This document shows positions 1 to 64,000 of a stretch of 64,000 nucleotides of DNA, in pieces. Numbering within the stretch: the first letter of the stretch is position 1; the number at the start of each line of letters is the position of its first letter. The DNA lies in NCBI GenBank assembly GCA_949289845.1, contig CASEPN010000002.1, forward strand, positions 124,001-188,000, read 5' to 3'. The position numbers and the translations under genes were made by a program. Under the pieces are notes generated by a model, which worked only from the letters and a program-made list of their open reading frames with translations, made no database searches and was not told the origin of the DNA. Origin of the DNA: an uncultured Bacillota bacterium (lineage in GTDB: Bacteria > Bacillota_I > Bacilli_A > RFN20 > CAG-826).

Positions 1-1
1 G

Positions 2-421
2 GACGCCCCGGCGATCGCCCTCCTCGAGAAAGAGGTGATGAAGACCCCGTGGCCGCTCGAGGTGTTCGAGTCGGACCTTGGGGAAGATTCCCCGTGGGTC
101 TTCCTTGTCGCGGAGGAGGAAGGCGAGCTCCTAGGCTACCTCGACTACATGGTGACCTTCGATAGCTCGACGATCGCCTCCCTCGCCGTCCGGAAGGACG
201 CCCAGAGGAAGGGGGTCGCCACCCTTCTCCTCGACCGGATGGAGGAGGAACTCCGGAAGGAAGAGGAGGCGGTCCTCACCTCCACCCTCGAGGTCCGGGC
301 CTCCAACGAGCCTGCCAAGGCGCTTTATCGGAAGAGGGGCTACCTCTTCGTCTGCCGGAAGAAGGGCTACTACGAGGACGGGGAGGACGCCGAGTACTAC
401 GTGAAGGGGTTGATCTCATGA
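2..421 (+). CDS. rimI: Ribosomal protein alanine N-acetyltransferase RimI, 5' end outside window
   Basis: GNAT-family acetyltransferase that would acetylate the N-terminal alanine of ribosomal protein S18 (family role). The reading frame is open from base 2, and the residues before the first in-window ATG (DAPAIALLEKEV) match the RimI N-terminal region, so that ATG at 35 is internal and the true start lies left of the window. The acetyl-CoA loop is seen as VRKDAQRKGVATLLL, and the C-terminal half has the usual LEVRASNEPAKALYRKRGY signature. The stop overlaps the tsaD start by ATGA. In Firmicutes rimI commonly lies beside the tsaB/tsaD t6A genes, which supports the call. Confidence 0.88.
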   Translation, partial: DAPAIALLEKEVMKTPWPLEVFESDLGEDSPWVFLVAEEEGELLGYLDYMVTFDSSTIASLAVRKDAQRKGVATLLLDRMEEELRKEEEAVLTSTLEVRASNEPAKALYRKRGYLFVCRKKGYYEDGEDAEYYVKGLIS

Positions 422-1431
422 GCAAGATCCTTGCGATAGAAAGCAGCTGCGACGAGACAGCGGTCGCCATCCTCGCCGAGGGGAAGCTTCTGGCCAACGT
501 CATCTCCTCCCAGGTGGACGTCCATCGGAAGTACGGAGGAGTGATGCCGGAAGTGGCCTCCAGGCTCCATGCGGAGAACATCGCCGTCTGCCTCAAGGAG
601 GCCTACGAGAAAAGCGGCCTTTCCGCGAGGGACATGGACGCGGTCGCGGTGACGCGGGGACCGGGCCTCATCGGATGCCTCCATGTAGGTCTCCAGGCAG
701 CGAAGACGCTCGCCCTCGCTCACGATCTTCCCCTTATTCCAGTTCATCATCTTGCGGGGCACATATACGCGAACGAGTACGTCGGGAAGTTGGAATTCCC
801 TCTCCTCGCCGTCGTTGTCTCCGGCGGGAACACGGAGCTCGTCCTCATGGACGCGCCCATGTCCTTCCAAGTCATCGGGGAGACGAAGGACGACGCGGTC
901 GGGGAGTGCTACGACAAGGTCGCGAGGATCCTCGGGCTTCCCTATCCGGGAGGTCTTCCCATCGACCAGCACGCTCAGAAAGGGAAGCATACCTACGACA
1001 TCAGTGAGCCTCTCAAAGGGCAGAAAGGCTATGACTTCTCCTATTCCGGTCTCAAGACCGCGGTGAGCAACCTCGTGAACAATCTCAGGATGAAGGGCGA
1101 GGAGATCCGGCTCGACGACATGTGCCGCTCCTTCCAGGACGTCGCGACGGGAATGATCGTCGACCGGGCGAAAAGGGCGGCCCGCGAGTTCGGGGTGCGC
1201 CAGGTCGTCCTTGCCGGAGGGGTGAGCGCGAACAGCGACCTTCGGAGAAGGATGGAAGAGGAAATCCGCGGGGAGGGGATCGACCTCATTATCCCGCCTC
1301 TCTGGTGCACGACGGATAACGCGGCGATGATCGCGAAGGTGGCGGAGCATCTTTACGAGGAAAGGCTGTTCGCTCCACTCTCCGTCGCCGTCGATCCGAA
1401 CTGGCGAATCGACAAGTTTAGGGAATTCTAG
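418..1431 (+). CDS. tsaD: tRNA N6-threonylcarbamoyladenosine transferase TsaD
   Basis: Catalytic subunit that transfers threonylcarbamoyl to A37 of ANN-decoding tRNAs, working with TsaB and TsaE (established for the family). It is 337 aa, the usual length. The N-terminus ILAIESSCDETAVA is the ASKHA nucleotide-binding start. The metal-binding HxxxH is visible as H111-LAG-H115 in VHHLAGHIYA, followed by VVVSGGNTELVL. The later GGVSANSDLR block and C-terminal CTTDNAAMIA complete the fold. Translation is probably coupled to rimI through the ATGA overlap. A hairpin terminator follows directly. Confidence 0.97.
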   Translation: MSKILAIESSCDETAVAILAEGKLLANVISSQVDVHRKYGGVMPEVASRLHAENIAVCLKEAYEKSGLSARDMDAVAVTRGPGLIGCLHVGLQAAKTLALAHDLPLIPVHHLAGHIYANEYVGKLEFPLLAVVVSGGNTELVLMDAPMSFQVIGETKDDAVGECYDKVARILGLPYPGGLPIDQHAQKGKHTYDISEPLKGQKGYDFSYSGLKTAVSNLVNNLRMKGEEIRLDDMCRSFQDVATGMIVDRAKRAAREFGVRQVVLAGGVSANSDLRRRMEEEIRGEGIDLIIPPLWCTTDNAAMIAKVAEHLYEERLFAPLSVAVDPNWRIDKFREF

Positions 1432-1432
1432 G

Positions 1433-1460
1433 AAAAACGCCGCAGGATTGCGGCGCTTTT
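1433..1460. terminator. Bidirectional Rho-independent terminator
   Basis: A 7-bp stem CGCCGCA / TGCGGCG (1438-1444 with 1449-1455) closes a GGAT loop. Five A precede it and four T follow, so it can end transcription of tsaD from the left and of the lipoprotein gene from the right. Confidence 0.8.
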
Positions 1461-1470
1461 CACATATCAA

Positions 1471-2136
1471 TTACTCCAGGCTGATGTGGAGGGCGTGGAG
1501 GTAGATGGCTCTTCCGGCCTCCGGGTCCGGCGTCAGCTCGAAGCGGTATCCTGTCTCTTCGAGGGTCCATGTGCAGACGCAGACTTTCTTCTCGAAGATT
1601 CCGTATTCCTCGTTCGTGTAGGAGGGGATGGATTCCTTGCTTTCGCTCGCCTCGATGGAACCCTCTCCGCCCTTGCCTGACGCGGAGAGGAGGAGATGTC
1701 CCATCCCTACCCATTCGTTGGAATCGTCCTCCTGGACAAGGACGACCTTGTTGAACGCGTGGTCGCTTTCCAGACGGATGTAGGAGTCTTCCTTCTTGAT
1801 CTGGATTGTGCCGGCGTCATCGCCTCCGCCCTGCATGATGTTCCGGTAGGCAAGAGTCGCTCCGTCGACCTCCAGGGTGCTTGCCTCAGGGTAGGAGCCG
1901 GCGTTCGGGGCGGGGCAATCCTCCGGAAGAAAGAGGACGTCCGCGCTTTCGACCGGAGTGTCGTCAACGGACGAGGAGGACGAGGGATCTTCGAGGAGCG
2001 AGGAACTCTCGCTCTTAATGGGCTCAGAGGAGGAGCCCGAGGCGTCCTGGCTGGCGCTTACAGTGCTCGAGGATGTCTCTGGGGTGCAGCCCGCGAGGGC
2101 GAGGAGGAGGGCGGGGATGATGAACAGCCTTCTCAT
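1471..2136 (-). CDS. Predicted lipoprotein of unknown function
   Basis: Secreted lipid-anchored protein of 221 aa. The N-terminus MRRLFIIPALLLALAGC is a lipoprotein signal peptide with the lipobox LAGC, so Cys17 would be the modified residue. Residues about 20-60 are a Ser/Glu-rich linker (SSSTVSASQDASGSSSEP and similar) typical of a flexible spacer. The remaining ~150 residues look like a compact beta-rich extracellular domain that I do not recognise. It is transcribed alone, away from asnS, from a TAGACT box that leaves essentially no 5' leader, and it converges on tsaD at the shared terminator. Confidence 0.8.
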   Translation of the reverse strand: MRRLFIIPALLLALAGCTPETSSSTVSASQDASGSSSEPIKSESSSLLEDPSSSSSVDDTPVESADVLFLPEDCPAPNAGSYPEASTLEVDGATLAYRNIMQGGGDDAGTIQIKKEDSYIRLESDHAFNKVVLVQEDDSNEWVGMGHLLLSASGKGGEGSIEASESKESIPSYTNEEYGIFEKKVCVCTWTLEETGYRFELTPDPEAGRAIYLHALHISLE

Positions 2137-2148
2137 GCGGGCAGTCTA
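2137..2148 (-). promoter_or_regulatory. -10 box TAGACT of lipoprotein gene, leaderless spacing
   Basis: On the minus strand TAGACT (2148 to 2143) is followed by 6 nt and the ATG at 2136. No Shine-Dalgarno fits between them, so the mRNA probably starts at or just before the start codon. Confidence 0.55.
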
Positions 2149-2245
2149 TGCCTTCCCCTCCAGGACTTCATCCCTTCCAAGGCTTTCGATAAGCATTTGC
2201 CTCCCTCTTCCGGCGCCTTCCCTTGTCTTTCCGTCGCGCGCGCCT

Positions 2246-2268
2246 TATAACCACGGGGCAAAGTGAGG
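2246..2268 (+). promoter_or_regulatory. asnS promoter -10 and ribosome binding site
   Basis: TATAAC at 2246-2251 gives a transcript start about 2258. GAGG at 2265-2268 lies 7 nt before the ATG. This is a conventional short leader, in contrast to the leaderless neighbour genes. Confidence 0.5.
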
Positions 2269-2275
2269 TAATCGC

Positions 2276-3655
2276 ATGGAACGAACGGTCACCGTAGGCT
2301 CGCTCATCGCCCTTTACCGGGCGGAAGGGATCGAACCCGTCCTGAATCTTGGGGACGTGGTCATTTCCGGGTGGGTGCGCACCAACCGTCCGAGCGGCCA
2401 ACTGGCCTTCCTCGAACTCCATGACGGCACCCATTTCCTTTCCCTCCAGCTCGTCTACACGAAGGAGAACCAGGGCTTCGACATGATGAGCCGCCTCAAG
2501 ACCGGCGCGGCGATCGTCGCGCACGGGACATTGAGGGCTTCCCCGAGCGACAAGCAGCCCTTCGAGCTCGCGGTGAAGTCGATCGAGCTCGTCGGGGATG
2601 TCGCCGAGGACTACCCCCTCCAGAAGAAGAGGGCGTCCTTCGAGTTCCTTAGGGAGCAGGCCTACCTACGTCCAAGGGCGAACACCTTCCAGGCCGTCTA
2701 CCGCGTGAGGAGCGTCCTCGCCCACGCCATCCATTCCTTCTTCCAGGAAAGGGGCTTCGTCTACGTCCACACCCCCATCATCACCGGGAACGACGCCGAA
2801 GGCGCGGGCCAGCTCTTCCGCGTCGCTACGGAAGGGAAGGATCCGTTCACCGACTTCTTCGGAAAGGAGGCCCATCTCACCGTCTCGGGCCAGCTCCACG
2901 GGGAGGCCTTCGCTCTCGCCTTCAAGGACATCTATACCTTCGGGCCCACCTTCCGCGCGGAGCATAGCAACACGCCCCGCCACGCCTCGGAATTCTGGAT
3001 GATCGAGCCGGAGATGGCCTTCTGCGACCTCAAGGGGGACATGGAGATCATCGAAGCGTCCTTGAAGCACGCGATCAAGACCGTCCTCGAGAAGTGCCCG
3101 GACGAGATCGCCTTCTTCGACAAGTTCATCGCCCAGGGGCTCAAGGAAAAGCTCGAGCACGTCCTGAACTCCCCGTTCCGCCACATGACCTACACGGAAG
3201 CGATCGCGGCGCTTGAGAAAGCCGTGAAGGAAGGCGTTTCCTTCGAGAACAAGGACATCTTCTGGGGAATGGACCTCCAGAGCGAGCATGAGCGCTACCT
3301 TTGCGAGAAGATCGCCCTCGGCCCTCTCTTCCTCACCGACTACCCGAAGGAGATCAAGGCCTTCTACATGAAGGAGAACCCGGACGGGAAGACCGTCGCC
3401 GCGGTGGACCTCCTCGTCCCCGGGGAAGGGGAGCTCGTCGGGGGATCCCAGAGGGAGGACAACCCGGAGAAGCTCAAGGCGAAGATGGGGAGCCTCAAGG
3501 ACATGGACTGGTACTGGAACCTCCGCCGGTACGGGGGCTGCCCGCACGCCGGCTTCGGAATCGGCTTCGACCGGCTCCTCATGTACGTCACCGGGATGCA
3601 GAACATCCGCGACGTCCAGCTCTTCCCCCGCACGAGCAACGCCTTAAAATATTGA
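2276..3655 (+). CDS. asnS: Asparaginyl-tRNA synthetase
   Basis: Class IIb aminoacyl-tRNA synthetase that charges tRNA-Asn with asparagine. It is 459 aa, normal for bacterial AsnRS. An N-terminal OB-fold anticodon domain (residues about 20-110, VVISGWVRTNRPSGQLAF) leads into the catalytic core. Motif 2 is seen as FGPTFRAEHSNTPRH-SEF, and motif 3 as GFGIGFDRLLMYVTG near the C-terminus. The LRPRANTFQAVYRVRS and TPIIT-NDAEGAGQLF segments are characteristic of AsnRS rather than AspRS. With AsnRS present, the GatCAB enzyme encoded at 16-19 kb is probably needed mainly for Gln-tRNA(Gln), although no glutaminyl synthetase can be excluded from this window. Confidence 0.96.
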   Translation: MERTVTVGSLIALYRAEGIEPVLNLGDVVISGWVRTNRPSGQLAFLELHDGTHFLSLQLVYTKENQGFDMMSRLKTGAAIVAHGTLRASPSDKQPFELAVKSIELVGDVAEDYPLQKKRASFEFLREQAYLRPRANTFQAVYRVRSVLAHAIHSFFQERGFVYVHTPIITGNDAEGAGQLFRVATEGKDPFTDFFGKEAHLTVSGQLHGEAFALAFKDIYTFGPTFRAEHSNTPRHASEFWMIEPEMAFCDLKGDMEIIEASLKHAIKTVLEKCPDEIAFFDKFIAQGLKEKLEHVLNSPFRHMTYTEAIAALEKAVKEGVSFENKDIFWGMDLQSEHERYLCEKIALGPLFLTDYPKEIKAFYMKENPDGKTVAAVDLLVPGEGELVGGSQREDNPEKLKAKMGSLKDMDWYWNLRRYGGCPHAGFGIGFDRLLMYVTGMQNIRDVQLFPRTSNALKY

Positions 3656-3659
3656 CGCG

Positions 3660-3815
3660 ATGGAAGAGATGAAGAAGCGCATGCTCACCGACGAGGAAAT
3701 CGGGGAGCTCAAGAGGAAGACCATCTCCAACAAGAGGATCTACTGGGCCATCTGGGCGCTGAACGTCGTCGTCGCCTGCCTTATCGTCTTCGAAATCGTC
3801 GATATGTTCCTATGA
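3660..3815 (+). CDS. Small single-span membrane protein (51 aa)
   Basis: A short reading frame starting 4 nt after the asnS stop. It encodes a charged N-terminus (MEEMKKRMLTDEEIGELKRK) and one hydrophobic helix (about residues 28-50, YWAIWALNVVVACLIVFEIV). The stop lies 6 nt inside the convergent gene at 3810-4499. The close spacing to asnS, the clean amphipathic-then-hydrophobic design and GC-ending codons argue for a real gene translated with asnS. I do not recognise a family. Confidence 0.55.
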   Translation: MEEMKKRMLTDEEIGELKRKTISNKRIYWAIWALNVVVACLIVFEIVDMFL

Positions 3816-4499
3816 GGGGTTCTTCCCTTCGTCAGCAGGATCGGCGGCCTTCCCGAGGGAGGCCGCTTTTTCTTCGTTATAGAAGTTGAAGCCCTCGAGG
3901 GACTTCCCGTAGACGCTATGGACCCGGCGGTGGAGGAGCAGGAGCCTTGCGATCCACGCCTGGACGCTCAGGGCGAAGAGGACGATGGAGGCGGTCCAAA
4001 GGGGCACGAGGATATAGGAGGCCCAGTACTCGTTGACCCAGTGCGGGCTGGATTCGAGAGGAGGCCATCCGGAAAGGAGGGTCAGCCCCCAGAAGTTGCT
4101 CCAGCAGGAGGGGTCGTCCCAGTCCCAGGTCCAGAAGAGGGTGCTGAAGTGGCCGAGGAAGTCCTCGTGCCAGTTCCCGGTCGCGCCGGCATAGGAGACA
4201 TAGAGGATGATGCTGACGAGCAGCACCGCGAGAGCGGGGAGCGCCGACTTGAAGAACACGCGGCCGTTCTTGATCCTTCCGTAGCGGAGCAGCTGCTTCG
4301 GGTTGTCGATGACCCGGTGGATGACCGCGTCGTGGAGCTCGTCGTCCATCTTCTTGCCCATCGCGCTCGTCGTCGCGCGGATCGCCATTCCCAGGAGCCC
4401 GAGGAGAAGGAAGATGACCACGAGGAAGACGATCGCGATGATCAGGAGGTGACGGTCGCTATCGCCGCCAAGGATCGCGAGGAAAGGAACCCTATTCAT
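3810..4499 (-). CDS. Polytopic membrane protein of unknown function
   Basis: A 229-aa protein with about four predicted membrane segments: residues about 18-42 (LLIIAIVFLVVIFLLLGLLGMAI), 87-105, 167-190, and a weaker one rich in Trp around 122-150. A basic cytoplasmic loop lies between the first two. The acidic C-terminus (ADPADEGKNPS) is short. No motif I recognise. Its start overlaps the stop of the gene at 4492-5040 by 8 bp, so the two are translationally coupled and probably act together. The 3' end overlaps the small ORF after asnS by 6 bp. Confidence 0.7.
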   Translation of the reverse strand: MNRVPFLAILGGDSDRHLLIIAIVFLVVIFLLLGLLGMAIRATTSAMGKKMDDELHDAVIHRVIDNPKQLLRYGRIKNGRVFFKSALPALAVLLVSIILYVSYAGATGNWHEDFLGHFSTLFWTWDWDDPSCWSNFWGLTLLSGWPPLESSPHWVNEYWASYILVPLWTASIVLFALSVQAWIARLLLLHRRVHSVYGKSLEGFNFYNEEKAASLGKAADPADEGKNPS

Positions 4500-5040
4500 C
4501 TTCGTCCACTCCTATCTCATCCGATCCGGCGACACCTTCCTTGCTTTCCTCAATGGGAGCAACAGGTTCCGAGGGGCTGGCCTCCCGCTGGCCCTCAGCG
4601 GGGAGAGGAGCGGCCTGGTCTTGTGTAGGTGCCTGCGGGATTTCTGGAATTGGAAGGGGGTTCTGCGGATTTATCTGCGGCTGCCCTATCGGGGTAAAGC
4701 CCGGGGGAGGCATGTATCCCGGTGGCATCTGGTAGAAGTTCTGCTGGACGTAGACGTTCTGCGGCTGGGGGGCCGGGGCAGGCTTTTCCTGACTTTCCTC
4801 TTCGGGCTTCTTGGGGCGGTTCGCCTCCCTCCTCGCCTCGAGGATCTCCCTCACCCTCTTGTCTTCCTCCAGTTCCTCGAACCCAGGGTAGCCCTTGAAG
4901 AAGCGGACGAGGAATACGCCGGCCTGGTAGAACCAATACCCAAGGAGATAGACGCCGGCCAAGGCAAGGACGAGGAGAAGGATGGGCAGGAGGAAGACGT
5001 AGACGAGCCCCATCCCGAAGTTTTTCAAGAACTTGCCCAT
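4492..5040 (-). CDS. Membrane-anchored protein with proline-rich tail
   Basis: A 182-aa protein. Residues about 10-50 form one long or two short hydrophobic helices (VYVFLLPILLLVLALAGVYLLGYWFYQAGVFLV). A charged region EELEEDKRVREILEARREANRPKKPEEE follows, then a Pro/Gln/Met-rich tail (MPPGYMPPPGFTPIGQ-QINPQNPLPIPE) and an acidic end. The tail is low complexity and probably disordered, perhaps a binding platform. It is the upstream partner of the coupled pair with 3810-4499. A TAGAAT box 6 nt before the ATG overlaps the stop codon of the preceding gene. Confidence 0.7.
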   Translation of the reverse strand: MGKFLKNFGMGLVYVFLLPILLLVLALAGVYLLGYWFYQAGVFLVRFFKGYPGFEELEEDKRVREILEARREANRPKKPEEESQEKPAPAPQPQNVYVQQNFYQMPPGYMPPPGFTPIGQPQINPQNPLPIPEIPQAPTQDQAAPLPAEGQREASPSEPVAPIEESKEGVAGSDEIGVDEDE

Positions 5041-5052
5041 GGGGATATTCTA
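5041..5052 (-). promoter_or_regulatory. -10 box TAGAAT inside the stop codon of the upstream gene
   Basis: Minus-strand TAGAAT (5052 to 5047) contains the TAG stop of the 5050-5946 gene and lies 6 nt before the ATG at 5040. This is a leaderless-type spacing. Confidence 0.5.
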
Positions 5053-5946
5053 GCCTTCCTTGCCCTTCCTTCGGAGATAGAAGGCGGGAACGAGCGTCCC
5101 CAGGGATATCGCGAGGGGCAATAGCCCGGCGGCTAGCCCTCCCGCGACGGGGTCCTTGAAGAGGGGGGATAGGAGGGCGACCCCATAGATCGAAAGAAGG
5201 AGGAGCGCTCCTTCCAAGGCGAACGCCCACGCCTTATGGATGTCCCGGTACGCCGTGTGGGAGAAGGCCGCCATGAGGAGAGCGGCCCCGAGAAAGACGT
5301 AGCCTGCCTCTTTCGACGCCCACGCCAACCCGGTCGCAAGCGCCCCGAAGGCCATTCCGAGGAAGGGATATCCCAGGGAGAAGGCGAGAGGATCCCCTTC
5401 CGGACGTTCGATCCGCGGGGCGATGAGCTCGAAGAAGAGAAGCGAAAGCCCCATCGAGGAGGCTCCGAACAGGAAAAGGACAAGGGGGGCGAAGGCGCGG
5501 GCCGCCTCGCTTCCCCCAAGTCCAAGGAGGAGAAGGATGTCTTCAACGGGAGAGCGGCCCGCCAATGCCCATAGGACAAGGACGGAAAGGTAGATGGAGC
5601 CCAGGTAGACGAAGGCGCCAAGGAGCAAAGGGAAGCCGACGGGGACGCCTTTCTTCCTGAGGAAGCCCGAGAGAAGCCCGCCGAGGATGCCGGGGACGCT
5701 ATAGAAGAAGAAGCCCGCGAGGTCGAAGAAGCTGAAGAGAAGGGCGGTCATGCATAGCGAGAGGCCGGCCAGGGGAAGCGCCTTTCCCGGCACCTTCATT
5801 CCGAGGATCGCGCATAGGAAGGGGATGGCGAGGAGGGCGAGGATCTGGCAGGGAAGGAAAAGGGCCCCCAGGAGGGAGAGGGTCCCCACGAGGGATGCCC
5901 CTACCCCAAGGAGGGCGATCGTCCTGGCCTTCCCTTTCTCCTTCAT
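5050..5946 (-). CDS. Polytopic membrane protein, possibly DUF2232/S-component-like
   Basis: A 298-aa very hydrophobic protein with about nine membrane helices spread over its length, Gly/Leu/Ala-rich, and short basic loops (FLRKKGVPVGF, FELIAPRIERPEG). The overall look resembles YybS/DUF2232 or ECF transporter substrate-binding proteins, but I see no decisive motif, so the family is a guess. It begins with MKEKGKARTIALLGVGAS and ends in a basic tail YLRRKGKEG. It is the first gene of a minus-strand run of three membrane proteins and has its own TAGACT box 8 nt before the ATG. Confidence 0.65.
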   Translation of the reverse strand: MKEKGKARTIALLGVGASLVGTLSLLGALFLPCQILALLAIPFLCAILGMKVPGKALPLAGLSLCMTALLFSFFDLAGFFFYSVPGILGGLLSGFLRKKGVPVGFPLLLGAFVYLGSIYLSVLVLWALAGRSPVEDILLLLGLGGSEAARAFAPLVLFLFGASSMGLSLLFFELIAPRIERPEGDPLAFSLGYPFLGMAFGALATGLAWASKEAGYVFLGAALLMAAFSHTAYRDIHKAWAFALEGALLLLSIYGVALLSPLFKDPVAGGLAAGLLPLAISLGTLVPAFYLRRKGKEG

Positions 5947-5960
5947 GATGAGGAAGTCTA
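5947..5960 (-). promoter_or_regulatory. -10 box TAGACT, leaderless spacing
   Basis: Minus-strand TAGACT (5960 to 5955) is followed by 8 nt and the ATG at 5946. No Shine-Dalgarno is seen. Confidence 0.5.
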
Positions 5961-6046
5961 AGGCAAGAGGCTTCCCGAGAGGGGTTCGCTTCGCAATTTC
6001 CTTCTCAAAGAGAAGGGTCCTCGTGGCAGGACTTCCCTTTGGGCAC

Positions 6047-6060
6047 TATCCTTGTCGGGC
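6047..6060 (+). promoter_or_regulatory. -10 box TATCCT of pcrA, leaderless spacing
   Basis: TATCCT at 6047-6052 is followed by 8 nt and the ATG at 6061. The alternative TTG start at 6052 falls inside the box, which favours the ATG as the true start. Confidence 0.45.
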
Positions 6061-10346
<4,286 letters not shown>

Positions 10347-10347
10347 G

Positions 10348-11889
10348 ATGAAGGAGAAGGCGATTCGGCTTTTCAGCACGGACTCGGGAAGGACCCTGGC
10401 CGCCATCTTCCTGAGCCTCATCGTCGCTTTCCTTCTCAACCTCTTCGCAAGCTTTTCCCTTTCCCCTCTCTACCCTATGGTGGGGATTTCCTCCCAGACA
10501 TACGACAACGAGTTCTTTCTTCTCGAGGCGACCCTTCTCCTCGGAGGAAGGGTTCCTTACGTGGACTTCTACGATCACAAGGGGACGTTCCATGTGTATT
10601 TGGCCGCGCTTGGGCTTCTTATCGGGGGAAGGGCCGGCTTGTTCCTTATCGAGGTGATCGCCTGTGCGATCGCTATCTTCTTCCTCTACCGGAGCGTATC
10701 CCTTCTCTTCCCCGACCGTCCTCGAATCTGGAACTTCCTTCTCGTCGCTTCCTTTTCCTTCGCCGGAAGGTTCCTCGTCCTGAATGGCGGCGGTCACGAG
10801 GGGGAGTGGATCGAGCCGTGGGTTTCTGTCTCGCTTTATTTCTTGCTCCGGGCGGAGATGAACGAGGAAAGGTGGAGCGGCCTTCTTTCGATGCTTCTTG
10901 CCGGGGTAGCCGCGGGGCTTTCCCTCATGTCCCGTCCCTTGGACGCTTTGGCGCCTTTCTCCCTATGCTTCCTCCGTCTCCTGTTCTTCCTGAAGGACAA
11001 GCACAAGGCCGGTAGGCTTCTTTTGGATGCGGGGTTCGCCCTTCTTGGCTTGGCCCCTCCTCTCGTCTTGTTCCTTTCCCTTGCCGCAGGAGGGGGATAT
11101 CTCGATGAGATGATGGGGGCCGTTCTTAACGGGAATGTCGGGTATATCGGAAGCATCGGGACGGATAACAACCCTTTGCCGCTGTTTCTCTTCAATTTCC
11201 TCGGGATGCTTGCCGCCTCAGCAATCTACCTGTTGATTGGCTTCATGTATCGTAGGCGTGCCCAAGGCAATGACCCCGCGGTCTCCCTTCTTTCCTTTGC
11301 CGGCGCCTTGTTCCTTCTCCTCCTCTCGCCTCTTATGCGGTACACCCACTATCTTTGGGCCGCCTTCCCTCTCTTCATTCCTCCGCTGACGGACCTTCCC
11401 ATCCGTTGGGGTGCAAAGGGAGAAAAGAGTTGGAGGATCGCCATCGTATCTCTCGCCGGGCTGGGCTTCTCGCTTTCCTCCGTCCTGAACCCCTCGCTTT
11501 ATTGGACAGGAGTCGGAGCCTACGGTCTCTCCATCCAGAAGTCGGAGGAGTATCTCCATGATATGTCGCTCATCCCGGAAGAGGCCTACCGGGGCGGCAA
11601 GGTCTACGTGCTGGACGTCCACTCTTCCTTATATCTCATCAGGGACGACTTCCTTGCTCCGGATTGCCCTTACCTTCATTTCCAAAGCTGGTGGTCATCC
11701 TTCTCGGGGGAGATCCATGAGGATGTCGAAAGCTACCTCCTTGGTCCCGATCGACCGGAATACATTCTCCTAAGCGAGAAAGAGGAAACCTTCCGTTATT
11801 TCGGGGAGGCCCTCAAGGACTACCATCCTTATAAGGTGCAAGAAACGAGGAACGACGACTTCCTCATCTATTCTCTGGTCGGGGAATAA
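10348..11889 (+). CDS. GT-C type membrane glycosyltransferase
   Basis: A 513-aa polytopic protein with about eleven membrane helices. After the first helix the large extracytoplasmic loop holds YDNEFFLLEATLLLGGRVPYVDFYDHKGTFHVYLAALG. The conserved DE/DHKG pattern is typical of PMT/ArnT-like lipid-phosphosugar glycosyltransferases, where the acidic residue is catalytic. The C-terminal ~120 residues form a soluble extracytoplasmic domain without helices. It would move a sugar from a polyprenyl-phosphate carrier to a surface acceptor; donor and acceptor are not evident. It starts 1 nt after the ligA stop, so it may be co-transcribed with the repair genes, though functionally it fits the polysaccharide genes further right. 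Confidence 0.72.
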   Translation: MKEKAIRLFSTDSGRTLAAIFLSLIVAFLLNLFASFSLSPLYPMVGISSQTYDNEFFLLEATLLLGGRVPYVDFYDHKGTFHVYLAALGLLIGGRAGLFLIEVIACAIAIFFLYRSVSLLFPDRPRIWNFLLVASFSFAGRFLVLNGGGHEGEWIEPWVSVSLYFLLRAEMNEERWSGLLSMLLAGVAAGLSLMSRPLDALAPFSLCFLRLLFFLKDKHKAGRLLLDAGFALLGLAPPLVLFLSLAAGGGYLDEMMGAVLNGNVGYIGSIGTDNNPLPLFLFNFLGMLAASAIYLLIGFMYRRRAQGNDPAVSLLSFAGALFLLLLSPLMRYTHYLWAAFPLFIPPLTDLPIRWGAKGEKSWRIAIVSLAGLGFSLSSVLNPSLYWTGVGAYGLSIQKSEEYLHDMSLIPEEAYRGGKVYVLDVHSSLYLIRDDFLAPDCPYLHFQSWWSSFSGEIHEDVESYLLGPDRPEYILLSEKEETFRYFGEALKDYHPYKVQETRNDDFLIYSLVGE

Positions 11890-11898
11890 GCCCGTAAA

Positions 11899-14022
11899 TC
11901 AGCGATTATTGTTACGATAAATGCGAAGTAAAGGCGGAAGGGCGAGTAGCACCACCATCAGGATTGCCGCCAGCAAAGAGGCCGGGTAGCCCCAGCTGAA
12001 GGAGTGGAGATATCCATGGGGAAGAAGCTGGTGGCTGAACATGGCTCCGTTCCAGTAGGGAAAGAGGATCAGGGAGAGGATGGTTCCCAATAGATATGGG
12101 GGAAGGACGGAAACGCCTACCTCCCCGACGGAGAAGACAAGCCTTTCCTTCCTTGTGGAGCCGATGAGCGAGAGCTTCCTGTCCGCATTGTCCGTCTTTC
12201 TTGCGGAAAGCATCCCGTAGGCGGAATAGACGAGAAGGACGAAGGCCAGGACGATGCCTCCGACCGTGCCGAAGAAGGTAGGAGCATTCGAGGAAAGCTG
12301 TTCGATTCTCTCAATCTCGCCCTTGGTGACGCCGAGCCCTTCTAGGGTGATCTGGCCTTCCTGGAGCATGCCGATGTGCTCCAGGAGAAAGGAGGTCGAG
12401 CCATAAAGCCCTCCGCCTCCTATGGCGGACCCCATCGCAAGGCGGTTTTCCATCGCCGTACTGAAAGACGTCTCGTTTAGATAGAGCATATCGGAATTCG
12501 ACGAGGTGCCGGCCTTTTCGAGGATGGACACCCCTCCGACGATTTCCGCGGGCTCGCTTAGTCCGCCGACGTCGAGATAGTAGGGGCCAGCCCCTCTGGC
12601 TTCGAGCAGCTCATAGACTTCTGCGCTTCCGATAAGGATCTCGCCTTCTTCCGGAAGCCTTCCCTCGACGTAGTAGGCAGTTGAGGGTAGCTTGGTGGCC
12701 GCCAGATATTCCGCGGCCTCGTCCTTCGAGGGGTAAATGGTGAACTCGTAGTTCCCGATGTCATAAACCATCGCCTCCGTCTTATCGGTGAGCGAGGTGT
12801 CGACACCGGTCTGCCGATATAGCTCGTAATGCCTGGCGCCTAGTTGCTGGGAATAGAAGAGGTTAGAGGCGAGAACGACTTCCCTGAAGTCCTTGTCGGC
12901 CAGAATGAGAAAATCCGGCGAAGTTACCTCGAAGTCCTGGCCGAACTGGCCGAGGCACATGAAGGAGTGCTCGTCGTCGACTTGCATCATGCCGTCCGTG
13001 GGAATCGTTATCCTCGCGCCTGCGTAGCAATCGCCTGCCTTAGGCTCCGGGACATCGATCCATTTGGCGCATGAGGAATATGGTGCGATCCGGTAGTACT
13101 TCGCTTCGCACGCATACAGCCTTTCCCCGTCCCCGAAAGTGGAATCCAGGAACTGGTTGGTCGCGTCCGGTATCCCCGCCCCCCAGCTGAAAGGGATGTT
13201 GGTTCCGGAGGTCTGCCCTATGATCGCAGCTAGGGTCCCGGGGATATCCACTTCCAGGAAATTGAGACCGCAGGTCGAGAGAAGAAAGCCCCCGAGGGCG
13301 AGGATGCTCATCGGGATCATGATTCCGAGGCGGGATCCTAAGGAAGACATTCCCGCCTTGAAGAAGGAGAAGAGGTTTGGGCGATTTTGTTTTTGCTCCT
13401 CTGAGGCCGGTGTCGTACCAGGGTTATCGGCCAAGACTTCCTGAGAAACGACCCCGTCCTTAACTGTCGTGATCGATGAGGGCGAAAGGGACTTGGGCAG
13501 GGAGTGCGTGGCGACGATGACGAGCCTCGAGTCCGCGATCTTTCCAAGAATCTTCCAGACCGTCTCGGCGGTCAGGGGGTCGAGGTTCGCAGTCGGCTCG
13601 TCAAGGAGGAGGATCCCCTTCGAGGAAGCGCAGGCCATCGCAAGGGAAAGCCTTGCTTGCTCGCCTTTGGAAAGAAGCCTCGCTTTTTTGTTCGTCGGGG
13701 GAAGCCCCAGCGCCCTGGCAATCGGATGATCTTTCCGGTTGTCCACGAGAGCGAGGTTCTGCCTTATGGAAAGGAAGGGCATGACGCATCCTTCGGCAGG
13801 GCAGAAGAAGACCTTATCGGTCGGGGGGAGCTCCGCCTCTCCTACGTAGCCTTCCTGGAGCCTGGCTATGATCCTTAGGAGAGTCGTCTTCCCGGATCCT
13901 GATTCCCCTTTGAGGACATGGAGCCCTTTGTTGGGAAATGAGAGGGAGGGGACGGTTAGGTCGAAGCCGCCAGTCTCGTTATCGAGATGAAGACCAAGCG
14001 ATATGATATGAATCCTGTTCAT
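11899..14022 (-). CDS. MacB-like ABC transporter, ATPase fused to FtsX-type permease (A)
   Basis: A single-chain ABC exporter half of about 707 aa. Residues 1-215 form the ATPase: Walker A GESGSGKTTLLRI, signature LSKGEQARLSLAMA, Walker B ILLLDEPTANLD and H-loop VIVATHS. One membrane helix follows (about 230-255), then a ~330-residue extracytoplasmic domain, then three C-terminal helices: the MacB/FtsX topology. I place the start at ATG 14022 because it lines up with the N-terminus of the divergent paralogue; a GTG at 14052 would add 10 residues. Together the two genes could form a heterodimeric mechanotransmission-type exporter or extractor for peptides or lipoproteins. Confidence 0.83.
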   Translation of the reverse strand: MNRIHIISLGLHLDNETGGFDLTVPSLSFPNKGLHVLKGESGSGKTTLLRIIARLQEGYVGEAELPPTDKVFFCPAEGCVMPFLSIRQNLALVDNRKDHPIARALGLPPTNKKARLLSKGEQARLSLAMACASSKGILLLDEPTANLDPLTAETVWKILGKIADSRLVIVATHSLPKSLSPSSITTVKDGVVSQEVLADNPGTTPASEEQKQNRPNLFSFFKAGMSSLGSRLGIMIPMSILALGGFLLSTCGLNFLEVDIPGTLAAIIGQTSGTNIPFSWGAGIPDATNQFLDSTFGDGERLYACEAKYYRIAPYSSCAKWIDVPEPKAGDCYAGARITIPTDGMMQVDDEHSFMCLGQFGQDFEVTSPDFLILADKDFREVVLASNLFYSQQLGARHYELYRQTGVDTSLTDKTEAMVYDIGNYEFTIYPSKDEAAEYLAATKLPSTAYYVEGRLPEEGEILIGSAEVYELLEARGAGPYYLDVGGLSEPAEIVGGVSILEKAGTSSNSDMLYLNETSFSTAMENRLAMGSAIGGGGLYGSTSFLLEHIGMLQEGQITLEGLGVTKGEIERIEQLSSNAPTFFGTVGGIVLAFVLLVYSAYGMLSARKTDNADRKLSLIGSTRKERLVFSVGEVGVSVLPPYLLGTILSLILFPYWNGAMFSHQLLPHGYLHSFSWGYPASLLAAILMVVLLALPPLLRIYRNNNR

Positions 14023-14067
14023 TTCAGCTATGGCGTTTTCGATGTAAATCACCTCTTTGCCGCTGCC

Positions 14068-14077
14068 GATTATAATC
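14068..14077. promoter_or_regulatory. Perfectly palindromic shared -10 element
   Basis: The ten bases GATTATAATC read the same on both strands and contain TATAAT in each direction (forward 14071-14076, reverse 14074-14069). Forward transcription would begin at or next to the ATG at 14086; reverse transcription would give a short leader for the minus-strand ABC gene. Confidence 0.65.
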
Positions 14078-14085
14078 AGCAGTCG

Positions 14086-16218
14086 ATGGAAATATTAATA
14101 GCCGACATCTCTAAGACTCACTTCGACAGAAACGAGGCGGCTTTCACGGTTTCTGTTCCTAGTTTGTTGTTCCGGGATGGCGCTATCCATGTCCTCCGAG
14201 GGAAGTCCGGGTGCGGGAAGACGACCCTTCTGGGACTGATTGCCCTTCTGGATGACCCCGATGAGGGAGTGCGCAAGATCGACGGGGAGACAATTGGCCC
14301 GAAAGAGCGGAAGGACCTTGGCAAGTCGGACGGGCTTCGTTCTCGTTTCTTTTATCTGCCTGCGGAACCAATCATCGCGCCTGGGCTGACTGTGAAGGAA
14401 CTTTATCGCGCCTATGGTTTCGCAGACATTCGGGAGGACCTCCTCTCCCGTCTAGGCCTGGACGGCTATGGCGACCGCGTGGGACAGAGCCTTTCTCGTG
14501 GGGAACAGGCAAGGGTATTGATCGCCCTCGCCTGCCAAAGCGACGCGGATGCGCTCATCCTGGACGAGCCTGCGGGGAACTTGAACGAAGAGAACAAGGC
14601 AAGGGTTTATTCCCTACTGAGGGAAGAGGCCGCGAAGCGCTTGGTCGTGATCGCCTCCCATGACTACGATGTGGAGCGGGATGGATCCTGCCACATGATC
14701 CTCATGGAGAACGGAAGGATCATCGAGGACAGGGGTGACCCCGGGCTGGCTTCAAAGGATTCGTCTGGCGAGCTTGCCAAGCATGCGAGGAAGCCTGCTT
14801 TGGCGCCTCTCGTCAAAGCGACCAAATTCGCCTTGAGGAAGACAAGGTTCCGCGTTTATTTGCTCGCCGCCCTTTCCCTGCTGGCAGGCGCCATTTCATC
14901 CTTCACGCTGAATCTCTCGTTCTATGACCCAGGAGCGGCGCTGCTTGATTCCATCAAGGCCGAGAGACATCAGTTCGTAGGCGCTTCCTTAGGGATGGGA
15001 TCCGCCCTTTCGGATAACGCGCTTGCGCAGGTTTCGATTTCTGTCCCGGACCACGGAAGTATTACGTTTTTCTACGGGCGCAAGGATACCATCCATATTT
15101 ACGGACGTGATTTCGAGCCAGAGGACGGCGTTGCCTATGTGCCATCCTGCTATGCCAAAAATCTGCCCTCTCCCTTGGAACTCAACGGTATAACTTTGGA
15201 GATTTCCCCGATCGAAGGAGACTGGGATTATTCAAATAACTACTATCTGCCCGCCATTGTGTCGGCTGGCACGGGGGCTGAGCTTGCTCTTTCTCGACAA
15301 GTACGGCTCTACGGAGAGAGGGCCGAGGAGGTCGCCGAGACGCTCATCTCCTGCAGCAACTTGGTCGTGTTGCGAGATTCCGTGTTTCTTGCCTCGTCCG
15401 CTCCCGAGCTTCGTGCGCTTGCCGTCGGCGAGGGGAGGGGCTTTTACATCGTTTATAACGAGGCGGTCAATCAGGCTCCGGAGGATGGCTCTGCGATCGC
15501 CGAAGTCCTTAAGAAAACATCCCCTTCTAGCGGACCCTCCGACATTCCATCCGGACCGATTGAATTCCTTGGCTTTCTTTCCGTAGGGAACCTTTGTCAG
15601 ACGGGCTATGGTCTTCTCCCAACGGATTCGCTCTATGAAGAACTAAAGGAAAACGCCTTCTTTTCTGGCTCCTTTTTCCGAAATCCTGTCGAATACTATG
15701 CCATCGACCGGGTGGCCGCCTCTTGGCTTATGGCCCATTGTGGCAACCTGGAATACCCCACCCCCTCTGACTTTCCCCAGATACCGATCCTCCAGGGGAT
15801 CGCCACCTACGCGCTTCCTGCCCTCTGGGCGGCTTGCTTCCTGCTGTTCCTCGTCATGGTCTTCGTCGCTTCCTTGGTCATGAGGATCGTCCATGCCGCA
15901 GTGGGGCCGCTTTCGCTCCGTCTTCGTATCTCGGGCCTTCCTCTCCGGCGCTCCTCCTTGGCGCTTCTCATGCCCTTCCTTCTCGCCTTCCTCCTCCCTG
16001 CTCTCCTGGGCGTCCTTGTCTCCCCTGTCCTGCTCCCCATCAAGGACCTCATGGTCATGTCGTTCTTTCCTACGTTCTATGCCGCATTCCCCTTTTCCTG
16101 GGGAGGATATTTCTTCAGTCTCCTTCCTCCCGTCCTTTGCGTCTTCCTCATTTTCCTTTCCCTCGTCCATAGGGACAGGAAGCCCCTCGTCCAGGAACTC
16201 CGCAGGAGCGAGGACTAG
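14086..16218 (+). CDS. MacB-like ABC transporter, ATPase fused to FtsX-type permease (B)
   Basis: Divergent paralogue of the minus-strand ABC gene, about 710 aa. The frame is open to 13987, but ATG 14086 gives MEILIADISKTHF, which aligns with the partner's N-terminus, and lies 9 nt after TATAAT. ATPase motifs: Walker A GKSGCGKTTLLGL, signature LSRGEQARVLIALA, Walker B LILDEPAGNLNEE and H-loop VIASHD. A helix at about residues 255-280 precedes a ~330-residue external domain with little similarity to its partner, then three helices at the end. The differing external domains suggest complementary halves of one transporter. The substrate is unknown; no peptide precursor gene was seen next to them. 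Confidence 0.83.
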   Translation: MEILIADISKTHFDRNEAAFTVSVPSLLFRDGAIHVLRGKSGCGKTTLLGLIALLDDPDEGVRKIDGETIGPKERKDLGKSDGLRSRFFYLPAEPIIAPGLTVKELYRAYGFADIREDLLSRLGLDGYGDRVGQSLSRGEQARVLIALACQSDADALILDEPAGNLNEENKARVYSLLREEAAKRLVVIASHDYDVERDGSCHMILMENGRIIEDRGDPGLASKDSSGELAKHARKPALAPLVKATKFALRKTRFRVYLLAALSLLAGAISSFTLNLSFYDPGAALLDSIKAERHQFVGASLGMGSALSDNALAQVSISVPDHGSITFFYGRKDTIHIYGRDFEPEDGVAYVPSCYAKNLPSPLELNGITLEISPIEGDWDYSNNYYLPAIVSAGTGAELALSRQVRLYGERAEEVAETLISCSNLVVLRDSVFLASSAPELRALAVGEGRGFYIVYNEAVNQAPEDGSAIAEVLKKTSPSSGPSDIPSGPIEFLGFLSVGNLCQTGYGLLPTDSLYEELKENAFFSGSFFRNPVEYYAIDRVAASWLMAHCGNLEYPTPSDFPQIPILQGIATYALPALWAACFLLFLVMVFVASLVMRIVHAAVGPLSLRLRISGLPLRRSSLALLMPFLLAFLLPALLGVLVSPVLLPIKDLMVMSFFPTFYAAFPFSWGGYFFSLLPPVLCVFLIFLSLVHRDRKPLVQELRRSED

Positions 16219-16267
16219 AACCTCGTTTCCAAAACCAACTCATAAGGAAAGACATCGCGTCTTGAAG

Positions 16268-16273
16268 TAAAAT
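16268..16273 (+). promoter_or_regulatory. -10 box TAAAAT of the gatCAB operon
   Basis: TAAAAT ends 9 nt before the gatC ATG at 16283, leaving no room for a Shine-Dalgarno; a leaderless start is predicted. Confidence 0.45.
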
Positions 16274-16282
16274 CAGGACGCT

Positions 16283-16579
16283 ATGAAGGAAGTTACGATC
16301 GACGTGCTGAAGGACGCCTCTAGGCGTCTTCTCTTCGAAATGAGCGAGCAAGAGCTAATGACCCTCCTGGACGAGTTCCGTATCCTCGCCCGCCAGATGG
16401 AAGCCCTTGGGAAGGAAGAGGGGCTCGACCAGTACGAGCCCATGACGTTCCCCTTCCCCTGCGAGACCTCCTATCTTCGGAAGGACGAGCCCGGTCCCAC
16501 GATGGAACGGGACGATGCGCTCAGGAACGCAGGAAGCGTCCTCGACGGGCAGGTGAAGCTGCCGAGGGTGGTGCAGTGA
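16283..16579 (+). CDS. gatC: Asp-tRNA(Asn)/Glu-tRNA(Gln) amidotransferase subunit GatC
   Basis: Small subunit (98 aa, usual size) that clamps GatA and GatB together. The first half is helical (IDVLKDASRRLLFEMSEQELMTLLDEFRILARQMEAL), matching GatC; the second half carries the conserved extended part around PMTFPFP and LRKDEPGPTMERDDALRNA, where the R-x-D-x3 pattern is typical. It is first in the gatCAB run, its stop overlaps the gatA start (TGATG). Confidence 0.92.
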   Translation: MKEVTIDVLKDASRRLLFEMSEQELMTLLDEFRILARQMEALGKEEGLDQYEPMTFPFPCETSYLRKDEPGPTMERDDALRNAGSVLDGQVKLPRVVQ

Positions 16580-18048
16580 TGGGCTATCTTGATCTTGGGA
16601 TCCGCGCCCTCCACGAGGCTTTCATCAAGGGCGAGACGACTCCCTACGAGGTCGCGGAGGAGGCGATCCGCCGCGCGAAGGGGAACAAGGACAACGCCCT
16701 TGAGGCGACCTGCTACGAGGAGGCGCTCTCCTTCGCCTCTTCCCTCAAGGAATGCGAGAAGGACAACCTTCTCTGGGGGGTGCCCTACTTCGCGAAGGAC
16801 AACTTCTCCACGGAAGGCGTCGAGACCACGGCCTCCTCGAACATCCTGAAGGGCTACGTTCCCGTCTTTGACGCGGAAGTCGTCCGGAGGCTCAAGGAGA
16901 AGAAGGCCGTGCTCCTGGGAAAGACCACCCTCGACGAGCTCGCGATGGGCGGGACCGGAACGAGCGGCCATCTCGGGAAGACCTATAACCCTTGGGACGA
17001 GAGCCACCGCCGGATGGTGGGAGGCTCCTCCTGCGGCTCGGCCGCGCTTGTGGCCGCGGGGGCCGTACCCTTCGCCCTTGGCTCGGACACCGGGGACTCC
17101 GTGAGGAAGCCCGCCGGCTACGCGGGCCTCGTGGGGATCAAGCCCACGTGGGGCAGGATCAGCCGCTTCGGACTCTTTCCCTTCGCCCCTTCTCTTGATG
17201 CGGTCGGCTACTTCACGAGGTCCGTGGACGATGCCGCGATTCTTCTCGAGACCCTTGCCGGAAGAGATGAGAAAGACGCCACGTCTTCCGAGAAATCCGT
17301 GGATTCCTATGCGAATTTCAAGGATATTTCCCTTGAGGGGATGAAGGTCGCCGTCCTTGACGACCTCATGGATACGATCCGGGAGAGGAAGATCGCCCGC
17401 GATATCGAGAGGCTCCTTTCCTGCCTTGAGAAGAGAGGGGTGGAAGTCCGCCGCGTTCGTTTCGGGGAGGAGATGCTTCGCTCCATCTACATCACCTACT
17501 TCGTCATCTCCTGCGCTGAGGCGACGAGCAACGATGCGAACCTCGACGGCATCAAGTTCGGCCCCTATCCCGGCGGGAACACCTACGAGGAGGTCATGGC
17601 GAGGGCGAGGACCCAGGGCTTCGGAGAGCTCATCAAGAGGCGCTTCGTCATCGGGTCCTACTCCCTCATGAGGGAGAACCAGGAGGAGCTTTTCCTCCGC
17701 GCCCAGAGGAACCGGGCGAAGATCGTTGGGAGGACGAACGAGATCCTCGAGGAATGCGACTTCATCCTGACGCCAGCGGCCCCGGGTCCCGCTCCCTTCT
17801 TCGATAAGCAAAGCGACCGCCTCTCGGACGCCTACCTCATCGCGGACAACCATCTCGCCCTTGGGAACTTCGTCGGGCTCCCGTCGATCACCTTGCCCCT
17901 TTCCTTCGAGAGCGGGCTTCCCCTCGGGGTCAACCTCACGGGGCGCCCCTTCGACGAGAAGAGGCTCTTCGCGCTGTCCTCGATCCTTGAGGAGGAGACG
18001 GGGCTCAGGAACCTTTCCGTCCGGGAGAGGAAGGAGGGAACCCTATGA
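16579..18048 (+). CDS. gatA: Asp-tRNA(Asn)/Glu-tRNA(Gln) amidotransferase subunit GatA
   Basis: Amidase subunit that releases ammonia from glutamine for transamidation of misacylated tRNA. It is 489 aa from ATG 16579; a GTG one codon earlier is also possible. The amidase-signature Ser-cisSer-Lys site is visible: Lys in PYFAKDNFS, the Gly/Ser block MVGGSSCGSAALVAAGAVPFA, and GSDTGDSVRKPAGYAGLVG. The C-terminal part (FILTPAAPGPAPF, GNFVGLPSITLPL) is normal. The stop overlaps gatB by ATGA. Confidence 0.96.
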   Translation: MGYLDLGIRALHEAFIKGETTPYEVAEEAIRRAKGNKDNALEATCYEEALSFASSLKECEKDNLLWGVPYFAKDNFSTEGVETTASSNILKGYVPVFDAEVVRRLKEKKAVLLGKTTLDELAMGGTGTSGHLGKTYNPWDESHRRMVGGSSCGSAALVAAGAVPFALGSDTGDSVRKPAGYAGLVGIKPTWGRISRFGLFPFAPSLDAVGYFTRSVDDAAILLETLAGRDEKDATSSEKSVDSYANFKDISLEGMKVAVLDDLMDTIRERKIARDIERLLSCLEKRGVEVRRVRFGEEMLRSIYITYFVISCAEATSNDANLDGIKFGPYPGGNTYEEVMARARTQGFGELIKRRFVIGSYSLMRENQEELFLRAQRNRAKIVGRTNEILEECDFILTPAAPGPAPFFDKQSDRLSDAYLIADNHLALGNFVGLPSITLPLSFESGLPLGVNLTGRPFDEKRLFALSSILEEETGLRNLSVRERKEGTL

Positions 18049-19475
18049 ACTTCGAGGCAGTCATCGGGCTTGAGATCCACGTCGAGATGAAGACGCGGAG
18101 CAAGATGTTCAGCTCCGCGCCGGTGACCTACGGGAGGGAGCCGAACACCGCGCTTTCCCCTTTCGACCTCGCCTTCCCCGGGACGATGCCCACGGTGAAC
18201 GAGGAGGCCGTGAGGAACGGGATCCGCCTCGCCCACGCCCTCGGGATGGAGATTGATCCCCTGGTCCGCTTCGACAGGAAGAACTACTTCTATAGCGACC
18301 TTCCGAAAGGCTTCCAGATCACCCAGCAGTTCCATCCGATCGGAAGGAACGGCTCCCTTCTCATCCGCACCTCGAGAGGGGAGAGGAGGATCGGGATCGA
18401 GAGGATCCACCTCGAGGAGGACACCGCCAAGCAGCTCCACTTCCCGGACTGCTCTCTCCTCGACTACAACCGTGCGGGAGTGCCCCTCGTTGAGATCGTC
18501 TCCCTCCCTGAGATCCGTACGGGGGAGGAGGCGAGGCTCTACGTCGAAGGGATCCGCAACATCGTCCTCTACGCGGGGATCTCGGATGGGAAGATGGAGG
18601 AGGGCTCCCTCCGCGTCGACGTGAACGTCTCGATCCGGCCCTATGGGACGAAGGAGTTCGGCACGAAGGTCGAGATTAAGAACCTCAACTCCTTCAAGAA
18701 CATCGAGCTCGCCCTCGACTACGAGATCGAGCGCCAGGCCGCCCTCCTCTTCATGGGGAAGGAAGTTCGGCAGGAGACGAGGCGCTACGACGAGGGGAGG
18801 GGTGAGACGGTCCTCATGCGCTTGAAGACGGACGCCGTGGATTACAAGTACTTCCCGGAGCCGAACATCGCCCCGATCGCCCTTTCCGAGGAGTTCGTGA
18901 AGAAGGCCATCGAGACCTGCCCCGAGCTATACGAGTCCAAGCGTTCCCGCTACATCGCCCTCGGGCTCACGGAGAAGGACGCGGAGGTCATCCTTCAGGA
19001 CAAGGGGATGGCGCTTTACTTCGACAAGGCGCTCGCCTTCACCAAGCACCCCAAGAGCCTGGCGAACTTCCTGCTCGTCGAGGGGAACCAATATCTCAAC
19101 AAAAAGGGCCTCTCCTGGGCGGAATTCCCTCTTTCGCCGGAATGGATGGGGGAGGCGGTGCTCCTCCAGGAGGAGGGGGGCTTCCAGCACAAGCAGGCCG
19201 CGGAAGCCCTCGCCCTTTCCCTTGAGGAGGGGATTTCCCCGAAGGAAGCCGCCGGGAAGCTCGGGCTCAAGCCCCAGGTTTCCGACGAGGGCTTCCTCGC
19301 CGCGATCGTCGACGAGGTCCTTTCCAAGAACCCCCAGTCCATCCAGGATTTCCGGAACGGGAAGGACAGGGCCCTCGGCTTCCTCGTCGGGCAGGGGATG
19401 AAGCTTTCCCGTGGGAAGGCCAACCCCGCGCGCTTGAGCGAGATGATCCGCGAGAGGATCCTCAAGGAGGAGTAG
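18045..19475 (+). CDS. gatB: Asp-tRNA(Asn)/Glu-tRNA(Gln) amidotransferase subunit GatB
   Basis: Kinase subunit that phosphorylates and then amidates the misacylated aminoacyl-tRNA. It is 476 aa, full length. The N-terminus FEAVIGLEIHVEMKTRSKMF is diagnostic, followed by PGTMPTVNEEAVRNGIRLAHALG, KNYFYSDLPKGFQITQQFHPI and the LEEDTAKQLHF block. The C-terminal helical YqeY-like domain (about residues 330-476) binds tRNA. It ends the gatCAB set and is followed after 2 nt by the DUF1836 gene. Confidence 0.97.
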   Translation: MNFEAVIGLEIHVEMKTRSKMFSSAPVTYGREPNTALSPFDLAFPGTMPTVNEEAVRNGIRLAHALGMEIDPLVRFDRKNYFYSDLPKGFQITQQFHPIGRNGSLLIRTSRGERRIGIERIHLEEDTAKQLHFPDCSLLDYNRAGVPLVEIVSLPEIRTGEEARLYVEGIRNIVLYAGISDGKMEEGSLRVDVNVSIRPYGTKEFGTKVEIKNLNSFKNIELALDYEIERQAALLFMGKEVRQETRRYDEGRGETVLMRLKTDAVDYKYFPEPNIAPIALSEEFVKKAIETCPELYESKRSRYIALGLTEKDAEVILQDKGMALYFDKALAFTKHPKSLANFLLVEGNQYLNKKGLSWAEFPLSPEWMGEAVLLQEEGGFQHKQAAEALALSLEEGISPKEAAGKLGLKPQVSDEGFLAAIVDEVLSKNPQSIQDFRNGKDRALGFLVGQGMKLSRGKANPARLSEMIRERILKEE

Positions 19476-19477
19476 GG

Positions 19478-20191
19478 ATGGCAGAGGAGAAGAAGGAGCT
19501 GTCTCTTTCCGGGATCGAAGAACTCCTTTCCTACCTGGAGTCCCTTTCGGGCTTCGAGCTTCCGCCTTATCGGGAACTCCCGCCCGTCCGCCTATATATG
19601 GAGCAGGTCCTCGAGTACGTGAACAACGTCCTCCGTCCCCTAGGCGAGGGCGAGCGCCAGACGATCACTTCCTTCATGGTCAACAACTACGTGAAGGCCC
19701 GCATCATCAAGGAGCCGGAAGGGAAGCGCTACGGGAAGGAGCAGCTCGGCTACCTCATGGCGATCGCCATATTGAAGCGCTCCCTCTCGATGACGGAGAT
19801 CGGGCGCCTCCTCGAGATGGAAGGGTCGCTTGGCAAGGAGAAGGAGGAAGTCTACGGCTTCTACCGCTCCCTTCTTTCCGACCTTGTCTCGGAAAGGACC
19901 ACGAGCCTTGAGGGGAAGGCGAAGGAAGTGCTCGAGAAAGCATCGCTCGCCCCCGAAGGGGAGGAGAGGGAGAAGGCTGTCCGCGACGCCTACGGGAGGA
20001 TCGCCCTCCTCGCGGTCAGGCTCGCCGTCCGCTCCGCGATCGACCAGACCATCGCTCGGGCGATGATCGCCTCCCTCGGGGAAGGCTCGACCTTCGACGC
20101 CGGCTTCGTGAGGAAGAAGGAAGGCGAGGAGGAGAAGGAGGAGGAACGCCTCTCGGAAAGGGAGGCGAAGCGCCTCTCGGAAAGGAAGTAG
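19478..20191 (+). CDS. DUF1836 family protein
   Basis: A 237-aa cytoplasmic protein. Residues about 30-120 (PPYRELPPVRLYMEQVLEYVNNVLRPLGEGERQTITSFMVNNYVKARII, then KRYGKEQLGYLMAIAILKRSLSMTEIGRLL) match the DUF1836 pattern seen in Firmicutes, which looks like a winged-helix or MerR-like regulator core. The last ~35 residues are a Glu/Lys/Arg-rich charged tail. It sits between gatB (2 nt gap) and galE (no gap), so it is in the same transcript. The function of the family is not established; a regulatory role is an inference. Confidence 0.75.
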   Translation: MAEEKKELSLSGIEELLSYLESLSGFELPPYRELPPVRLYMEQVLEYVNNVLRPLGEGERQTITSFMVNNYVKARIIKEPEGKRYGKEQLGYLMAIAILKRSLSMTEIGRLLEMEGSLGKEKEEVYGFYRSLLSDLVSERTTSLEGKAKEVLEKASLAPEGEEREKAVRDAYGRIALLAVRLAVRSAIDQTIARAMIASLGEGSTFDAGFVRKKEGEEEKEEERLSEREAKRLSERK

Positions 20192-21208
20192 ATGGGAAAG
20201 GAAGTCCTCGTCACCGGGGGGCTCGGCTTCATCGGGGCCGAGACCACCCTTGCCCTCGTCAGGGAAGGCTACGACCCCGTCATCGTCGATAGCCTCGTCA
20301 ATTCCAAGATCCGGAACCTCGGGGCCCTCGAATCCCTTTCCGGGAAGAAAATACCCTTCTACCAGGGTGACGTGAGGGACGAGGCCCTCATGGACAAGGT
20401 CTTCTCCGAGCATTCCTTCGAGGCCGTCCTTCACTTCGCCGCGCTCAAGGCGGTCGGGGAAAGCGTGACGAAGCCCGTCCTCTACTACCAGAACAATCTC
20501 GGGTGCACCCTGTCCGTCCTGAGGGCGATGGAACGGCATGGGGTCCATCGGATCCTTTTCTCAAGCTCGGCGACCGTCTACGGGGACTCCGAGGACCTTC
20601 CTTTCCGGGAGGATAGCCCGGTGAGGGAGGCCACCAATCCCTACGGGGAGACGAAGGTCATGAACGAGAGGATGCTCCGGGACTACCTTGTCCCTCATCC
20701 TGAGACGGAAGTCGTCTGCCTCCGTTACTTCAACCCGGTCGGGGCGGATCCCTCGGGGCTGCTCGGGGAAGATCCGAACGGCATCCCGAACAACCTCTTC
20801 CCGATCATCAACCAGGTCGCCCTGGGGATCCGCGAGGGCATCACCGTCTACGGGGACGACTACGGGACGGAGGACGGGACCTGCGTGCGGGACTACCTCC
20901 ACGTGGTCGACCTCGCGGAAGGTCACGTCGCAGCGCTTTCCCATTCCAAGGGGGCGGGGTTCCACGTGTATAACCTGGGGACCGGCCATGGGACGAGCGT
21001 CCTCGAGGTCATCCATGCCTACGAGAAGGCGACGGGACGGAAGATCCCTTATGAGATCGGGCCCCGGAGGCCCGGGGACATCGCGGTGTCCTACGCGGAT
21101 CCTTCCAGGGCGGAGCAGGAGCTTCATTGGAAGGCCCGCCTTACGATCGAGGATGCGGCGAGGGACGCCTATGCGTTCGCGACCAAGGTGCTCAAGGAGG
21201 GGGACTAG
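20192..21208 (+). CDS. galE: UDP-glucose 4-epimerase
   Basis: NAD-dependent short-chain dehydrogenase fold enzyme interconverting UDP-glucose and UDP-galactose. It is 338 aa. The nucleotide-binding motif GGLGFIGAETTL starts at residue 8; the catalytic SSSATVYGD and YGETK (Tyr-x3-Lys) are present; RYFNPVGADPSGLLGEDP and GTEDGTCVRDYLHVVDLAEGH are GalE-specific. The product UDP-Gal would feed the UDP-galactopyranose mutase encoded at 44.5 kb and other sugar genes here. The ATG directly follows the DUF1836 stop. Confidence 0.95.
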   Translation: MGKEVLVTGGLGFIGAETTLALVREGYDPVIVDSLVNSKIRNLGALESLSGKKIPFYQGDVRDEALMDKVFSEHSFEAVLHFAALKAVGESVTKPVLYYQNNLGCTLSVLRAMERHGVHRILFSSSATVYGDSEDLPFREDSPVREATNPYGETKVMNERMLRDYLVPHPETEVVCLRYFNPVGADPSGLLGEDPNGIPNNLFPIINQVALGIREGITVYGDDYGTEDGTCVRDYLHVVDLAEGHVAALSHSKGAGFHVYNLGTGHGTSVLEVIHAYEKATGRKIPYEIGPRRPGDIAVSYADPSRAEQELHWKARLTIEDAARDAYAFATKVLKEGD

Positions 21209-21209
21209 G

Positions 21210-22115
21210 ATGGAAGTCTTCGAGATCAGGCTGAGTGAAGGAATCCTCATCAAGGGGAGGCGCTTCCCCGCGGAGCATCCGCGCTTCAACTTGCTCATCC
21301 AGACCGGGATGTGCGAGCACGGGGGACGTTACGAGGAGTTCGCGAGGTTCCTGAACAAGAAAGGGTTCGACGTGTGCGTGATGGATGCCTTCGGGCAGGG
21401 GCTCAACGTTGAGGACCCCTCGCTCCTCCAGCGCTGGCACGAGACCGCCTTCGAGGACAACGTGGACGCGCTGGCGCTCCGCCTCGCGGAGATGAGGAAA
21501 GCGAACGGCCTCCCGACCTTCCTCATGGGACATTCGATGGGGTCCTTCATGAGCCAGCGCTTCCTGACGAAGTATCCCGGGTGGGCGGACAAGGTCGTCC
21601 TCATGGGCTCCAACGGGCCGGATAAGGTCCTAATGAAGATGGGCTACTTCGTCGCCTGCCTCTTCGTCGACAAGTGGAACTGGGACAAGCCCTCCCGTCT
21701 CCTGCAGCGCCTTTCGATCGGCGCCTACGAGAGGTCGATCCCGGACCGGGAGGACCGGAACGACTGGCTGAGCAGGGACAAGGAGAACGTCGCCCGCTAT
21801 AACGCGGACCCTTATTGCGGGGCCACCAACACGAACGGCTTCTGGAAGGTGTTCCTGAAAGGGATGGCGCACCTCTGGGATGAGAAGGCGCTGAAGAACC
21901 TTGATCCGAATACCCCCCTTCTCCTCGTAGCGGGGGACGGGGACCCTGTCGGCAGGTTCGGCAAGGGCGTCCTTCTCCTCGAGAAGATGTACAAGGAGCA
22001 CGGGGTGAAGGATGTGACGACGATCCTTTATGAAGGGATGCGGCACGAGATCCTCAACGAAGGAGAAGGCCGCCACAAGGTCATGGAGGACATCCGCGCT
22101 TTCCTGGAGAAGTGA
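21210..22115 (+). CDS. Alpha/beta hydrolase, monoacylglycerol lipase-like
   Basis: A 301-aa serine hydrolase. The frame runs open far upstream inside galE, but the ATG at 21210, 1 nt after the galE stop, gives a normal N-terminus. The nucleophile elbow is LMGHSMGSFMSQ. The early HGG(RY)EEFARFLNKKGFDVCVMDAFGQGLN stretch matches the PldB/MGLL family, and the acid and His are likely in LLVAGDGDPVGRFGKG and YEGMRHEILNE. It probably cleaves a monoacylglycerol or lysophospholipid in the cytoplasm. No signal peptide is present. The stop overlaps the next start (TGATG). Confidence 0.82.
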   Translation: MEVFEIRLSEGILIKGRRFPAEHPRFNLLIQTGMCEHGGRYEEFARFLNKKGFDVCVMDAFGQGLNVEDPSLLQRWHETAFEDNVDALALRLAEMRKANGLPTFLMGHSMGSFMSQRFLTKYPGWADKVVLMGSNGPDKVLMKMGYFVACLFVDKWNWDKPSRLLQRLSIGAYERSIPDREDRNDWLSRDKENVARYNADPYCGATNTNGFWKVFLKGMAHLWDEKALKNLDPNTPLLLVAGDGDPVGRFGKGVLLLEKMYKEHGVKDVTTILYEGMRHEILNEGEGRHKVMEDIRAFLEK

Positions 22116-23056
22116 TGGAGAAGAAACTCTCTAGGCTTCGTTTTCTTATCAAAACCCGCTCTCTTTTTCGAATTCTTCGTCTAAGAAAGGAGAGGAAGGA
22201 TGGTTCGTTGGACCGTCTTGACCCTATCGCGAGGGCGAACCGGATCGGGACCCTTGTCTGCGGCTATCCCTTCGATCTCGAGCATCCCCGTTCTTTCAAC
22301 GAGAAGATCTCGTGGCTGAAGTTCCATTACAGGAACCCCCTATGGGAAAGGGTCGCCGACAAGCTGGAGTGCAAGAAGTACCTGGAAGAGATCGGCCTAG
22401 GGAAGTTCGTGGTGCCGGTCTATGGAGCATGGGATTCCGTCGATGAGATCGACCTGGACTCCCTTCCCGATGAGTTCGTCCTAAAGGCCACCCACGACTG
22501 TGGGTCCGTCTATCTCTGCAAGAAAGGTGAGACGGATTTCGGAAAGGTGTTCGCTAGCCTCAGGAAGAGCATGGAACGCCGCTACTCCGAGGAGCAGAGG
22601 AACGGGGAGTGGGTCTACGACAATATCGTCCCAAGGGTGTATGCGGAGAGGCTTCTTCATCCTCACCCCATGTATTGCGGCGATATCCCTGATGTGAAGG
22701 TGCAGACCGCGGGAGGCGATATTGTCTTTGGGTATGTTGGGAGCGGACGTGCTGTTGACCTAAGAGTCAATATGCTAGGCAAAGAACTAAACCCAAATTC
22801 AATGCTTTATGCACACCTTGCGGAAAAGGGAGCGTGGCCAATCCTTTTAGAGAAAGACATACTTCGAGTTACAAACGACATTGCCTCCAGGTTCTTTGAG
22901 GTCCGGGTGGATTTCCTTCTCGCGCAAGAAGGGTTATTCATTAGTGAACTCACCTTCTTTTCGTTCTCTGGATGTGCACCTTTTGTTCCGGTGGAAGCGG
23001 ATTTTCGGTTTGGTGAAGAGATTGATTTGTCTCTGTTCGGGAGGGTCGAGCAATGA
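22115..23056 (+). CDS. TupA-like ATP-grasp protein
   Basis: A 313-aa protein of the TupA-like ATP-grasp family associated with capsule and teichuronopeptide synthesis. The family core is seen as HPRSFNEKISWLKFHYRN, ADKLECKKYLEEIG, VPVYGAWDSVDEIDLDSLPDEFVLKATHDCGSV. It probably forms an amide or similar bond using ATP on a surface-polymer precursor, or acts as a glycosyltransferase accessory; the reaction is not established. ATG 22115 is preferred over the GTG one codon earlier. Base use shifts abruptly at about 22,735: the first two thirds use GC-ending codons, the rest is AT-richer, like the next two genes. Confidence 0.78.
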   Translation: MEKKLSRLRFLIKTRSLFRILRLRKERKDGSLDRLDPIARANRIGTLVCGYPFDLEHPRSFNEKISWLKFHYRNPLWERVADKLECKKYLEEIGLGKFVVPVYGAWDSVDEIDLDSLPDEFVLKATHDCGSVYLCKKGETDFGKVFASLRKSMERRYSEEQRNGEWVYDNIVPRVYAERLLHPHPMYCGDIPDVKVQTAGGDIVFGYVGSGRAVDLRVNMLGKELNPNSMLYAHLAEKGAWPILLEKDILRVTNDIASRFFEVRVDFLLAQEGLFISELTFFSFSGCAPFVPVEADFRFGEEIDLSLFGRVEQ

Positions 23057-24153
23057 CTATGCTTGGGAAGCTTAGGCGATCTTGGCATGCGTGGGAAAAG
23101 CGCATGCGTGTCCAAGCTCGTGTACGTGGAGAGTTCCGGGAAATCAAGGATGACTGGCGGAGAAAGATGATTGATTCATTTCCGCTTACCCCAGAGCAAG
23201 AGCACGCCATTGACGATTACTTTATGCAAAACGTTGGGATCAAAATCCCATACGACTGGCATAGGGAATATTCCTCCCTGACGGGAAAGTTTCATAAAGA
23301 ATATGTTCCGGAATTCTTTTACACAGCGATGCTGCAGTTCGGCCTCTGTGACCTTGATTACGCAAAGGTTATCGACGACAAGAACTATTCCACCTTGCTT
23401 TCTTGCACAGGAGTTAGTGCGCCAAGAACAATTGTTCGTTGTTCAAACGGGTGCATTATAGGGCCTGCATCGGGTTGGATGACTGCCGAGGAGGCAATTG
23501 ATGCCCTTTTGCTCAAGGATTCTTTTATCTTGAAGAAAACTTCTGAAAGTTCTTGGGGGAAGGATGTCTTCCTTATCAAAAGGAAAGGGGTTGAGCGAAA
23601 TGATTTGAAGAAGATGATTCTGAGTCTAGGACCAAATTGGAGAGCCGAAGAACAAATCAAAGCTTGTCCAGAAATTTCCGCCCTCCACCCTTCATCATTG
23701 AACACTTTCCGTGTTGCTTCGTATGTTCTTGACGGGAAAGCCTATGCCGACCATGCAGTCCTAAGGATTGGGATTGGCCATTCCCATTTGGACAATGCTC
23801 ATAGTGGTGGCATTTTCGTCGGAATTAACCAAGGTAGGCTCCGGGACCATGCGTTTACGGAACAAGGACTTCGTTGGGAAAGACACCCAGACAGCGGGAT
23901 TGGCTTCAGTGAGTATTTTATTCCTTGTTTTGACCGCGTCCTTGAAGCTGCGTGCAAGATTCAATCGTTTCTAGCAAAGTGCCCATTCCTAGATCTCGAT
24001 ATAGCGCTCGATGAGAACTACAACCCTGTTCTTATGGAAATTAACCCCTTGGATGGATCTGCGGCATGGATGCTACAGATGGGCAATGGGGAACCGATGT
24101 TCGACAAAGAGAGAATCCCGGCGATTCTCGACCTTTGTAGGAGGTTCGTTTAG
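23053..24153 (+). CDS. Sugar-transfer associated ATP-grasp protein, copy 1
   Basis: A 366-aa protein that matches the sugar-transfer associated ATP-grasp family found in polysaccharide loci. A basic N-terminal helix region precedes IPYDWHREYSSLTGKFHKEYVPEFFY. The core contains LKKTSESSWGKDVFLIKRKG, LHPSSLNTFRVASYVLDGKAY, DNAHSGGIFVGIN, and the C-terminal metal site LDLDIALDENYNPVLMEINPL. It starts by ATGA overlap with the TupA-like gene. It is AT-richer than flanking genes and is paralogous to the next gene. The substrate is unknown; ligation of an amino acid or hydroxy acid to a sugar is a reasonable inference. Confidence 0.8.
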   Translation: MTMLGKLRRSWHAWEKRMRVQARVRGEFREIKDDWRRKMIDSFPLTPEQEHAIDDYFMQNVGIKIPYDWHREYSSLTGKFHKEYVPEFFYTAMLQFGLCDLDYAKVIDDKNYSTLLSCTGVSAPRTIVRCSNGCIIGPASGWMTAEEAIDALLLKDSFILKKTSESSWGKDVFLIKRKGVERNDLKKMILSLGPNWRAEEQIKACPEISALHPSSLNTFRVASYVLDGKAYADHAVLRIGIGHSHLDNAHSGGIFVGINQGRLRDHAFTEQGLRWERHPDSGIGFSEYFIPCFDRVLEAACKIQSFLAKCPFLDLDIALDENYNPVLMEINPLDGSAAWMLQMGNGEPMFDKERIPAILDLCRRFV

Positions 24154-25260
24154 ATGAACGTACTCAGTGGAATTCGTAAAACACTCGATTCGGTTGAGTC
24201 CGACCTCCTTCTTTTTTCTTCCTTCCAACACGAGCGGAAAAAGATTCGCGATCCTAGAAGACAGGCCATTGTTCGATCTTTTGTTCCTACGGAGCAGCAA
24301 ATTTCAGATACCAGGAAATTCTTCAAGGAAAACCTTGGGCGTAGCATCCCTTTGGATTGGCATAGGGAATACGCTGCCTTCACAGGAAACTACTGTATTG
24401 ATTATTTCCCAGAGCTGTTTTACATCCCGGTTTGCCAGGGCCTTTTGAACCATCGCTCTTTCGCTAGGGCGTTTGACGATAAGCATTTCTCAATTTGTCT
24501 GACGTCAGCCGGCATCAAAATGCCCCATCGCCTTTTTGAATGCGCCGATGGGTGTCTTGTTGATTACGAAGGCGTCAGTTTGTCGTTGGACGAGCTCGCT
24601 GCCCGGCTTTCTGGGACTACATATTTTATCAAGAAAACTGTAAACACAAATTCGGGGAAGGGATGTCGTAAGGTTCAGGCGACTGAGCTGGATTTAGAAG
24701 AGACAGCCGAATTGCTTCGTTCCTTTTTTCCCGACTTCTGCATAGAAGAAGTTTTGAAGCCCTTTGATGCTTTGCGAAGGTTGCACCCTTCATCCATTAA
24801 TACTTTTCGTGTTGCAACTCATTTTGTTGATGGTGAGGCGTTTTGTTCGCCATTACTTCTCAGGATTGGAAGAGGAAAGTCAGCAGTTGACAACGCTCAT
24901 TCCGGTGGAATCTTTGTTGGAGTTGATGAGCGCACGGAATCTCTTCTTCCGTGGGCGTATACAGAATTCTTAGATAAATTCGACAGCCATCCGGACACTG
25001 GCATCATCTTCTCTTCATATGTGATTAAGGGCATTAAGAAAATCATAGACTCTGCCCTTTGTGTTCAACGCATCTTGGCCATCCTTCCGTTCCTTGATTT
25101 GGATTTTACTTTGGATCAGGACGGCAACCCTGTGCTGATTGAACTCAATTCTATGGATGGCTCTCCATGGATGAGCCAGATGGCTAATGGGAGGCCTCTT
25201 TTTGGCAAGAATACGGCCCGTATTCTGCAGATCGTTGGTTCAAGACTTGGCTGGCGGTAA
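24154..25260 (+). CDS. Sugar-transfer associated ATP-grasp protein, copy 2
   Basis: A 368-aa paralogue of the preceding gene, starting at the base after its stop. Shared blocks include IPLDWHREYAAFTGNYCIDYFPELFY, FIKKTVNTNSGKGCRKVQATE, LHPSSINTFRVATHFVDGEAF, DNAHSGGIFVGVDE and LDLDFTLDQDGNPVLIELNSMDGS. Both keep the ATP-grasp acid and Asn residues at the end, so both look active. The duplicates are clearly diverged (by eye well under half identical outside the blocks), pointing to an old duplication or to acquisition as a pair, and both share the low-GC codon use. Different substrates are likely. Confidence 0.8.
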   Translation: MNVLSGIRKTLDSVESDLLLFSSFQHERKKIRDPRRQAIVRSFVPTEQQISDTRKFFKENLGRSIPLDWHREYAAFTGNYCIDYFPELFYIPVCQGLLNHRSFARAFDDKHFSICLTSAGIKMPHRLFECADGCLVDYEGVSLSLDELAARLSGTTYFIKKTVNTNSGKGCRKVQATELDLEETAELLRSFFPDFCIEEVLKPFDALRRLHPSSINTFRVATHFVDGEAFCSPLLLRIGRGKSAVDNAHSGGIFVGVDERTESLLPWAYTEFLDKFDSHPDTGIIFSSYVIKGIKKIIDSALCVQRILAILPFLDLDFTLDQDGNPVLIELNSMDGSPWMSQMANGRPLFGKNTARILQIVGSRLGWR

Positions 25261-25283
25261 TTTCGCCTGCCTTCTTTCTGTTG

Positions 25284-25289
25284 TAGACT
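25284..25289 (+). promoter_or_regulatory. -10 box TAGACT, leaderless spacing
   Basis: TAGACT ends 7 nt before the ATG at 25297 in the 36-nt gap after the ATP-grasp gene. No Shine-Dalgarno is seen. Confidence 0.5.
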
Positions 25290-25296
25290 TCGGGTC

Positions 25297-27366
25297 ATGA
25301 AGCCAGCGCGCATTCTAGGTTTTTTGGACACAAATCGCCGGCAGATTATTCCGTATCTCCTTTCCTTCCTTTTGATTGTCTTCCTTCTTGCGAGCCTTGT
25401 CCTTTACGGGGAGGAGAACCTCTTCATGGATTTCGGCGATCCGGAGAGGATCTATTCCGACTGGGCGTTGTATCTGACGATTGCCAGCTACGTTCCGGTC
25501 CTTGTCGCCGTCCAATGGGTGGGGTCTCGGAAGTTCGGCATCAGGACTTCCTGGAGATGGCTCTCGCTTGCCGTCCTTTTCCTCATCCTTTCCTTGGTGG
25601 GCATATGGCTTGTCCCGGGCCCCTTGAAGAACGGGCAGACGATGTTCGTCCCTGAGCTTTCCGGGCAGATCCGCTACAGCGTGCTCAGCCTCTACGTTTC
25701 CGCCGGGCTCTACTACCTTCTCGCTTTCGCCCCGAAGATGGTGAGGGGGATGGATTTCTACCACTTCGCCTGCTCGCTGGTCTTCGTGTTCACGATGATC
25801 ACCGTCTGCTATTCCCTCATCGTCGAGATCGACTGCTACAAGAGCTTCTTCGACGGCTCCTATCCGAAGGTGCTGATTCCTTCCTCCTACTTCCGGAACA
25901 GGAACGCATACGGGTTCACCATCTTCATCGGCGTCGCCGCGATGATGTTCCTCGAGGCGAAAAGACCCAGGTGGTGGAGGTGGCCCTTGATGCTCGGGCT
26001 GACCTTCCTCCAGCTCTTCATCATGAGCAAGAGCAGCATCATGGCCACCGCGATCGTCTTCATCGGGGGCTTCTTCTGGAACGCCTTCCGATCCATCCGG
26101 GAGCATCCATTCCGGAACACGGCGTTCCTTCTCCTTGGGCTTTCCATCATGAGTACGGTCATCCTCTTCCCCTTCCTCGACGAGCTTGGCATCGGGTGGT
26201 TCCGGCCCTATCCGGCGATCCTCTTCAACCGCCTGAAGCAGCTCATCAACTCGATCGACGGGTCGGGGAACGCCCGCCTGGATTGCTTCCAGATCACCTG
26301 GGACGCCTTGAAGACGAGCCCTCTTTCCCAGTGGTTCGGCTATGGGTTCGCGAACTGGAAGAACGCCATCTATGCCTATCACGGGGGATTCCTCCCGATC
26401 GACAACGCCTATGTCGAGGAACTCGCCAAGGGCGGGATCCTCGGCCTCGCCCTTTGCATCGCCATGTGGGCGTTCTTCTTCGTCCTCATCGTCCGGGCGA
26501 TGAAGAGGAGGAGCCCCTACGGGCTGCCCCTTCTCCTCATTTATCTCGGCTTCCTTTCCCGTTCCTTCATCGAGGCTTCCTCCTTCCTCAACCCGAACAT
26601 CACCTTCGCGATGCTCTACGTCCTTCTCGGGCTTCCTCTCCTGAGCCTCGAGCACTTCGAGACGGAGGAGTTCCGGAAGCTTTCGGAAGAGGAGGCGCTC
26701 GCGCTCCCGGGCTACCCTTGGAAGCCCAGGGGATTCCTCGGGGCCTACGCGGTCCTGATGCCCGTCACGGTCATCCTTCTTTATTCCCTCTCCGCTTCCT
26801 TTGATCTCGCGTCCCTTTTCTTCGGCGACATTCCTTCCGCCCTTGCCTCGGGAATGGGGATATTGATCGCCCCATTCCTTCTTGCGCTCGGGTGCTCGCT
26901 CGTCAGGAAGCATCCATGGAGGGGGATCGGGCTCATCGCACTTTCGTTCCTTGAGGTGTTTCTTGGCCTCGGGCTGCCTTTCCTCCTGGAGGGGTATGCG
27001 CCTTTCGTGCTGACGTTCGCCCCCTTGGTGATCGCGATCGTCCTTGCCTACGGGTGGTCGCCATCCCCGGGCGAGGTGATGAAGGGCCTTCTCCTTTATT
27101 TCCTCCCGGGGGCAATCCTCGCCTTCCTCCCGTGGCTTTATTCCCTCACGGGGGAAGCCTTCCCCGGCTACCCCCTCGCGGTGGGGATCGTCCTCGTTCT
27201 TTCCTACTACTTCATGCTCGACGTCCTTTCCGGCGCCTCTTCCCCCTTCTATCCCCTTTGGAACCGGCTGGAATGGCGTCTTCTCCTCTTCCTTAGGAGA
27301 AGGGAGGCGAGGACGGAGAGGAAGTACTTCCGCTACAGGGAGAGGAAGAGGAGACTGCCCTCATGA
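25297..27366 (+). CDS. O-antigen polymerase/ligase-like membrane protein
   Basis: A 689-aa protein with about sixteen membrane helices. The central part is Wzy/WaaL-like: the extracytoplasmic loops contain SSYFRNRNAYGFTIFIGV, LFIMSKSSIMATAIVF, and the typical FGYGFANWKNAIYAYHGG...IDNAYVEELAKGGILGLAL segment. The last ~220 residues add further helices and a very basic tail (RRREARTERKYFRYRERKRRLPS) beyond the usual family size of about 400-450 aa. It probably joins polysaccharide units on the outer face of the membrane. High-GC codon use resumes here. It overlaps the next gene by ATGA. Confidence 0.8.
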   Translation: MKPARILGFLDTNRRQIIPYLLSFLLIVFLLASLVLYGEENLFMDFGDPERIYSDWALYLTIASYVPVLVAVQWVGSRKFGIRTSWRWLSLAVLFLILSLVGIWLVPGPLKNGQTMFVPELSGQIRYSVLSLYVSAGLYYLLAFAPKMVRGMDFYHFACSLVFVFTMITVCYSLIVEIDCYKSFFDGSYPKVLIPSSYFRNRNAYGFTIFIGVAAMMFLEAKRPRWWRWPLMLGLTFLQLFIMSKSSIMATAIVFIGGFFWNAFRSIREHPFRNTAFLLLGLSIMSTVILFPFLDELGIGWFRPYPAILFNRLKQLINSIDGSGNARLDCFQITWDALKTSPLSQWFGYGFANWKNAIYAYHGGFLPIDNAYVEELAKGGILGLALCIAMWAFFFVLIVRAMKRRSPYGLPLLLIYLGFLSRSFIEASSFLNPNITFAMLYVLLGLPLLSLEHFETEEFRKLSEEEALALPGYPWKPRGFLGAYAVLMPVTVILLYSLSASFDLASLFFGDIPSALASGMGILIAPFLLALGCSLVRKHPWRGIGLIALSFLEVFLGLGLPFLLEGYAPFVLTFAPLVIAIVLAYGWSPSPGEVMKGLLLYFLPGAILAFLPWLYSLTGEAFPGYPLAVGIVLVLSYYFMLDVLSGASSPFYPLWNRLEWRLLLFLRRREARTERKYFRYRERKRRLPS

Positions 27367-28355
27367 AGGCGGTCGTCCGCTTCGAGAATGTCCGTTTCCC
27401 GGAAGGGAGCGGCTCTTTCTCGTTTTCCCTTTCTCCTGGAGTGAACCGCCTCCTTCCTTCTGAGAAGGCGGAGAGGGAAACCGCCTCCTTCCTTTTCCCC
27501 GCGGGGACGGAAGGGAAGCTCGTCGTTGAAGGGAAGGAGTTCGACCTTTCCCGGCCGGGAGACGCCGGCCTTTTCCTCCTGGAGTGCCGCTTCAAGGAAG
27601 GAGGCGCGATTTCCGCCCTTCTTCCCGTGGACGAGAAGGAAGGGGCTAGGGTCCTGAAGGACTGCCTGGCCCTGGAAGGGAAGCCCCTCCGTGACAGGGT
27701 CTTTGGCGTCTTCTCCCTGCTCGAAGGAAAAGGCGCCCTTTACTTCCTTGTCGAGGAAAGGGACGCGGCCCTTCTTTCCCTTGTCCGGAACATTTATCCC
27801 CCGTTCGGAAGCATCCCTCTCCTGATCCTTGGGGAAGAGGAAGGGAGGAAACCCATGCCCGAGAGCAGGGTGCGCTTCCGCTCGGGGAACTTCGAGAGGG
27901 AGCCCTTCCTGAAGGACATGAAGCTTAACCTGGGGGAGTACCTCTTCCAGGCCCTTTTCATGTTCCTCGCCTCCTCCCTTTCGATCTTCGGGGTCCTTTC
28001 CCTTTTGAAAGGCGAGGACGGGCTTGTCGCAGGGGTGTGCCTCGCGGTGGCCTTCCTCGTCCTTCTCGTCTTTCTCAACAGCGTCCGTTCCTCCCTTTTC
28101 CTCCTTCTGAAGAGAGGGAAAGGCCCCTTGCGCCTCAGGAGGATGTCCCTCGTATCGGGCCTTGCGGGATCCCTTGGGGCGGCCTTGTCCCTGCTTCTTG
28201 CCTATGCCCTGGAGGCGACTTCCTTCCTTGGGGGGTTCCTCGATGGGTTCGGGGACTGGTCGCTCTTCCTTTGCTTCCTCGCGGCGCTCCTTTCCTTCGT
28301 CTTGCCCCTCGGGGTTCTTGGAAGTCTCATGGGGAGGAAGAAAGGTGCCATCTAG
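27363..28355 (+). CDS. Membrane protein with ABC-ATPase-like but Walker-less N-terminal domain
   Basis: A 330-aa protein not recognised as a known family. Residues 1-170 are soluble and laid out like the start of an ABC ATPase (VRFENVRFPEGSGSFSFSLSPGVNRLLPSEKAERETASFLFPAGTEGKLVVEGKEFDL), but where the Walker A loop should be there is LLPSEKAERETAS, and no signature or Walker B is visible. Residues about 195-325 hold four membrane helices. If related to ABC proteins it is a non-hydrolysing relic. It is coupled to the polymerase upstream and lies 1 nt before capG, so it probably serves polysaccharide assembly or export. Confidence 0.6.
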   Translation: MKAVVRFENVRFPEGSGSFSFSLSPGVNRLLPSEKAERETASFLFPAGTEGKLVVEGKEFDLSRPGDAGLFLLECRFKEGGAISALLPVDEKEGARVLKDCLALEGKPLRDRVFGVFSLLEGKGALYFLVEERDAALLSLVRNIYPPFGSIPLLILGEEEGRKPMPESRVRFRSGNFEREPFLKDMKLNLGEYLFQALFMFLASSLSIFGVLSLLKGEDGLVAGVCLAVAFLVLLVFLNSVRSSLFLLLKRGKGPLRLRRMSLVSGLAGSLGAALSLLLAYALEATSFLGGFLDGFGDWSLFLCFLAALLSFVLPLGVLGSLMGRKKGAI

Positions 28356-28356
28356 G

Positions 28357-29481
28357 ATGAAAGTGATGACGATCGTCGGGACGAGGCCCGAGATCATCCG
28401 CCTGTCCGAGACCATCAAGAAGCTCGACGAGGAGTTCGACCACGTCCTCGTCCATACGGGGCAGAACTACGACTACGAGCTGAACGGGATCTTCTTCGAG
28501 GAGCTGGGCCTCAGGAAGCCCGACATCTTCCTGTCCGCGGTCGGGAAGGACCTGGGCGAGACGATGGGGAACATCATCGCGAGGTCCTACGAGGTCATCC
28601 GGGAGGAAAGGCCCGACGCGGTCCTGATCCTCGGGGATACGAACAGCGCCCTTTCCGCGATTTCCGCTAAGAGGCTCAAGTGCCCCATCTTCCACATGGA
28701 GGCGGGGAACCGCTGCTGGGACTGGAACGTCGCGGAGATGACCAACCGCGTGATCGTGGACCATATCGCCGACATCAACATGCCCTACAGCGTATTCGCG
28801 GAGCAGAACCTCCTGAGGGAGGGCCTCCCCAAGAGGAGAATCGTTAGGACGGGATCTCCGATGAAGGAAGTCATCCTCGCCCACGACAAGGAGATCGAAG
28901 CGTCCGATGTCCTGGAAAGGATGGGCCTTAAGAAGGACCGCTACATCGTCTTCTCCGCCCACAGGGAGGAGAACGTCGACAACAGGGAGAAGATGTTCAC
29001 CCTCTTCACCTCCCTCAACGAGATCGCGGAGGAGCTGGAGATGTCCGTCGTCTTCTCCTGCCACCCGAGGACCAGGAAGAGGCTCGAGGCGGAAGGCTTC
29101 CGTCTTTCCCCGAGGATCATCGAGAGCAAGCCCTTCGGCTTCCTGGACTATGGGAAGCTTCAGAGGAACGCCTATGTCGTATTGAGCGATTCCGGCTCCT
29201 TGACCGAGGAAAGCGCGATCTCTCATTTCCCCGCGGTGTTGATTAGGACCTCGACGGAACGTCAGGAGGGGACGATCCATCATGCGATTTCCATTCCTGG
29301 GATCCACAAGGAAAATATCCTAAGGACGATTCCTATCGTGAGAAAACGCGCGTTTGAAGGCCGGTCTACAGGGAGAATCGCAGTTCCGGATTATGGCGTG
29401 GATGATGTCTCGGATAAGGTCGTTCAAACAATCATTGGTCTAACTAGTTGGGTTAGAAAGGAAATCTGGGGCAATTCTTAG
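28357..29481 (+). CDS. capG: Non-hydrolysing UDP-HexNAc 2-epimerase, CapG/FnlC type
   Basis: A 374-aa WecB-like epimerase. ATG 28357 gives MKVMTIVGTRPEIIRLSE, the canonical start. Conserved blocks: HTGQNYDYELNGIFFEELGL, VLILGDTNSALSAISAKR, MEAGNRCWDWNVAEMTNR, FSAHREENVD, DSGSLTEESAISHFPAVLIRTSTERQE. The R-C-W-D and nearby capE and capF genes point to the FnlC/CapG step, giving UDP-N-acetyl-L-fucosamine, rather than ManNAc synthesis. The final ~60 codons become AT-rich, and the stop overlaps that of the convergent glycosyltransferase, suggesting that a foreign segment was joined inside this gene. Confidence 0.85.
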   Translation: MKVMTIVGTRPEIIRLSETIKKLDEEFDHVLVHTGQNYDYELNGIFFEELGLRKPDIFLSAVGKDLGETMGNIIARSYEVIREERPDAVLILGDTNSALSAISAKRLKCPIFHMEAGNRCWDWNVAEMTNRVIVDHIADINMPYSVFAEQNLLREGLPKRRIVRTGSPMKEVILAHDKEIEASDVLERMGLKKDRYIVFSAHREENVDNREKMFTLFTSLNEIAEELEMSVVFSCHPRTRKRLEAEGFRLSPRIIESKPFGFLDYGKLQRNAYVVLSDSGSLTEESAISHFPAVLIRTSTERQEGTIHHAISIPGIHKENILRTIPIVRKRAFEGRSTGRIAVPDYGVDDVSDKVVQTIIGLTSWVRKEIWGNS

Positions 29482-30593
29482 TCGGCTAGACCAAGGAGTT
29501 CCGCGACAATCCTGTCTTCGTTTCCTTCAAGCTGGTATTGCTTGGCTAGGGTTTTGACGTTTTCCACCATCTTGGGGTAGTCCGTGTGGTAGAGGGACTT
29601 TTCGATCGCATCCGCCAGTTGATGGCTGTCACCGACGTTAGTCAGGTAGCCTTCCTGCCCGTCTACGATTAGTTCCTCCGCAACCGGGTATCTCGTCATG
29701 ATCGAAGGCACGCCTGCGATGACCGATTCCACCCAAGAACCTGGTACACCCTCCCAATAGGTTGGAAGGACAAAGAACTTGTGTTTTGCGAATATGCGGT
29801 ACTTGTCAGATTGAGATGCTATGCCCCGATAGACGAAATCATCATTAAGGGAAGCATCGAATATTTTCCTTTCTTCTTGGGTCATATCGATGCGACCGTA
29901 GATATTCAGTTTGGGGCGAATGCCGCTCTTGTTTAGCAAATGAATGGCATCGATAAGGACGAAGATTCCCTTTGGAGTAGATACCCTCCCGAAGAACAAC
30001 AGATCGCCGCTCGGAATATATCCGTTCTCCAGGGGTTTCTCATTCACCAAGGGCGCTTCTCTGGCATTGACGATTTTTCTACAGTTGGTGAGCCCATAGA
30101 GTCGTTCATAGGACGAAATAAGGTATTGGTTCTCTAGAAGTATGCTGTCGTAGCGTGAAAGCCATTTGCCAACTCTGCTGTCGTTAATCTCTTGGTAGCC
30201 ACTGGAGGGAAACGCCCGCAATTTTTCCTCGGGCAGATGTTCGATTGCCTTTTGAATAGTGCCTGCCCCAATTGGCACAAAAATGATCTTGTTCTTGCGT
30301 TGTTTAGCAAGCCAGGAAACCAAGGGGACGATGGTCCGGGAGCCATTTGGACCAGTCATCACAATGATCGTCCGGCCTTCATTAAGGTTTTTCCTCACAG
30401 AATGAAGAATTCTCAGGACGTGAGCCTTCCAATTCGTTAGATCAACGACATTCACGTCCACCCCTGCTTCTTTCAGGAGGCGATAATGCAAACTTGTCCT
30501 GACCTGGCCTCCTTCGTTGTACTTGTCTGCCAGGCTTGGGTCAAAACTGGAAACGATCGTTGCCTTGATGCCAAAGAATCTCTCGTTTCCCAT
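29478..30593 (-). CDS. Glycosyltransferase family 4
   Basis: A 371-aa GT-B fold transferase on the minus strand, between capG and capE. The donor-binding half has GDLLFFGRVSTPKGIFVLIDAIHLL, LNIYGRIDM and the ExxxE-like region FVLPTYWEGVPGSWVESVIAGVPSIMTRYPVAEELIVDGQEG. The N-terminus keeps the acceptor-side motif of the family. A good Shine-Dalgarno (AGGAG) lies 3 nt before the ATG. It is distinctly AT-richer than the cap genes and splits their order, which fits an inserted cassette. Its position suggests transfer of L-FucNAc or the next sugar, but the specificity cannot be read from sequence. Confidence 0.85.
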   Translation of the reverse strand: MGNERFFGIKATIVSSFDPSLADKYNEGGQVRTSLHYRLLKEAGVDVNVVDLTNWKAHVLRILHSVRKNLNEGRTIIVMTGPNGSRTIVPLVSWLAKQRKNKIIFVPIGAGTIQKAIEHLPEEKLRAFPSSGYQEINDSRVGKWLSRYDSILLENQYLISSYERLYGLTNCRKIVNAREAPLVNEKPLENGYIPSGDLLFFGRVSTPKGIFVLIDAIHLLNKSGIRPKLNIYGRIDMTQEERKIFDASLNDDFVYRGIASQSDKYRIFAKHKFFVLPTYWEGVPGSWVESVIAGVPSIMTRYPVAEELIVDGQEGYLTNVGDSHQLADAIEKSLYHTDYPKMVENVKTLAKQYQLEGNEDRIVAELLGLAD

Positions 30594-30633
30594 GTTCTCC
30601 TATTCCTTCCTCGAAGTAATCTCGCCCTTGCGA

Positions 30634-30662
30634 TTGAAATACGCCACGCCCGCACTTAGATT
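30634..30662 (+). promoter_or_regulatory. capE promoter TTGAAA-17-TAGATT
   Basis: -35 TTGAAA (30634-30639), 17-nt spacer, -10 TAGATT (30657-30662). The box ends 9 nt before the ATG at 30672, so the mRNA would start within 2-3 nt of the start codon. Confidence 0.6.
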
Positions 30663-30671
30663 ACGAGAAGT

Positions 30672-31676
30672 ATGATAACTAAATTCGATGGTAAGGTCTT
30701 CCTGATTACCGGCGGGACCGGCTCCTTCGGCCATGCGATGGTCGACCGCCTTCTTAAGGTCGGCCCGAAGGAGATTCGCATCCTCTCCCGCGACGAGAAG
30801 AAGCAGGACGACATGCGGAAGGCCTACGGGGACGATCGCCTGAAGTTCTACATCGGGGACGTCCGGGACCTCTCCGCGATCGACGGGGCGTTCCGCGGGG
30901 TGGACTATGTGTTCTCCGCGGCGGCCCTGAAGCAGGTCCCCTCCTGCGAGTTCTACCCGATGGAAGCTCTTAAGACAAATGTCATTGGTAGCGACAACGT
31001 GATCACCGCCTGCGTCCATAACCACGTGAAGAAAGCGGTGTTCCTCTCCACGGACAAGGCCGCCTACCCCATCAACGCGATGGGGATGACGAAGGCCCTC
31101 ATGGAGAAGAACGTCGTCGCCAGGAGCAGGCAGATGCTTGAGGGGGACACCGTGCTTTGCCTGACTCGCTACGGGAATGTCATGGCCTCCCGTGGTTCCG
31201 TGATTCCTCTCTTCGTCGAGCAGATCCAGTCGGGGAAGCCTATCACGGTGACCAATCCTGAGATGACCCGTTTCATGATGACCCTCGAGGATGCGGTGGA
31301 ACTTGTCCTTTACGCCTTCGAGTACGGGGAGCAGGGCGATCTCTTCGTCCAGAAGGCCCCCGCGGCGACGATCAGGACGCTCGCGGAAGCTGTCCTGTCC
31401 TTCTATCCGGAGAACAAAGGGATCAACTACATCGGGACGAGGCACGGGGAGAAGCTCTTCGAGACCCTGGTCACCCAGGAAGAAATGCTCCGCGCGGTGG
31501 ATGAAGGGGGCTTCTTCCGGATCAAGTCCGACAATAGGGACCTCAACTACGGGAAGTATGTCGAGCACGGGATCGGGCACGTCGAGATCCCGGAAAGCTA
31601 CACCTCTCACAACACGACCCGCCTGGATGTAGAAGGCATGAAGAAACTCCTGCTCAAGTTGGAGATGTTCCGGTGA
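30672..31676 (+). CDS. capE: UDP-GlcNAc 4,6-dehydratase/5-epimerase, CapE/FnlA type
   Basis: First enzyme of UDP-L-FucNAc synthesis, making UDP-2-acetamido-2,6-dideoxy-beta-L-arabino-hexos-4-ulose from UDP-GlcNAc. It is 334 aa. NAD-binding ITGGTGSFGHAMVDRLL begins at residue 12; the catalytic region has the unusual family pattern FSAAALKQVPSCEFYPMEALKTNVIG and STDKAAYPINAMGMTKALMEK, where Met replaces the Tyr of the SDR Yx3K motif, as in CapE/PseB-type enzymes. LTRYGNVMASRGSVIPLF and RHGEKLFETLV follow. It overlaps capF by GTGA. Confidence 0.93.
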   Translation: MITKFDGKVFLITGGTGSFGHAMVDRLLKVGPKEIRILSRDEKKQDDMRKAYGDDRLKFYIGDVRDLSAIDGAFRGVDYVFSAAALKQVPSCEFYPMEALKTNVIGSDNVITACVHNHVKKAVFLSTDKAAYPINAMGMTKALMEKNVVARSRQMLEGDTVLCLTRYGNVMASRGSVIPLFVEQIQSGKPITVTNPEMTRFMMTLEDAVELVLYAFEYGEQGDLFVQKAPAATIRTLAEAVLSFYPENKGINYIGTRHGEKLFETLVTQEEMLRAVDEGGFFRIKSDNRDLNYGKYVEHGIGHVEIPESYTSHNTTRLDVEGMKKLLLKLEMFR

Positions 31677-32797
31677 AGAAAATCCTCATCCTTGGAGGCA
31701 GGGGGTTCGTGGGGAGGTTCCTTGCCCTATGTGTGAAAGAACAGGGAGGCGAGCCTTTTGTCTATGACCTTGGCCAAAGCGAGGACGAGCTTCTTTCTTT
31801 CTATGGTCAGGCCGACTACGTGATCGACGCGCATGGGCTCAATCGCTCGGAGGACGCCTCGGAGTTTTTCCGAGTGAACGTGGACGAGACGGTCCGTTAT
31901 GCCTCGCTGGCGAAGGAACGGGGGATCCCATATCTCTTTCTCTCCAGCATCCAGGCGGGGAACGGGACTCCTTACGGGGACTCCAAGCTCCGTGCAGAGG
32001 AAGAGCTGGAGAGGATGGGAGACAAGGGAATTCGCTTCGTCCGCCTCTCCAATGTGTTCGGGCCTACCTGTCGGCCTGGATATAACTCGGTGATCGCGAC
32101 GTGGGCGGACGCCGCGGCTCGCCGGAAGGCGGATGAGATTGTCCTGCACCCTGCCTCTAGGGATGTGATGATTCCGCTTCAATATGTTGGGGATCTTGCG
32201 GAAGCGGTCGTTTCCTCTTTGATGCTTTCCGATTGTGCTGAACTCCAGGAGAGAATCGAAAGACTTTCTCGGAAAGTGTCTCTTGAGTCCGCGTGGAAAT
32301 TGTTTGTTCATTTTGCCACCGTTGAAGCAAACAGGGACCCTTTGTTGGATCTCGTTTCCTTTGGGATTCCGCCTTCGATTTTGGAACGCCTCTACGGGGC
32401 ATACCTCTTTGCATTAGGGAAGCCTCTTTTCCTTATTCCGGTTGACCACATGGATGCTAGAGGTTCCTTTTCGGAACTCATGAAAGGGGGCTTCGGGGGA
32501 GAGGCCCAGGTCTCGTGGAACACGGTGAATCCCTTTTATGAGAAAGGCGGGCATTACCATCACCACAAGATTGAGCGCTTCATTTTCCTGGAAGGAGGCA
32601 TGAGACTTTGCCTGAAGCCAGTCTTTAAGGAGCGTGCCTGGGAGGGCGCATCGATCGGGACCGAGGGCCTATGTTCCATCGACATCCCCCCTTTCCTTGC
32701 CCACTCCTTCCGGAACGAGACGGATACAGCTCAAGGGGTGGTAATCTGGTGCTCGGAGCCCTTTGATTCGGGATCTCCTGATACTTATGCAAGTTAA
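31673..32797 (+). CDS. capF: Bifunctional epimerase/reductase CapF
   Basis: Second enzyme of the L-FucNAc pathway: the C-terminal cupin epimerises C3 of the CapE product and the N-terminal SDR domain reduces C4 with NADPH, giving UDP-N-acetyl-6-deoxy-L-talosamine for CapG. It is 374 aa with a GTG start. The N-terminus KKILILGGRGFVGRFLAL binds cofactor; YLFLSSIQAGNGTPYGDSKLRAEEEL holds the Ser and Tyr-x3-Lys. The cupin has HYHHHKIERFIFLEG metal-site histidines, then DIPPFLAHSFRNET. The order capE-capF matches staphylococcal and Pseudomonas clusters, with capG displaced by the inserted glycosyltransferase. Confidence 0.92.
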   Translation: MKKILILGGRGFVGRFLALCVKEQGGEPFVYDLGQSEDELLSFYGQADYVIDAHGLNRSEDASEFFRVNVDETVRYASLAKERGIPYLFLSSIQAGNGTPYGDSKLRAEEELERMGDKGIRFVRLSNVFGPTCRPGYNSVIATWADAAARRKADEIVLHPASRDVMIPLQYVGDLAEAVVSSLMLSDCAELQERIERLSRKVSLESAWKLFVHFATVEANRDPLLDLVSFGIPPSILERLYGAYLFALGKPLFLIPVDHMDARGSFSELMKGGFGGEAQVSWNTVNPFYEKGGHYHHHKIERFIFLEGGMRLCLKPVFKERAWEGASIGTEGLCSIDIPPFLAHSFRNETDTAQGVVIWCSEPFDSGSPDTYAS

Positions 32798-34007
32798 AGG
32801 TGGGTTCCTTCGTTTGATACGAAAGGCAAAGGCGTTTCTTTTTGATTGGCGGACAGTTCTCCTTTTTCTGTCCTTCGCCTTGGCGTTCCTTACGCCTTTC
32901 CTCGCCTCTTCCGGAAGTAGTGCCGCTTCTTCCGAATATCTTGCCACTCTGATTGCTCAGGAAGCCGCGACCAACACTGAGTCACTGGTTTTGAACGTGA
33001 ACTATGCCCCGATCCCTTCGGATACACCCTTGACGCGGGCGGAAGTATCCAGCATGTGTTCGGACGCTCATCTGGACAGCACTTACAAGTACGTGGAAAT
33101 GAACTACAACGCGCGGGTCGTCGTGAACGAGAACATAGGTGACTATGTTCGAGTAGAGTCCTTTGAAAGCCAAGAGACATCCCTTGTCCTTTCGAACGTG
33201 TTCTCGAATCATCAAAACCCATTGGGCGAAACGATATTCGACATATTCGAACTAAAGCTGATGTTCCCTAAAACCAACACCGGCTTTTCCGGATATGACA
33301 ACTTTTGCTATATCCGCCAGGAAGACGCCGACTATTTGATTGAGAATAGCGGCGGTCAATATCAGGACTATGAAGACCTGATTGACGCGGTCTTGCCCGT
33401 TACCTTCTTGAAGGAAGACGAAACCTACGAATGGAAGATTGCCAATATTTTGTATTCCGATAATGACGTATATCGGCATTTCGACAAAGTCATCGGACCA
33501 TGGATGCTTTGCTACATTTATCTCCCTTCTTTCGAAGGTTGCGCCTTCAATTTCGACTATGGCGGCTCCGTGAGGACGAACGAGAGCTACTTGGACATGT
33601 ATCGGGATAAATTCGGTGGCAAGGATTTCACGGTCGCCATAACGAGGCGCGACATTCTCGATCAAAAGGCTAGCAATGTTTCGAGGATTCAGGAACTGAT
33701 GCTAGGGAACGCCGAGCAAGGGTATCCCTCTGTGGTCGCGGTTTCCCTCAGCATCGCTTCGCTAATTCCTTCCGTCGCCCTTCTCTTCGGATTTCGGAAG
33801 TTTGTTTCTCGAAACACGGTATCGGCATTGGCGCTGGTGCTCATTGTGGCGTTTTGCCTCTATGAAGGATTTTCGCTAGCTTATTTGGTCAGTCCTTTGA
33901 ACGTCGTCTACTTCACAAGCCTTGGGATGATCCTCTTCTTGATAACACTTATTTTGGAGACCGCTTTTGTGATGCTTGCCCGCGTTTCAGGAGGTTGGGA
34001 AAGGTGA
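32787..34007 (+). CDS. Unrecognised membrane protein with large external domain
   Basis: About 406 aa from ATG 32787, which overlaps capF by 11 nt (an in-frame TTG lies 24 nt earlier). A basic start MQVKGGFLRLIRKAKAF is followed by one helix (about 22-42), then a ~270-residue extracytoplasmic domain rich in Tyr, Asp and Asn, and three helices at the C-terminus (about 315-400). The topology resembles MacB/FtsX permeases or a chain-length protein but no motif supports either. Base use is AT-richer than capE. It is coupled on both sides within the polysaccharide operon. Confidence 0.7.
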   Translation: MQVKGGFLRLIRKAKAFLFDWRTVLLFLSFALAFLTPFLASSGSSAASSEYLATLIAQEAATNTESLVLNVNYAPIPSDTPLTRAEVSSMCSDAHLDSTYKYVEMNYNARVVVNENIGDYVRVESFESQETSLVLSNVFSNHQNPLGETIFDIFELKLMFPKTNTGFSGYDNFCYIRQEDADYLIENSGGQYQDYEDLIDAVLPVTFLKEDETYEWKIANILYSDNDVYRHFDKVIGPWMLCYIYLPSFEGCAFNFDYGGSVRTNESYLDMYRDKFGGKDFTVAITRRDILDQKASNVSRIQELMLGNAEQGYPSVVAVSLSIASLIPSVALLFGFRKFVSRNTVSALALVLIVAFCLYEGFSLAYLVSPLNVVYFTSLGMILFLITLILETAFVMLARVSGGWER

Positions 34008-35317
34008 AGTCCTGGCTTGGCGCGTACTGGATACGGTGTCGTTGCGACAAGCAGGAGTTTGTCTTCCGGCTTCTCCTGCTTGTTGTCCTAGGCCTGCTGT
34101 TCGTTTCCTTTCCTTGCATGAGCGGAATCCAGCCATACAACTTGATTCCGATCGCCATCAGCGTCCTGTTCGCTTTGCTTGTCTTTGTGTTTCTATATTG
34201 GAAGCGGTGGCTTGCGCTGACGTCGAGGATGGCCTCCCTCCTGCTTTTTTCCATCTACTCTGTTTTCATGACGCTGGTTGGCTCGCATGATCATTCGATG
34301 GTTTTCACGATCCTTTCGAATGTGCTCATCTGCTGTGTGGTGGCTGAATATGTCTCTATTACCGGGGATCAAAAGGTTGTGCTTCTTCTATATGGGCTGT
34401 CCATGCTCTTCTTCGGCCTTGTGTTCTGTGGCTTTTATTGGCGGGAAATCCTTGCCTTCAATGCAGACAGGATCGGCAGTCTCTTCGGGAACTTGAACAC
34501 TGTCGGCCTTCATTTCGTGTTTGGCTCGGCCTCTTTCTTTGGGCTTTCCCTTGTGAGCAAGAGAAAGAATTTGGTCTTGGCGATCCCCGCGTTGGCCCTT
34601 GGAGTCCTTTCCTTCCTTACCGGATCGAGGGCAAGCCTCTTGATGTTCTTCATTCTTGTGGTTGTTTGGATTTTCCTTCTTTTCGGGAAAAGGGTCTGGA
34701 TATCGCTTGTCACGCTTTCCTGCTTGGTCCTTATCGGGCTAGTCGTCCTTTCCCTCCCCGTGTTTGCCGGAATCCGTTCCCGCCTTAACGAGCTTTTCAC
34801 CACGTTCTTTGGAGGCGAAGGGGGGAATTACGACTATTCGGGCGTACAGAGGCTCAACATGATTTGGGATGGGCTCTTCCTTTGGACTAAGAACGCGATC
34901 TTCGGGTATGGAATGGGGTCGTTTGCCCTGCTAACCGGCTATGGGACATATTCCCATTCAACCCTTGTTGAGGTGTTGTGTAATACAGGAGTCATCGGCC
35001 TTGCCCTCTTCTTCTTTCCTGTAATGTCCTCCTGGCGCTTCAAGAAAGGGGAGAACTTTCGTTTCTTCGGCCTTCTGTTCCTTATTGGATGCATCGTCCC
35101 GTGCTTGTTCTTCGGAATGATGATTTATTCAAAGGCGTTCTATTTCCTCTTTGGCATCTTGCTCGGCGCGCATGAGTTTTCTTCTTCAGGTTTTGCGGGC
35201 TCCTTGATCGTGGAGCGAAAGGGAAAGGGGGTTTTGCCCTCCTTCCGCATGGTTCCCTGGAGCAATCGACATCTAAAGATGGCTTCAGATTTTGTGAGAG
35301 GCATCGTCCGCCTATGA
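34004..35317 (+). CDS. Second O-antigen polymerase/ligase-like protein (Wzy)
   Basis: A 437-aa protein with about twelve membrane helices. The start is taken as GTG 34004, which overlaps the preceding stop (GTGA) and has AGGAGG 9 nt upstream; a TTG at 33995 is too close to that site. Family features: GSLFGNLNTVGLHFVFGS, LSFLTGSRASLLMFFI, and the external loop IFGYGMGSFALLTGYGTYSHSTLVEVLCNTGVIGLALFF. It is the normal Wzy length, unlike the longer protein at 25.3 kb. It probably polymerises the repeat unit exported by the Wzx at 37 kb. Confidence 0.82.
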   Translation: MKSWLGAYWIRCRCDKQEFVFRLLLLVVLGLLFVSFPCMSGIQPYNLIPIAISVLFALLVFVFLYWKRWLALTSRMASLLLFSIYSVFMTLVGSHDHSMVFTILSNVLICCVVAEYVSITGDQKVVLLLYGLSMLFFGLVFCGFYWREILAFNADRIGSLFGNLNTVGLHFVFGSASFFGLSLVSKRKNLVLAIPALALGVLSFLTGSRASLLMFFILVVVWIFLLFGKRVWISLVTLSCLVLIGLVVLSLPVFAGIRSRLNELFTTFFGGEGGNYDYSGVQRLNMIWDGLFLWTKNAIFGYGMGSFALLTGYGTYSHSTLVEVLCNTGVIGLALFFFPVMSSWRFKKGENFRFFGLLFLIGCIVPCLFFGMMIYSKAFYFLFGILLGAHEFSSSGFAGSLIVERKGKGVLPSFRMVPWSNRHLKMASDFVRGIVRL

Positions 35318-36429
35318 CGAGGATGCTGTTCATCGTCGGTTCCCTGAGGAGAGGGGGAGCGGAGACGTTCGCGATGAAGCTTTTCCGCGCTTCGTTGGGG
35401 AGAGACGACATATCGATCGATTTCATTTCAAGCATCCCGGGCGTCTATGACAAAGAGGTCCGTGATAGCGGGAGATCTGTCTTTTATGTTGGGTTACGCA
35501 CCCGCTCCTTGAGTTCTGTTCTGTCGTCGATTGAAAGCATTGTCCGATACGGCAGGTATGACTTCGTGTTGAAGTTCTCCGACTCTTCTTTGTCTGCCTT
35601 GGATTTGATGGCGGCTCGGAAAGGCGGTGCCAAAGCGACGGCGGCAAGGTCCATGAACTCAAAGCCTACCGGCTCCTCATCCGCCTCCATCGCTCATTTG
35701 TTGCTTCGTCCTCTTCTTCGCCGTTCCGCGGACATATGGATAGCCCCCTCTCGGGAGGCCGGCTCCTTTATGTTTGGCGATAAGGGAACGACTTCGAAGT
35801 CATATCTCCATCTTCCAAATGCACTCCCTTTGAAGGACTACTGCTTCTCGGATGAGGACCGAAAGGCCGTGCGGGACGAGCTTGGCCTTGCGGAAGGGAA
35901 CTTGCTTGTCGGGTTCGTCGGGCGCCTTATGGAACAGAAAAACCCCATATTTCTTGTCCAAGCCTTTGCTGGCCTTTCGGCCTTTCGGCCAGAGGCAAGG
36001 CTCGCCGTTGTCGGTGATGGCCCCCTTAAGGCATCTATGGAGGAGTCGGCACAATCGCTTGGGGTAGACCAGAAAGTCTTCTTTATCGATCCAAGTGATA
36101 ACGTTCGTGCCCTTTATTCGGCGATGGATGTCTTATGGCTCCCCTCTCTATTCGAGGGGATGCCTAATGTAGTGATTGAGGCCCAGGCTTCAGGGCTTCC
36201 CTGCTTTGTCTCGGACAAGGTGACTAGAGAGTCTGCCTTGACGAGGCTTGTCCAGCATCTGCCTCTCGAAAAGGAACTATGGGCCGAGGAGACTTTCGCC
36301 CTGGAGAAGGGCGATCGCTTTGCTTTGAGTTCTGAAGCTTGCTTGGAGCTTAAGGCGCAGGGGTATGAGATCAGCAACTCTCTTGAAATGCTGGAAGGCC
36401 GAGTGGCTAATGCATTGGCGGGAGGATGA
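35314..36429 (+). CDS. Glycosyltransferase family 4
   Basis: A 371-aa GT-B enzyme starting by ATGA overlap with wzy. The N-terminus MTRMLFIVGSLRRGGAETFAMKLFRA is the classic GT4 'GGAE' start. The donor half has LVGFVGRLMEQKNPIFLVQAFA, LAVVGDGPLKASMEESA and LYSAMDVLWLPSLFEGMPNVVIEAQASGLPCFVSD, including the EGMPNVVIEAQA acidic donor site. It is cytoplasmic and would add one sugar to the lipid-linked repeat unit; the specificity is unknown. Codon use is intermediate between the high-GC backbone and the AT-rich patches. Confidence 0.9.
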   Translation: MTRMLFIVGSLRRGGAETFAMKLFRASLGRDDISIDFISSIPGVYDKEVRDSGRSVFYVGLRTRSLSSVLSSIESIVRYGRYDFVLKFSDSSLSALDLMAARKGGAKATAARSMNSKPTGSSSASIAHLLLRPLLRRSADIWIAPSREAGSFMFGDKGTTSKSYLHLPNALPLKDYCFSDEDRKAVRDELGLAEGNLLVGFVGRLMEQKNPIFLVQAFAGLSAFRPEARLAVVGDGPLKASMEESAQSLGVDQKVFFIDPSDNVRALYSAMDVLWLPSLFEGMPNVVIEAQASGLPCFVSDKVTRESALTRLVQHLPLEKELWAEETFALEKGDRFALSSEACLELKAQGYEISNSLEMLEGRVANALAGG

Positions 36430-36432
36430 TGG

Positions 36433-36975
36433 ATGCGCAGGTTTGCCTCAAGGGCGATTCATAGGATCCAAGGAGCAATGCTTCGTCACTTGTTTGGGTC
36501 GTTTGGCAAAGGATCGAGAGTAAATCCTGGAGTTTCTGGTAATTTGGAGAATGTGTTTGTTGGGAAGAAAACCTCTATAGGAGACCATTGCCGTTTCCTT
36601 TCCTCGCGGGCGAAAGTCTTCATTGGCGACAGCGTCCTTGTCGCCCCGGAGGTAGTCTTTGTTTCAGGAGACCGCAGGGCGGATGTTCCCGGGGTTTACA
36701 TGGTTGACCTCCATAAAGGGCCCGAGGATACGCAATATGATTCAGACATCGTCGTAGGGAACGATGTATGGATCGGAACAAGGTGCATTCTGCTTAAGGG
36801 CGTCCATGTAGGCGACGGGGCGATAATTGGCGCTGGCAGTGTGGTAACAAAGGACGTGCCTCCCCTTTCCGTAGTAGCCGGCAATCCGGCAAGGGTTATT
36901 CGGGTACGTTTCCCCGATAAAGACGAAATGTCTAGGCATTCTGTCTATTTAGACAGCATTCGCAGGCATGGCTAG
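36433..36975 (+). CDS. Hexapeptide-repeat acyltransferase
   Basis: A 180-aa left-handed beta-helix protein of the maltose/WbbJ O-acetyltransferase type. Imperfect hexapeptides are visible from about residue 30 (NLENVFVGKKTSIGDHCRFLSSRAKVFIGDSVLVA), then IVVGNDVWIGTRCILLKGVHVGDGAIIGAGSVVTKDVPPLSVVAGNPARVIR, the standard C-terminal signature. It would O-acetylate the polysaccharide or its precursor using acetyl-CoA. GGAGG lies 7 nt before the ATG and overlaps the preceding gene's end, so it is the last gene of the plus-strand polysaccharide operon. Confidence 0.88.
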   Translation: MRRFASRAIHRIQGAMLRHLFGSFGKGSRVNPGVSGNLENVFVGKKTSIGDHCRFLSSRAKVFIGDSVLVAPEVVFVSGDRRADVPGVYMVDLHKGPEDTQYDSDIVVGNDVWIGTRCILLKGVHVGDGAIIGAGSVVTKDVPPLSVVAGNPARVIRVRFPDKDEMSRHSVYLDSIRRHG

Positions 36976-37006
36976 CTCTTTGGGGGCGGTTTGGCTATCT
37001 TGTGAT

Positions 37007-37032
37007 CCCCAGGAAGGACACTTCCTAAGGGG
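37007..37032. terminator. Hairpin between convergent operons, possible terminator
   Basis: CCCC-A-GGAAG, loop GACA, CTTCC-TAA-GGGG: a two-part stem of 5 plus 4 bp with an asymmetric internal loop. It lies between the convergent acyltransferase and wzx genes. There is no T-tract on either side, so termination is only inferred from position. Confidence 0.35.
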
Positions 37033-37077
37033 TTGACCGATCTGGATTGGTGGCTTGCTCTATCTGGGATATGCGCC

Positions 37078-38607
37078 CTATGTGTTTCCAGCGCTCTTCT
37101 TCCGGGCTACGTTTCTGGATGCAAGGCCGATAAGCCATTTCCTTGTTCTGGACGAGCACATGCAGAACGATCCGGAAACTAGCGCAGCTACGCCTACGCC
37201 GATGAACCCGTTGGCAATGAACTGGACAATTGGGGTTAGGAAATATAGCGAGCTCAAGTACATGGATAGGGATGCCTCTCCCAGGAACAGGAAAGGCATG
37301 AGGATCATGAGTACGCAGATTACATCGAATTGCGCTTGGAACACTTTCTTGTATAGGTAGTATGCGTTGCCTGGGATGGTGACGACGCAGTAGACGATTA
37401 CGTTCGCCCATGTGACTCCGAGAATCCCAAAGGCGAAGACTAGGGATAGCTTGAGAATCAAATGGGCGATCGCCGTGGAAATGGGGACGGCCATGTCCTC
37501 CTTGAAGAGCCCGCAAGCATCCCGAAAGGTAGCCCCAACCCAAGCGTAGAGATTGGCGAAGCTTGCTGCCGACAGGGATAGAACCAAAGGCCACTCTTCC
37601 ATGTACTCTGCGCCATAGAAGAAAGATACGAACGGGGTGGATGCCGCGGCGAACCCAACATAGACCACCGAGGCAAGCAGGAACCCACCCATCGACATGA
37701 TGTCGAAGTATCGCTTGAAGGCCTCTTTTCCCTGGCTCTTGTAGGCATGGCCGATGACAGAGACCATCGCGGATATCCCTGCCCCAAGGACGTTCACCAA
37801 GGCAGTCGAGATCGTCGCATAGTTGGAATAGTGCCCCAAGGCGGTCACGGAGATGACAGAGGAGATGAGGATTGTGTCCAGGCTGTTCGCGAAGATGCCG
37901 CTGATGCGGTGGAGGAGATTCCCGCGGATGAGTTTATATATTTCTTTCTTCTCTTCCGGAGTGATGGTTCCTGAAAGGCGGAATATCTCCTTGTGGTTCC
38001 TCGTGCCGGCCCATAGGAGGACGTACTGGAGCGCCAGGTTCACGAGGGAGAAGGAGCTGAAGAGAAGGAAGTTCGGATAGACGTAGGCGAAGATAATTTG
38101 GAGGACGTGCTGGACGATCGTCGCCAGGGAACTTGCGAGGTCCTTCTTGTAGTTCTCTTTGTAAGCGGCAAGGAGGGTGCCCTTTGCGCTGAAGAAATAC
38201 ACGCAGCCTGTCCCTAGGAGATAGGCCGCATAGGAAAGATAAATGTCCCAGGTAACCTCCGCGCCCTTGGAAAGGAAGGGGAGGAGCGCCCCTGCCACCG
38301 CTCCAGAAGCAAGGATGATTATCCCGATAACGACGTAGATTCTGCGGAGATAGTGATAGTAGGCGGCCACCTTTTCCTTGTCGTCCTTGAGAATTGGGTC
38401 ATAAAGGCAGAAGGCAATCGCGCCCGCGAATCCGACCTCCACGATCGTCAGGACGCCGAAGATGCTGTTGAAGAGCTGGGTGAACCCTTGGTAGTCGACC
38501 CCGAGCATGTGGACAAGGGCCCTTAGGGCGAAGAAGTTGAGGACGACCGAGACGACCCTGAGGCCTATCGAAGTCAATGAGTTGAGGAGAGCGCGTTTCT
38601 TGTCCAT
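37078..38607 (-). CDS. wzx: Polysaccharide flippase, Wzx/MOP family
   Basis: A 509-aa membrane protein with twelve to fourteen helices. The N-terminus MDKKRALLNSLTSIGLRVVSVVLNFFALRALVHMLGVDYQGFTQLFNSIFGVLTIVEVGFAGAI is typical of the PST/Wzx branch. The pattern RGNLLHRISGIFANSLDTILISSVISVTALGHYSNYATI in the middle matches flippases for lipid-linked oligosaccharides. It would move undecaprenyl-linked repeat units outward for Wzy. It is transcribed opposite to the other polysaccharide genes, with a TATCAT box 14 nt before the ATG and no Shine-Dalgarno. Confidence 0.9.
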   Translation of the reverse strand: MDKKRALLNSLTSIGLRVVSVVLNFFALRALVHMLGVDYQGFTQLFNSIFGVLTIVEVGFAGAIAFCLYDPILKDDKEKVAAYYHYLRRIYVVIGIIILASGAVAGALLPFLSKGAEVTWDIYLSYAAYLLGTGCVYFFSAKGTLLAAYKENYKKDLASSLATIVQHVLQIIFAYVYPNFLLFSSFSLVNLALQYVLLWAGTRNHKEIFRLSGTITPEEKKEIYKLIRGNLLHRISGIFANSLDTILISSVISVTALGHYSNYATISTALVNVLGAGISAMVSVIGHAYKSQGKEAFKRYFDIMSMGGFLLASVVYVGFAAASTPFVSFFYGAEYMEEWPLVLSLSAASFANLYAWVGATFRDACGLFKEDMAVPISTAIAHLILKLSLVFAFGILGVTWANVIVYCVVTIPGNAYYLYKKVFQAQFDVICVLMILMPFLFLGEASLSMYLSSLYFLTPIVQFIANGFIGVGVAALVSGSFCMCSSRTRKWLIGLASRNVARKKSAGNT

Positions 38608-38670
38608 GGCTTCGGAAGAGAATGATAGGCGTTTAGGAGCGAAGGTTGTTACTTCTAATGGGTCGTTCCA

Positions 38671-39795
38671 CTAATCTGCCGGGGCGCCGCTGAAGCCTCC
38701 GCCTTTGTAGATTTTGGCAAGGTTATGCACCTCCCGTATTTCTTTCCCTGTAAGTTCCGAAAGGGCCTCGACCTTTTCGCTGTCCATCAGGAAGATGCAA
38801 TCCGGCCTGGCGATCAAATTGCTCATAAGGTCCGTGTTGTGGGTCGTTAGCAGGGATTGAAACTTTTTCGACTCATTTATTAGCCCGATGATTTCTCTGG
38901 CGAGGGCATAGTGGTAGGGGGCATCGAATCCATCGACCAGGAGGAAGGAGGGATCAGGGGAGCGCTTTTTCCAGTAGAAGAGGGCCATCAAGGCTTTCGT
39001 TCCCGTGGAAGCGATTGCTGTTAGGTCGATCGAGCGGCCTTTGAATCTTGCCACGACCGTGCGGAGCTTCCTGCTACTGAGATCGCGGACAGGGCCCTCT
39101 TCCAGAGGAAGGATTATGCCGGCCTTGTCTCTTAGGAATTGCTCGAGCTCCTTGATTCTTCCGTCGCGGGCAATCTCATCTGCCATGTCTTCCAGGCGGG
39201 GGTGAGATCCTTCTTCATTCGGGAGCGGATGCAACAAGAGCATCCGATCCACGAAATCGACGAGCTGCCCGTAAAGGGAGTCGTGAGGGAACGAGAGGAA
39301 GTTGGCGAGGGAGAAGAAGGCGGAGACCTGCGGCGATATGGCTTGGAAGTTGATGTTCTCCGTCCCGGGGACGCTGCACTCAACGCTGGCGCCGCGTTTG
39401 TCCAGGACAACCTCCCCGTTCACCTCCATCTTCTCCCAGGAGACTTCGAAAGGCGAAGGCTTCCCGTATTCATAGACGAGCCGCTTCCCCTCTCCGAAAG
39501 AGAACTCATAGCGGAACACGGCTTCCTTCGCCCCATCCCCGTTCAGGAAGGACAGGGGATTGCCCGGGGGAAGCGAAATCTTTCCCCTGACTAGGTTCCG
39601 GTTGACCTGAATGTCGATGATCGCCTCCGTGAGGGAAGACTTGCCGCATCCGTTGGGTCCGTAAAGGAGGGCATGGTTGACCCTCCCGTCCTTGATAAGC
39701 CCTTCGTTGAAGTCGTAGTGCCTCGGCCTGTCGAAACGAATCTCCGTCCTCTTTGCGAAGCCCCGGAAGCCGTTGACGCTGAAGGAATCTAGCAT
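38671..39795 (-). CDS. AAA family ATPase (OLD/AAA_15-like)
   Basis: A 374-aa ABC-like cytoplasmic ATPase. I use ATG 39795 (MLDSFSVNGFRGFAKRTEIRF) because a CGGAGG site lies 9 nt upstream; the frame is open 11 codons further. Walker A is YGPNGCGKSSLTEAI near residue 50; a late Walker B-like block is FLLVDGFDAPYHYALAREIIGLI, and LLTTHNTDLMSN is the H-loop region. No nuclease (TOPRIM) domain is visible. Such proteins occur in phage-defence systems (abortive infection, Septu-like pairs) and as lone genes. It is divergent from the HNH gene across a 470-bp gap; whether the two work together is unproven. Confidence 0.72.
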   Translation of the reverse strand: MLDSFSVNGFRGFAKRTEIRFDRPRHYDFNEGLIKDGRVNHALLYGPNGCGKSSLTEAIIDIQVNRNLVRGKISLPPGNPLSFLNGDGAKEAVFRYEFSFGEGKRLVYEYGKPSPFEVSWEKMEVNGEVVLDKRGASVECSVPGTENINFQAISPQVSAFFSLANFLSFPHDSLYGQLVDFVDRMLLLHPLPNEEGSHPRLEDMADEIARDGRIKELEQFLRDKAGIILPLEEGPVRDLSSRKLRTVVARFKGRSIDLTAIASTGTKALMALFYWKKRSPDPSFLLVDGFDAPYHYALAREIIGLINESKKFQSLLTTHNTDLMSNLIARPDCIFLMDSEKVEALSELTGKEIREVHNLAKIYKGGGFSGAPAD

Positions 39796-40036
39796 GGCCA
39801 TTGTCCTCCGTATATTTTCTACGGACATATTATCAGACTCCCTCCTCTCTTTTCATCCCTGCCTATACGCGGCCTTTATGCCTTTCTGCCCTTTACCGAG
39901 CACAAGTACGTCGTATCGCGCGGATGCGACCCTCACCGAGATCTATTGCCCCCTATCCGGGGAAACCTTCCCATGACCTTCCTCCTGCTTAAATTGCCTA
40001 GAAACAAGTGATCAAACAGAATCCGGACGCGGTTCC
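39796..40036. other. Non-coding stretch between AAA and HNH genes, left half
   Basis: Part of a 470-bp gap without a credible gene. Next to the AAA start there is an inverted repeat CCGTA-7 nt-TACGG (about 39813-39829) overlapping that gene's leader. The remainder is T- and C-rich on the plus strand, with short open frames that lack start signals. I see no further structure. Confidence 0.5.
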
Positions 40037-40066
40037 TTGACTTCGTTGCCCGACAAACCTTATTGT
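40037..40066 (+). promoter_or_regulatory. Promoter TTGACT-18-TATTGT upstream of HNH gene
   Basis: -35 TTGACT (40037-40042), 18-nt spacer, -10 TATTGT (40061-40066). Transcription would begin near 40073 and leave about 190 nt before the HNH start. Confidence 0.5.
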
Positions 40067-40073
40067 CTAGGCG

Positions 40074-40265
40074 CAAGGAGCGAATCCTTCAGCTCTTGCC
40101 GAAAGGCATGGGCGGTCCGGCTAAGTTCTCCCCAAAGCTGTTTAGAGAACTGCCCTTAGAGGCATCAGCAGCAGAGCCTCGCCTCTGCGGCCGACCAGCA
40201 GATTTGTCCCCTTGTGAAAGGAGGTTTTGCTCATAGCCCTCTCCCTGGAAAGGAGCTAAAGGACT
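40074..40265 (+). ncRNA. Candidate structured leader RNA or ncRNA before HNH gene
   Basis: Within this ORF-free stretch several stems follow one another: TGCC-GAAA-GGCA (40097-40108, GNRA-type tetraloop), AGTTCTC / GAGAACT (40124-40130 with 40145-40151, 14-nt loop), TGCC / GGCA (40151-40164), and GCAGAG / CTCTGC (40171-40188, 6-nt loop). The region ends with AAAGGAG 10 nt before the HNH ATG. The density of perfect stems and the upstream promoter suggest a folded RNA. An association of folded RNA with an HNH gene recalls HEARO/OMEGA elements, but I cannot match the sequence to that or any other known family. Confidence 0.4.
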
Positions 40266-41207
40266 ATGAAAAAGCGAAAAATGCTGGCCAACAAAGAGAC
40301 AGCAATGCGCCTTTGGGCATCCCGCTACGGGAAAGCCCAGAGGGTCCGCGACTACGCCGGGAGGATGATGGACAGGGCGGCCTATGGGGACCGCGGCAGC
40401 CAATACGGCTGGAACCTGGACCACATCTTCCCGCAATCCAAGGGTGGCAAGACGGCCGACCATAACCTGGTCTGCTGCCACATCCTCACCAACGACGAAA
40501 AGGCAGACAAGATCTGCTTCACCGCGAACGGGCGGCGCTTCCAGGTGATCAAGGTGGAGAACCACTACGAGATCGCCTCCCTGGACGACTATGGAGAGAT
40601 TGAGTTCGAACCGAACTTCTATGACTCAGCCTACGGTAGCGAGAGGCTCCAAGAGTTTATCTCGAGCCCTAAGGAACGGTACTCCGCCGAGGTCTTGATT
40701 GACCTTATCGACCTGAAAAACGCCGCCCTCTACGACTTCATCGGAGACTTGCTGGGAGTACAGGATATCCACCTTGTCCTCCGGAGAGACTATCCTCTTA
40801 AAAGGCGGATTCTCTTCGTGAGGTTCATCGGCCCTAGGTCGAAGGAGTTCGCACAGGCCATCCTAGACAAATGCCTGCTCCTCAACACGTACTTCAAGTA
40901 CTTGATTCTCCCGGGTAAATACGTCTCCTTCTACGACATCTACTTCAGCCTTGCCAAGCTGGGCGGAGAGGAAGGGTACGACAGCGGCGTTCCTGCGCCG
41001 GGCACGTTCCCCGATTCTCACCGTTCGGACCACCTCTACGTTACCGACGCCGTCATCGAGGGAATCGGGATTGTCAGAAACCCCATCGACCAGCAGATTA
41101 GTGGCGGAATTAAGATCGCCTTCTTTGGCAAGTCGTACACGGAATACGACCACTGTTTCCCCGACCTCGCCAAGAACCTTGCCAAGGAGGTAAACAAGGG
41201 AGAGTAA
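40266..41207 (+). CDS. HNH endonuclease domain protein
   Basis: A 313-aa protein. Residues about 8-90 hold an HNH domain: WNLDHIFPQSKGGKTADHNLVCCHILTNDEKADK, with the D-H pair, the downstream Asn and the last His/Asn-type position in place. A basic N-terminus (MKKRKMLANKETAMRLWASRYGKAQRVRDYAGR) precedes it. The C-terminal ~220 residues are not recognised; they look alpha/beta with no zinc cysteines. There is no PLMP or RuvC domain, so it is not IscB. AAAGGAG 10 nt upstream fixes the start. A strong terminator follows. It may be a defence nuclease or part of a mobile element; no transposase was seen nearby. Confidence 0.8.
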   Translation: MKKRKMLANKETAMRLWASRYGKAQRVRDYAGRMMDRAAYGDRGSQYGWNLDHIFPQSKGGKTADHNLVCCHILTNDEKADKICFTANGRRFQVIKVENHYEIASLDDYGEIEFEPNFYDSAYGSERLQEFISSPKERYSAEVLIDLIDLKNAALYDFIGDLLGVQDIHLVLRRDYPLKRRILFVRFIGPRSKEFAQAILDKCLLLNTYFKYLILPGKYVSFYDIYFSLAKLGGEEGYDSGVPAPGTFPDSHRSDHLYVTDAVIEGIGIVRNPIDQQISGGIKIAFFGKSYTEYDHCFPDLAKNLAKEVNKGE

Positions 41208-41233
41208 GGCGATTGGGCGCCTCCTGAATCGGA

Positions 41234-41262
41234 AGGGGTGGTGCGAGGACCACCTCTTTTTT
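41234..41262 (+). terminator. Rho-independent terminator of HNH gene
   Basis: A 9-bp stem with one G-T pair (41234-41242 with 41249-41257; core GGGTGGT / ACCACCT), 6-nt loop GCGAGG, then a run of T to 41262. Confidence 0.85.
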
Positions 41263-41338
41263 GGCGCTCCGCAATGTTCTGTGGTCTATGTGGTCCGGTG
41301 TCTTGCCGTGTCGGGCGCATGAAGAACCGCCCGTTTCT

Positions 41339-42208
41339 TTAGAGGTCTTCCTCTTTCTTGCCCCTTCCCAGCCGGAAGTCCATGTGGGCGACGATCTTCG
41401 TGGGGAGGAGGGATCCGTCCGGCATCGCCTCCCAGTCCCGGTTCCGGTAGTCCCCGTATACAAGACGTAGATACCCTTCAATGTCCTGGGGGACGGGGAA
41501 CTCCCTCCCGTGGAAGGAAAGGGTCCTGTCTCCCTCCATCATCTCCCTTGGATAGACGGAATCCCGGAAGACGGAGTCCGAGTAAAGGTCGAGCCAGGCC
41601 TCGGGGAGGGAGCCGCCCTTGGGCGCCATCTTCCTTTCGAGGGCCTTTCTCCTTTTCATGAGCGACCTCTCGCTCGTGAGCCTCGAGATAAGGCGAGAGA
41701 ATGGTCCCGCCATCCTCTTCTTAAGTTCCGTGGGCGCGAGCTTGAGGGCGATCCTCCTCTCGTTCCTCTCCACCTGGAGGCGGAGCCGCGCGAGCTTCGT
41801 CATCTTCCCGGTCCTCGAGGGACCCAGGGGACGGATCTCCACCGCGACCCCCTTGTCCTCGAGCCCCTGCTCGACTTCGGAAGGGATCTCCACAAGGGTG
41901 AAGCGCTCCCTCATGCGGAGGAAGCCCTCCGGATAGCGGCCATCCGTCGTGTGGTCCTGGAGGGCATATAGCCTCGAGACCATGTTCCCGGTCGAAAGAA
42001 GGATGCGGAACACCTCGTAGTCCTCCCTCGGCATCAGAAGGACCGCCTTGTAGGACCACGGGAGGAAATCCTCCTTTAGATAGGCCCCGAGGAGGGTCTC
42101 CCCTCCCAGGAAGAAGCGGATCTTTTCCTCCTGGCATACCCGGAGGATCTCGACGAGCCCTCCGAAGAGGGCTTCCTGGAGCTCCTCGTACGTCTTGTTC
42201 CCAGCCAT
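41339..42208 (-). CDS. LicD-like protein lacking the acidic active site
   Basis: A 289-aa protein of the LicD/nucleotidyltransferase-fold type, whose active members attach phosphocholine or similar groups to surface glycans. The opening is clearly LicD-like: IRFFLGGETLLGAYLKEDFLPWSYKAVLLMPREDYEVF. In active members the segment after PW is a cluster of Asp (PWDDDID); here it is SYKAVLL, so the metal ligands are missing. The C-terminal REFPVPQDIEGYLRLVYGDYRNRDWE segment of the family is intact. It is therefore a likely pseudoenzyme or a member with altered chemistry. It is divergent from ugd, with a TATACT box 7 nt before the ATG. Confidence 0.72.
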   Translation of the reverse strand: MAGNKTYEELQEALFGGLVEILRVCQEEKIRFFLGGETLLGAYLKEDFLPWSYKAVLLMPREDYEVFRILLSTGNMVSRLYALQDHTTDGRYPEGFLRMRERFTLVEIPSEVEQGLEDKGVAVEIRPLGPSRTGKMTKLARLRLQVERNERRIALKLAPTELKKRMAGPFSRLISRLTSERSLMKRRKALERKMAPKGGSLPEAWLDLYSDSVFRDSVYPREMMEGDRTLSFHGREFPVPQDIEGYLRLVYGDYRNRDWEAMPDGSLLPTKIVAHMDFRLGRGKKEEDL

Positions 42209-42221
42209 ATGGGGAAGTATA
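42209..42221 (-). promoter_or_regulatory. -10 box TATACT of LicD-like gene, leaderless spacing
   Basis: Minus-strand TATACT (42221 to 42216) is followed by 7 nt and the ATG at 42208; no Shine-Dalgarno. Confidence 0.5.
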
Positions 42222-42264
42222 GACGAGGAAGCCCCCTTTCGCGCGGGGGCTCTTCCCGTGGTGC

Positions 42265-42270
42265 TAGAAT
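42265..42270 (+). promoter_or_regulatory. -10 box TAGAAT of ugd, leaderless spacing
   Basis: TAGAAT ends 6 nt before the ATG at 42277; no Shine-Dalgarno. A clear -35 is not visible. Confidence 0.5.
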
Positions 42271-42276
42271 TTCTTC

Positions 42277-43518
42277 ATGCGCATCACTGTGGTTGGCCTA
42301 GGCTACGTGGGGCTCTCCCTCGCCCTCCTCCTTTCGAAGAAGGACGAGGTGAGGGGCCTCGACGTCGACGAAAGGAAGATCGCCTTCCTCAAGGAAGGGA
42401 AGTCCCCGATCAAGGATCCCCTCATCGAGGACTGGCTCGGGCATCGGGAGGGGCTTCGCTTCCATCCCACCCTTGATCCGAAGGAAGCCTACGAAGGGAC
42501 GGAGATGGTCGTCCTCGCCGCGCCCACCGACTACGACCCGAGGAAGAACTATTTCGACACCTCGCGCCTGGAGGAGGCGATCGAGACCGGGCTCCGGATG
42601 ACGGAAGGAAGGAAGGTCCCCTTCATCATCAAGTCCACGATCCCCTTCGGCTACACTGCCTCGCTCAAGGAGAAGTACGGGAAGGACGTCTTCCTCTTCT
42701 CCCCGGAGTTCCTCCGCGAGAGCCACGCCCTGGAGGACAACCTCCATCCCTCGCGGATCATCGTGGGCGGGGACTTCTCCGATCCCTTCCTCAAGGAAAG
42801 CGCGGCCCTCTTCGCGAGCCTTCTCAAGAGCCAGGCCGGCCAAGGGACGCCCGTCCTTTTCATGGGAAGCGGGGAGGCGGAGTCGGTGAAGCTCTTCGCG
42901 AACACCTACCTCGCCCTCCGGGTCGCCTTCTTCAACGAGCTCGACACCTTCTGCGAGGTGAGGGGCCTTTCTTCCTTGGAGGTCATCAAGGGAGTCTCCC
43001 TCGATCCCCGGATCGGGGACTTCTATAACAACCCCAGCTTTGGCTACGGGGGCTATTGCCTTCCCAAGGATACCAAGCAGCTCCGGGCGAACTTCGAGAA
43101 CGTCCCCGAGACCCTCATAAGCGCCCTCGTGGAAAGCAACCGCACGAGGAAGGACTTCATCGCCGAACGGACGCTGGAGAAGGCCGGCTTCTTCGGCGAG
43201 GAGCATGAGCGAGGGGAAAACGGCGTCCCCGGGAAGGAAGTCGTCGTCGGGGTGTACCGCCTCACGATGAAGTCGGGCTCGGACAACTTCCGGAGCTCCT
43301 CCATTCAAGGTGTCATGAAGCGGATCAAGGCGAAAGGCGCGAAGGTCATCGTCTACGAGCCGATCCTCAAGGAGTCCTCCTTCTTCGGGAGCGAGGTCCT
43401 CCGGGACTTCGAGCGCTTCGTCCGGGAGAGCGACGTCATCCTCGCCAACCGGGTGGACGAGAAGATCCGCCCCTACATGGGGAAGGTCTACACCAGGGAC
43501 CTCTACGGGAGGGACTAG
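42277..43518 (+). CDS. ugd: UDP-glucose 6-dehydrogenase
   Basis: Two-step NAD oxidation of UDP-glucose to UDP-glucuronate. It is 413 aa. The N-terminal Rossmann motif is [34 protein letters not shown] and [24 protein letters not shown] are typical of the Firmicutes/gamma-proteobacterial type. The catalytic Cys lies in [18 protein letters not shown]. The C-terminal domain has [26 protein letters not shown] and YEP. The next gene, 2 nt away, would convert the product to UDP-galacturonate. Confidence 0.95.
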
Positions 43519-43520
43519 GG

Positions 43521-44498
43521 ATGAGGATCCTTATCACCGGCGCCTCCGGCTTCATCGGCTTCCACCTCGCAAGGCGCCTTCTTAGGGACGGCCACGAGGT
43601 GCTCGGGGTCGACGAGATGAACGCCTACTACGACCCCGCTCTCAAGGAGGGGAGGGAGTCTCTCCTCCGGAAGGAGTTCCCGTCCTATAGGTGCCTCCAT
43701 TTCGGGGTGGAGGACGAGCGCCGGCTCGAGGAAGCCTTCGGGGAGTTCCGTCCGGAGGTCTGCTACCACCTGGCCGCCCAGGCGGGGGTCCGACATTCGA
43801 TCGAGGACCCGGGCTCCTACGTGAGGAGCAACCTCCTCGGGATGTACTCGGTCCTGGAACGGTGCCGCCGCCATCCGGTGAAGGCGCTCGTCTACGCCTC
43901 CTCCAGCAGCGTCTACGGACTCAACTCCAAGGTGCCCTACTCCGTCGAGGACAAGACGGACCGCCCCGTCTCCCTTTACGCGGCGACGAAGAAGGCGGGG
44001 GAGGAGATGGCCTATAGCTACAGCCGGCTCTACGGGATCCCCATGAGGGGAGTCCGCTTCTTCACCGTCTATGGCTCGTGGGGAAGGCCCGACATGGCCT
44101 ACTTCTCCTTCACCGAGAAAATCCTCCGGGGGGAGAGGATCGTCCTCTTCAACGACGGGAAGATGGAAAGGGACTTCACCCACGTCGGGGACATCGTCGA
44201 GGGGCTCGTCCGGATGGGGGAGAGGGAAGTCCCGAAGGACGAGGACGGCACCCCCCACTGGATCTATAACCTCGGGAACAGCCATCCCGTCCCCCTCCTG
44301 GAGTTCGTCAGGACCTTGGAGGATGTCCTCGGGAAGAAGGCCGAGATCACCCTCGCCCCCATGCAGAAGGGGGACGTCGCGCGGACATGCGCGGACGTGA
44401 AGGAAACCGAAAGGGACTTCGGGTTCTCGCCGAGGACGCCTCTCAAGGAAGGCCTCCTCGAGTTCTATTCGTGGTACCGGGAGTGGAAGGGCCTATGA
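43521..44498 (+). CDS. UDP-glucuronate 4-epimerase
   Basis: A 325-aa SDR epimerase making UDP-galacturonate from UDP-glucuronate. The start ITGASGFIGFHLARRLL binds NAD. The pattern DEMNAYYDPALKEGRESLL is the signature of UDP-GlcA epimerases (LspL/GAE/Cap1J type). AAQAGVRHSIEDPGSYVRSNLLG, SSSSVYGLN and YAATKKAGEEMAYSYSRLYGI (Tyr-x3-Lys) follow. VYGSWGRPDMAYFSFTEKIL is again typical. It is located directly after ugd and overlaps glf by ATGA. Confidence 0.93.
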   Translation: MRILITGASGFIGFHLARRLLRDGHEVLGVDEMNAYYDPALKEGRESLLRKEFPSYRCLHFGVEDERRLEEAFGEFRPEVCYHLAAQAGVRHSIEDPGSYVRSNLLGMYSVLERCRRHPVKALVYASSSSVYGLNSKVPYSVEDKTDRPVSLYAATKKAGEEMAYSYSRLYGIPMRGVRFFTVYGSWGRPDMAYFSFTEKILRGERIVLFNDGKMERDFTHVGDIVEGLVRMGEREVPKDEDGTPHWIYNLGNSHPVPLLEFVRTLEDVLGKKAEITLAPMQKGDVARTCADVKETERDFGFSPRTPLKEGLLEFYSWYREWKGL

Positions 44499-45598
44499 AG
44501 GAATACGACTATCTCATCGTCGGGGCAGGGCTATACGGGGCGACTGTCGGCCACTTCCTCCGCAAGGCGGGGAAGAGGGTCCTCGTCCTGGAAAAGGAGG
44601 ATCACCCCGCGGGGATCTGCCACCAGGAGAGGGAGGAGGGGATCTTCGTCCACACCCACGGGGCCCACATCTTCCACACCTCGGACGAGGAGGTATGGTC
44701 CCTTGTCACCTCCTTGACCCCGTTCCGCCCCTACGTGAATCAGCCCAAGGCGAACTACCATGGGCGCCTTTACTCGATGCCCTTCAACATGAATACCTTC
44801 CACCAGCTTTGGCCGGAGGTCGTCACGGAGGAGGACGCCCATAGGAAGCTGGAGGAGGAATGCGCTCCATACAAGGGGATCGACGATGGGACGGTGGAAG
44901 GCTGGTGCCTCTCCCACATCGGGCCCACCCTCTACGAGACCTTGGTGAAGCACTACACGGAGAAGCAGTGGGGCCGCCCCTGCAAGGAGCTGGACAGCTC
45001 GATCATCCGGCGGCTGCCTTTGAGATTTCGCTACGACGATAATTACTTCAATGACATATGCCAGGGGCTGCCGGAGAAGGGCTATGACGCGCTCGCGGAC
45101 TCCCTTCTTGAGGGCGTGAAGGTTCTCTATGGGGTGGATTTCCTCGAAAACAAGAAGAAATGGATGGGTCTTGCGGAGAAAACCATCTATTCCGGCCCGA
45201 TCGACGCGCTTTTCGGGTATTCGGAGGGCACTCTTTCCTGGCGAACCCTGAAATTCGAGAAAGAGACCCTGGATCAAGAGGATTTCCAAGGCATGGCGGT
45301 CATGAACTACACGGACGAGACCGTCCCTTGGACGAGGATCGTCGAGCACAAGCACTTCCTCGGGGACGTCTCCCCGAGGACGATCGTCACCCGCGAATAT
45401 AGCGACGAGTGGACCCCGGGAAGGGAAGCCCTCTATCCCTTGAAGGACGAGAGGAACCTGTCCTTGGCGGCGCGCTACAAGGGGCTGGCCCTCCAGGAAG
45501 GGATCCTCCCCGGAGGGAGGCTCGGCACCTACCAGTATCTCGACATGGACGACGTGATCCGGCTCGCCATCGACGATACCAGGAAGATCCTTTCCTAA
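44495..45598 (+). CDS. glf: UDP-galactopyranose mutase
   Basis: Flavoenzyme converting UDP-galactopyranose to UDP-galactofuranose. It is 367 aa from ATG 44495, the usual size; upstream in-frame sequence lies inside the epimerase gene and is not used. FAD-binding [31 protein letters not shown] is at the N-terminus; [15 protein letters not shown] is the substrate-loop signature; [34 protein letters not shown] is diagnostic of Glf. The end [19 protein letters not shown] is conserved. With galE at 20 kb it gives galactofuranose for the surface polymer. Confidence 0.96.
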
Positions 45599-45635
45599 GG
45601 CTTTCTGCGGATACCATCCGGGCCTTTCCCTCGCC

Positions 45636-45660
45636 TATAATGCGCATAAGCGCAAAGGAG
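45636..45660 (+). promoter_or_regulatory. gpmA promoter -10 TATAAT and ribosome binding site
   Basis: TATAAT at 45636-45641 and AAAGGAG at 45654-45660, 6 nt before the ATG at 45667. This is a conventional leader and a strong-looking signal, as expected for a glycolytic gene. Confidence 0.75.
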
Positions 45661-45666
45661 CATCTA

Positions 45667-46374
45667 ATGGTCAAACTAGTACTGATCCGCCACGGCCAGT
45701 CCATGTGGAACCTCGAGAACAAGTTCACGGGCTGGACCGACGTCGACCTCTCGCCGAAGGGAGTGGAGGAGGCCACCGAGGCCGGGCGCACCCTCAAGAA
45801 GGACGGCTATACGTTCGATGTCGCCTACACCTCCGTCCTCATGAGGGCGAACAAGACGATGGACCTCGTCCTCAAGGAACTGGGCCTCGAGAACATCGAG
45901 AAGCACTACAGCTGGCGCCTCAACGAGCGCCACTACGGCGCCCTCCAAGGCCTCAACAAGGCCGAGAGTGCGGTCAAGTGGGGGGACGAGCAGGTGCACA
46001 TCTGGCGGAGGAGCGCCAACGTCCAGCCGCCCGCCCTCACCAAGGACGACCCCCGCTGGCCCGGGAACCAGGAGCTCTACCGCCACCTCGTCGAGACCGG
46101 CGAGATGGAGGAGGAGGACCTCCCCCTCACCGAGTGCCTCGTGGACACCGCCAGGAGGGTGAAGCCCTACTTCGACAAGGAGATCGCCCCCGCGGTCAAG
46201 TCCGGGAAGAAGGTCCTCATCGCCGCGCACGGCAACAGCCTCCGCGCCCTCGTCATGGAGCTCGAACACCTGAGCGCCGAGGAGATCGTCGGGGTGGAGA
46301 TCCCCACGGGGAAGCCCCTCGTCTACGAGCTCGACGAGAACACCCTCGAGGTGCTGAACAAGTACTACCTCTAG
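45667..46374 (+). CDS. gpmA: 2,3-bisphosphoglycerate-dependent phosphoglycerate mutase
   Basis: Glycolytic enzyme interconverting 3- and 2-phosphoglycerate through a phosphohistidine. It is 235 aa from ATG 45667. [29 protein letters not shown] holds the catalytic RHG histidine (residue 9). [16 protein letters not shown], the second site ITECLVDT-like [18 protein letters not shown], and [17 protein letters not shown] with the second His are all present. The gene uses extremely GC-biased codons, as highly expressed genes do. It has its own promoter and a bidirectional terminator. Confidence 0.97.
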
Positions 46375-46392
46375 GAAGGGGACTGGCGAGAA

Positions 46393-46414
46393 GGCCCGGG
46401 CGACCGGGCCTTTT
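46393..46414. terminator. Terminator between gpmA and patatin gene
   Basis: GGCCCGG / CCGGGCC stem (46393-46399 with 46404-46410), GCGA loop, TTTT to 46414; two A precede it. It serves gpmA and lies directly after the stop of the convergent patatin gene. Confidence 0.85.
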
Positions 46415-47674
46415 CTAGATGATCCCCCTCTCCTTCAGGATCAGGAAGAAGGCGATGAGAGGGGCGACCTCAGGCGAGAGCCTCGCCAGTTCTTCGTAGG
46501 AAAGAAGGTGCGACCCTTCCTTGGCCTCCTGGTAGAGGCAGGCGAGGAGATCCATCCTGTGCTTTTCCTGGATTCTCTTGCAGTTCCTGTGGATTTTGAA
46601 GAAATTCGTGGTCTTCAGCGTCTTCTTGTGCTCGAGGATCTTCTTCTCGCACAGGCGGAGGAACGGGCGGAACTCGTATTCGCGGAGATAAGGGATCCCG
46701 CACCAGGCGCCGACCATCTCGGCGGCCCGGATGATCAGGTCCTCCTCGGTGCGGGGGAGGAAGCCTCGGTAGGAAAGGACTTCCTGGATCCTGTGGTAGT
46801 CGTAGATGTGCCCGCGACGGATGAGCATCTCGGTGAGTTCCTCGGAGTAGGAACGGATGGCCCTTCCCTTATGGAAGGCGTACTCATGTCCCAGGGAGTC
46901 CCCGAGCGCCTTCTTCGCGTCGAGGTAGCCGAGCTCGATGTTCGCGTCCACCGCGTTCCTTTCGAAGTCGAAGAAGGAGCCGGTCTTGTGGGAGGGGGTG
47001 ATGAGGGTGACGAAGGGAAGGTCCCTGAGCTCGGGGTGCTGGGGGACCTTGGGCCAGCCGTGGAGCTCGATCGCGACGATCTCCTCCGCGCCCAGGCGGA
47101 GGGCGTAGTCGATGGGCAGGTTGTTCCGATAGCCCCCGTCGAGATAAGCCTTCCCGCGGATCCACTTGATCGGGAGGACGGGGTAGCAGGCCGCTGAGGC
47201 CACGAGGAACTCCTTCATGAGGTCGTCGGACACCTCGTTGAGGAGGATGTCCACTTCCTCGAAGGTGGGGAAGCGGACGGTGACGATCCCGATCTTCACC
47301 CCGGAGGAGCGGATCCTTTCCGGATCAACGTTATCCTCGATCAGCTGGACGAGGGGCGCGACGTCCCCTCCTCCGTACCATAGGTAGTCCGCGGCGTAGT
47401 TCACGATCTCCTTCCTCGTCTCGCGGGAGAAGCCCTTGAGGAGGGAGGGACCGAGGTTCACCCCGTTCCGGATCACCGTCTTGATGGTGATGTTCCTCCA
47501 GATCTCGAGGTTCTCCTCGAGCCTTCCCTGGGCGAACATCGTCGCGTTCAAGGCCCCGATCGAGGTCCCGGTCATCACGGAGAAAGACATTCCCTTCTCC
47601 ACGAGATAGCGGTAGGCCCCGGCCTCGTAGGCGCCAAGGGAACCGCCCCCGCATAGGACCAGGCCTCTTTCCAT
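46415..47674 (-). CDS. Patatin-like phospholipase
   Basis: A 419-aa Ser-Asp dyad lipid hydrolase. The oxyanion loop is CGGGSLGAYEAGAYR (residues 8-22), the nucleophile Ser38 is in TGTSIGALNA, and the Asp is in YLDGGYRNNLP near residue 173. The C-terminal ~170 residues are charged and helical (CEKKILEHKKTLKTTNFFKIHRNCKRIQEKHR) and outside the catalytic domain. There is no signal peptide, so it is cytoplasmic or membrane-peripheral. A TATGGT box 11 nt before the ATG lacks a Shine-Dalgarno. Role: probably phospholipid turnover. Confidence 0.9.
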   Translation of the reverse strand: MERGLVLCGGGSLGAYEAGAYRYLVEKGMSFSVMTGTSIGALNATMFAQGRLEENLEIWRNITIKTVIRNGVNLGPSLLKGFSRETRKEIVNYAADYLWYGGGDVAPLVQLIEDNVDPERIRSSGVKIGIVTVRFPTFEEVDILLNEVSDDLMKEFLVASAACYPVLPIKWIRGKAYLDGGYRNNLPIDYALRLGAEEIVAIELHGWPKVPQHPELRDLPFVTLITPSHKTGSFFDFERNAVDANIELGYLDAKKALGDSLGHEYAFHKGRAIRSYSEELTEMLIRRGHIYDYHRIQEVLSYRGFLPRTEEDLIIRAAEMVGAWCGIPYLREYEFRPFLRLCEKKILEHKKTLKTTNFFKIHRNCKRIQEKHRMDLLACLYQEAKEGSHLLSYEELARLSPEVAPLIAFFLILKERGII

Positions 47675-47750
47675 GGCTAAGGATTACCATAGGGGAAGGA
47701 CTTTTTGCAAAGGAAATGGAAAAAGAGAACGTCCTTTGGCTACCGGGGGT

Positions 47751-48797
47751 TCAATCCAGCCTCACGTACGAGGTGGCCTTGCCTATCCCTTCCCGTCGGA
47801 GTTCGCCCATGTCCACAAGCTTCCGGAGCGAGTTCTCGACGGAGCTGAGGCTCAGCCAGGGGCAAAGCTCGAGGACGTCGGCTTTCGAAAAGCGCCCGAT
47901 CCTCGTCCTTACGGCCATCCTCACTGTCTCGAGGGCCGAGAGACGTCCATCCATGAAGGAAACCCTTTCGTCCAGGTCCTTGTAGGCCGCAAGAATCGTC
48001 CCGAGAAGGTACTTGATGAAGGGGAGCGGCCTGTCCCGGCCTTCGTGCCACCCCTTCCCGGAGCGGGTAAGGGCGTTGTAGTAGAAGCCCCTTGTTTTCT
48101 CGATCTTGGACTCCAAGGAGACGTATTTCGCGACGGGGAAGCCGGCTTTGCATAGGAGAAGGGCCGTGAGGATCCTGCTCATCCTGCCGTTCCCGTCGAC
48201 GAAAGGGTGGATGCATAGGAAGTCGTGGATGAAGACCGGGATCAGGACAAGGGGATCGGCGAACCTCTTTTGGAGTGCGACCGCGCATTCGAAGCAGATT
48301 TTGTCCAACGCCTCCGGGGTCTCGAGCGGGGAGAGGGGCTTGAACAGGACTTCGCGCGTCCCGTCGGGATAAGCGGCGACTATGTAGTTCTGGACGTCCT
48401 TCGTCCTTCCGCCCATCGCCTCGCCCGTGCGGGCATAGAGCACTTTGTGGAGCTGGAGGATCGTTCTCCGGGTGATCGGAATCGCCTCGTGTCCTTCCAG
48501 TGCCAATGCCAGCGCGTCCTTGTAGCCGAGTATTTCTCCCTCGTCCTTGTTCCTAGGCTCAGCCCCGCCCTCGAGGAGAGGGACGAGCCGGGACTTCTTC
48601 GCGTAGATTCCCTCGATGGCGTTGGACGCCCTGGCGCTTACAAGGAGCGCGCCATCCTTGAGGCTGGAAAGCCTCGTGAGAAGAGAAGGAATCTGCGCTC
48701 CCAGCCTTCCTGCATGGCGATAGATGCCTGCGACGAGATCCAGGACCTCGCCGTCCCAGGTCCAGTCGCTTAGCTTCGAGTAGCGGAAGTCCCTCAT
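47751..48797 (-). CDS. Fic family AMP-transferase, self-inhibited class
   Basis: A 348-aa Fic protein that would transfer AMP (or a related group) to a target protein. The catalytic motif HPFVDGNGRMSR is at residues 197-208 with all key residues. An inhibitory helix motif S58-x3-E62-G63 (SNAIEG) is present in the N-terminal part, the class II arrangement. The C-terminus (residues about 290-348, FSKADVLELCPWLSLSSVENSLRKLVDMGELRREG) is a winged helix. Stand-alone Fic proteins of this layout are common in gut Firmicutes; the target is unknown. No antitoxin gene is adjacent. Confidence 0.93.
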   Translation of the reverse strand: MRDFRYSKLSDWTWDGEVLDLVAGIYRHAGRLGAQIPSLLTRLSSLKDGALLVSARASNAIEGIYAKKSRLVPLLEGGAEPRNKDEGEILGYKDALALALEGHEAIPITRRTILQLHKVLYARTGEAMGGRTKDVQNYIVAAYPDGTREVLFKPLSPLETPEALDKICFECAVALQKRFADPLVLIPVFIHDFLCIHPFVDGNGRMSRILTALLLCKAGFPVAKYVSLESKIEKTRGFYYNALTRSGKGWHEGRDRPLPFIKYLLGTILAAYKDLDERVSFMDGRLSALETVRMAVRTRIGRFSKADVLELCPWLSLSSVENSLRKLVDMGELRREGIGKATSYVRLD

Positions 48798-49032
48798 ACA
48801 TTTACCCGTTGCCCCTAAATCTTGATAAATAATAAGGGATTCTGTAAGGAATTAAGGGCAAAATGCCTTGCTTGAGATTGGTGTTGAAGGGCTTATCGAT
48901 TTTGCCTTCCTTTTTCTTCATCAGGGAGGAGAAGGAACCGGGCTCCTTCCTCCTCCCTCGCCTTCTGGCGGAGCCTCCTCCTCGCCCGCCAGTCGAAGCA
49001 AGAGGGGCTATGGGCAACCCAGTCGCGGGCGG
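48798..49032. other. Intergenic region with AT-rich part and two long hairpins
   Basis: The left half (48798-48880) is AT-rich and probably contains the fic promoter. The right half holds a 12-13 bp stem with one bulge (48924-48936 with 48944-48957) and a 7-bp stem CTGGCGG / CCGCCAG (48965-48971 with 48986-48992). Neither has a T-tract, so they are not ordinary terminators. No gene is seen. Confidence 0.5.
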
Positions 49033-50295
49033 TCATCTCTCGCTCCTCCTGAGGCGGTGGAAGAGAGGCTTCCTTCTTTCCTCGAGCATCTCCTGGGGGA
49101 TGGCCCCGCTCCTGACGAGGGCGAGCTTCGCCAGGGCCGGGCCGGAAAGCTCATAGAGGATCGAGGAGCAAAGGATGATGGAAAGGAAGAGGGTGCCCTG
49201 CTCCGCGGGGAGGAGCCTTTCCCCAAGGAAGGCGAGCCCGATCGCCACCCCTGCCTGCGGGGCAAGGGCGAGCCCGAGGTAGTTCCTCACTGGCTTTTCC
49301 TCGCGGGAAAGCGCCGCCCCGGCCCAGGCCCCGGCGTACTTCCCGACGAGGCGGACGATGAAGTAGGTCACTCCGACCGCCCCGACGGTGAGGAAGGCGC
49401 TGAAGTCCATGCTCATGCCGGAAAGGACGAAGAAAAGGAGCATCACCGGCGGGTCGAAGTGGTCGATGTACTTGAAGAGCTTCTCGTCGTGCGAGACGTT
49501 CCGGTAGGAAGCCCCGAAGGCCATCGCGGCGAGAAGAGGCGAGACGTCGAGAAGGATCGCCGTCCCCGCGAGGAAGGCGATGAGGGCGACCGCGATCACG
49601 AGGCGCGAGTTCGGGGAGCGTCCCTTCACGAGCATATGGAGGAGGAACCCCGAGAGGAAGCCGGCGACAAGGATGAGGAGGTTATAGAGGAGAGGATAGA
49701 GGATCTGCTCGGCGGAAAGGGCTCCCTGGCCCTGGGCTTCTACGAGCGCGGAGGCGAAGGTGAATGCGAGAAGGCAGACCACGTCGTCGAGGGCGACCAC
49801 CTGGAGGAGGAGGTTCACGAAGCGCCCCTTGGCCTTGTACTGGGCGATGGTCATGAGGGTGGAGGCCGGGGCCGTGGCGGTCGCCACCGCGCCCAGGAGG
49901 AGGGCGAACTGCCACCCGAGATCAGGGAAGATGAGGAAGACGGCGAGGAAGACGAGCGCGCCGGCGAGAAGGGATTCCAGGAGGGTGACGAGCATGACTC
50001 CCTTCCCTCCTTTCTTCAGGGAATCCTTCCGAAAGAACTTCCCGACCCCGAAGGCGATGAAGGCGAGGGCGAGGTCGCTCAGGAAGGACATCCCATCGAT
50101 CATCTCCGGGGAGATGAGGCCGAGGAGCGATGGCCCGATGAGGACCCCGGCGAGGATGTAGCCGGTGACGTTCGGGAGCGAGAGCGCCTTCGTGATCCGG
50201 CTCATGAGGAAGCCGGCGAGGAACATGATGGAGAGGGCAAGGAGAGGGCTCGCCGCGCCCAGCCCGTCGTAGTAGCGATATAGATCGAGACCCAT
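49033..50295 (-). CDS. Monovalent cation:proton antiporter, CPA2 family
   Basis: A 420-aa transporter with about twelve helices. The frame is open to 50535, but ATG 50295 has GGAGG 11 nt upstream, and the extra N-terminus is hydrophilic and unlike the family. LPNVTGYILAGVLIGPSLLGLISPE and LALAFIAFGVGKFFR are typical; the ion-binding Asp pair is in LLLQVVALDDVVCLLAFTFA. The C-terminal LGLALAPQAGVAIGLAFLGE is conserved. No regulatory TrkA-N domain is attached. It likely exchanges Na+ or K+ for H+. It is divergent from a LysR gene that is its probable regulator. Confidence 0.88.
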   Translation of the reverse strand: MGLDLYRYYDGLGAASPLLALSIMFLAGFLMSRITKALSLPNVTGYILAGVLIGPSLLGLISPEMIDGMSFLSDLALAFIAFGVGKFFRKDSLKKGGKGVMLVTLLESLLAGALVFLAVFLIFPDLGWQFALLLGAVATATAPASTLMTIAQYKAKGRFVNLLLQVVALDDVVCLLAFTFASALVEAQGQGALSAEQILYPLLYNLLILVAGFLSGFLLHMLVKGRSPNSRLVIAVALIAFLAGTAILLDVSPLLAAMAFGASYRNVSHDEKLFKYIDHFDPPVMLLFFVLSGMSMDFSAFLTVGAVGVTYFIVRLVGKYAGAWAGAALSREEKPVRNYLGLALAPQAGVAIGLAFLGERLLPAEQGTLFLSIILCSSILYELSGPALAKLALVRSGAIPQEMLEERRKPLFHRLRRSER

Positions 50296-50430
50296 TAAGG
50301 AAAATACCTCCCCTTCCTTCTTCTTTTTGCGGCTTTCCTTTTCGGGAAGCGTGGCTATGATAGGCGCGATGGAAATAAGCCGCGCAAATGGAAATGCATG
50401 GCTATATAAGATGAACTTATAGGAGGCGGT
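50296..50430. promoter_or_regulatory. Divergent control region of antiporter and LysR gene
   Basis: 135 bp containing, on the plus strand, TATATA at 50403-50408 and AGGAGG at 50421-50426, 4 nt before the LysR ATG. On the minus strand GGAGG precedes the antiporter ATG. A LysR binding site is expected here but I cannot single one out. Confidence 0.45.
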
Positions 50431-51324
50431 ATGGTTGACCCCAAGCTTCTCACCCTGGTGAAGATCGCCGAGCTCGGCAGCTACACGAAGGCCGCCGCGG
50501 AACTGAGCCTCACCCAGCCCGCGGTGAGCCAGCACGTGAAGTCCCTCGAGAAGGAGTGCGGGGCGAGGCTCATCCGCAAGGAGGGATCGCTTCTTTCCTT
50601 CACGAGCGAGGGCGAGCTCGTCCTCAAGTACGCCCGGAGGATCATCTCCCTATATAAGGACATGGATTCCCGCCTCAAGGACCAGGACACGGGAAAGAGG
50701 ACCTATACGGTGGGCGTGACCCACACCGCGGAGAGCAACCTGATCGCCGAATCCCTTGGGGTGTATGCGTCTCGCCATCACGGGGTGCGCATAAAGATAA
50801 AGGCGGACTCCATAAAAAAGCTTTATCAAAGGCTGTCCGCCTACGAGCTCGACTTCGCGATCATCGACGGGAAGGCCCCGGGGAGGAAGTACTCCTCGGT
50901 GCTTCTCGACACGGACCGCTTCCTCGCGGTGCTTGCCAAGGATTCCCCCCTTGCGGCGAAGAAGGTGCTCCAGGTGGGGGACCTTTCCTCCTCTCCTTTG
51001 ATCCTAAGGTCCCGTTCCAGCGAGACGCGGACGCTCCTGGAGGCCGCACTTGAGTCCTCGGGCTATTCCCTCGAGGAGTTCGACGTCCTCCTCGAGCTCG
51101 ACAACATCGCGACCATCAAGGAACTTGTGGCAAGGGGACGGGGCATCTCCGTCCTCCCGCGGAGCGCCTGCTACGGGGAGCTCGACTCCCGGAGCCTCGC
51201 CCTCCGCCCGATCGAGAACCTCGACATCTCGCGCGAGATCAACCTCGTCTTCCCTCCTGATTTCTCCGAGAGGGGAGTGCTCGAGGAAATCGTCGACATC
51301 TACCACGGGCTCATCGGGCATTAG
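50431..51324 (+). CDS. LysR family transcriptional regulator
   Basis: A 297-aa regulator. The N-terminal winged helix-turn-helix is LLTLVKIAELGSYTKAAAELSLTQPAVSQHVKSLEKECGARLIRKEG, the textbook LysR signature. Residues about 90-290 form the two-lobed periplasmic-binding-like effector domain (TVGVTHTAESNLIAESLG, LDFAIIDGKAPGRK, ELVARGRGISVLPRSA). It is divergent from the antiporter gene, the usual layout for a LysR regulator and its target; it may sense pH, salt or a metabolite. Confidence 0.94.
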   Translation: MVDPKLLTLVKIAELGSYTKAAAELSLTQPAVSQHVKSLEKECGARLIRKEGSLLSFTSEGELVLKYARRIISLYKDMDSRLKDQDTGKRTYTVGVTHTAESNLIAESLGVYASRHHGVRIKIKADSIKKLYQRLSAYELDFAIIDGKAPGRKYSSVLLDTDRFLAVLAKDSPLAAKKVLQVGDLSSSPLILRSRSSETRTLLEAALESSGYSLEEFDVLLELDNIATIKELVARGRGISVLPRSACYGELDSRSLALRPIENLDISREINLVFPPDFSERGVLEEIVDIYHGLIGH

Positions 51325-51365
51325 AAAGGGGAGCGATCGCTCGCCCCCCGGGAGTACCTGCTTTC

Positions 51366-51734
51366 TTAGAACTCCGCCTTCCAGAGCCCGTGCAGGTTGC
51401 AGTAGGCGTAGACGGTCCCGTGGCTCACGTGGCGGAACTCCGCCTCGGGGGAATCGCCTGCCTTGAGATGATGGACCTGGACATCGCCGTCGCTTTCGAC
51501 GGCGATCCATTCGATGAGGTGCTCCTCGGTCATGGGGTGGAGGACGGACCCGACCTTCACGTGGATCCGGTGCTCGCAGACCCTCTCGACGACGGGGACG
51601 TGCTTCTCGAGCGCGGCGTCCGTGGAGCCGGGGACGAGCTCCCTCATCTTCTCCCCGCAGCAGAGGGGAGTGACTCCTCCTTCGTGGAGGACGAGGAGGA
51701 CGTTCCCGCAGTGGGCGCACTTATAGACTTTCAT
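51366..51734 (-). CDS. Desulfoferrodoxin / superoxide reductase
   Basis: Two-iron superoxide reductase of 122 aa that reduces superoxide to peroxide without releasing oxygen; typical of anaerobes. The start is taken as the second ATG (51734), 8 nt from AAGGAG; another ATG is two codons upstream but only 2 nt from it. The N-terminal rubredoxin-like centre has C-AH-C and PLCC cysteines; the catalytic centre has EKHVPVVE, HPMTEEHLIEWI and the C-terminal CNLHGLW Cys-His pair. It has a separate promoter (TAGACT at 51766-51761 on the minus strand). Confidence 0.94.
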   Translation of the reverse strand: MKVYKCAHCGNVLLVLHEGGVTPLCCGEKMRELVPGSTDAALEKHVPVVERVCEHRIHVKVGSVLHPMTEEHLIEWIAVESDGDVQVHHLKAGDSPEAEFRHVSHGTVYAYCNLHGLWKAEF

Positions 51735-51760
51735 GGGCATTGCTCCTTCTTGTTGCTCTT

Positions 51761-51766
51761 AGTCTA
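51761..51766 (-). promoter_or_regulatory. -10 box TAGACT of superoxide reductase gene
   Basis: Minus-strand TAGACT leaves a leader of about 20 nt that includes the AAGGAG site. The same -10 consensus is used here with a normal leader. Confidence 0.5.
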
Positions 51767-51819
51767 GGTACTGTAGAGGTAAGGCTCAAGGAGGGCGCTT
51801 CGGTTCCATGGGCGCGGGG

Positions 51820-51825
51820 TAGAAT
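51820..51825 (+). promoter_or_regulatory. -10 box TAGAAT, leaderless spacing
   Basis: TAGAAT ends 5 nt before the ATG at 51831, the shortest spacing in the window. Confidence 0.5.
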
Positions 51826-51830
51826 TCCTT

Positions 51831-52427
51831 ATGCGATTCCTGCCGCTTCATGTCCTTGAGGGCGCCGGATATTCTGAGAACGCCTTTTTCGGGAGGTATT
51901 CCCTGAGGGCTTCGGAAGAGCTTCTCGCGCTCGGGAGGGAGGTGGACGCCCTCCTCGGTGGAACGAAAGCGTTTTCCGGGACTCTCGGGAAGGCGGCGAT
52001 GGTCCACCTCAGGTCCTCGAGAGAGGACTTCCTCGTCCAAAGGGGGCTCTATCTAGGCGCGGGGGACAAGGACCTCGTCTCGAGGCTCGAGATCGCCTGG
52101 TGGAGGAACTACGACTCCGTCCTCGTCGTAAGTGACATGAGGAGGCTCCTCGGAAAGGAGGACTGGCCGAGGTCCGTCCGTTACTGCATGAGCACGTACG
52201 CGTCAGTCCGTCTGGCAGGGACATGGGTGTCCTCTTGGTTCCTGAATAGCCTTTTCGTGGGCGAGCATTTCTTCGGGGCGAACGCCTCCGCGCATCTTTT
52301 GTCCGAGATCGACCTCTCTAGGATACCGGTGCCTCTCGTCTACTATCCGGAGGGGGAGATCGAGCCGTTGGATTCGGAGGTTTATGCCTTCTTGGAGATG
52401 ATTAGAGAATCCATCTTCCGGGGTTAA
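51831..52427 (+). CDS. Conserved-looking protein of unknown function
   Basis: A 198-aa soluble protein that I do not recognise. It begins MRFLPLHVLEGAGYSENAFFGRYSLRASEELLALGREVDALLGG and has a Trp/Tyr-rich middle (LEIAWWRNYDSVLVVSDMRRLLGKEDWPRSVRYCMSTYASVRLAGTWVSSWF). No signal peptide or clear membrane helix is seen; one Cys. Codon use is like the backbone, which supports a real gene. It stands alone between the superoxide reductase and the DUF4143 ATPase. Confidence 0.65.
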   Translation: MRFLPLHVLEGAGYSENAFFGRYSLRASEELLALGREVDALLGGTKAFSGTLGKAAMVHLRSSREDFLVQRGLYLGAGDKDLVSRLEIAWWRNYDSVLVVSDMRRLLGKEDWPRSVRYCMSTYASVRLAGTWVSSWFLNSLFVGEHFFGANASAHLLSEIDLSRIPVPLVYYPEGEIEPLDSEVYAFLEMIRESIFRG

Positions 52428-52505
52428 TGACAAAAAATACGGCGTATAAATTGTCAGTTGCTCCAGAAAATACACCAAAAGATTTGTCGGTCATCTCGAT
52501 GCAAG

Positions 52506-52511
52506 TATCCT
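52506..52511 (+). promoter_or_regulatory. -10 box TATCCT, leaderless spacing
   Basis: TATCCT ends 6 nt before the ATG at 52518. This is the same box and near-identical spacing as at pcrA. Confidence 0.4.
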
Positions 52512-52517
52512 TGGCAT

Positions 52518-53873
52518 ATGTTCAGAAGGAAGGTTGAAGGCCTCCTGAGCGCTTGGAAGGAGGCCCCGGGGAAGACCCCTTTGCTCATCAGGGGACTAAG
52601 GCGGAGCGGGAAGAAGACCATTGCGAAGGCCTTTGCCCAATCCTCTTATCGGAACTTCTGTGTTTTGGACATGGAGGCGGAGCCTTCTCTCCATCGCGCC
52701 TTTGCCGGATCGTTGGGTCCTGAGGAAATCATTTCGCGGTTATCCCTTGTTCGCCCAGATGTGAGGGTTACGCCAGGAAACAGCGTCTTGGTCCTTGGGG
52801 AGATCCAGGACTGCGCCAGGGCAAGGGCGTCTCTTCGCTACTTCAAGGAGTCTGGCAAGTACGGCGTGATCGCCACGAGCTCGTTCGCGGACATCAGGAA
52901 CTATAACCGCGACCCAGGCCTTTCCATTCCTGTCGGGAGCGAACGCTACATTCACATGCTTCCGCTCGATTTCGAGGAGTTTCTCTGGGCCATGGGGCAC
53001 GAAGCCTTGAACAACGAAATCCGCAGCTCTCTGCTTTCGCTTTCTCCTTTGCCCGAGCTCGTTCATGAAAAGGCAGAGGGACTCTATCGTTCCTTCCTTG
53101 TGGCGGGCGGCATGCCGGAGGCTGTCGAAGGCTTCCTCCACGGCGGGTATTCGGCCTGCCGGAAAGCGTGTCGCGCATTAATGGATGCATACAAGGATGA
53201 CTTCGGCCGTTATATCGGCAAGGATGGCAAGCCGGACATGGACGGCGTCCTTTTCGCCAAGATTAGGAAAGCCCTGGCTTCGATCACGGAGCAGATCGCA
53301 GATGAGAAAGGGGCGTTCGCATACTCCAGGATAGGGAATGGCGCCCGCAGGCGATCGTTTGAAAATGCGCTTGATTGGCTCGAGGGGTACGGCCTCGTTT
53401 ATCGCTGTCGCCTGCTCGAGAGAATTTCCACGCCCTTGCTGGTCCATGAGGACGACGAGACTTTCAAGCTCTATATCGCCGATACGGGTCTCCTGCTCTC
53501 TTTGCTCGATGAGGGCATACGGAGGGAGGACATGGGCGAAATCTATCGAGGGGCGCTATATGAGAACGCTGTCGCAGCAGCGCTCCACTCAAATGGTTCC
53601 CCGCTCCGTTACTACAAGCGCCGGAGCGGCTTGGAAATCGATTTTGTCATTTCCCTGGGCGGTCGCCCCGTCCTCCTTGAGGCCAAGGCCCGGGGAGGGA
53701 GGAGCAAGTCGCTTTCCACCGTCCTCGCGGATAAGAAGACATACGGGGACGAGAACATCCGCGCGATCAAGCTTACGAGCGCGCCTCTCTCGGTGTCTCC
53801 CGACGGCGAGACCATCCACATGCCCCATTACTGCCTTCCCTATCTGACGCCGGACATGGATCTCTTTGGGTAA
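52518..53873 (+). CDS. AAA ATPase with DUF4143 domain
   Basis: A 451-aa protein of the family with an N-terminal ATPase and a C-terminal DUF4143/PD-(D/E)xK-like part. I use ATG 52518; the frame is open 20 codons further. The P-loop is IRGLRRSGKKTIAKAFA, with Lys-Lys where most members have Lys-Thr. LVLGEIQDCARARASLRYFKES is the Walker B region with the Asp replaced (LGEIQ), and VIATSSFADI follows. The C-terminus shows KLYIADTGLLLSLL and the nuclease-like LEIDFVISLGGRPVLLEAKARGG. The family is common in anaerobes; its function is not established. Confidence 0.85.
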   Translation: MFRRKVEGLLSAWKEAPGKTPLLIRGLRRSGKKTIAKAFAQSSYRNFCVLDMEAEPSLHRAFAGSLGPEEIISRLSLVRPDVRVTPGNSVLVLGEIQDCARARASLRYFKESGKYGVIATSSFADIRNYNRDPGLSIPVGSERYIHMLPLDFEEFLWAMGHEALNNEIRSSLLSLSPLPELVHEKAEGLYRSFLVAGGMPEAVEGFLHGGYSACRKACRALMDAYKDDFGRYIGKDGKPDMDGVLFAKIRKALASITEQIADEKGAFAYSRIGNGARRRSFENALDWLEGYGLVYRCRLLERISTPLLVHEDDETFKLYIADTGLLLSLLDEGIRREDMGEIYRGALYENAVAAALHSNGSPLRYYKRRSGLEIDFVISLGGRPVLLEAKARGGRSKSLSTVLADKKTYGDENIRAIKLTSAPLSVSPDGETIHMPHYCLPYLTPDMDLFG

Positions 53874-53921
53874 GGATCGCCTGCTTAAAGATCTTGGGAC
53901 TTCGTAATCTGGCTTCTCGTA

Positions 53922-54005
53922 TATAACCCGTCTATGGAGCTAGGGACGACGAAAAACAAAAGCGCCCTGATCAGGGGCGCTTCCGTTTGTCCGCATTCGG
54001 ACTGA
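53922..54005 (+). other. Promoter-like TATAAC plus 24-codon ORF antisense to tracrRNA
   Basis: TATAAC (53922-53927) lies 6 nt before an ATG at 53934 that opens a 23-residue frame (MELGTTKNKSALIRGASVCP...) ending at 54005. The spacing is the leaderless arrangement seen elsewhere. Transcription from here would run antisense through the tracrRNA into cas9. The small protein itself is doubtful. Confidence 0.3.
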
Positions 54006-54070
54006 GGAGTCGGACGTCCCGCTAGGGGAGCTTCCTTATTTGGACTCGCAGTGCTGATTCGGGTCAGCAC
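53952..54070 (-). ncRNA. tracrRNA of the type II-A CRISPR system
   Basis: The minus strand from about 54070 reads an anti-repeat complementary to the first ~24 nt of the CRISPR repeat (forward copy 54039-54063: TTTGG, a 6-nt mismatch/bulge, CAGTG, one change, TGATTCGGG). An AAAUAAGG segment like that after the anti-repeat of other type II-A tracrRNAs follows, then hairpins at forward 54000-54011 (GACT/AGTC) and 53989-54002 (GTCCG/CGGAC), and a terminator GCGCCC...GGGCGC (53980-53962) with a TTTTGTTTTT tract (53961-53952). Predicted length is about 119 nt. The -10 is TATATT (54080-54075). Location upstream of cas9 on the opposite strand matches classical II-A loci. Confidence 0.88.
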
Positions 54071-54074
54071 AGGG

Positions 54075-54080
54075 AATATA
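54075..54080 (-). promoter_or_regulatory. tracrRNA -10 box TATATT
   Basis: Minus-strand TATATT places the transcript start at about 54068-54070, exactly at the beginning of the anti-repeat hairpin. No good -35 is visible. The cas9 Shine-Dalgarno (GGAGG, 54091-54095) lies just beyond. Confidence 0.5.
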
Positions 54081-54105
54081 GCACAAAATCGGAGGAGCAA
54101 GAGGT

Positions 54106-57100
54106 ATGGCGAAGAAATATCTGATGGGTCTCGACATCGGCACGGACTCCGTCGGCTGGTGCGTGACGGACGAGACCGGGGCGATCGTCAAGAAGAGCGG
54201 CAAGTACCTCTGGGGCGTGCGTCTATTTGATCAAGCCAAAGCGAAGGCCGATAGAAGGATGCAGCGCGTGGCAAGGAGGCGCCTTGCCCGTCGCGCCAGG
54301 AGGATTGACCTTCTCCAGATGCTCTTCGCCAAGGAGATGAACAAGGTCGACCCACTCTTCTTCACCAGGCTCAACAACTCCTTCCTCTGGGAAGAGGACA
54401 AGGACGAGGCTCTTGCTGGCGAGAAGGAAAGGGCGAGGCACGACGCTTTGTTCGCCGGAGTTAAGGTTCCTGGCCTTCCGGACATGACGGACACGAAGTT
54501 CCACAGGCTATATCCGACCATCCATCATCTGAGGAAACACCTGATGGAGGAAGAGGAACCCGATATCCGTCTCGTGTACCTGGGCATCCATCACATGATC
54601 AAGTACCGCGGGAACTTCCTTCATGAGGGATTGGATCCGAGAGGGGCGGCCGAGGTCCTGGAATCGTTCTCGATGCTGGCGGACGCGGTCGACGCCGCCT
54701 TGAACGATGGCGTCCAGGATGCTGAAAGCGTCTTCCGCATGGAGGAAGGCGACGAACGTTTCGTCGAATTCAAGAAGGCGGCTCGGAACACGAGGGGGAA
54801 AAGAAACCTATCGAGCGAACTCGAAAAGATCTTTGGGGGGAAGTCCAACTATGTCGTCAAGGTGGTCTGCTCGCTCCTGGCGGCAAGGAAGACGAGCTTC
54901 AAGGACATCTTCTCCTATGACGAGGAGATTGAGCTAGAAGACCCCAAGGCCGCGATCGAGGTCGACAAGGACAATTTCGAAGGAGAGCAGCTCGTCGCGC
55001 TTGCCGCTGTGGCAGGAGACGATTCCGCCGGGTATCGGGTAGTGGTCGCGGCCAAACGCATCGCCGACTACATTTCCATGCAGCGTCTTCTCGGGAATGC
55101 GAATACCTTGAGCGAGGCCATGGTACGTCGCTATGAGGAGCACAGGGACGATCTTAAGTGGCTCAAGGGCTGGGTAAAAGAACATTGTCCGGAGAAGTAC
55201 GACGAGGTGTTCAATCAACTGGAGGAAAAGAAGAACAACTACGCCCGCTACATCGGTGCTTCCCACGGAAAGTCGGGGAAGCACTGCAAGTACGATGACT
55301 TCATCATCTTCCTCAAGAAGAACGTCTTCACCTATAAAGACGAGAATGGGAAGGACGTCACCTACGAGGGAGACCCTGAAGTCGTCGAGCACTTCTACAC
55401 GAAGTTGGAAGAGGAAGGGTTCCTTCCGAAGCAGAACTCCTCTTTGAACGGGGTTTTCCCCTATCAGCTTCATCTTGCCGAACTGAAGAAGGTGATTGAA
55501 CGCCAGAAAGGGCGGTTCCCCTTCCTTGCCGAGGAAACCTATAAGCGGAAGGATGGAGTGGAGGTCAACAAGCTTGAGTCCATTTTGACTTGGAGGATTC
55601 CTTACTTCGTAGGGCCTCTCAATCCGTTCCACCCGCAGCATGGCGAGAACGTCTGGGCCGTGATGGACGATTCCCAGAGATGGAAGGCCATCTATCCGTG
55701 GTCGATGGAAGACCAGGTCGACTATGGGGAGAGCGCGGAGCGGTTCATCAAGAAGATGACCAATCGCTGCACCTATGTGGAAGGCGCGGACTGTCTTCCC
55801 CGTTGGTCATTGCTCTACACGTACTACGATACCCTCAACTGGCTTGCCGGCCTTCAGATCAACGGGAAGCCGATTCCTTGGACTGCCGAGCCGGAGACTA
55901 CCGGCGAAATCGGGAGAAAGGAAATCATCGAAGGTTACTTCAAGAAGCAAGTCCGCCCGACCATGAAGGGGCTCAAGGAATTCATCAAGAGCGAGCTTGG
56001 ACCCAACGCGAAGATCGCCTACTCCAGCGGCAAGGAACTGGAGGACAAGCTCATACCCTCGATGAGGCCGTGGGTCGACTTTGCTGACCTTATCGCCCAG
56101 GGCAGGGAGAAGGACGTTGAGGATGCTATCCTCGCCATCACCCTTTTCGAGGACAAGAAGACTCGCAAGAGTCGCATCAAGAAAATCTTTTCTGACGTCG
56201 CCGATGAGAGACTGAACAAGATTTCTTCCCTTTCGTACACGAAGTTCGGTCGCCTTTCCAGAGAGTTCCTCCAATTGAAGTCCATGATCGCGGACGAGGA
56301 GACCGGGGAGGTCACCGAGGGCTACACTCTTCTAGAAATTATGGAGAGGACCGGGCAGACCATGATGGCCGTCCTCCATAACGAGAAGTACGGCTTTGGG
56401 GAACAGCTGGACCGGATTCGCAGGGAGAAGCTGGGCTCTGCATCCGATGACCCGGAACAAAGAGTGATGGACTACATCGAAGAGCTGTATGTGTCTCCTT
56501 TGATGAAGCGCCCCCTCATCCAGGCGTGGAGAATCATCCAGGAAGTCCAGGGCAAGATCCTCCATGCCTCGATCGACGAGTTCTACGTCGAGTGCACCAG
56601 GGTCACCGACTCCGGGAAGAAGGGGCAGAGGACGAAGTCCCGCTTCGAGGTGGTGGAGAGTTTCCTGAAGGAAGCTGAAAAACTTTCCGCGGGGGATGAC
56701 TCGGTCTATAGCGGAGACCTTAAAAAGCGCCTTAACGATCTTCGGAACGAAAAGGATCAGGCCCGCTATCGGAGCGACAAGCTGTATCTCTATTTCATGC
56801 AGCTCGGCCGCTGCGCTTATTCCTTGAAGGAAATCGACATTCACCGCCTCATGACAGAGGATGACTACTGCGAGATCGACCACATCATTCCGCAGTCCCT
56901 TGTGAAGGACGACAGCATCGAAAATCGTGTTCTCGTGATTCATGAATATAACCAGAAGAAAGCGGCGAGATTCCCGATTCCCCAGGAGGTTCTTGCGCCG
57001 GGGGCCCGTGCGTTCCATGACTATCTCCATCGCCTCAAGCTCATCGGGGACAAGAAGCACAAAAACCTAACTCGCCGGAAGGAGTTGACCGAGGACGAGC

Positions 57101-58575
57101 TCATGGAGTTCACGAACCGCCAGCTCACCACGACGAACCAGGCGGTCATCGCCACCATCGACCTCATCAAGACGTTTCTGAGGCGGACGGATGGCAGCGT
57201 CCCTGTCGTCCGTTACTCGAAGGCCGATCTTGTGAGCACGTTCCGCCAGGAGTTCGATATCCTGAAATGCCGCGACGCGAACGACCTTCACCACGCGCAC
57301 GACGCGTACCTCAACATCATCGTCGGGCGCACGATGTGGGCCTACTACCCGGAGGCCACGGTGATCCGAAGGAAGAAGGCGCAGGAGGCGCTCAAGGAAA
57401 TTCAGGCGGATTCCGTCACTACGGAAAATACTGACCCCCAGAGGCAGAAAACCACCGTCTTCCAGAAAATCTTCATGGACTACCCCGCGAAGGTCGGGAG
57501 GCACAAGGACCCGATTTTGGATCAGGATAAGAACGTCGTATGGGCATATGGCAAAACCCTTTCCGAGGTCGAGAAGAACATCTACGGGAGACAGGGCACC
57601 GTCCTTTGCAGCATCAGGACGTACGTCGACCGATCCTTGTTCAAGGAGGTCGGTCTTCATGAAGCCGCCAGGAAGACGGGGGAAAATCTATTCCCGATCA
57701 AGGAAGGCATGGATCCTGACAAGTACGGAGGGTACAACTCCCTGAAGGTCGGCTTCTTCTCTATCATCCTTGAGAATGCGGGTGGTAAGAAAGGGCTCCG
57801 GCCCAGGCTGATTCCGGTCCAGACCATGGCCGCGCCTACGCTTGCCGTCGCGGATATTGAAAGTTATGCGCGGAAATATCTCGCAAAGAACTCGCCCAAG
57901 TCGAGCCTAGCCAAGGTCTTGGTCCCGGTCGTTCGTATCAATTCGCAGTTCCGACGGGGGAATTCTGCTGTTCGAATTTCGGGGGCTAATGGATTCACTG
58001 CCACTTGGGCCCAACCCATTACCCAGCCAATATTCCCGAAGGAATACTACCTCACAATTCGTGCGCTCCACAGGGTTATTGGTGAGGCGGAACGCTCTCA
58101 TGGCAGTTCCATAACAAAGGTGTCTGATTTGCGTGGCGCCCTTAGTGATGGCGCCTACTTCACCTTCTGGGACCAGACTCACATTCACGTGAGTGGTTCT
58201 CTCAAGAGGAATACCAAACCTGTGACGCTTACTTCCGATCAGCTCGTGGAACTGTATCAAGAGATTGGGCGGAAGCTAGTCTCTGACCTCTATTCCAAAA
58301 TTCCGTCTGCTTCCTTCCATTTGGGGGAGAAGATGATTATTGCGGCTGGAGACTTCATGCGATTGGACATTCCGGAGCAATGCTTGGTGATGAATGGGAT
58401 ACTTACCGTTCTTGCTCCAAGGAGAGGCGATGTTGCAGATCTTTCCCTATTGGGGATTGGCAAGAGTGGAAGCAAGATTCTGAGCAACCTTCTGACGTCA
58501 GGAATTCAACTTGTCCACCAATCCGTAACAGGCTTCTTTGAAAAGGTCGTCTGGGAGGCTCCTGCCGAGCAGTGA
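54106..58575 (+). CDS. cas9: CRISPR-associated endonuclease Cas9, type II-A
   Basis: RNA-guided double-strand DNA nuclease of 1489 aa, longer than the well-known 1368-aa streptococcal enzyme. RuvC-I: KKYLMGLDIGTDSVGW with D10. The Arg-rich bridge helix is RRMQRVARRRLARRARRIDLLQ. The REC lobe holds MIKYRGNFLHEG and LTWRIPYFVGPLNP blocks. RuvC-II is IDEFYVECTR (E829). HNH: CEIDHIIPQSLVKDDSIENRVL with D925-H926 and the downstream Asn. RuvC-III is HHAHDAYLN (H1065, D1066). The PAM-interacting end has PDKYGGYNSLKVGFF and finishes LVHQSVTGFFEKV. All catalytic residues are present. From about residue 1278 codon use turns AT-richer. Confidence 0.98.
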   Translation: MAKKYLMGLDIGTDSVGWCVTDETGAIVKKSGKYLWGVRLFDQAKAKADRRMQRVARRRLARRARRIDLLQMLFAKEMNKVDPLFFTRLNNSFLWEEDKDEALAGEKERARHDALFAGVKVPGLPDMTDTKFHRLYPTIHHLRKHLMEEEEPDIRLVYLGIHHMIKYRGNFLHEGLDPRGAAEVLESFSMLADAVDAALNDGVQDAESVFRMEEGDERFVEFKKAARNTRGKRNLSSELEKIFGGKSNYVVKVVCSLLAARKTSFKDIFSYDEEIELEDPKAAIEVDKDNFEGEQLVALAAVAGDDSAGYRVVVAAKRIADYISMQRLLGNANTLSEAMVRRYEEHRDDLKWLKGWVKEHCPEKYDEVFNQLEEKKNNYARYIGASHGKSGKHCKYDDFIIFLKKNVFTYKDENGKDVTYEGDPEVVEHFYTKLEEEGFLPKQNSSLNGVFPYQLHLAELKKVIERQKGRFPFLAEETYKRKDGVEVNKLESILTWRIPYFVGPLNPFHPQHGENVWAVMDDSQRWKAIYPWSMEDQVDYGESAERFIKKMTNRCTYVEGADCLPRWSLLYTYYDTLNWLAGLQINGKPIPWTAEPETTGEIGRKEIIEGYFKKQVRPTMKGLKEFIKSELGPNAKIAYSSGKELEDKLIPSMRPWVDFADLIAQGREKDVEDAILAITLFEDKKTRKSRIKKIFSDVADERLNKISSLSYTKFGRLSREFLQLKSMIADEETGEVTEGYTLLEIMERTGQTMMAVLHNEKYGFGEQLDRIRREKLGSASDDPEQRVMDYIEELYVSPLMKRPLIQAWRIIQEVQGKILHASIDEFYVECTRVTDSGKKGQRTKSRFEVVESFLKEAEKLSAGDDSVYSGDLKKRLNDLRNEKDQARYRSDKLYLYFMQLGRCAYSLKEIDIHRLMTEDDYCEIDHIIPQSLVKDDSIENRVLVIHEYNQKKAARFPIPQEVLAPGARAFHDYLHRLKLIGDKKHKNLTRRKELTEDELMEFTNRQLTTTNQAVIATIDLIKTFLRRTDGSVPVVRYSKADLVSTFRQEFDILKCRDANDLHHAHDAYLNIIVGRTMWAYYPEATVIRRKKAQEALKEIQADSVTTENTDPQRQKTTVFQKIFMDYPAKVGRHKDPILDQDKNVVWAYGKTLSEVEKNIYGRQGTVLCSIRTYVDRSLFKEVGLHEAARKTGENLFPIKEGMDPDKYGGYNSLKVGFFSIILENAGGKKGLRPRLIPVQTMAAPTLAVADIESYARKYLAKNSPKSSLAKVLVPVVRINSQFRRGNSAVRISGANGFTATWAQPITQPIFPKEYYLTIRALHRVIGEAERSHGSSITKVSDLRGALSDGAYFTFWDQTHIHVSGSLKRNTKPVTLTSDQLVELYQEIGRKLVSDLYSKIPSASFHLGEKMIIAAGDFMRLDIPEQCLVMNGILTVLAPRRGDVADLSLLGIGKSGSKILSNLLTSGIQLVHQSVTGFFEKVVWEAPAEQ

Positions 58576-58578
58576 CCT

Positions 58579-59451
58579 ATGTCCTGGCGCACCGTGGTCA
58601 TCCGTAACCGCTGCAAGCTGGAATACTCGATGAACTACATGGTGTGCCGGGGGGAAGACGAAACCCGGATCAACGTCGACGAGATTTCGACGATCATCAT
58701 CCAGAACGTCGGAGTCTCGATGACCGCCGCCCTCCTTTCCCGACTCATGGAGGCGAAGGTTTCCGTCATCTTCTGCGACCCTAAGTCAAATCCTCAGGGA
58801 CAGCTTCTTCCATACCAAGGGGCCTATGACTCCTACTCCAAGCTCAAGCAGCAGATGGGCTGGCTTCCAGGAACGAAAGGCCTCCTTTGGCAACGGATCA
58901 TCCAAGAGAAGATTAACCGTCAGGCGGACAATCTGGAGAAGTACGGCAAGGAAGGGTCTCCGTCTCTTCGTCATCTCGCGGACATCACCCTCCCTGGCGA
59001 TAAGGAGAATCAAGAAGGACATGCGGCAAGGGTGTATTTCTCCTCGTGCTTCGGGTCGAACTTCCAGCGATCCGCGAAGGAAGCCGAGACGAATATCTTG
59101 TTGAACTATGGCTACAGCATCCTTCTCTCTTCCATTTCAAGGGAGATTAAGTCTTTCGGCTACCTTACTGAGCTAGGCATTCATCACATCGGGGTTTCTA
59201 ACCCCTTCAACCTTTCCTGCGACTTTGTTGAACCTTTAAGGCCCTACGTGGATTCCTACGTCCTCGCGGGCAAGGCCACGAAGGAAAACTTCAAGGACTC
59301 ACTCATCCGCATGCTCGCGGACAAGGTGTACTTCGATGGCGCGGAGATGTTCTTTGAGAACGCGATCCACAGCTACGTTCAAGGCTGCCTTCTCTCGTTG
59401 AAGGAAAACAATCCGGAGGGCGCGAAGTTCATCCGCTATGAACTCCCTTAG
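58579..59451 (+). CDS. cas1: CRISPR integrase Cas1
   Basis: Catalytic subunit of the spacer integrase, 290 aa. The start MSWRTVVIRNRCKLEYSMNYMVCRGEDETRINVDEISTIIIQNVGVSMTAALLSRL is the type II Cas1 N-terminal beta domain. The active site is visible as the Glu of AKEAETNILLNYGYSIL, the His pair in LGIHHIGVSNPFNLSCDFVEPLRPYVD, and the following Asp-x-x-Glu. It begins 3 nt after the cas9 stop, and its end overlaps cas2 by 14 nt. Confidence 0.97.
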   Translation: MSWRTVVIRNRCKLEYSMNYMVCRGEDETRINVDEISTIIIQNVGVSMTAALLSRLMEAKVSVIFCDPKSNPQGQLLPYQGAYDSYSKLKQQMGWLPGTKGLLWQRIIQEKINRQADNLEKYGKEGSPSLRHLADITLPGDKENQEGHAARVYFSSCFGSNFQRSAKEAETNILLNYGYSILLSSISREIKSFGYLTELGIHHIGVSNPFNLSCDFVEPLRPYVDSYVLAGKATKENFKDSLIRMLADKVYFDGAEMFFENAIHSYVQGCLLSLKENNPEGAKFIRYELP

Positions 59452-59761
59452 GTGCATGAGGCTTATCCTATTCTTCGACCTCCCCGTCACCTCCGACTCT
59501 GAAAGGAAGGCGTACACGCGCTTCGTCAAAGCGCTCAAGAAGCAAGGTTTCTACCGCCTTCAATACTCCGTTTACATCAAGCTCAACATGGACGACAGGG
59601 CCGCTCAGAGTTCCATAAAGCAGGTCCGTGAAATCCTTCCAAAAGACGGGATGGTGGCCATACTCAAGGTGACCGAGAAGCAGTTCGCAGGCATCGACTA
59701 TCTTCTCGGGGCTCCGGAAAGCGACGTCCTTACGACGGACGAAAGGGTGGTGACCATATGA
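59438..59761 (+). CDS. cas2: CRISPR integrase subunit Cas2
   Basis: A 107-aa ferredoxin-like protein that bridges Cas1 dimers. The core is MRLILFFDLPVTSDSERKAYTRFVKALKKQGFYRLQYSVYIKLN, with the usual Asp in FFDLPV, and ends in LKVTEKQFAGIDYLLG. Two starts are possible: ATG 59438 (MNSLRCMRL), resembling the N-terminal extension of other II-A Cas2 proteins, or ATG 59456. Neither has a good Shine-Dalgarno. The longer form overlaps cas1, which fits translational coupling. Confidence 0.95.
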   Translation: MNSLRCMRLILFFDLPVTSDSERKAYTRFVKALKKQGFYRLQYSVYIKLNMDDRAAQSSIKQVREILPKDGMVAILKVTEKQFAGIDYLLGAPESDVLTTDERVVTI

Positions 59762-60420
59762 TCAGGCTTCGGACAAGCATGTTCTCCTTTCCGATCGACA
59801 TGGAACCAGGGGACATCGTCTCGCTCGTGGTGGAGAACAAGAAGCTTTATAGGGACTTATCAACCGCCCTGGACACGCTGGATGAGAGCAGCGTCTTCCT
59901 GTTCCAAGACGGCGGGGAGCGCCAGGCCAAGAAGCATGTCGTTGTGACTAGGGACCTTCTTAACCTCGATCCGAACTCCAAGAAGATCCTCACCGCGATT
60001 TACAAGAAGATCGACAGGACCGCCTTGACCCCGGAACGGAGGGAGAAGTTCGACCGCATCAACCAGGCGATCGCGGAACTCCTCGAGGATTTCGCTTCCG
60101 ATTTCGAAGGGCAGGTCTCCTTCAACGACCAGATTAGCCTGACCCAACTTTTGGGTCACTTCGACTTTAAGTTCGATTATGACGAGTCTTCGTTCCTGAC
60201 CAGCTTCGTCTCCTATTTTCGAGCCTGGAGAGAGGCGATGGATTTGAAGCTCCTCATCACCTACGACCTGTTCGCTTATCTCGAGGAAGAAGAGATCAGC
60301 ACTCTTTCCCAGGAGCTTGGCTACACGGGAATTGCCCTGGTCGATATCGATCACAGCGATGGGAAGCGCTCCGGAGTCAAACGTTTTCTCATCGACAGAG
60401 ACCTCTGCGAGATCTATTGA
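59758..60420 (+). CDS. csn2: CRISPR adaptation protein Csn2
   Basis: A 220-aa member of the Csn2 family, the DNA-end-binding ring protein that defines type II-A and is needed for spacer acquisition. The sequence has the family layout: an N-terminal FPIDMEPGDIVSLVVENKKLYRDLSTAL, a helical middle (KKIDRTALTPERREKFDRINQAIAELLEDFASDFEG), and a C-terminal LKLLITYDLFAYLEEEEISTLSQELGYTGIALVDIDHSD. The ATP-binding loop seen in some relatives is absent, as in standard Csn2. It starts by ATGA overlap with cas2 and ends 116 nt before the array. Confidence 0.93.
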   Translation: MIRLRTSMFSFPIDMEPGDIVSLVVENKKLYRDLSTALDTLDESSVFLFQDGGERQAKKHVVVTRDLLNLDPNSKKILTAIYKKIDRTALTPERREKFDRINQAIAELLEDFASDFEGQVSFNDQISLTQLLGHFDFKFDYDESSFLTSFVSYFRAWREAMDLKLLITYDLFAYLEEEEISTLSQELGYTGIALVDIDHSDGKRSGVKRFLIDRDLCEIY

Positions 60421-60536
60421 CCGTAAACAGGATGCCCCGCCTTACTTCGTAAGCCGATCCATCCCGTTTCCTGTATAGTTTTGGTGGCCCTAGGTCCTCG
60501 CAAGGCCGAAAAATGGCACTTTGCACCCAAAGTTAG
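60421..60536 (+). promoter_or_regulatory. CRISPR leader
   Basis: 116 bp between csn2 and the first repeat. It contains a small CTTAC / GTAAG hairpin (60441-60453) just after csn2, a TATAGT -10 candidate at 60474-60479, and ends AAAGTTAG directly before the first repeat. The repeat orientation, tracrRNA pairing and decayed distal repeat all make this the leader side. Confidence 0.7.
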
Positions 60537-62147
60537 GTTTGGGAGCAGTGTTGATTCGGGTCAGTGCTCCACCCGGCGATGGCATAGAGGTATGAAACAT
60601 GGGTTTGGGAGCAGTGTTGATTCGGGTCAGTGCTCCACCAGAGTTATTATTTATGGATACTACAAGGAGTTTGGGAGCAGTGTTGATTCGGGTCAGTGCT
60701 CCACGTTCCCGATGGCTTCCTCGGCTATGTCCTTGTTTGGGAGCAGTGTTGATTCGGGTCAGTGCTCCACACTTGGAAGCGGTAATAGTCGGATGTCGCC
60801 GTTTGGGAGCAGTGTTGATTCGGGTCAGTGCTCCACACCCATCGCGGAAGATCTGGGCCAGGGTGCGTTTGGGAGCAGTGTTGATTCGGGTCAGTGCTCC
60901 ACGGAATTCATACGGAAGATGGGAACGGAGGAGTTTGGGAGCAGTGTTGATTCGGGTCAGTGCTCCACCGCTCGCCCATCTGTCGCCGAGGATGTCGCGT
61001 TTGGGAGCAGTGTTGATTCGGGTCAGTGCTCCACCCGACATGGACGACATGGAGGAGTGGCTGAGTTTGGGAGCAGTGTTGATTCGGGTCAGTGCTCCAC
61101 GGGCGAGGTCGAAGACCAAGTAGAGAGCGCGTTTGGGAGCAGTGTTGATTCGGGTCAGTGCTCCACCCACACGTTGACGGAAGTCCCGCATGGTTCGTTT
61201 GGGAGCAGTGTTGATTCGGGTCAGTGCTCCACTCTACCTCGACGACATCCAAGATCTAGAGGGTTTGGGAGCAGTGTTGATTCGGGTCAGTGCTCCACGA
61301 GAAAGGAGCAACAAATGACCATTTGGGAGTTTGGGAGCAGTGTTGATTCGGGTCAGTGCTCCACTGAAGGCCTTCGAGCTCAAGCAGAAGGCAAGTTTGG
61401 GAGCAGTGTTGATTCGGGTCAGTGCTCCACGTATTCCTTCCGCAGGTCCTGTATGAGCCAGTTTGGGAGCAGTGTTGATTCGGGTCAGTGCTCCACGCAT
61501 CGGGATTGTCGCAGTCTCCTGGCCAAGTTTGGGAGCAGTGTTGATTCGGGTCAGTGCTCCACCACTCCGTTCCGGAGTCGATTCGCGGGGCTGTTTGGGA
61601 GCAGTGTTGATTCGGGTCAGTGCTCCACTCCTCCTCGTAATCGTCTTCCTCGACATCCGTTTGGGAGCAGTGTTGATTCGGGTCAGTGCTCCACAGAAGC
61701 CCATCGCCTAAACCAGTGTAGCCCGTTTGGGAGCAGTGTTGATTCGGGTCAGTGCTCCACAAGAGCGCCAAGGCCATTACGGGCTATATTGTTTGGGAGC
61801 AGTGTTGATTCGGGTCAGTGCTCCACCGAGTTTGAGAGTTGCGAGCGCCCTCGCATGTTTGGGAGCAGTGTTGATTCGGGTCAGTGCTCCACTTGCGCAC
61901 GCGCAGTATTACCAAGCGTGCAGTTTGGGAGCAGTGTTGATTCGGGTCAGTGCTCCACTAGTAGTAGATTTCCGCGCCCGTCCTCTTCGTTTGGGAGCAG
62001 TGTTGATTCGGGTCAGTGCTCCACCCCGCGCGCCATGCCTGGCCTCCCTGGGCCGTTTGGGAGCAGTGTTGATTCGGGTCAGTGCTCCACAGACGTTCGT
62101 CCGGATCGCCATCTCCACCTGTTTGGGAGCAGTGTTGATTCGGGTCA
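60537..62147 (+). CRISPR. CRISPR array: 25 repeats, 24 spacers of 30 bp
   Basis: The 36-bp repeat begins GTTTGGGAGCAG and ends GTCAGTGCTCCAC. Repeats start every 66 bp from 60537 to 62121 without exception, giving 24 unique spacers, each exactly 30 bp. The first 24 repeats are identical. The last (62121-62147) keeps 27 bases, then changes to TTTTTCGTT. The repeat is partly self-complementary: GGAGCA/TGCTCC, a 4/1 internal loop, TGA/TCA, and a TTCGGG loop. Its 5' two thirds pair with the tracrRNA anti-repeat. Spacer base composition varies (one is AT-rich), and several read as coding sequence, consistent with phage or plasmid origin. No duplicate spacers were seen. Confidence 0.99.
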
Positions 62148-62248
62148 TTTTTCGTTTTCACCCCCTATAAGTAATTGCGAAGGGCGCGGATTGAAATTGT
62201 TTGAGCGTGCGTCGGGGCGGCTCAGGCAATCACCCTCGGGCAGCTTCA
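62148..62248. other. Array-distal spacer region
   Basis: About 100 bp between the decayed last repeat and the stop of the convergent transporter gene. It contains a TATAAG at about 62166 but no other recognisable signal. Confidence 0.4.
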
Positions 62249-63439
62249 TTATTCAGTGAACGGCCGATCGAAAGTCACCTTCAGGTTGTAGGCCTTTTCC
62301 CGATTCGCAAAATGACTCTTCAACGCGTCCAGGATTTCCTGTTCGCTTAGCTTTCCATCGAACGGGAGGACGACATCGAAGAGGACGTTCGCGTGCCCCT
62401 TCCCGTCGACCAGGCGGAAGTCGTGGATCTTAAGGGCAGGATCCAGCTCCTCGAGGCATGCGAGGACCTCGTTTTTCATCCTTTCTGTTTCTTCGTCACC
62501 GACGAGGATGGGGTCCATGTGGATGGAGACGTTGAGGCCATACTTGTCCCTGAGGGATTCCTCGAGGTCGTCGATCATCTCGTGGGCTTCGAGGAAATTC
62601 ATCCTTGAGTCGACCTCCGCATGGAAGGACACGAACCTCTTCGTGGGGCCGTAGTCATGAAGCAGGAGGTCGTGGACACCAAGGATCCGCGGGTCCTTCC
62701 TCGCTTCCTCGAGGATTTCGTCCACGACTTCCTTCTTCATGGGGTTCCCAATAAGAGGGGAGGCGGTGTCCTTGAGCATCTTCGCCCCGCTGAGGATGAC
62801 GAAGAGGGAAGCGACGATGCCCATATAGCCGTCGAGGTTGTCCCAGTGGAGGGCGTAGGAGAGGATTCCCGCAATCAGGATGATGAACGTGGAGACGGAG
62901 TCGCTCCAGGAATCAAGGGAGGAAGCCTTCAGGGATTCGGAGGATATGGCCTTCCCAAGGCCTCGGTAGACGAATCCCTGGAACACCTTCAGGAAGACCG
63001 ACACGGCGAGGATGATCACCGCGACGAGGTCGTAGGAGGCCTCCGCCATCTCGATCACCTTGGTGATGGACTCCTGGAGGAGGGTCGCCCCGATCATGAG
63101 GACGATCACGGAGATGACGAGCCCGGAGATGTACTCCACCCTCTCGTGCCCGAAGGGATGGTCCTTGTCCGCGGGCTTTCCCGCGAGACGGAAGCTGAAG
63201 AGGGAGACGAGGGACGTCGCCATGTCGCTGACGTTGTTCACTGCGTCCGCCATGAGGGCCGCGGAAAGGATGCCGGACTCATAGTAGACAAGGACCGCCG
63301 CCCCGACCTTCAGGGCGATCAGGACGAGGTTCGTGACGATGCCGAAGATGGAGGCGAGCCTTCCGTGCCTCTCCCGCACCTTCGGATCCCCTATGTTCTT
63401 GTAGTCCTTGATGAATAGTCTTCGGAGCAACTCTGTCAT
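62249..63439 (-). CDS. Cation diffusion facilitator transporter
   Basis: A 396-aa metal-ion/proton antiporter of the CDF family (Zn, Mn, Fe or similar). Six N-terminal helices hold the metal-site blocks ALMADAVNNVSDMATSLVSLFSFRLAGKPADKDHPFGHERVEYISGLV. The C-terminal ~170 residues form the cytoplasmic metallochaperone-like domain with KRFVSFHAEVDSRMNFLEAHEMIDDLEESL, extended by a further ~60 residues. I use ATG 63439, 6 nt after TACACT, rather than the open frame to 63466. It converges on the CRISPR array. Confidence 0.92.
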   Translation of the reverse strand: MTELLRRLFIKDYKNIGDPKVRERHGRLASIFGIVTNLVLIALKVGAAVLVYYESGILSAALMADAVNNVSDMATSLVSLFSFRLAGKPADKDHPFGHERVEYISGLVISVIVLMIGATLLQESITKVIEMAEASYDLVAVIILAVSVFLKVFQGFVYRGLGKAISSESLKASSLDSWSDSVSTFIILIAGILSYALHWDNLDGYMGIVASLFVILSGAKMLKDTASPLIGNPMKKEVVDEILEEARKDPRILGVHDLLLHDYGPTKRFVSFHAEVDSRMNFLEAHEMIDDLEESLRDKYGLNVSIHMDPILVGDEETERMKNEVLACLEELDPALKIHDFRLVDGKGHANVLFDVVLPFDGKLSEQEILDALKSHFANREKAYNLKVTFDRPFTE

Positions 63440-63445
63440 GCGGGA

Positions 63446-63451
63446 AGTGTA
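63446..63451 (-). promoter_or_regulatory. -10 box TACACT, leaderless spacing
   Basis: Minus-strand TACACT (63451 to 63446), then 6 nt, then the ATG at 63439. If real, it rules out the longer CDF start at 63466. Confidence 0.45.
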
Positions 63452-63510
63452 GTCCTTTTCCATCAAAGATGGTTAAGACAACATTAACTAGTAAGTGATA
63501 CTAGATAGCA

Positions 63511-63538
63511 TTGCGAACCCAACCATGAATGCTAGAAT
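63511..63538 (+). promoter_or_regulatory. Promoter TTGCGA-16-TAGAAT, leaderless spacing
   Basis: -35 TTGCGA (63511-63516), 16-nt spacer, -10 TAGAAT (63533-63538), then 6 nt and the ATG at 63545. This is the clearest full promoter of the leaderless class. Confidence 0.6.
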
Positions 63539-63544
63539 GATGCC

Positions 63545-64000
63545 ATGTCAGTAGATCAGATCGTCCTTCCTTCCTACTCCAGGGGACAAGAAGCCACCAA
63601 CAGCATCACCCACGCGCTCGGGATCCTCTTCGCCCTCGTGGGCGGCCCTTTCCTAATCCTCCGCTGCGTGGAGCAGGGCCATTGGTGGAACATCGCCACG
63701 GCGATCGTCTTCCTTCTTTCCATCCTTTGCCTCTATGGGGTTTCCGCCCTCTACCACGGCCTCCCCGAGGGACGGGCGAAGAAGGTGTTCCGGGTCCTCG
63801 ACCACAACATGGTGTTCCTTCTCATATGGGGGACCTACACGCCTTACTGCCTTTCCGGGATGGCCCCGGAGTTCCCGGGCTGGGGTTGGTCCATCTGGGG
63901 AGTGGTCACGTTCCTAGGGGTCGCAGGGGCGATCCTCAACACGCTTGACATCCACAAGTTCGCCAAGCTATGCATGGTGGACTACCTCCTGATGGGGTGG
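63545..64000 (+). CDS. Hemolysin III / PAQR family membrane protein, 3' end outside window
   Basis: The frame is open from ATG 63545 to the right edge (152 codons). It matches the hemolysin III (YqfA/TrhA) family: GQEATNSITHALGILFALVG (Glu and His of the membrane metal site), LYGVSALYHGLPEGRAKKVFRVLDHNMVFLLIWGTYTPYCL with the Ser-x3-His and Asp-His pairs. About four of the expected seven helices are in the window. The family is linked to membrane-lipid or fluidity homeostasis rather than true haemolysis. It is divergent from the CDF gene. Confidence 0.88.
   Translation, partial: MSVDQIVLPSYSRGQEATNSITHALGILFALVGGPFLILRCVEQGHWWNIATAIVFLLSILCLYGVSALYHGLPEGRAKKVFRVLDHNMVFLLIWGTYTPYCLSGMAPEFPGWGWSIWGVVTFLGVAGAILNTLDIHKFAKLCMVDYLLMGW

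Follow-up and report, generated by a model that had tools for sequence, protein, structure and literature searches.

The encounter between tracrRNA and pre-crRNA that precedes Cas9 binding has been little studied, and both molecules are commonly drawn as open strands. The locus described here raises the question of whether the anti-repeat of a tracrRNA can be folded onto itself, and how such a molecule would then meet its repeat. If a conserved self-fold is real, guide assembly would amount to strands being exchanged between two structured RNAs, which would bear on its speed, its specificity against host RNAs and the stability of the tracrRNA, as well as on how dual-guide and reprogrammed tracrRNA tools are designed. 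The window, i.e. the whole analysed stretch of 64,000 nucleotides, belongs to a genome of ~1.3 Mb, and profile searches identify its locus as a type II-A CRISPR-Cas system, with cas9, cas1, cas2 and csn2 in one co-directional operon and an accompanying CRISPR array (Table 1).

Table 1. Features of the type II-A locus, given in positions of the window.
Feature	Position	Strand	Basis or detail
tracrRNA (predicted)	53952..54070	-	anti-repeat, nexus-like region, hairpin GTCCGAATGCGGAC, terminator-like hairpin
Terminator-like hairpin with T run, tracrRNA 3' part	~53952-53983	-	fold
CCAAAT, lower stem of the repeat:anti-repeat duplex	54038..54043	-	cofold; partner is repeat GTTTGG
TGCGAGT, proximal upper stem TGC and GAGT bulge side, beyond the hairpin	54044..54050	-	cofold with repeat
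Anti-repeat hairpin, tracrRNA 5' end	54051..54070	-	fold: 7 bp, -9.0 kcal/mol, z -5.6
Hairpin right arm TCAGCAC	54051-54057	-	fold
Hairpin loop CCCGAA	54058-54063	-	fold
Hairpin left arm GTGCTGA	54064-54070	-	fold
Extended -10-like box TGCTATATT	54075..54083	-	home-made -10 matrix
cas9	54106..58575	+	TIGR01865, E 3.8e-211
cas1	58579..59451	+	TIGR03639
cas2	59438..59761	+	TIGR01573
csn2, subtype II-A marker	59758..60420	+	TIGR01866, E 1.1e-37
CRISPR array	60537..62156	+	24 full repeats and a degenerate last one; repeat GTTTGGGAGCAGTGTTGATTCGGGTCAGTGCTCCAC

The predicted tracrRNA resembles the S. pyogenes-type II-A tracrRNA in lying next to cas9 and in combining an anti-repeat, divided into lower stem, bulge and upper stem, with what is predicted to be a nexus-like part and a terminator-like hairpin. 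It differs in that the 5' end of its anti-repeat is predicted to fold back onto itself and in that the left arm of this fold tracks the right arm, not the repeat. The 119-nt molecule folds with -51.7 kcal/mol (z -5.0); the nexus-like and terminator-like hairpins and the T run are visible in this fold, and the 3' end is retained in the nearest relative, locus L031. At their thresholds, the consensus scans returned neither a terminator in the tracrRNA nor a full promoter near it. The final base of the -10-like box lies 4 nt ahead of the hairpin, and the start site suggested by the position of this box makes the hairpin probably the extreme 5' end of the tracrRNA. The gap between this end and cas9 (54071-54105) measures about 35-36 bp. 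With a gap this short (~35 bp), there must be overlap between the cas9 promoter and the tracrRNA gene or the tracrRNA promoter, unless the cas9 promoter sits beyond them; a cas9 mRNA starting upstream would run antisense to the tracrRNA. A further pairing is seen in the fold of the free tracrRNA (54012-54048, minus strand), where GAGUC beside the lower stem pairs with a downstream GACUC, with similar letters retained in L031; the lower stem of the free molecule is thus partly masked as well.

The hairpin itself, GUGCUGA-CCCGAA-UCAGCAC, consists of a perfect 7-bp stem and a 6-nt loop. An earlier note made from the sequence had described this fold and its high stability, and both were confirmed: dinucleotide shuffles reach -1.43 +/- 1.36 kcal/mol on average, 0/200 are as stable as the native stretch, and the fold persists inside the whole 119-nt tracrRNA. 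The span given for it, 53952-54070, is that of the whole tracrRNA, while the hairpin takes up only 54051-54070. The proposed fold of the repeat also holds, with -12.5 kcal/mol and an 11-nt loop that contains UUCGGG, the exact complement of CCCGAA. Together, repeat and anti-repeat cofold with -50.8 kcal/mol, compared with about -10 and -12.5 kcal/mol for the anti-repeat and repeat self-folds. The earlier note had further attributed the complementarity to the copying of a self-complementary repeat, which is correct where the loop is concerned but fails for the stem. The exact repeat complement of the hairpin stretch, GCACTGACCCGAATCAACAC, folds with 0.0 kcal/mol, i.e. without a hairpin, so that the stem is not merely inherited from a palindromic repeat. 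The anti-repeat departs from this complement at three sites (C>T, A>G and A>G), and each departure converts a stem mismatch into a Watson-Crick pair while G-U pairing with the repeat is preserved. When left arms are exchanged, the window's own arm outscores 299/300 swapped arms.

For comparison, Cas9 loci were collected from the family, order and class of the window and by a scan of named genomes, and anti-repeats were located using a lower-stem motif as an anchor, instead of an earlier finder that had given spurious sites in AT-rich genomes. In L031 (genome G200, 79% Cas9 identity), the anti-repeat core is almost the same as that of the window; one outer stem pair is gone and the inner 5 bp are retained. 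At the corresponding stretch the repeat reads GTGCTAATTCGGGTCAG in L031 and GTGTTGATTCGGGTCAG in the window, and this change leaves the hairpin pair intact and makes one duplex position an A-C mismatch. Two further loci of the window's genus, L032 (52% Cas9 identity; GUGCAAGGU-GACCCA-ACUUUGCAU) and L035 (36%; AAUGCUAA-UCCUUU-UUAGCAUU), differ from the window in sequence, with the same 6-nt loop and with the stem base at roughly the same position. Among Clostridia, L140 carries a 14-bp stem (UGAUGUUGUUUCAG-UACCCU-CUGAAACAACAUCA, -19.9 kcal/mol), further strong stems occur in L126, L129, L166, L150 and L170, and in the wider class the hairpin is present in L180, L182, L190, L192 and L194. Carriers include the cultured species Fusicatenibacter saccharivorans (L106) and Intestinimonas butyriciproducens (L114), which opens the hairpin to testing. 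The fold is absent from L039 and L043 and from a group with the anchor GCAAAUAA (L173, L175-L178 and L181), and in the window's family about half of the loci have a weak stem or none, as do several outgroup loci. The hairpin is therefore widespread yet patchy, and the CRISPR system works without it. The earlier note had called for related loci to be compared for covariation; many of these retain a stem through compensating changes. It had also named stem loss alongside a retained repeat match as evidence against its proposal, and this holds for some loci (L039 and L043), so that the hairpin is common but not required.

The sample is devoid of Streptococcus, Lactobacillus and Enterococcus tracrRNAs. 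When 395 genomes were searched by pattern for a Streptococcus-type tracrRNA, only chance-like matches appeared, and plasmid Cas9, taken as a named outgroup, yielded one sgRNA laboratory plasmid and Lactobacillales loci whose anti-repeats were unrecognisable by the pattern used. In 10 clostridial anti-repeats with the same hairpin centre (L116, L126, L140 and others), ACC at the core of the loop never varies (A2 columns 19-21) and faces a GGU or GGG stretch of the repeat.

The main set for statistical analyses comprised 67 non-redundant Firmicutes loci, which are related by descent, and the statistics ignore this kinship. Against dinucleotide shuffles, the 67 anti-repeats have a mean z of -1.61, compared with -0.05 for the upstream region, -0.74 for the exact repeat complements and -1.32 for the repeats. 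The mean best-stem score, observed at 13.46, drops to 10.67 +/- 0.28 when loci exchange their left arms, and 21/67 loci individually reach a value of <=0.05. Shuffling of left arms within loci, which controls for composition and was repeated under three degrees of clustering, the strictest of which left 29 loci, gives a z of about 9, with the upstream control at about 0; overall, the match of left arms to their own right arms exceeds that of swapped or shuffled arms with z about 9-10. In 50 loci, the anti-repeat was compared with the complement of its own repeat, and the stem score is higher for the former (11.7 vs 9.0, p 6e-5). As deviation counts from this comparison are biased by the choice of the best stem, a test based on reversion and random bases was used instead: when right-half departures are returned to the base of the repeat complement, the stem score falls in 20 loci and rises in 6 (p 6e-4), and random other bases likewise give poorer scores (p 4e-4). 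Ten clostridial anti-repeats with one centre show double compensatory changes in 7/7 stem pairs and a covariation score of 0.689, compared with 0.266 +/- 0.053 for shuffles (0/500 as high); this set was selected for having hairpins, and the weight lies with the swap, within-locus shuffle and reversion tests. Within the window's own family (26 loci), the signal is weaker and patchy (z 3.5). Across many type II-A loci, the left arm thus tracks the right arm and the right arm tracks the repeat, as shown by computation, and the compensatory changes that preserve the stem are those expected of a structured RNA element under selection. Evolution seems to want this hairpin, perhaps as a means of controlling how tracrRNA and crRNA meet.

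How this meeting might begin was addressed through seed energies, which, like all folds described here, are predictions. In the window, the net energy of the 7-nt loop seed ACCCGAA comes to -7.7 kcal/mol, with opening costs of 1.2 for the seed and 0.6 for its site in the repeat, whereas the lower-stem seed UCCAAAU stands at +4.6 kcal/mol because both of its sides are folded. Among 27 strong-stem loci, the best seed is the loop in 14, a 3' toehold in 9 and another site in 4. Loop seeds are unaffected by the hairpin, the other seeds become weaker by ~1 kcal/mol (p 0.013) and the best seed stays the same; the apparent effect of the hairpin is therefore to concentrate pairing at the loop, not to prevent it, and neither an acceleration nor a strong gate is supported. 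The kissing-loop start put forward in the earlier note agrees with the window, where the loop is the most open first contact, but less well with other loci, where the single-stranded 3' toehold often makes the better seed, and the best seed overall does not change once the hairpin is removed. CopA and CopT are a plasmid antisense RNA pair that starts by loop-loop (kissing) contact. The RNAs of the window are predicted to share with such pairs two hairpins with accessible, exactly complementary loops (CCCGAA/UUCGGG) and a full duplex as the end state. They differ in that the outcome would be a productive guide duplex instead of copy-number control, that kissing is here a prediction, and that tracrRNA hairpin loops range from 3-8 nt with no shared U-turn motif seen. 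A first contact at the loop, and with it a kissing-type start, is plausible for the window.

The reading we prefer, with a probability of roughly 0.5, is that the 5'-terminal hairpin caps and partly self-sequesters the free tracrRNA, which would then engage the repeat through loop-first strand exchange. In this view the tracrRNA carries the hairpin at its 5' terminus from synthesis on, with loop and 3' arm supplied by the anti-repeat, and such an overlap implies that the free molecule is both capped and partly withheld from pairing. The pre-crRNA repeat hairpin, with UUCGGG open in its loop, may meet the open CCCGAA loop first, and strand exchange could then extend the contact to the complete opening of both hairpins. 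The resulting long repeat:anti-repeat duplex would be available to RNase III for cleavage and to Cas9 for binding. The likely gain would be protection of the 5' end and a safeguard by which the anti-repeat is opened by a true repeat alone; faster pairing, the filtering of false partners and shielding of the 5' end are all conceivable functions on the basis of the folding models. A more far-reaching version, in which a widespread and undescribed hairpin co-evolves with the repeat, assembly starts loop to loop and the stem filters cellular RNAs that partly resemble the repeat, is possible but doubtful.

Some of these observations could be accommodated in other ways. Since 5'-terminal stem-loops generally stabilise bacterial RNAs, the hairpin might only protect the 5' end against 5'-dependent decay, with no role in repeat recognition and with the anti-repeat overlap as a matter of economy. 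Most strong hairpins start just behind -10-like boxes and the overall nucleation energy is unchanged by the hairpin, both of which are in keeping with this account; a stabiliser could, however, sit upstream and spare the anti-repeat bases, whereas the right arm lies within the anti-repeat in most strong cases, and changes occur that harm repeat pairing yet preserve the stem. We consider protection alone unlikely, though a serious contender. The stem could also be a by-product of an anti-repeat that copies a partly palindromic repeat, free of selection. Repeats do self-fold and their complements do so a little (mean z -1.32 and -0.74), and loop complementarity arises automatically, but the exact complement in the window has no fold, anti-repeats outfold repeat complements, a match persists even for left arms lying outside the repeat complement, and the deviations restore the stem, making this origin highly improbable.

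Alternatively, the palindrome may act at the DNA level, as an operator over the tracrRNA start or the region upstream of cas9. Its position at the inferred transcription start, about 35-36 bp from cas9, would suit an operator, and the asymmetry between G-U and A-C counts, by which an RNA stem could be told from a DNA palindrome, does not separate the two (13 vs 13, p 0.26). Nevertheless, no operator sequence is seen to be shared among the loci, and the arms vary with the repeat of each locus, even between relatives, so that a regulator would have to co-diverge; an operator is improbable. Least probable by our estimate is that the left arm mimics the repeat and makes the tracrRNA a natural single guide with which Cas9 represses its own promoter, as in S. 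pyogenes tracr-L. The latter is a longer transcript that includes a guide and is known as a self-targeting single guide (PMC11417352). Its upstream segment likewise pairs with the anti-repeat intramolecularly, and the left arm of the hairpin can imitate part of the repeat (e.g. AATCTCA vs repeat AATTTCA), but a lower-stem mimic is present upstream in 7/67 loci only and missing in 60/67, and a hairpin that begins at the inferred 5' end leaves no room for a guide. The window, in contrast to tracr-L as described there (PMC11417352), has only the short 5'-terminal hairpin, with neither guide nor lower-stem mimic; a search upstream for the latter found none, and a guide of the tracr-L type is disfavoured.

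Cellular RNAs can pair with the anti-repeat and act as guides, giving noncanonical crRNAs and reprogrammed tracrRNAs (PMC8224270), and this is the kind of mispairing that a self-folded anti-repeat could limit; the available part of that description makes no mention of a self-fold. Repeat:anti-repeat pairing, tracr-L and cellular RNAs on the anti-repeat are covered by PMC11417352, PMC6882279, PMC7606464 and PMC8224270, whose available parts contain no account of an anti-repeat folded on itself. More broadly, the open full-text literature, as searched, yielded no account of an anti-repeat that pairs with itself, is sequestered or takes part in kissing. The hairpin is thus provisionally regarded as an undescribed feature of a known RNA, the tracrRNA, and not as a new type of system.

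Further observations concern the surroundings of the tracrRNA. An open frame of 471 aa (52458-53873) adjoins it on the upstream side; it has no match in an NCBIfam search and, judged by eye, is presumably like AAA ATPases of the DUF4143 kind. Rfam returned no matches over the whole window, and neither the array spacers, compared with a phage collection, nor the tracrRNA region, compared with phages by blastn, gave a match. All spacers are 30 nt long and the repeats are identical apart from the last, which starts at 62121 and is degenerate (GTTTGGGAGCAGTGTTGATTCGGGTCATTTTTCGTT). Finally, L059 (genome G202), from the same genus as the window, carries a distant Cas9; its repeat, GATTCCGACCCCTGCTAAAAGGTTCTGCTAATCTAC, is a different one, it has an anti-repeat-like match of its own, and it likely represents another type II subgroup within this genus.
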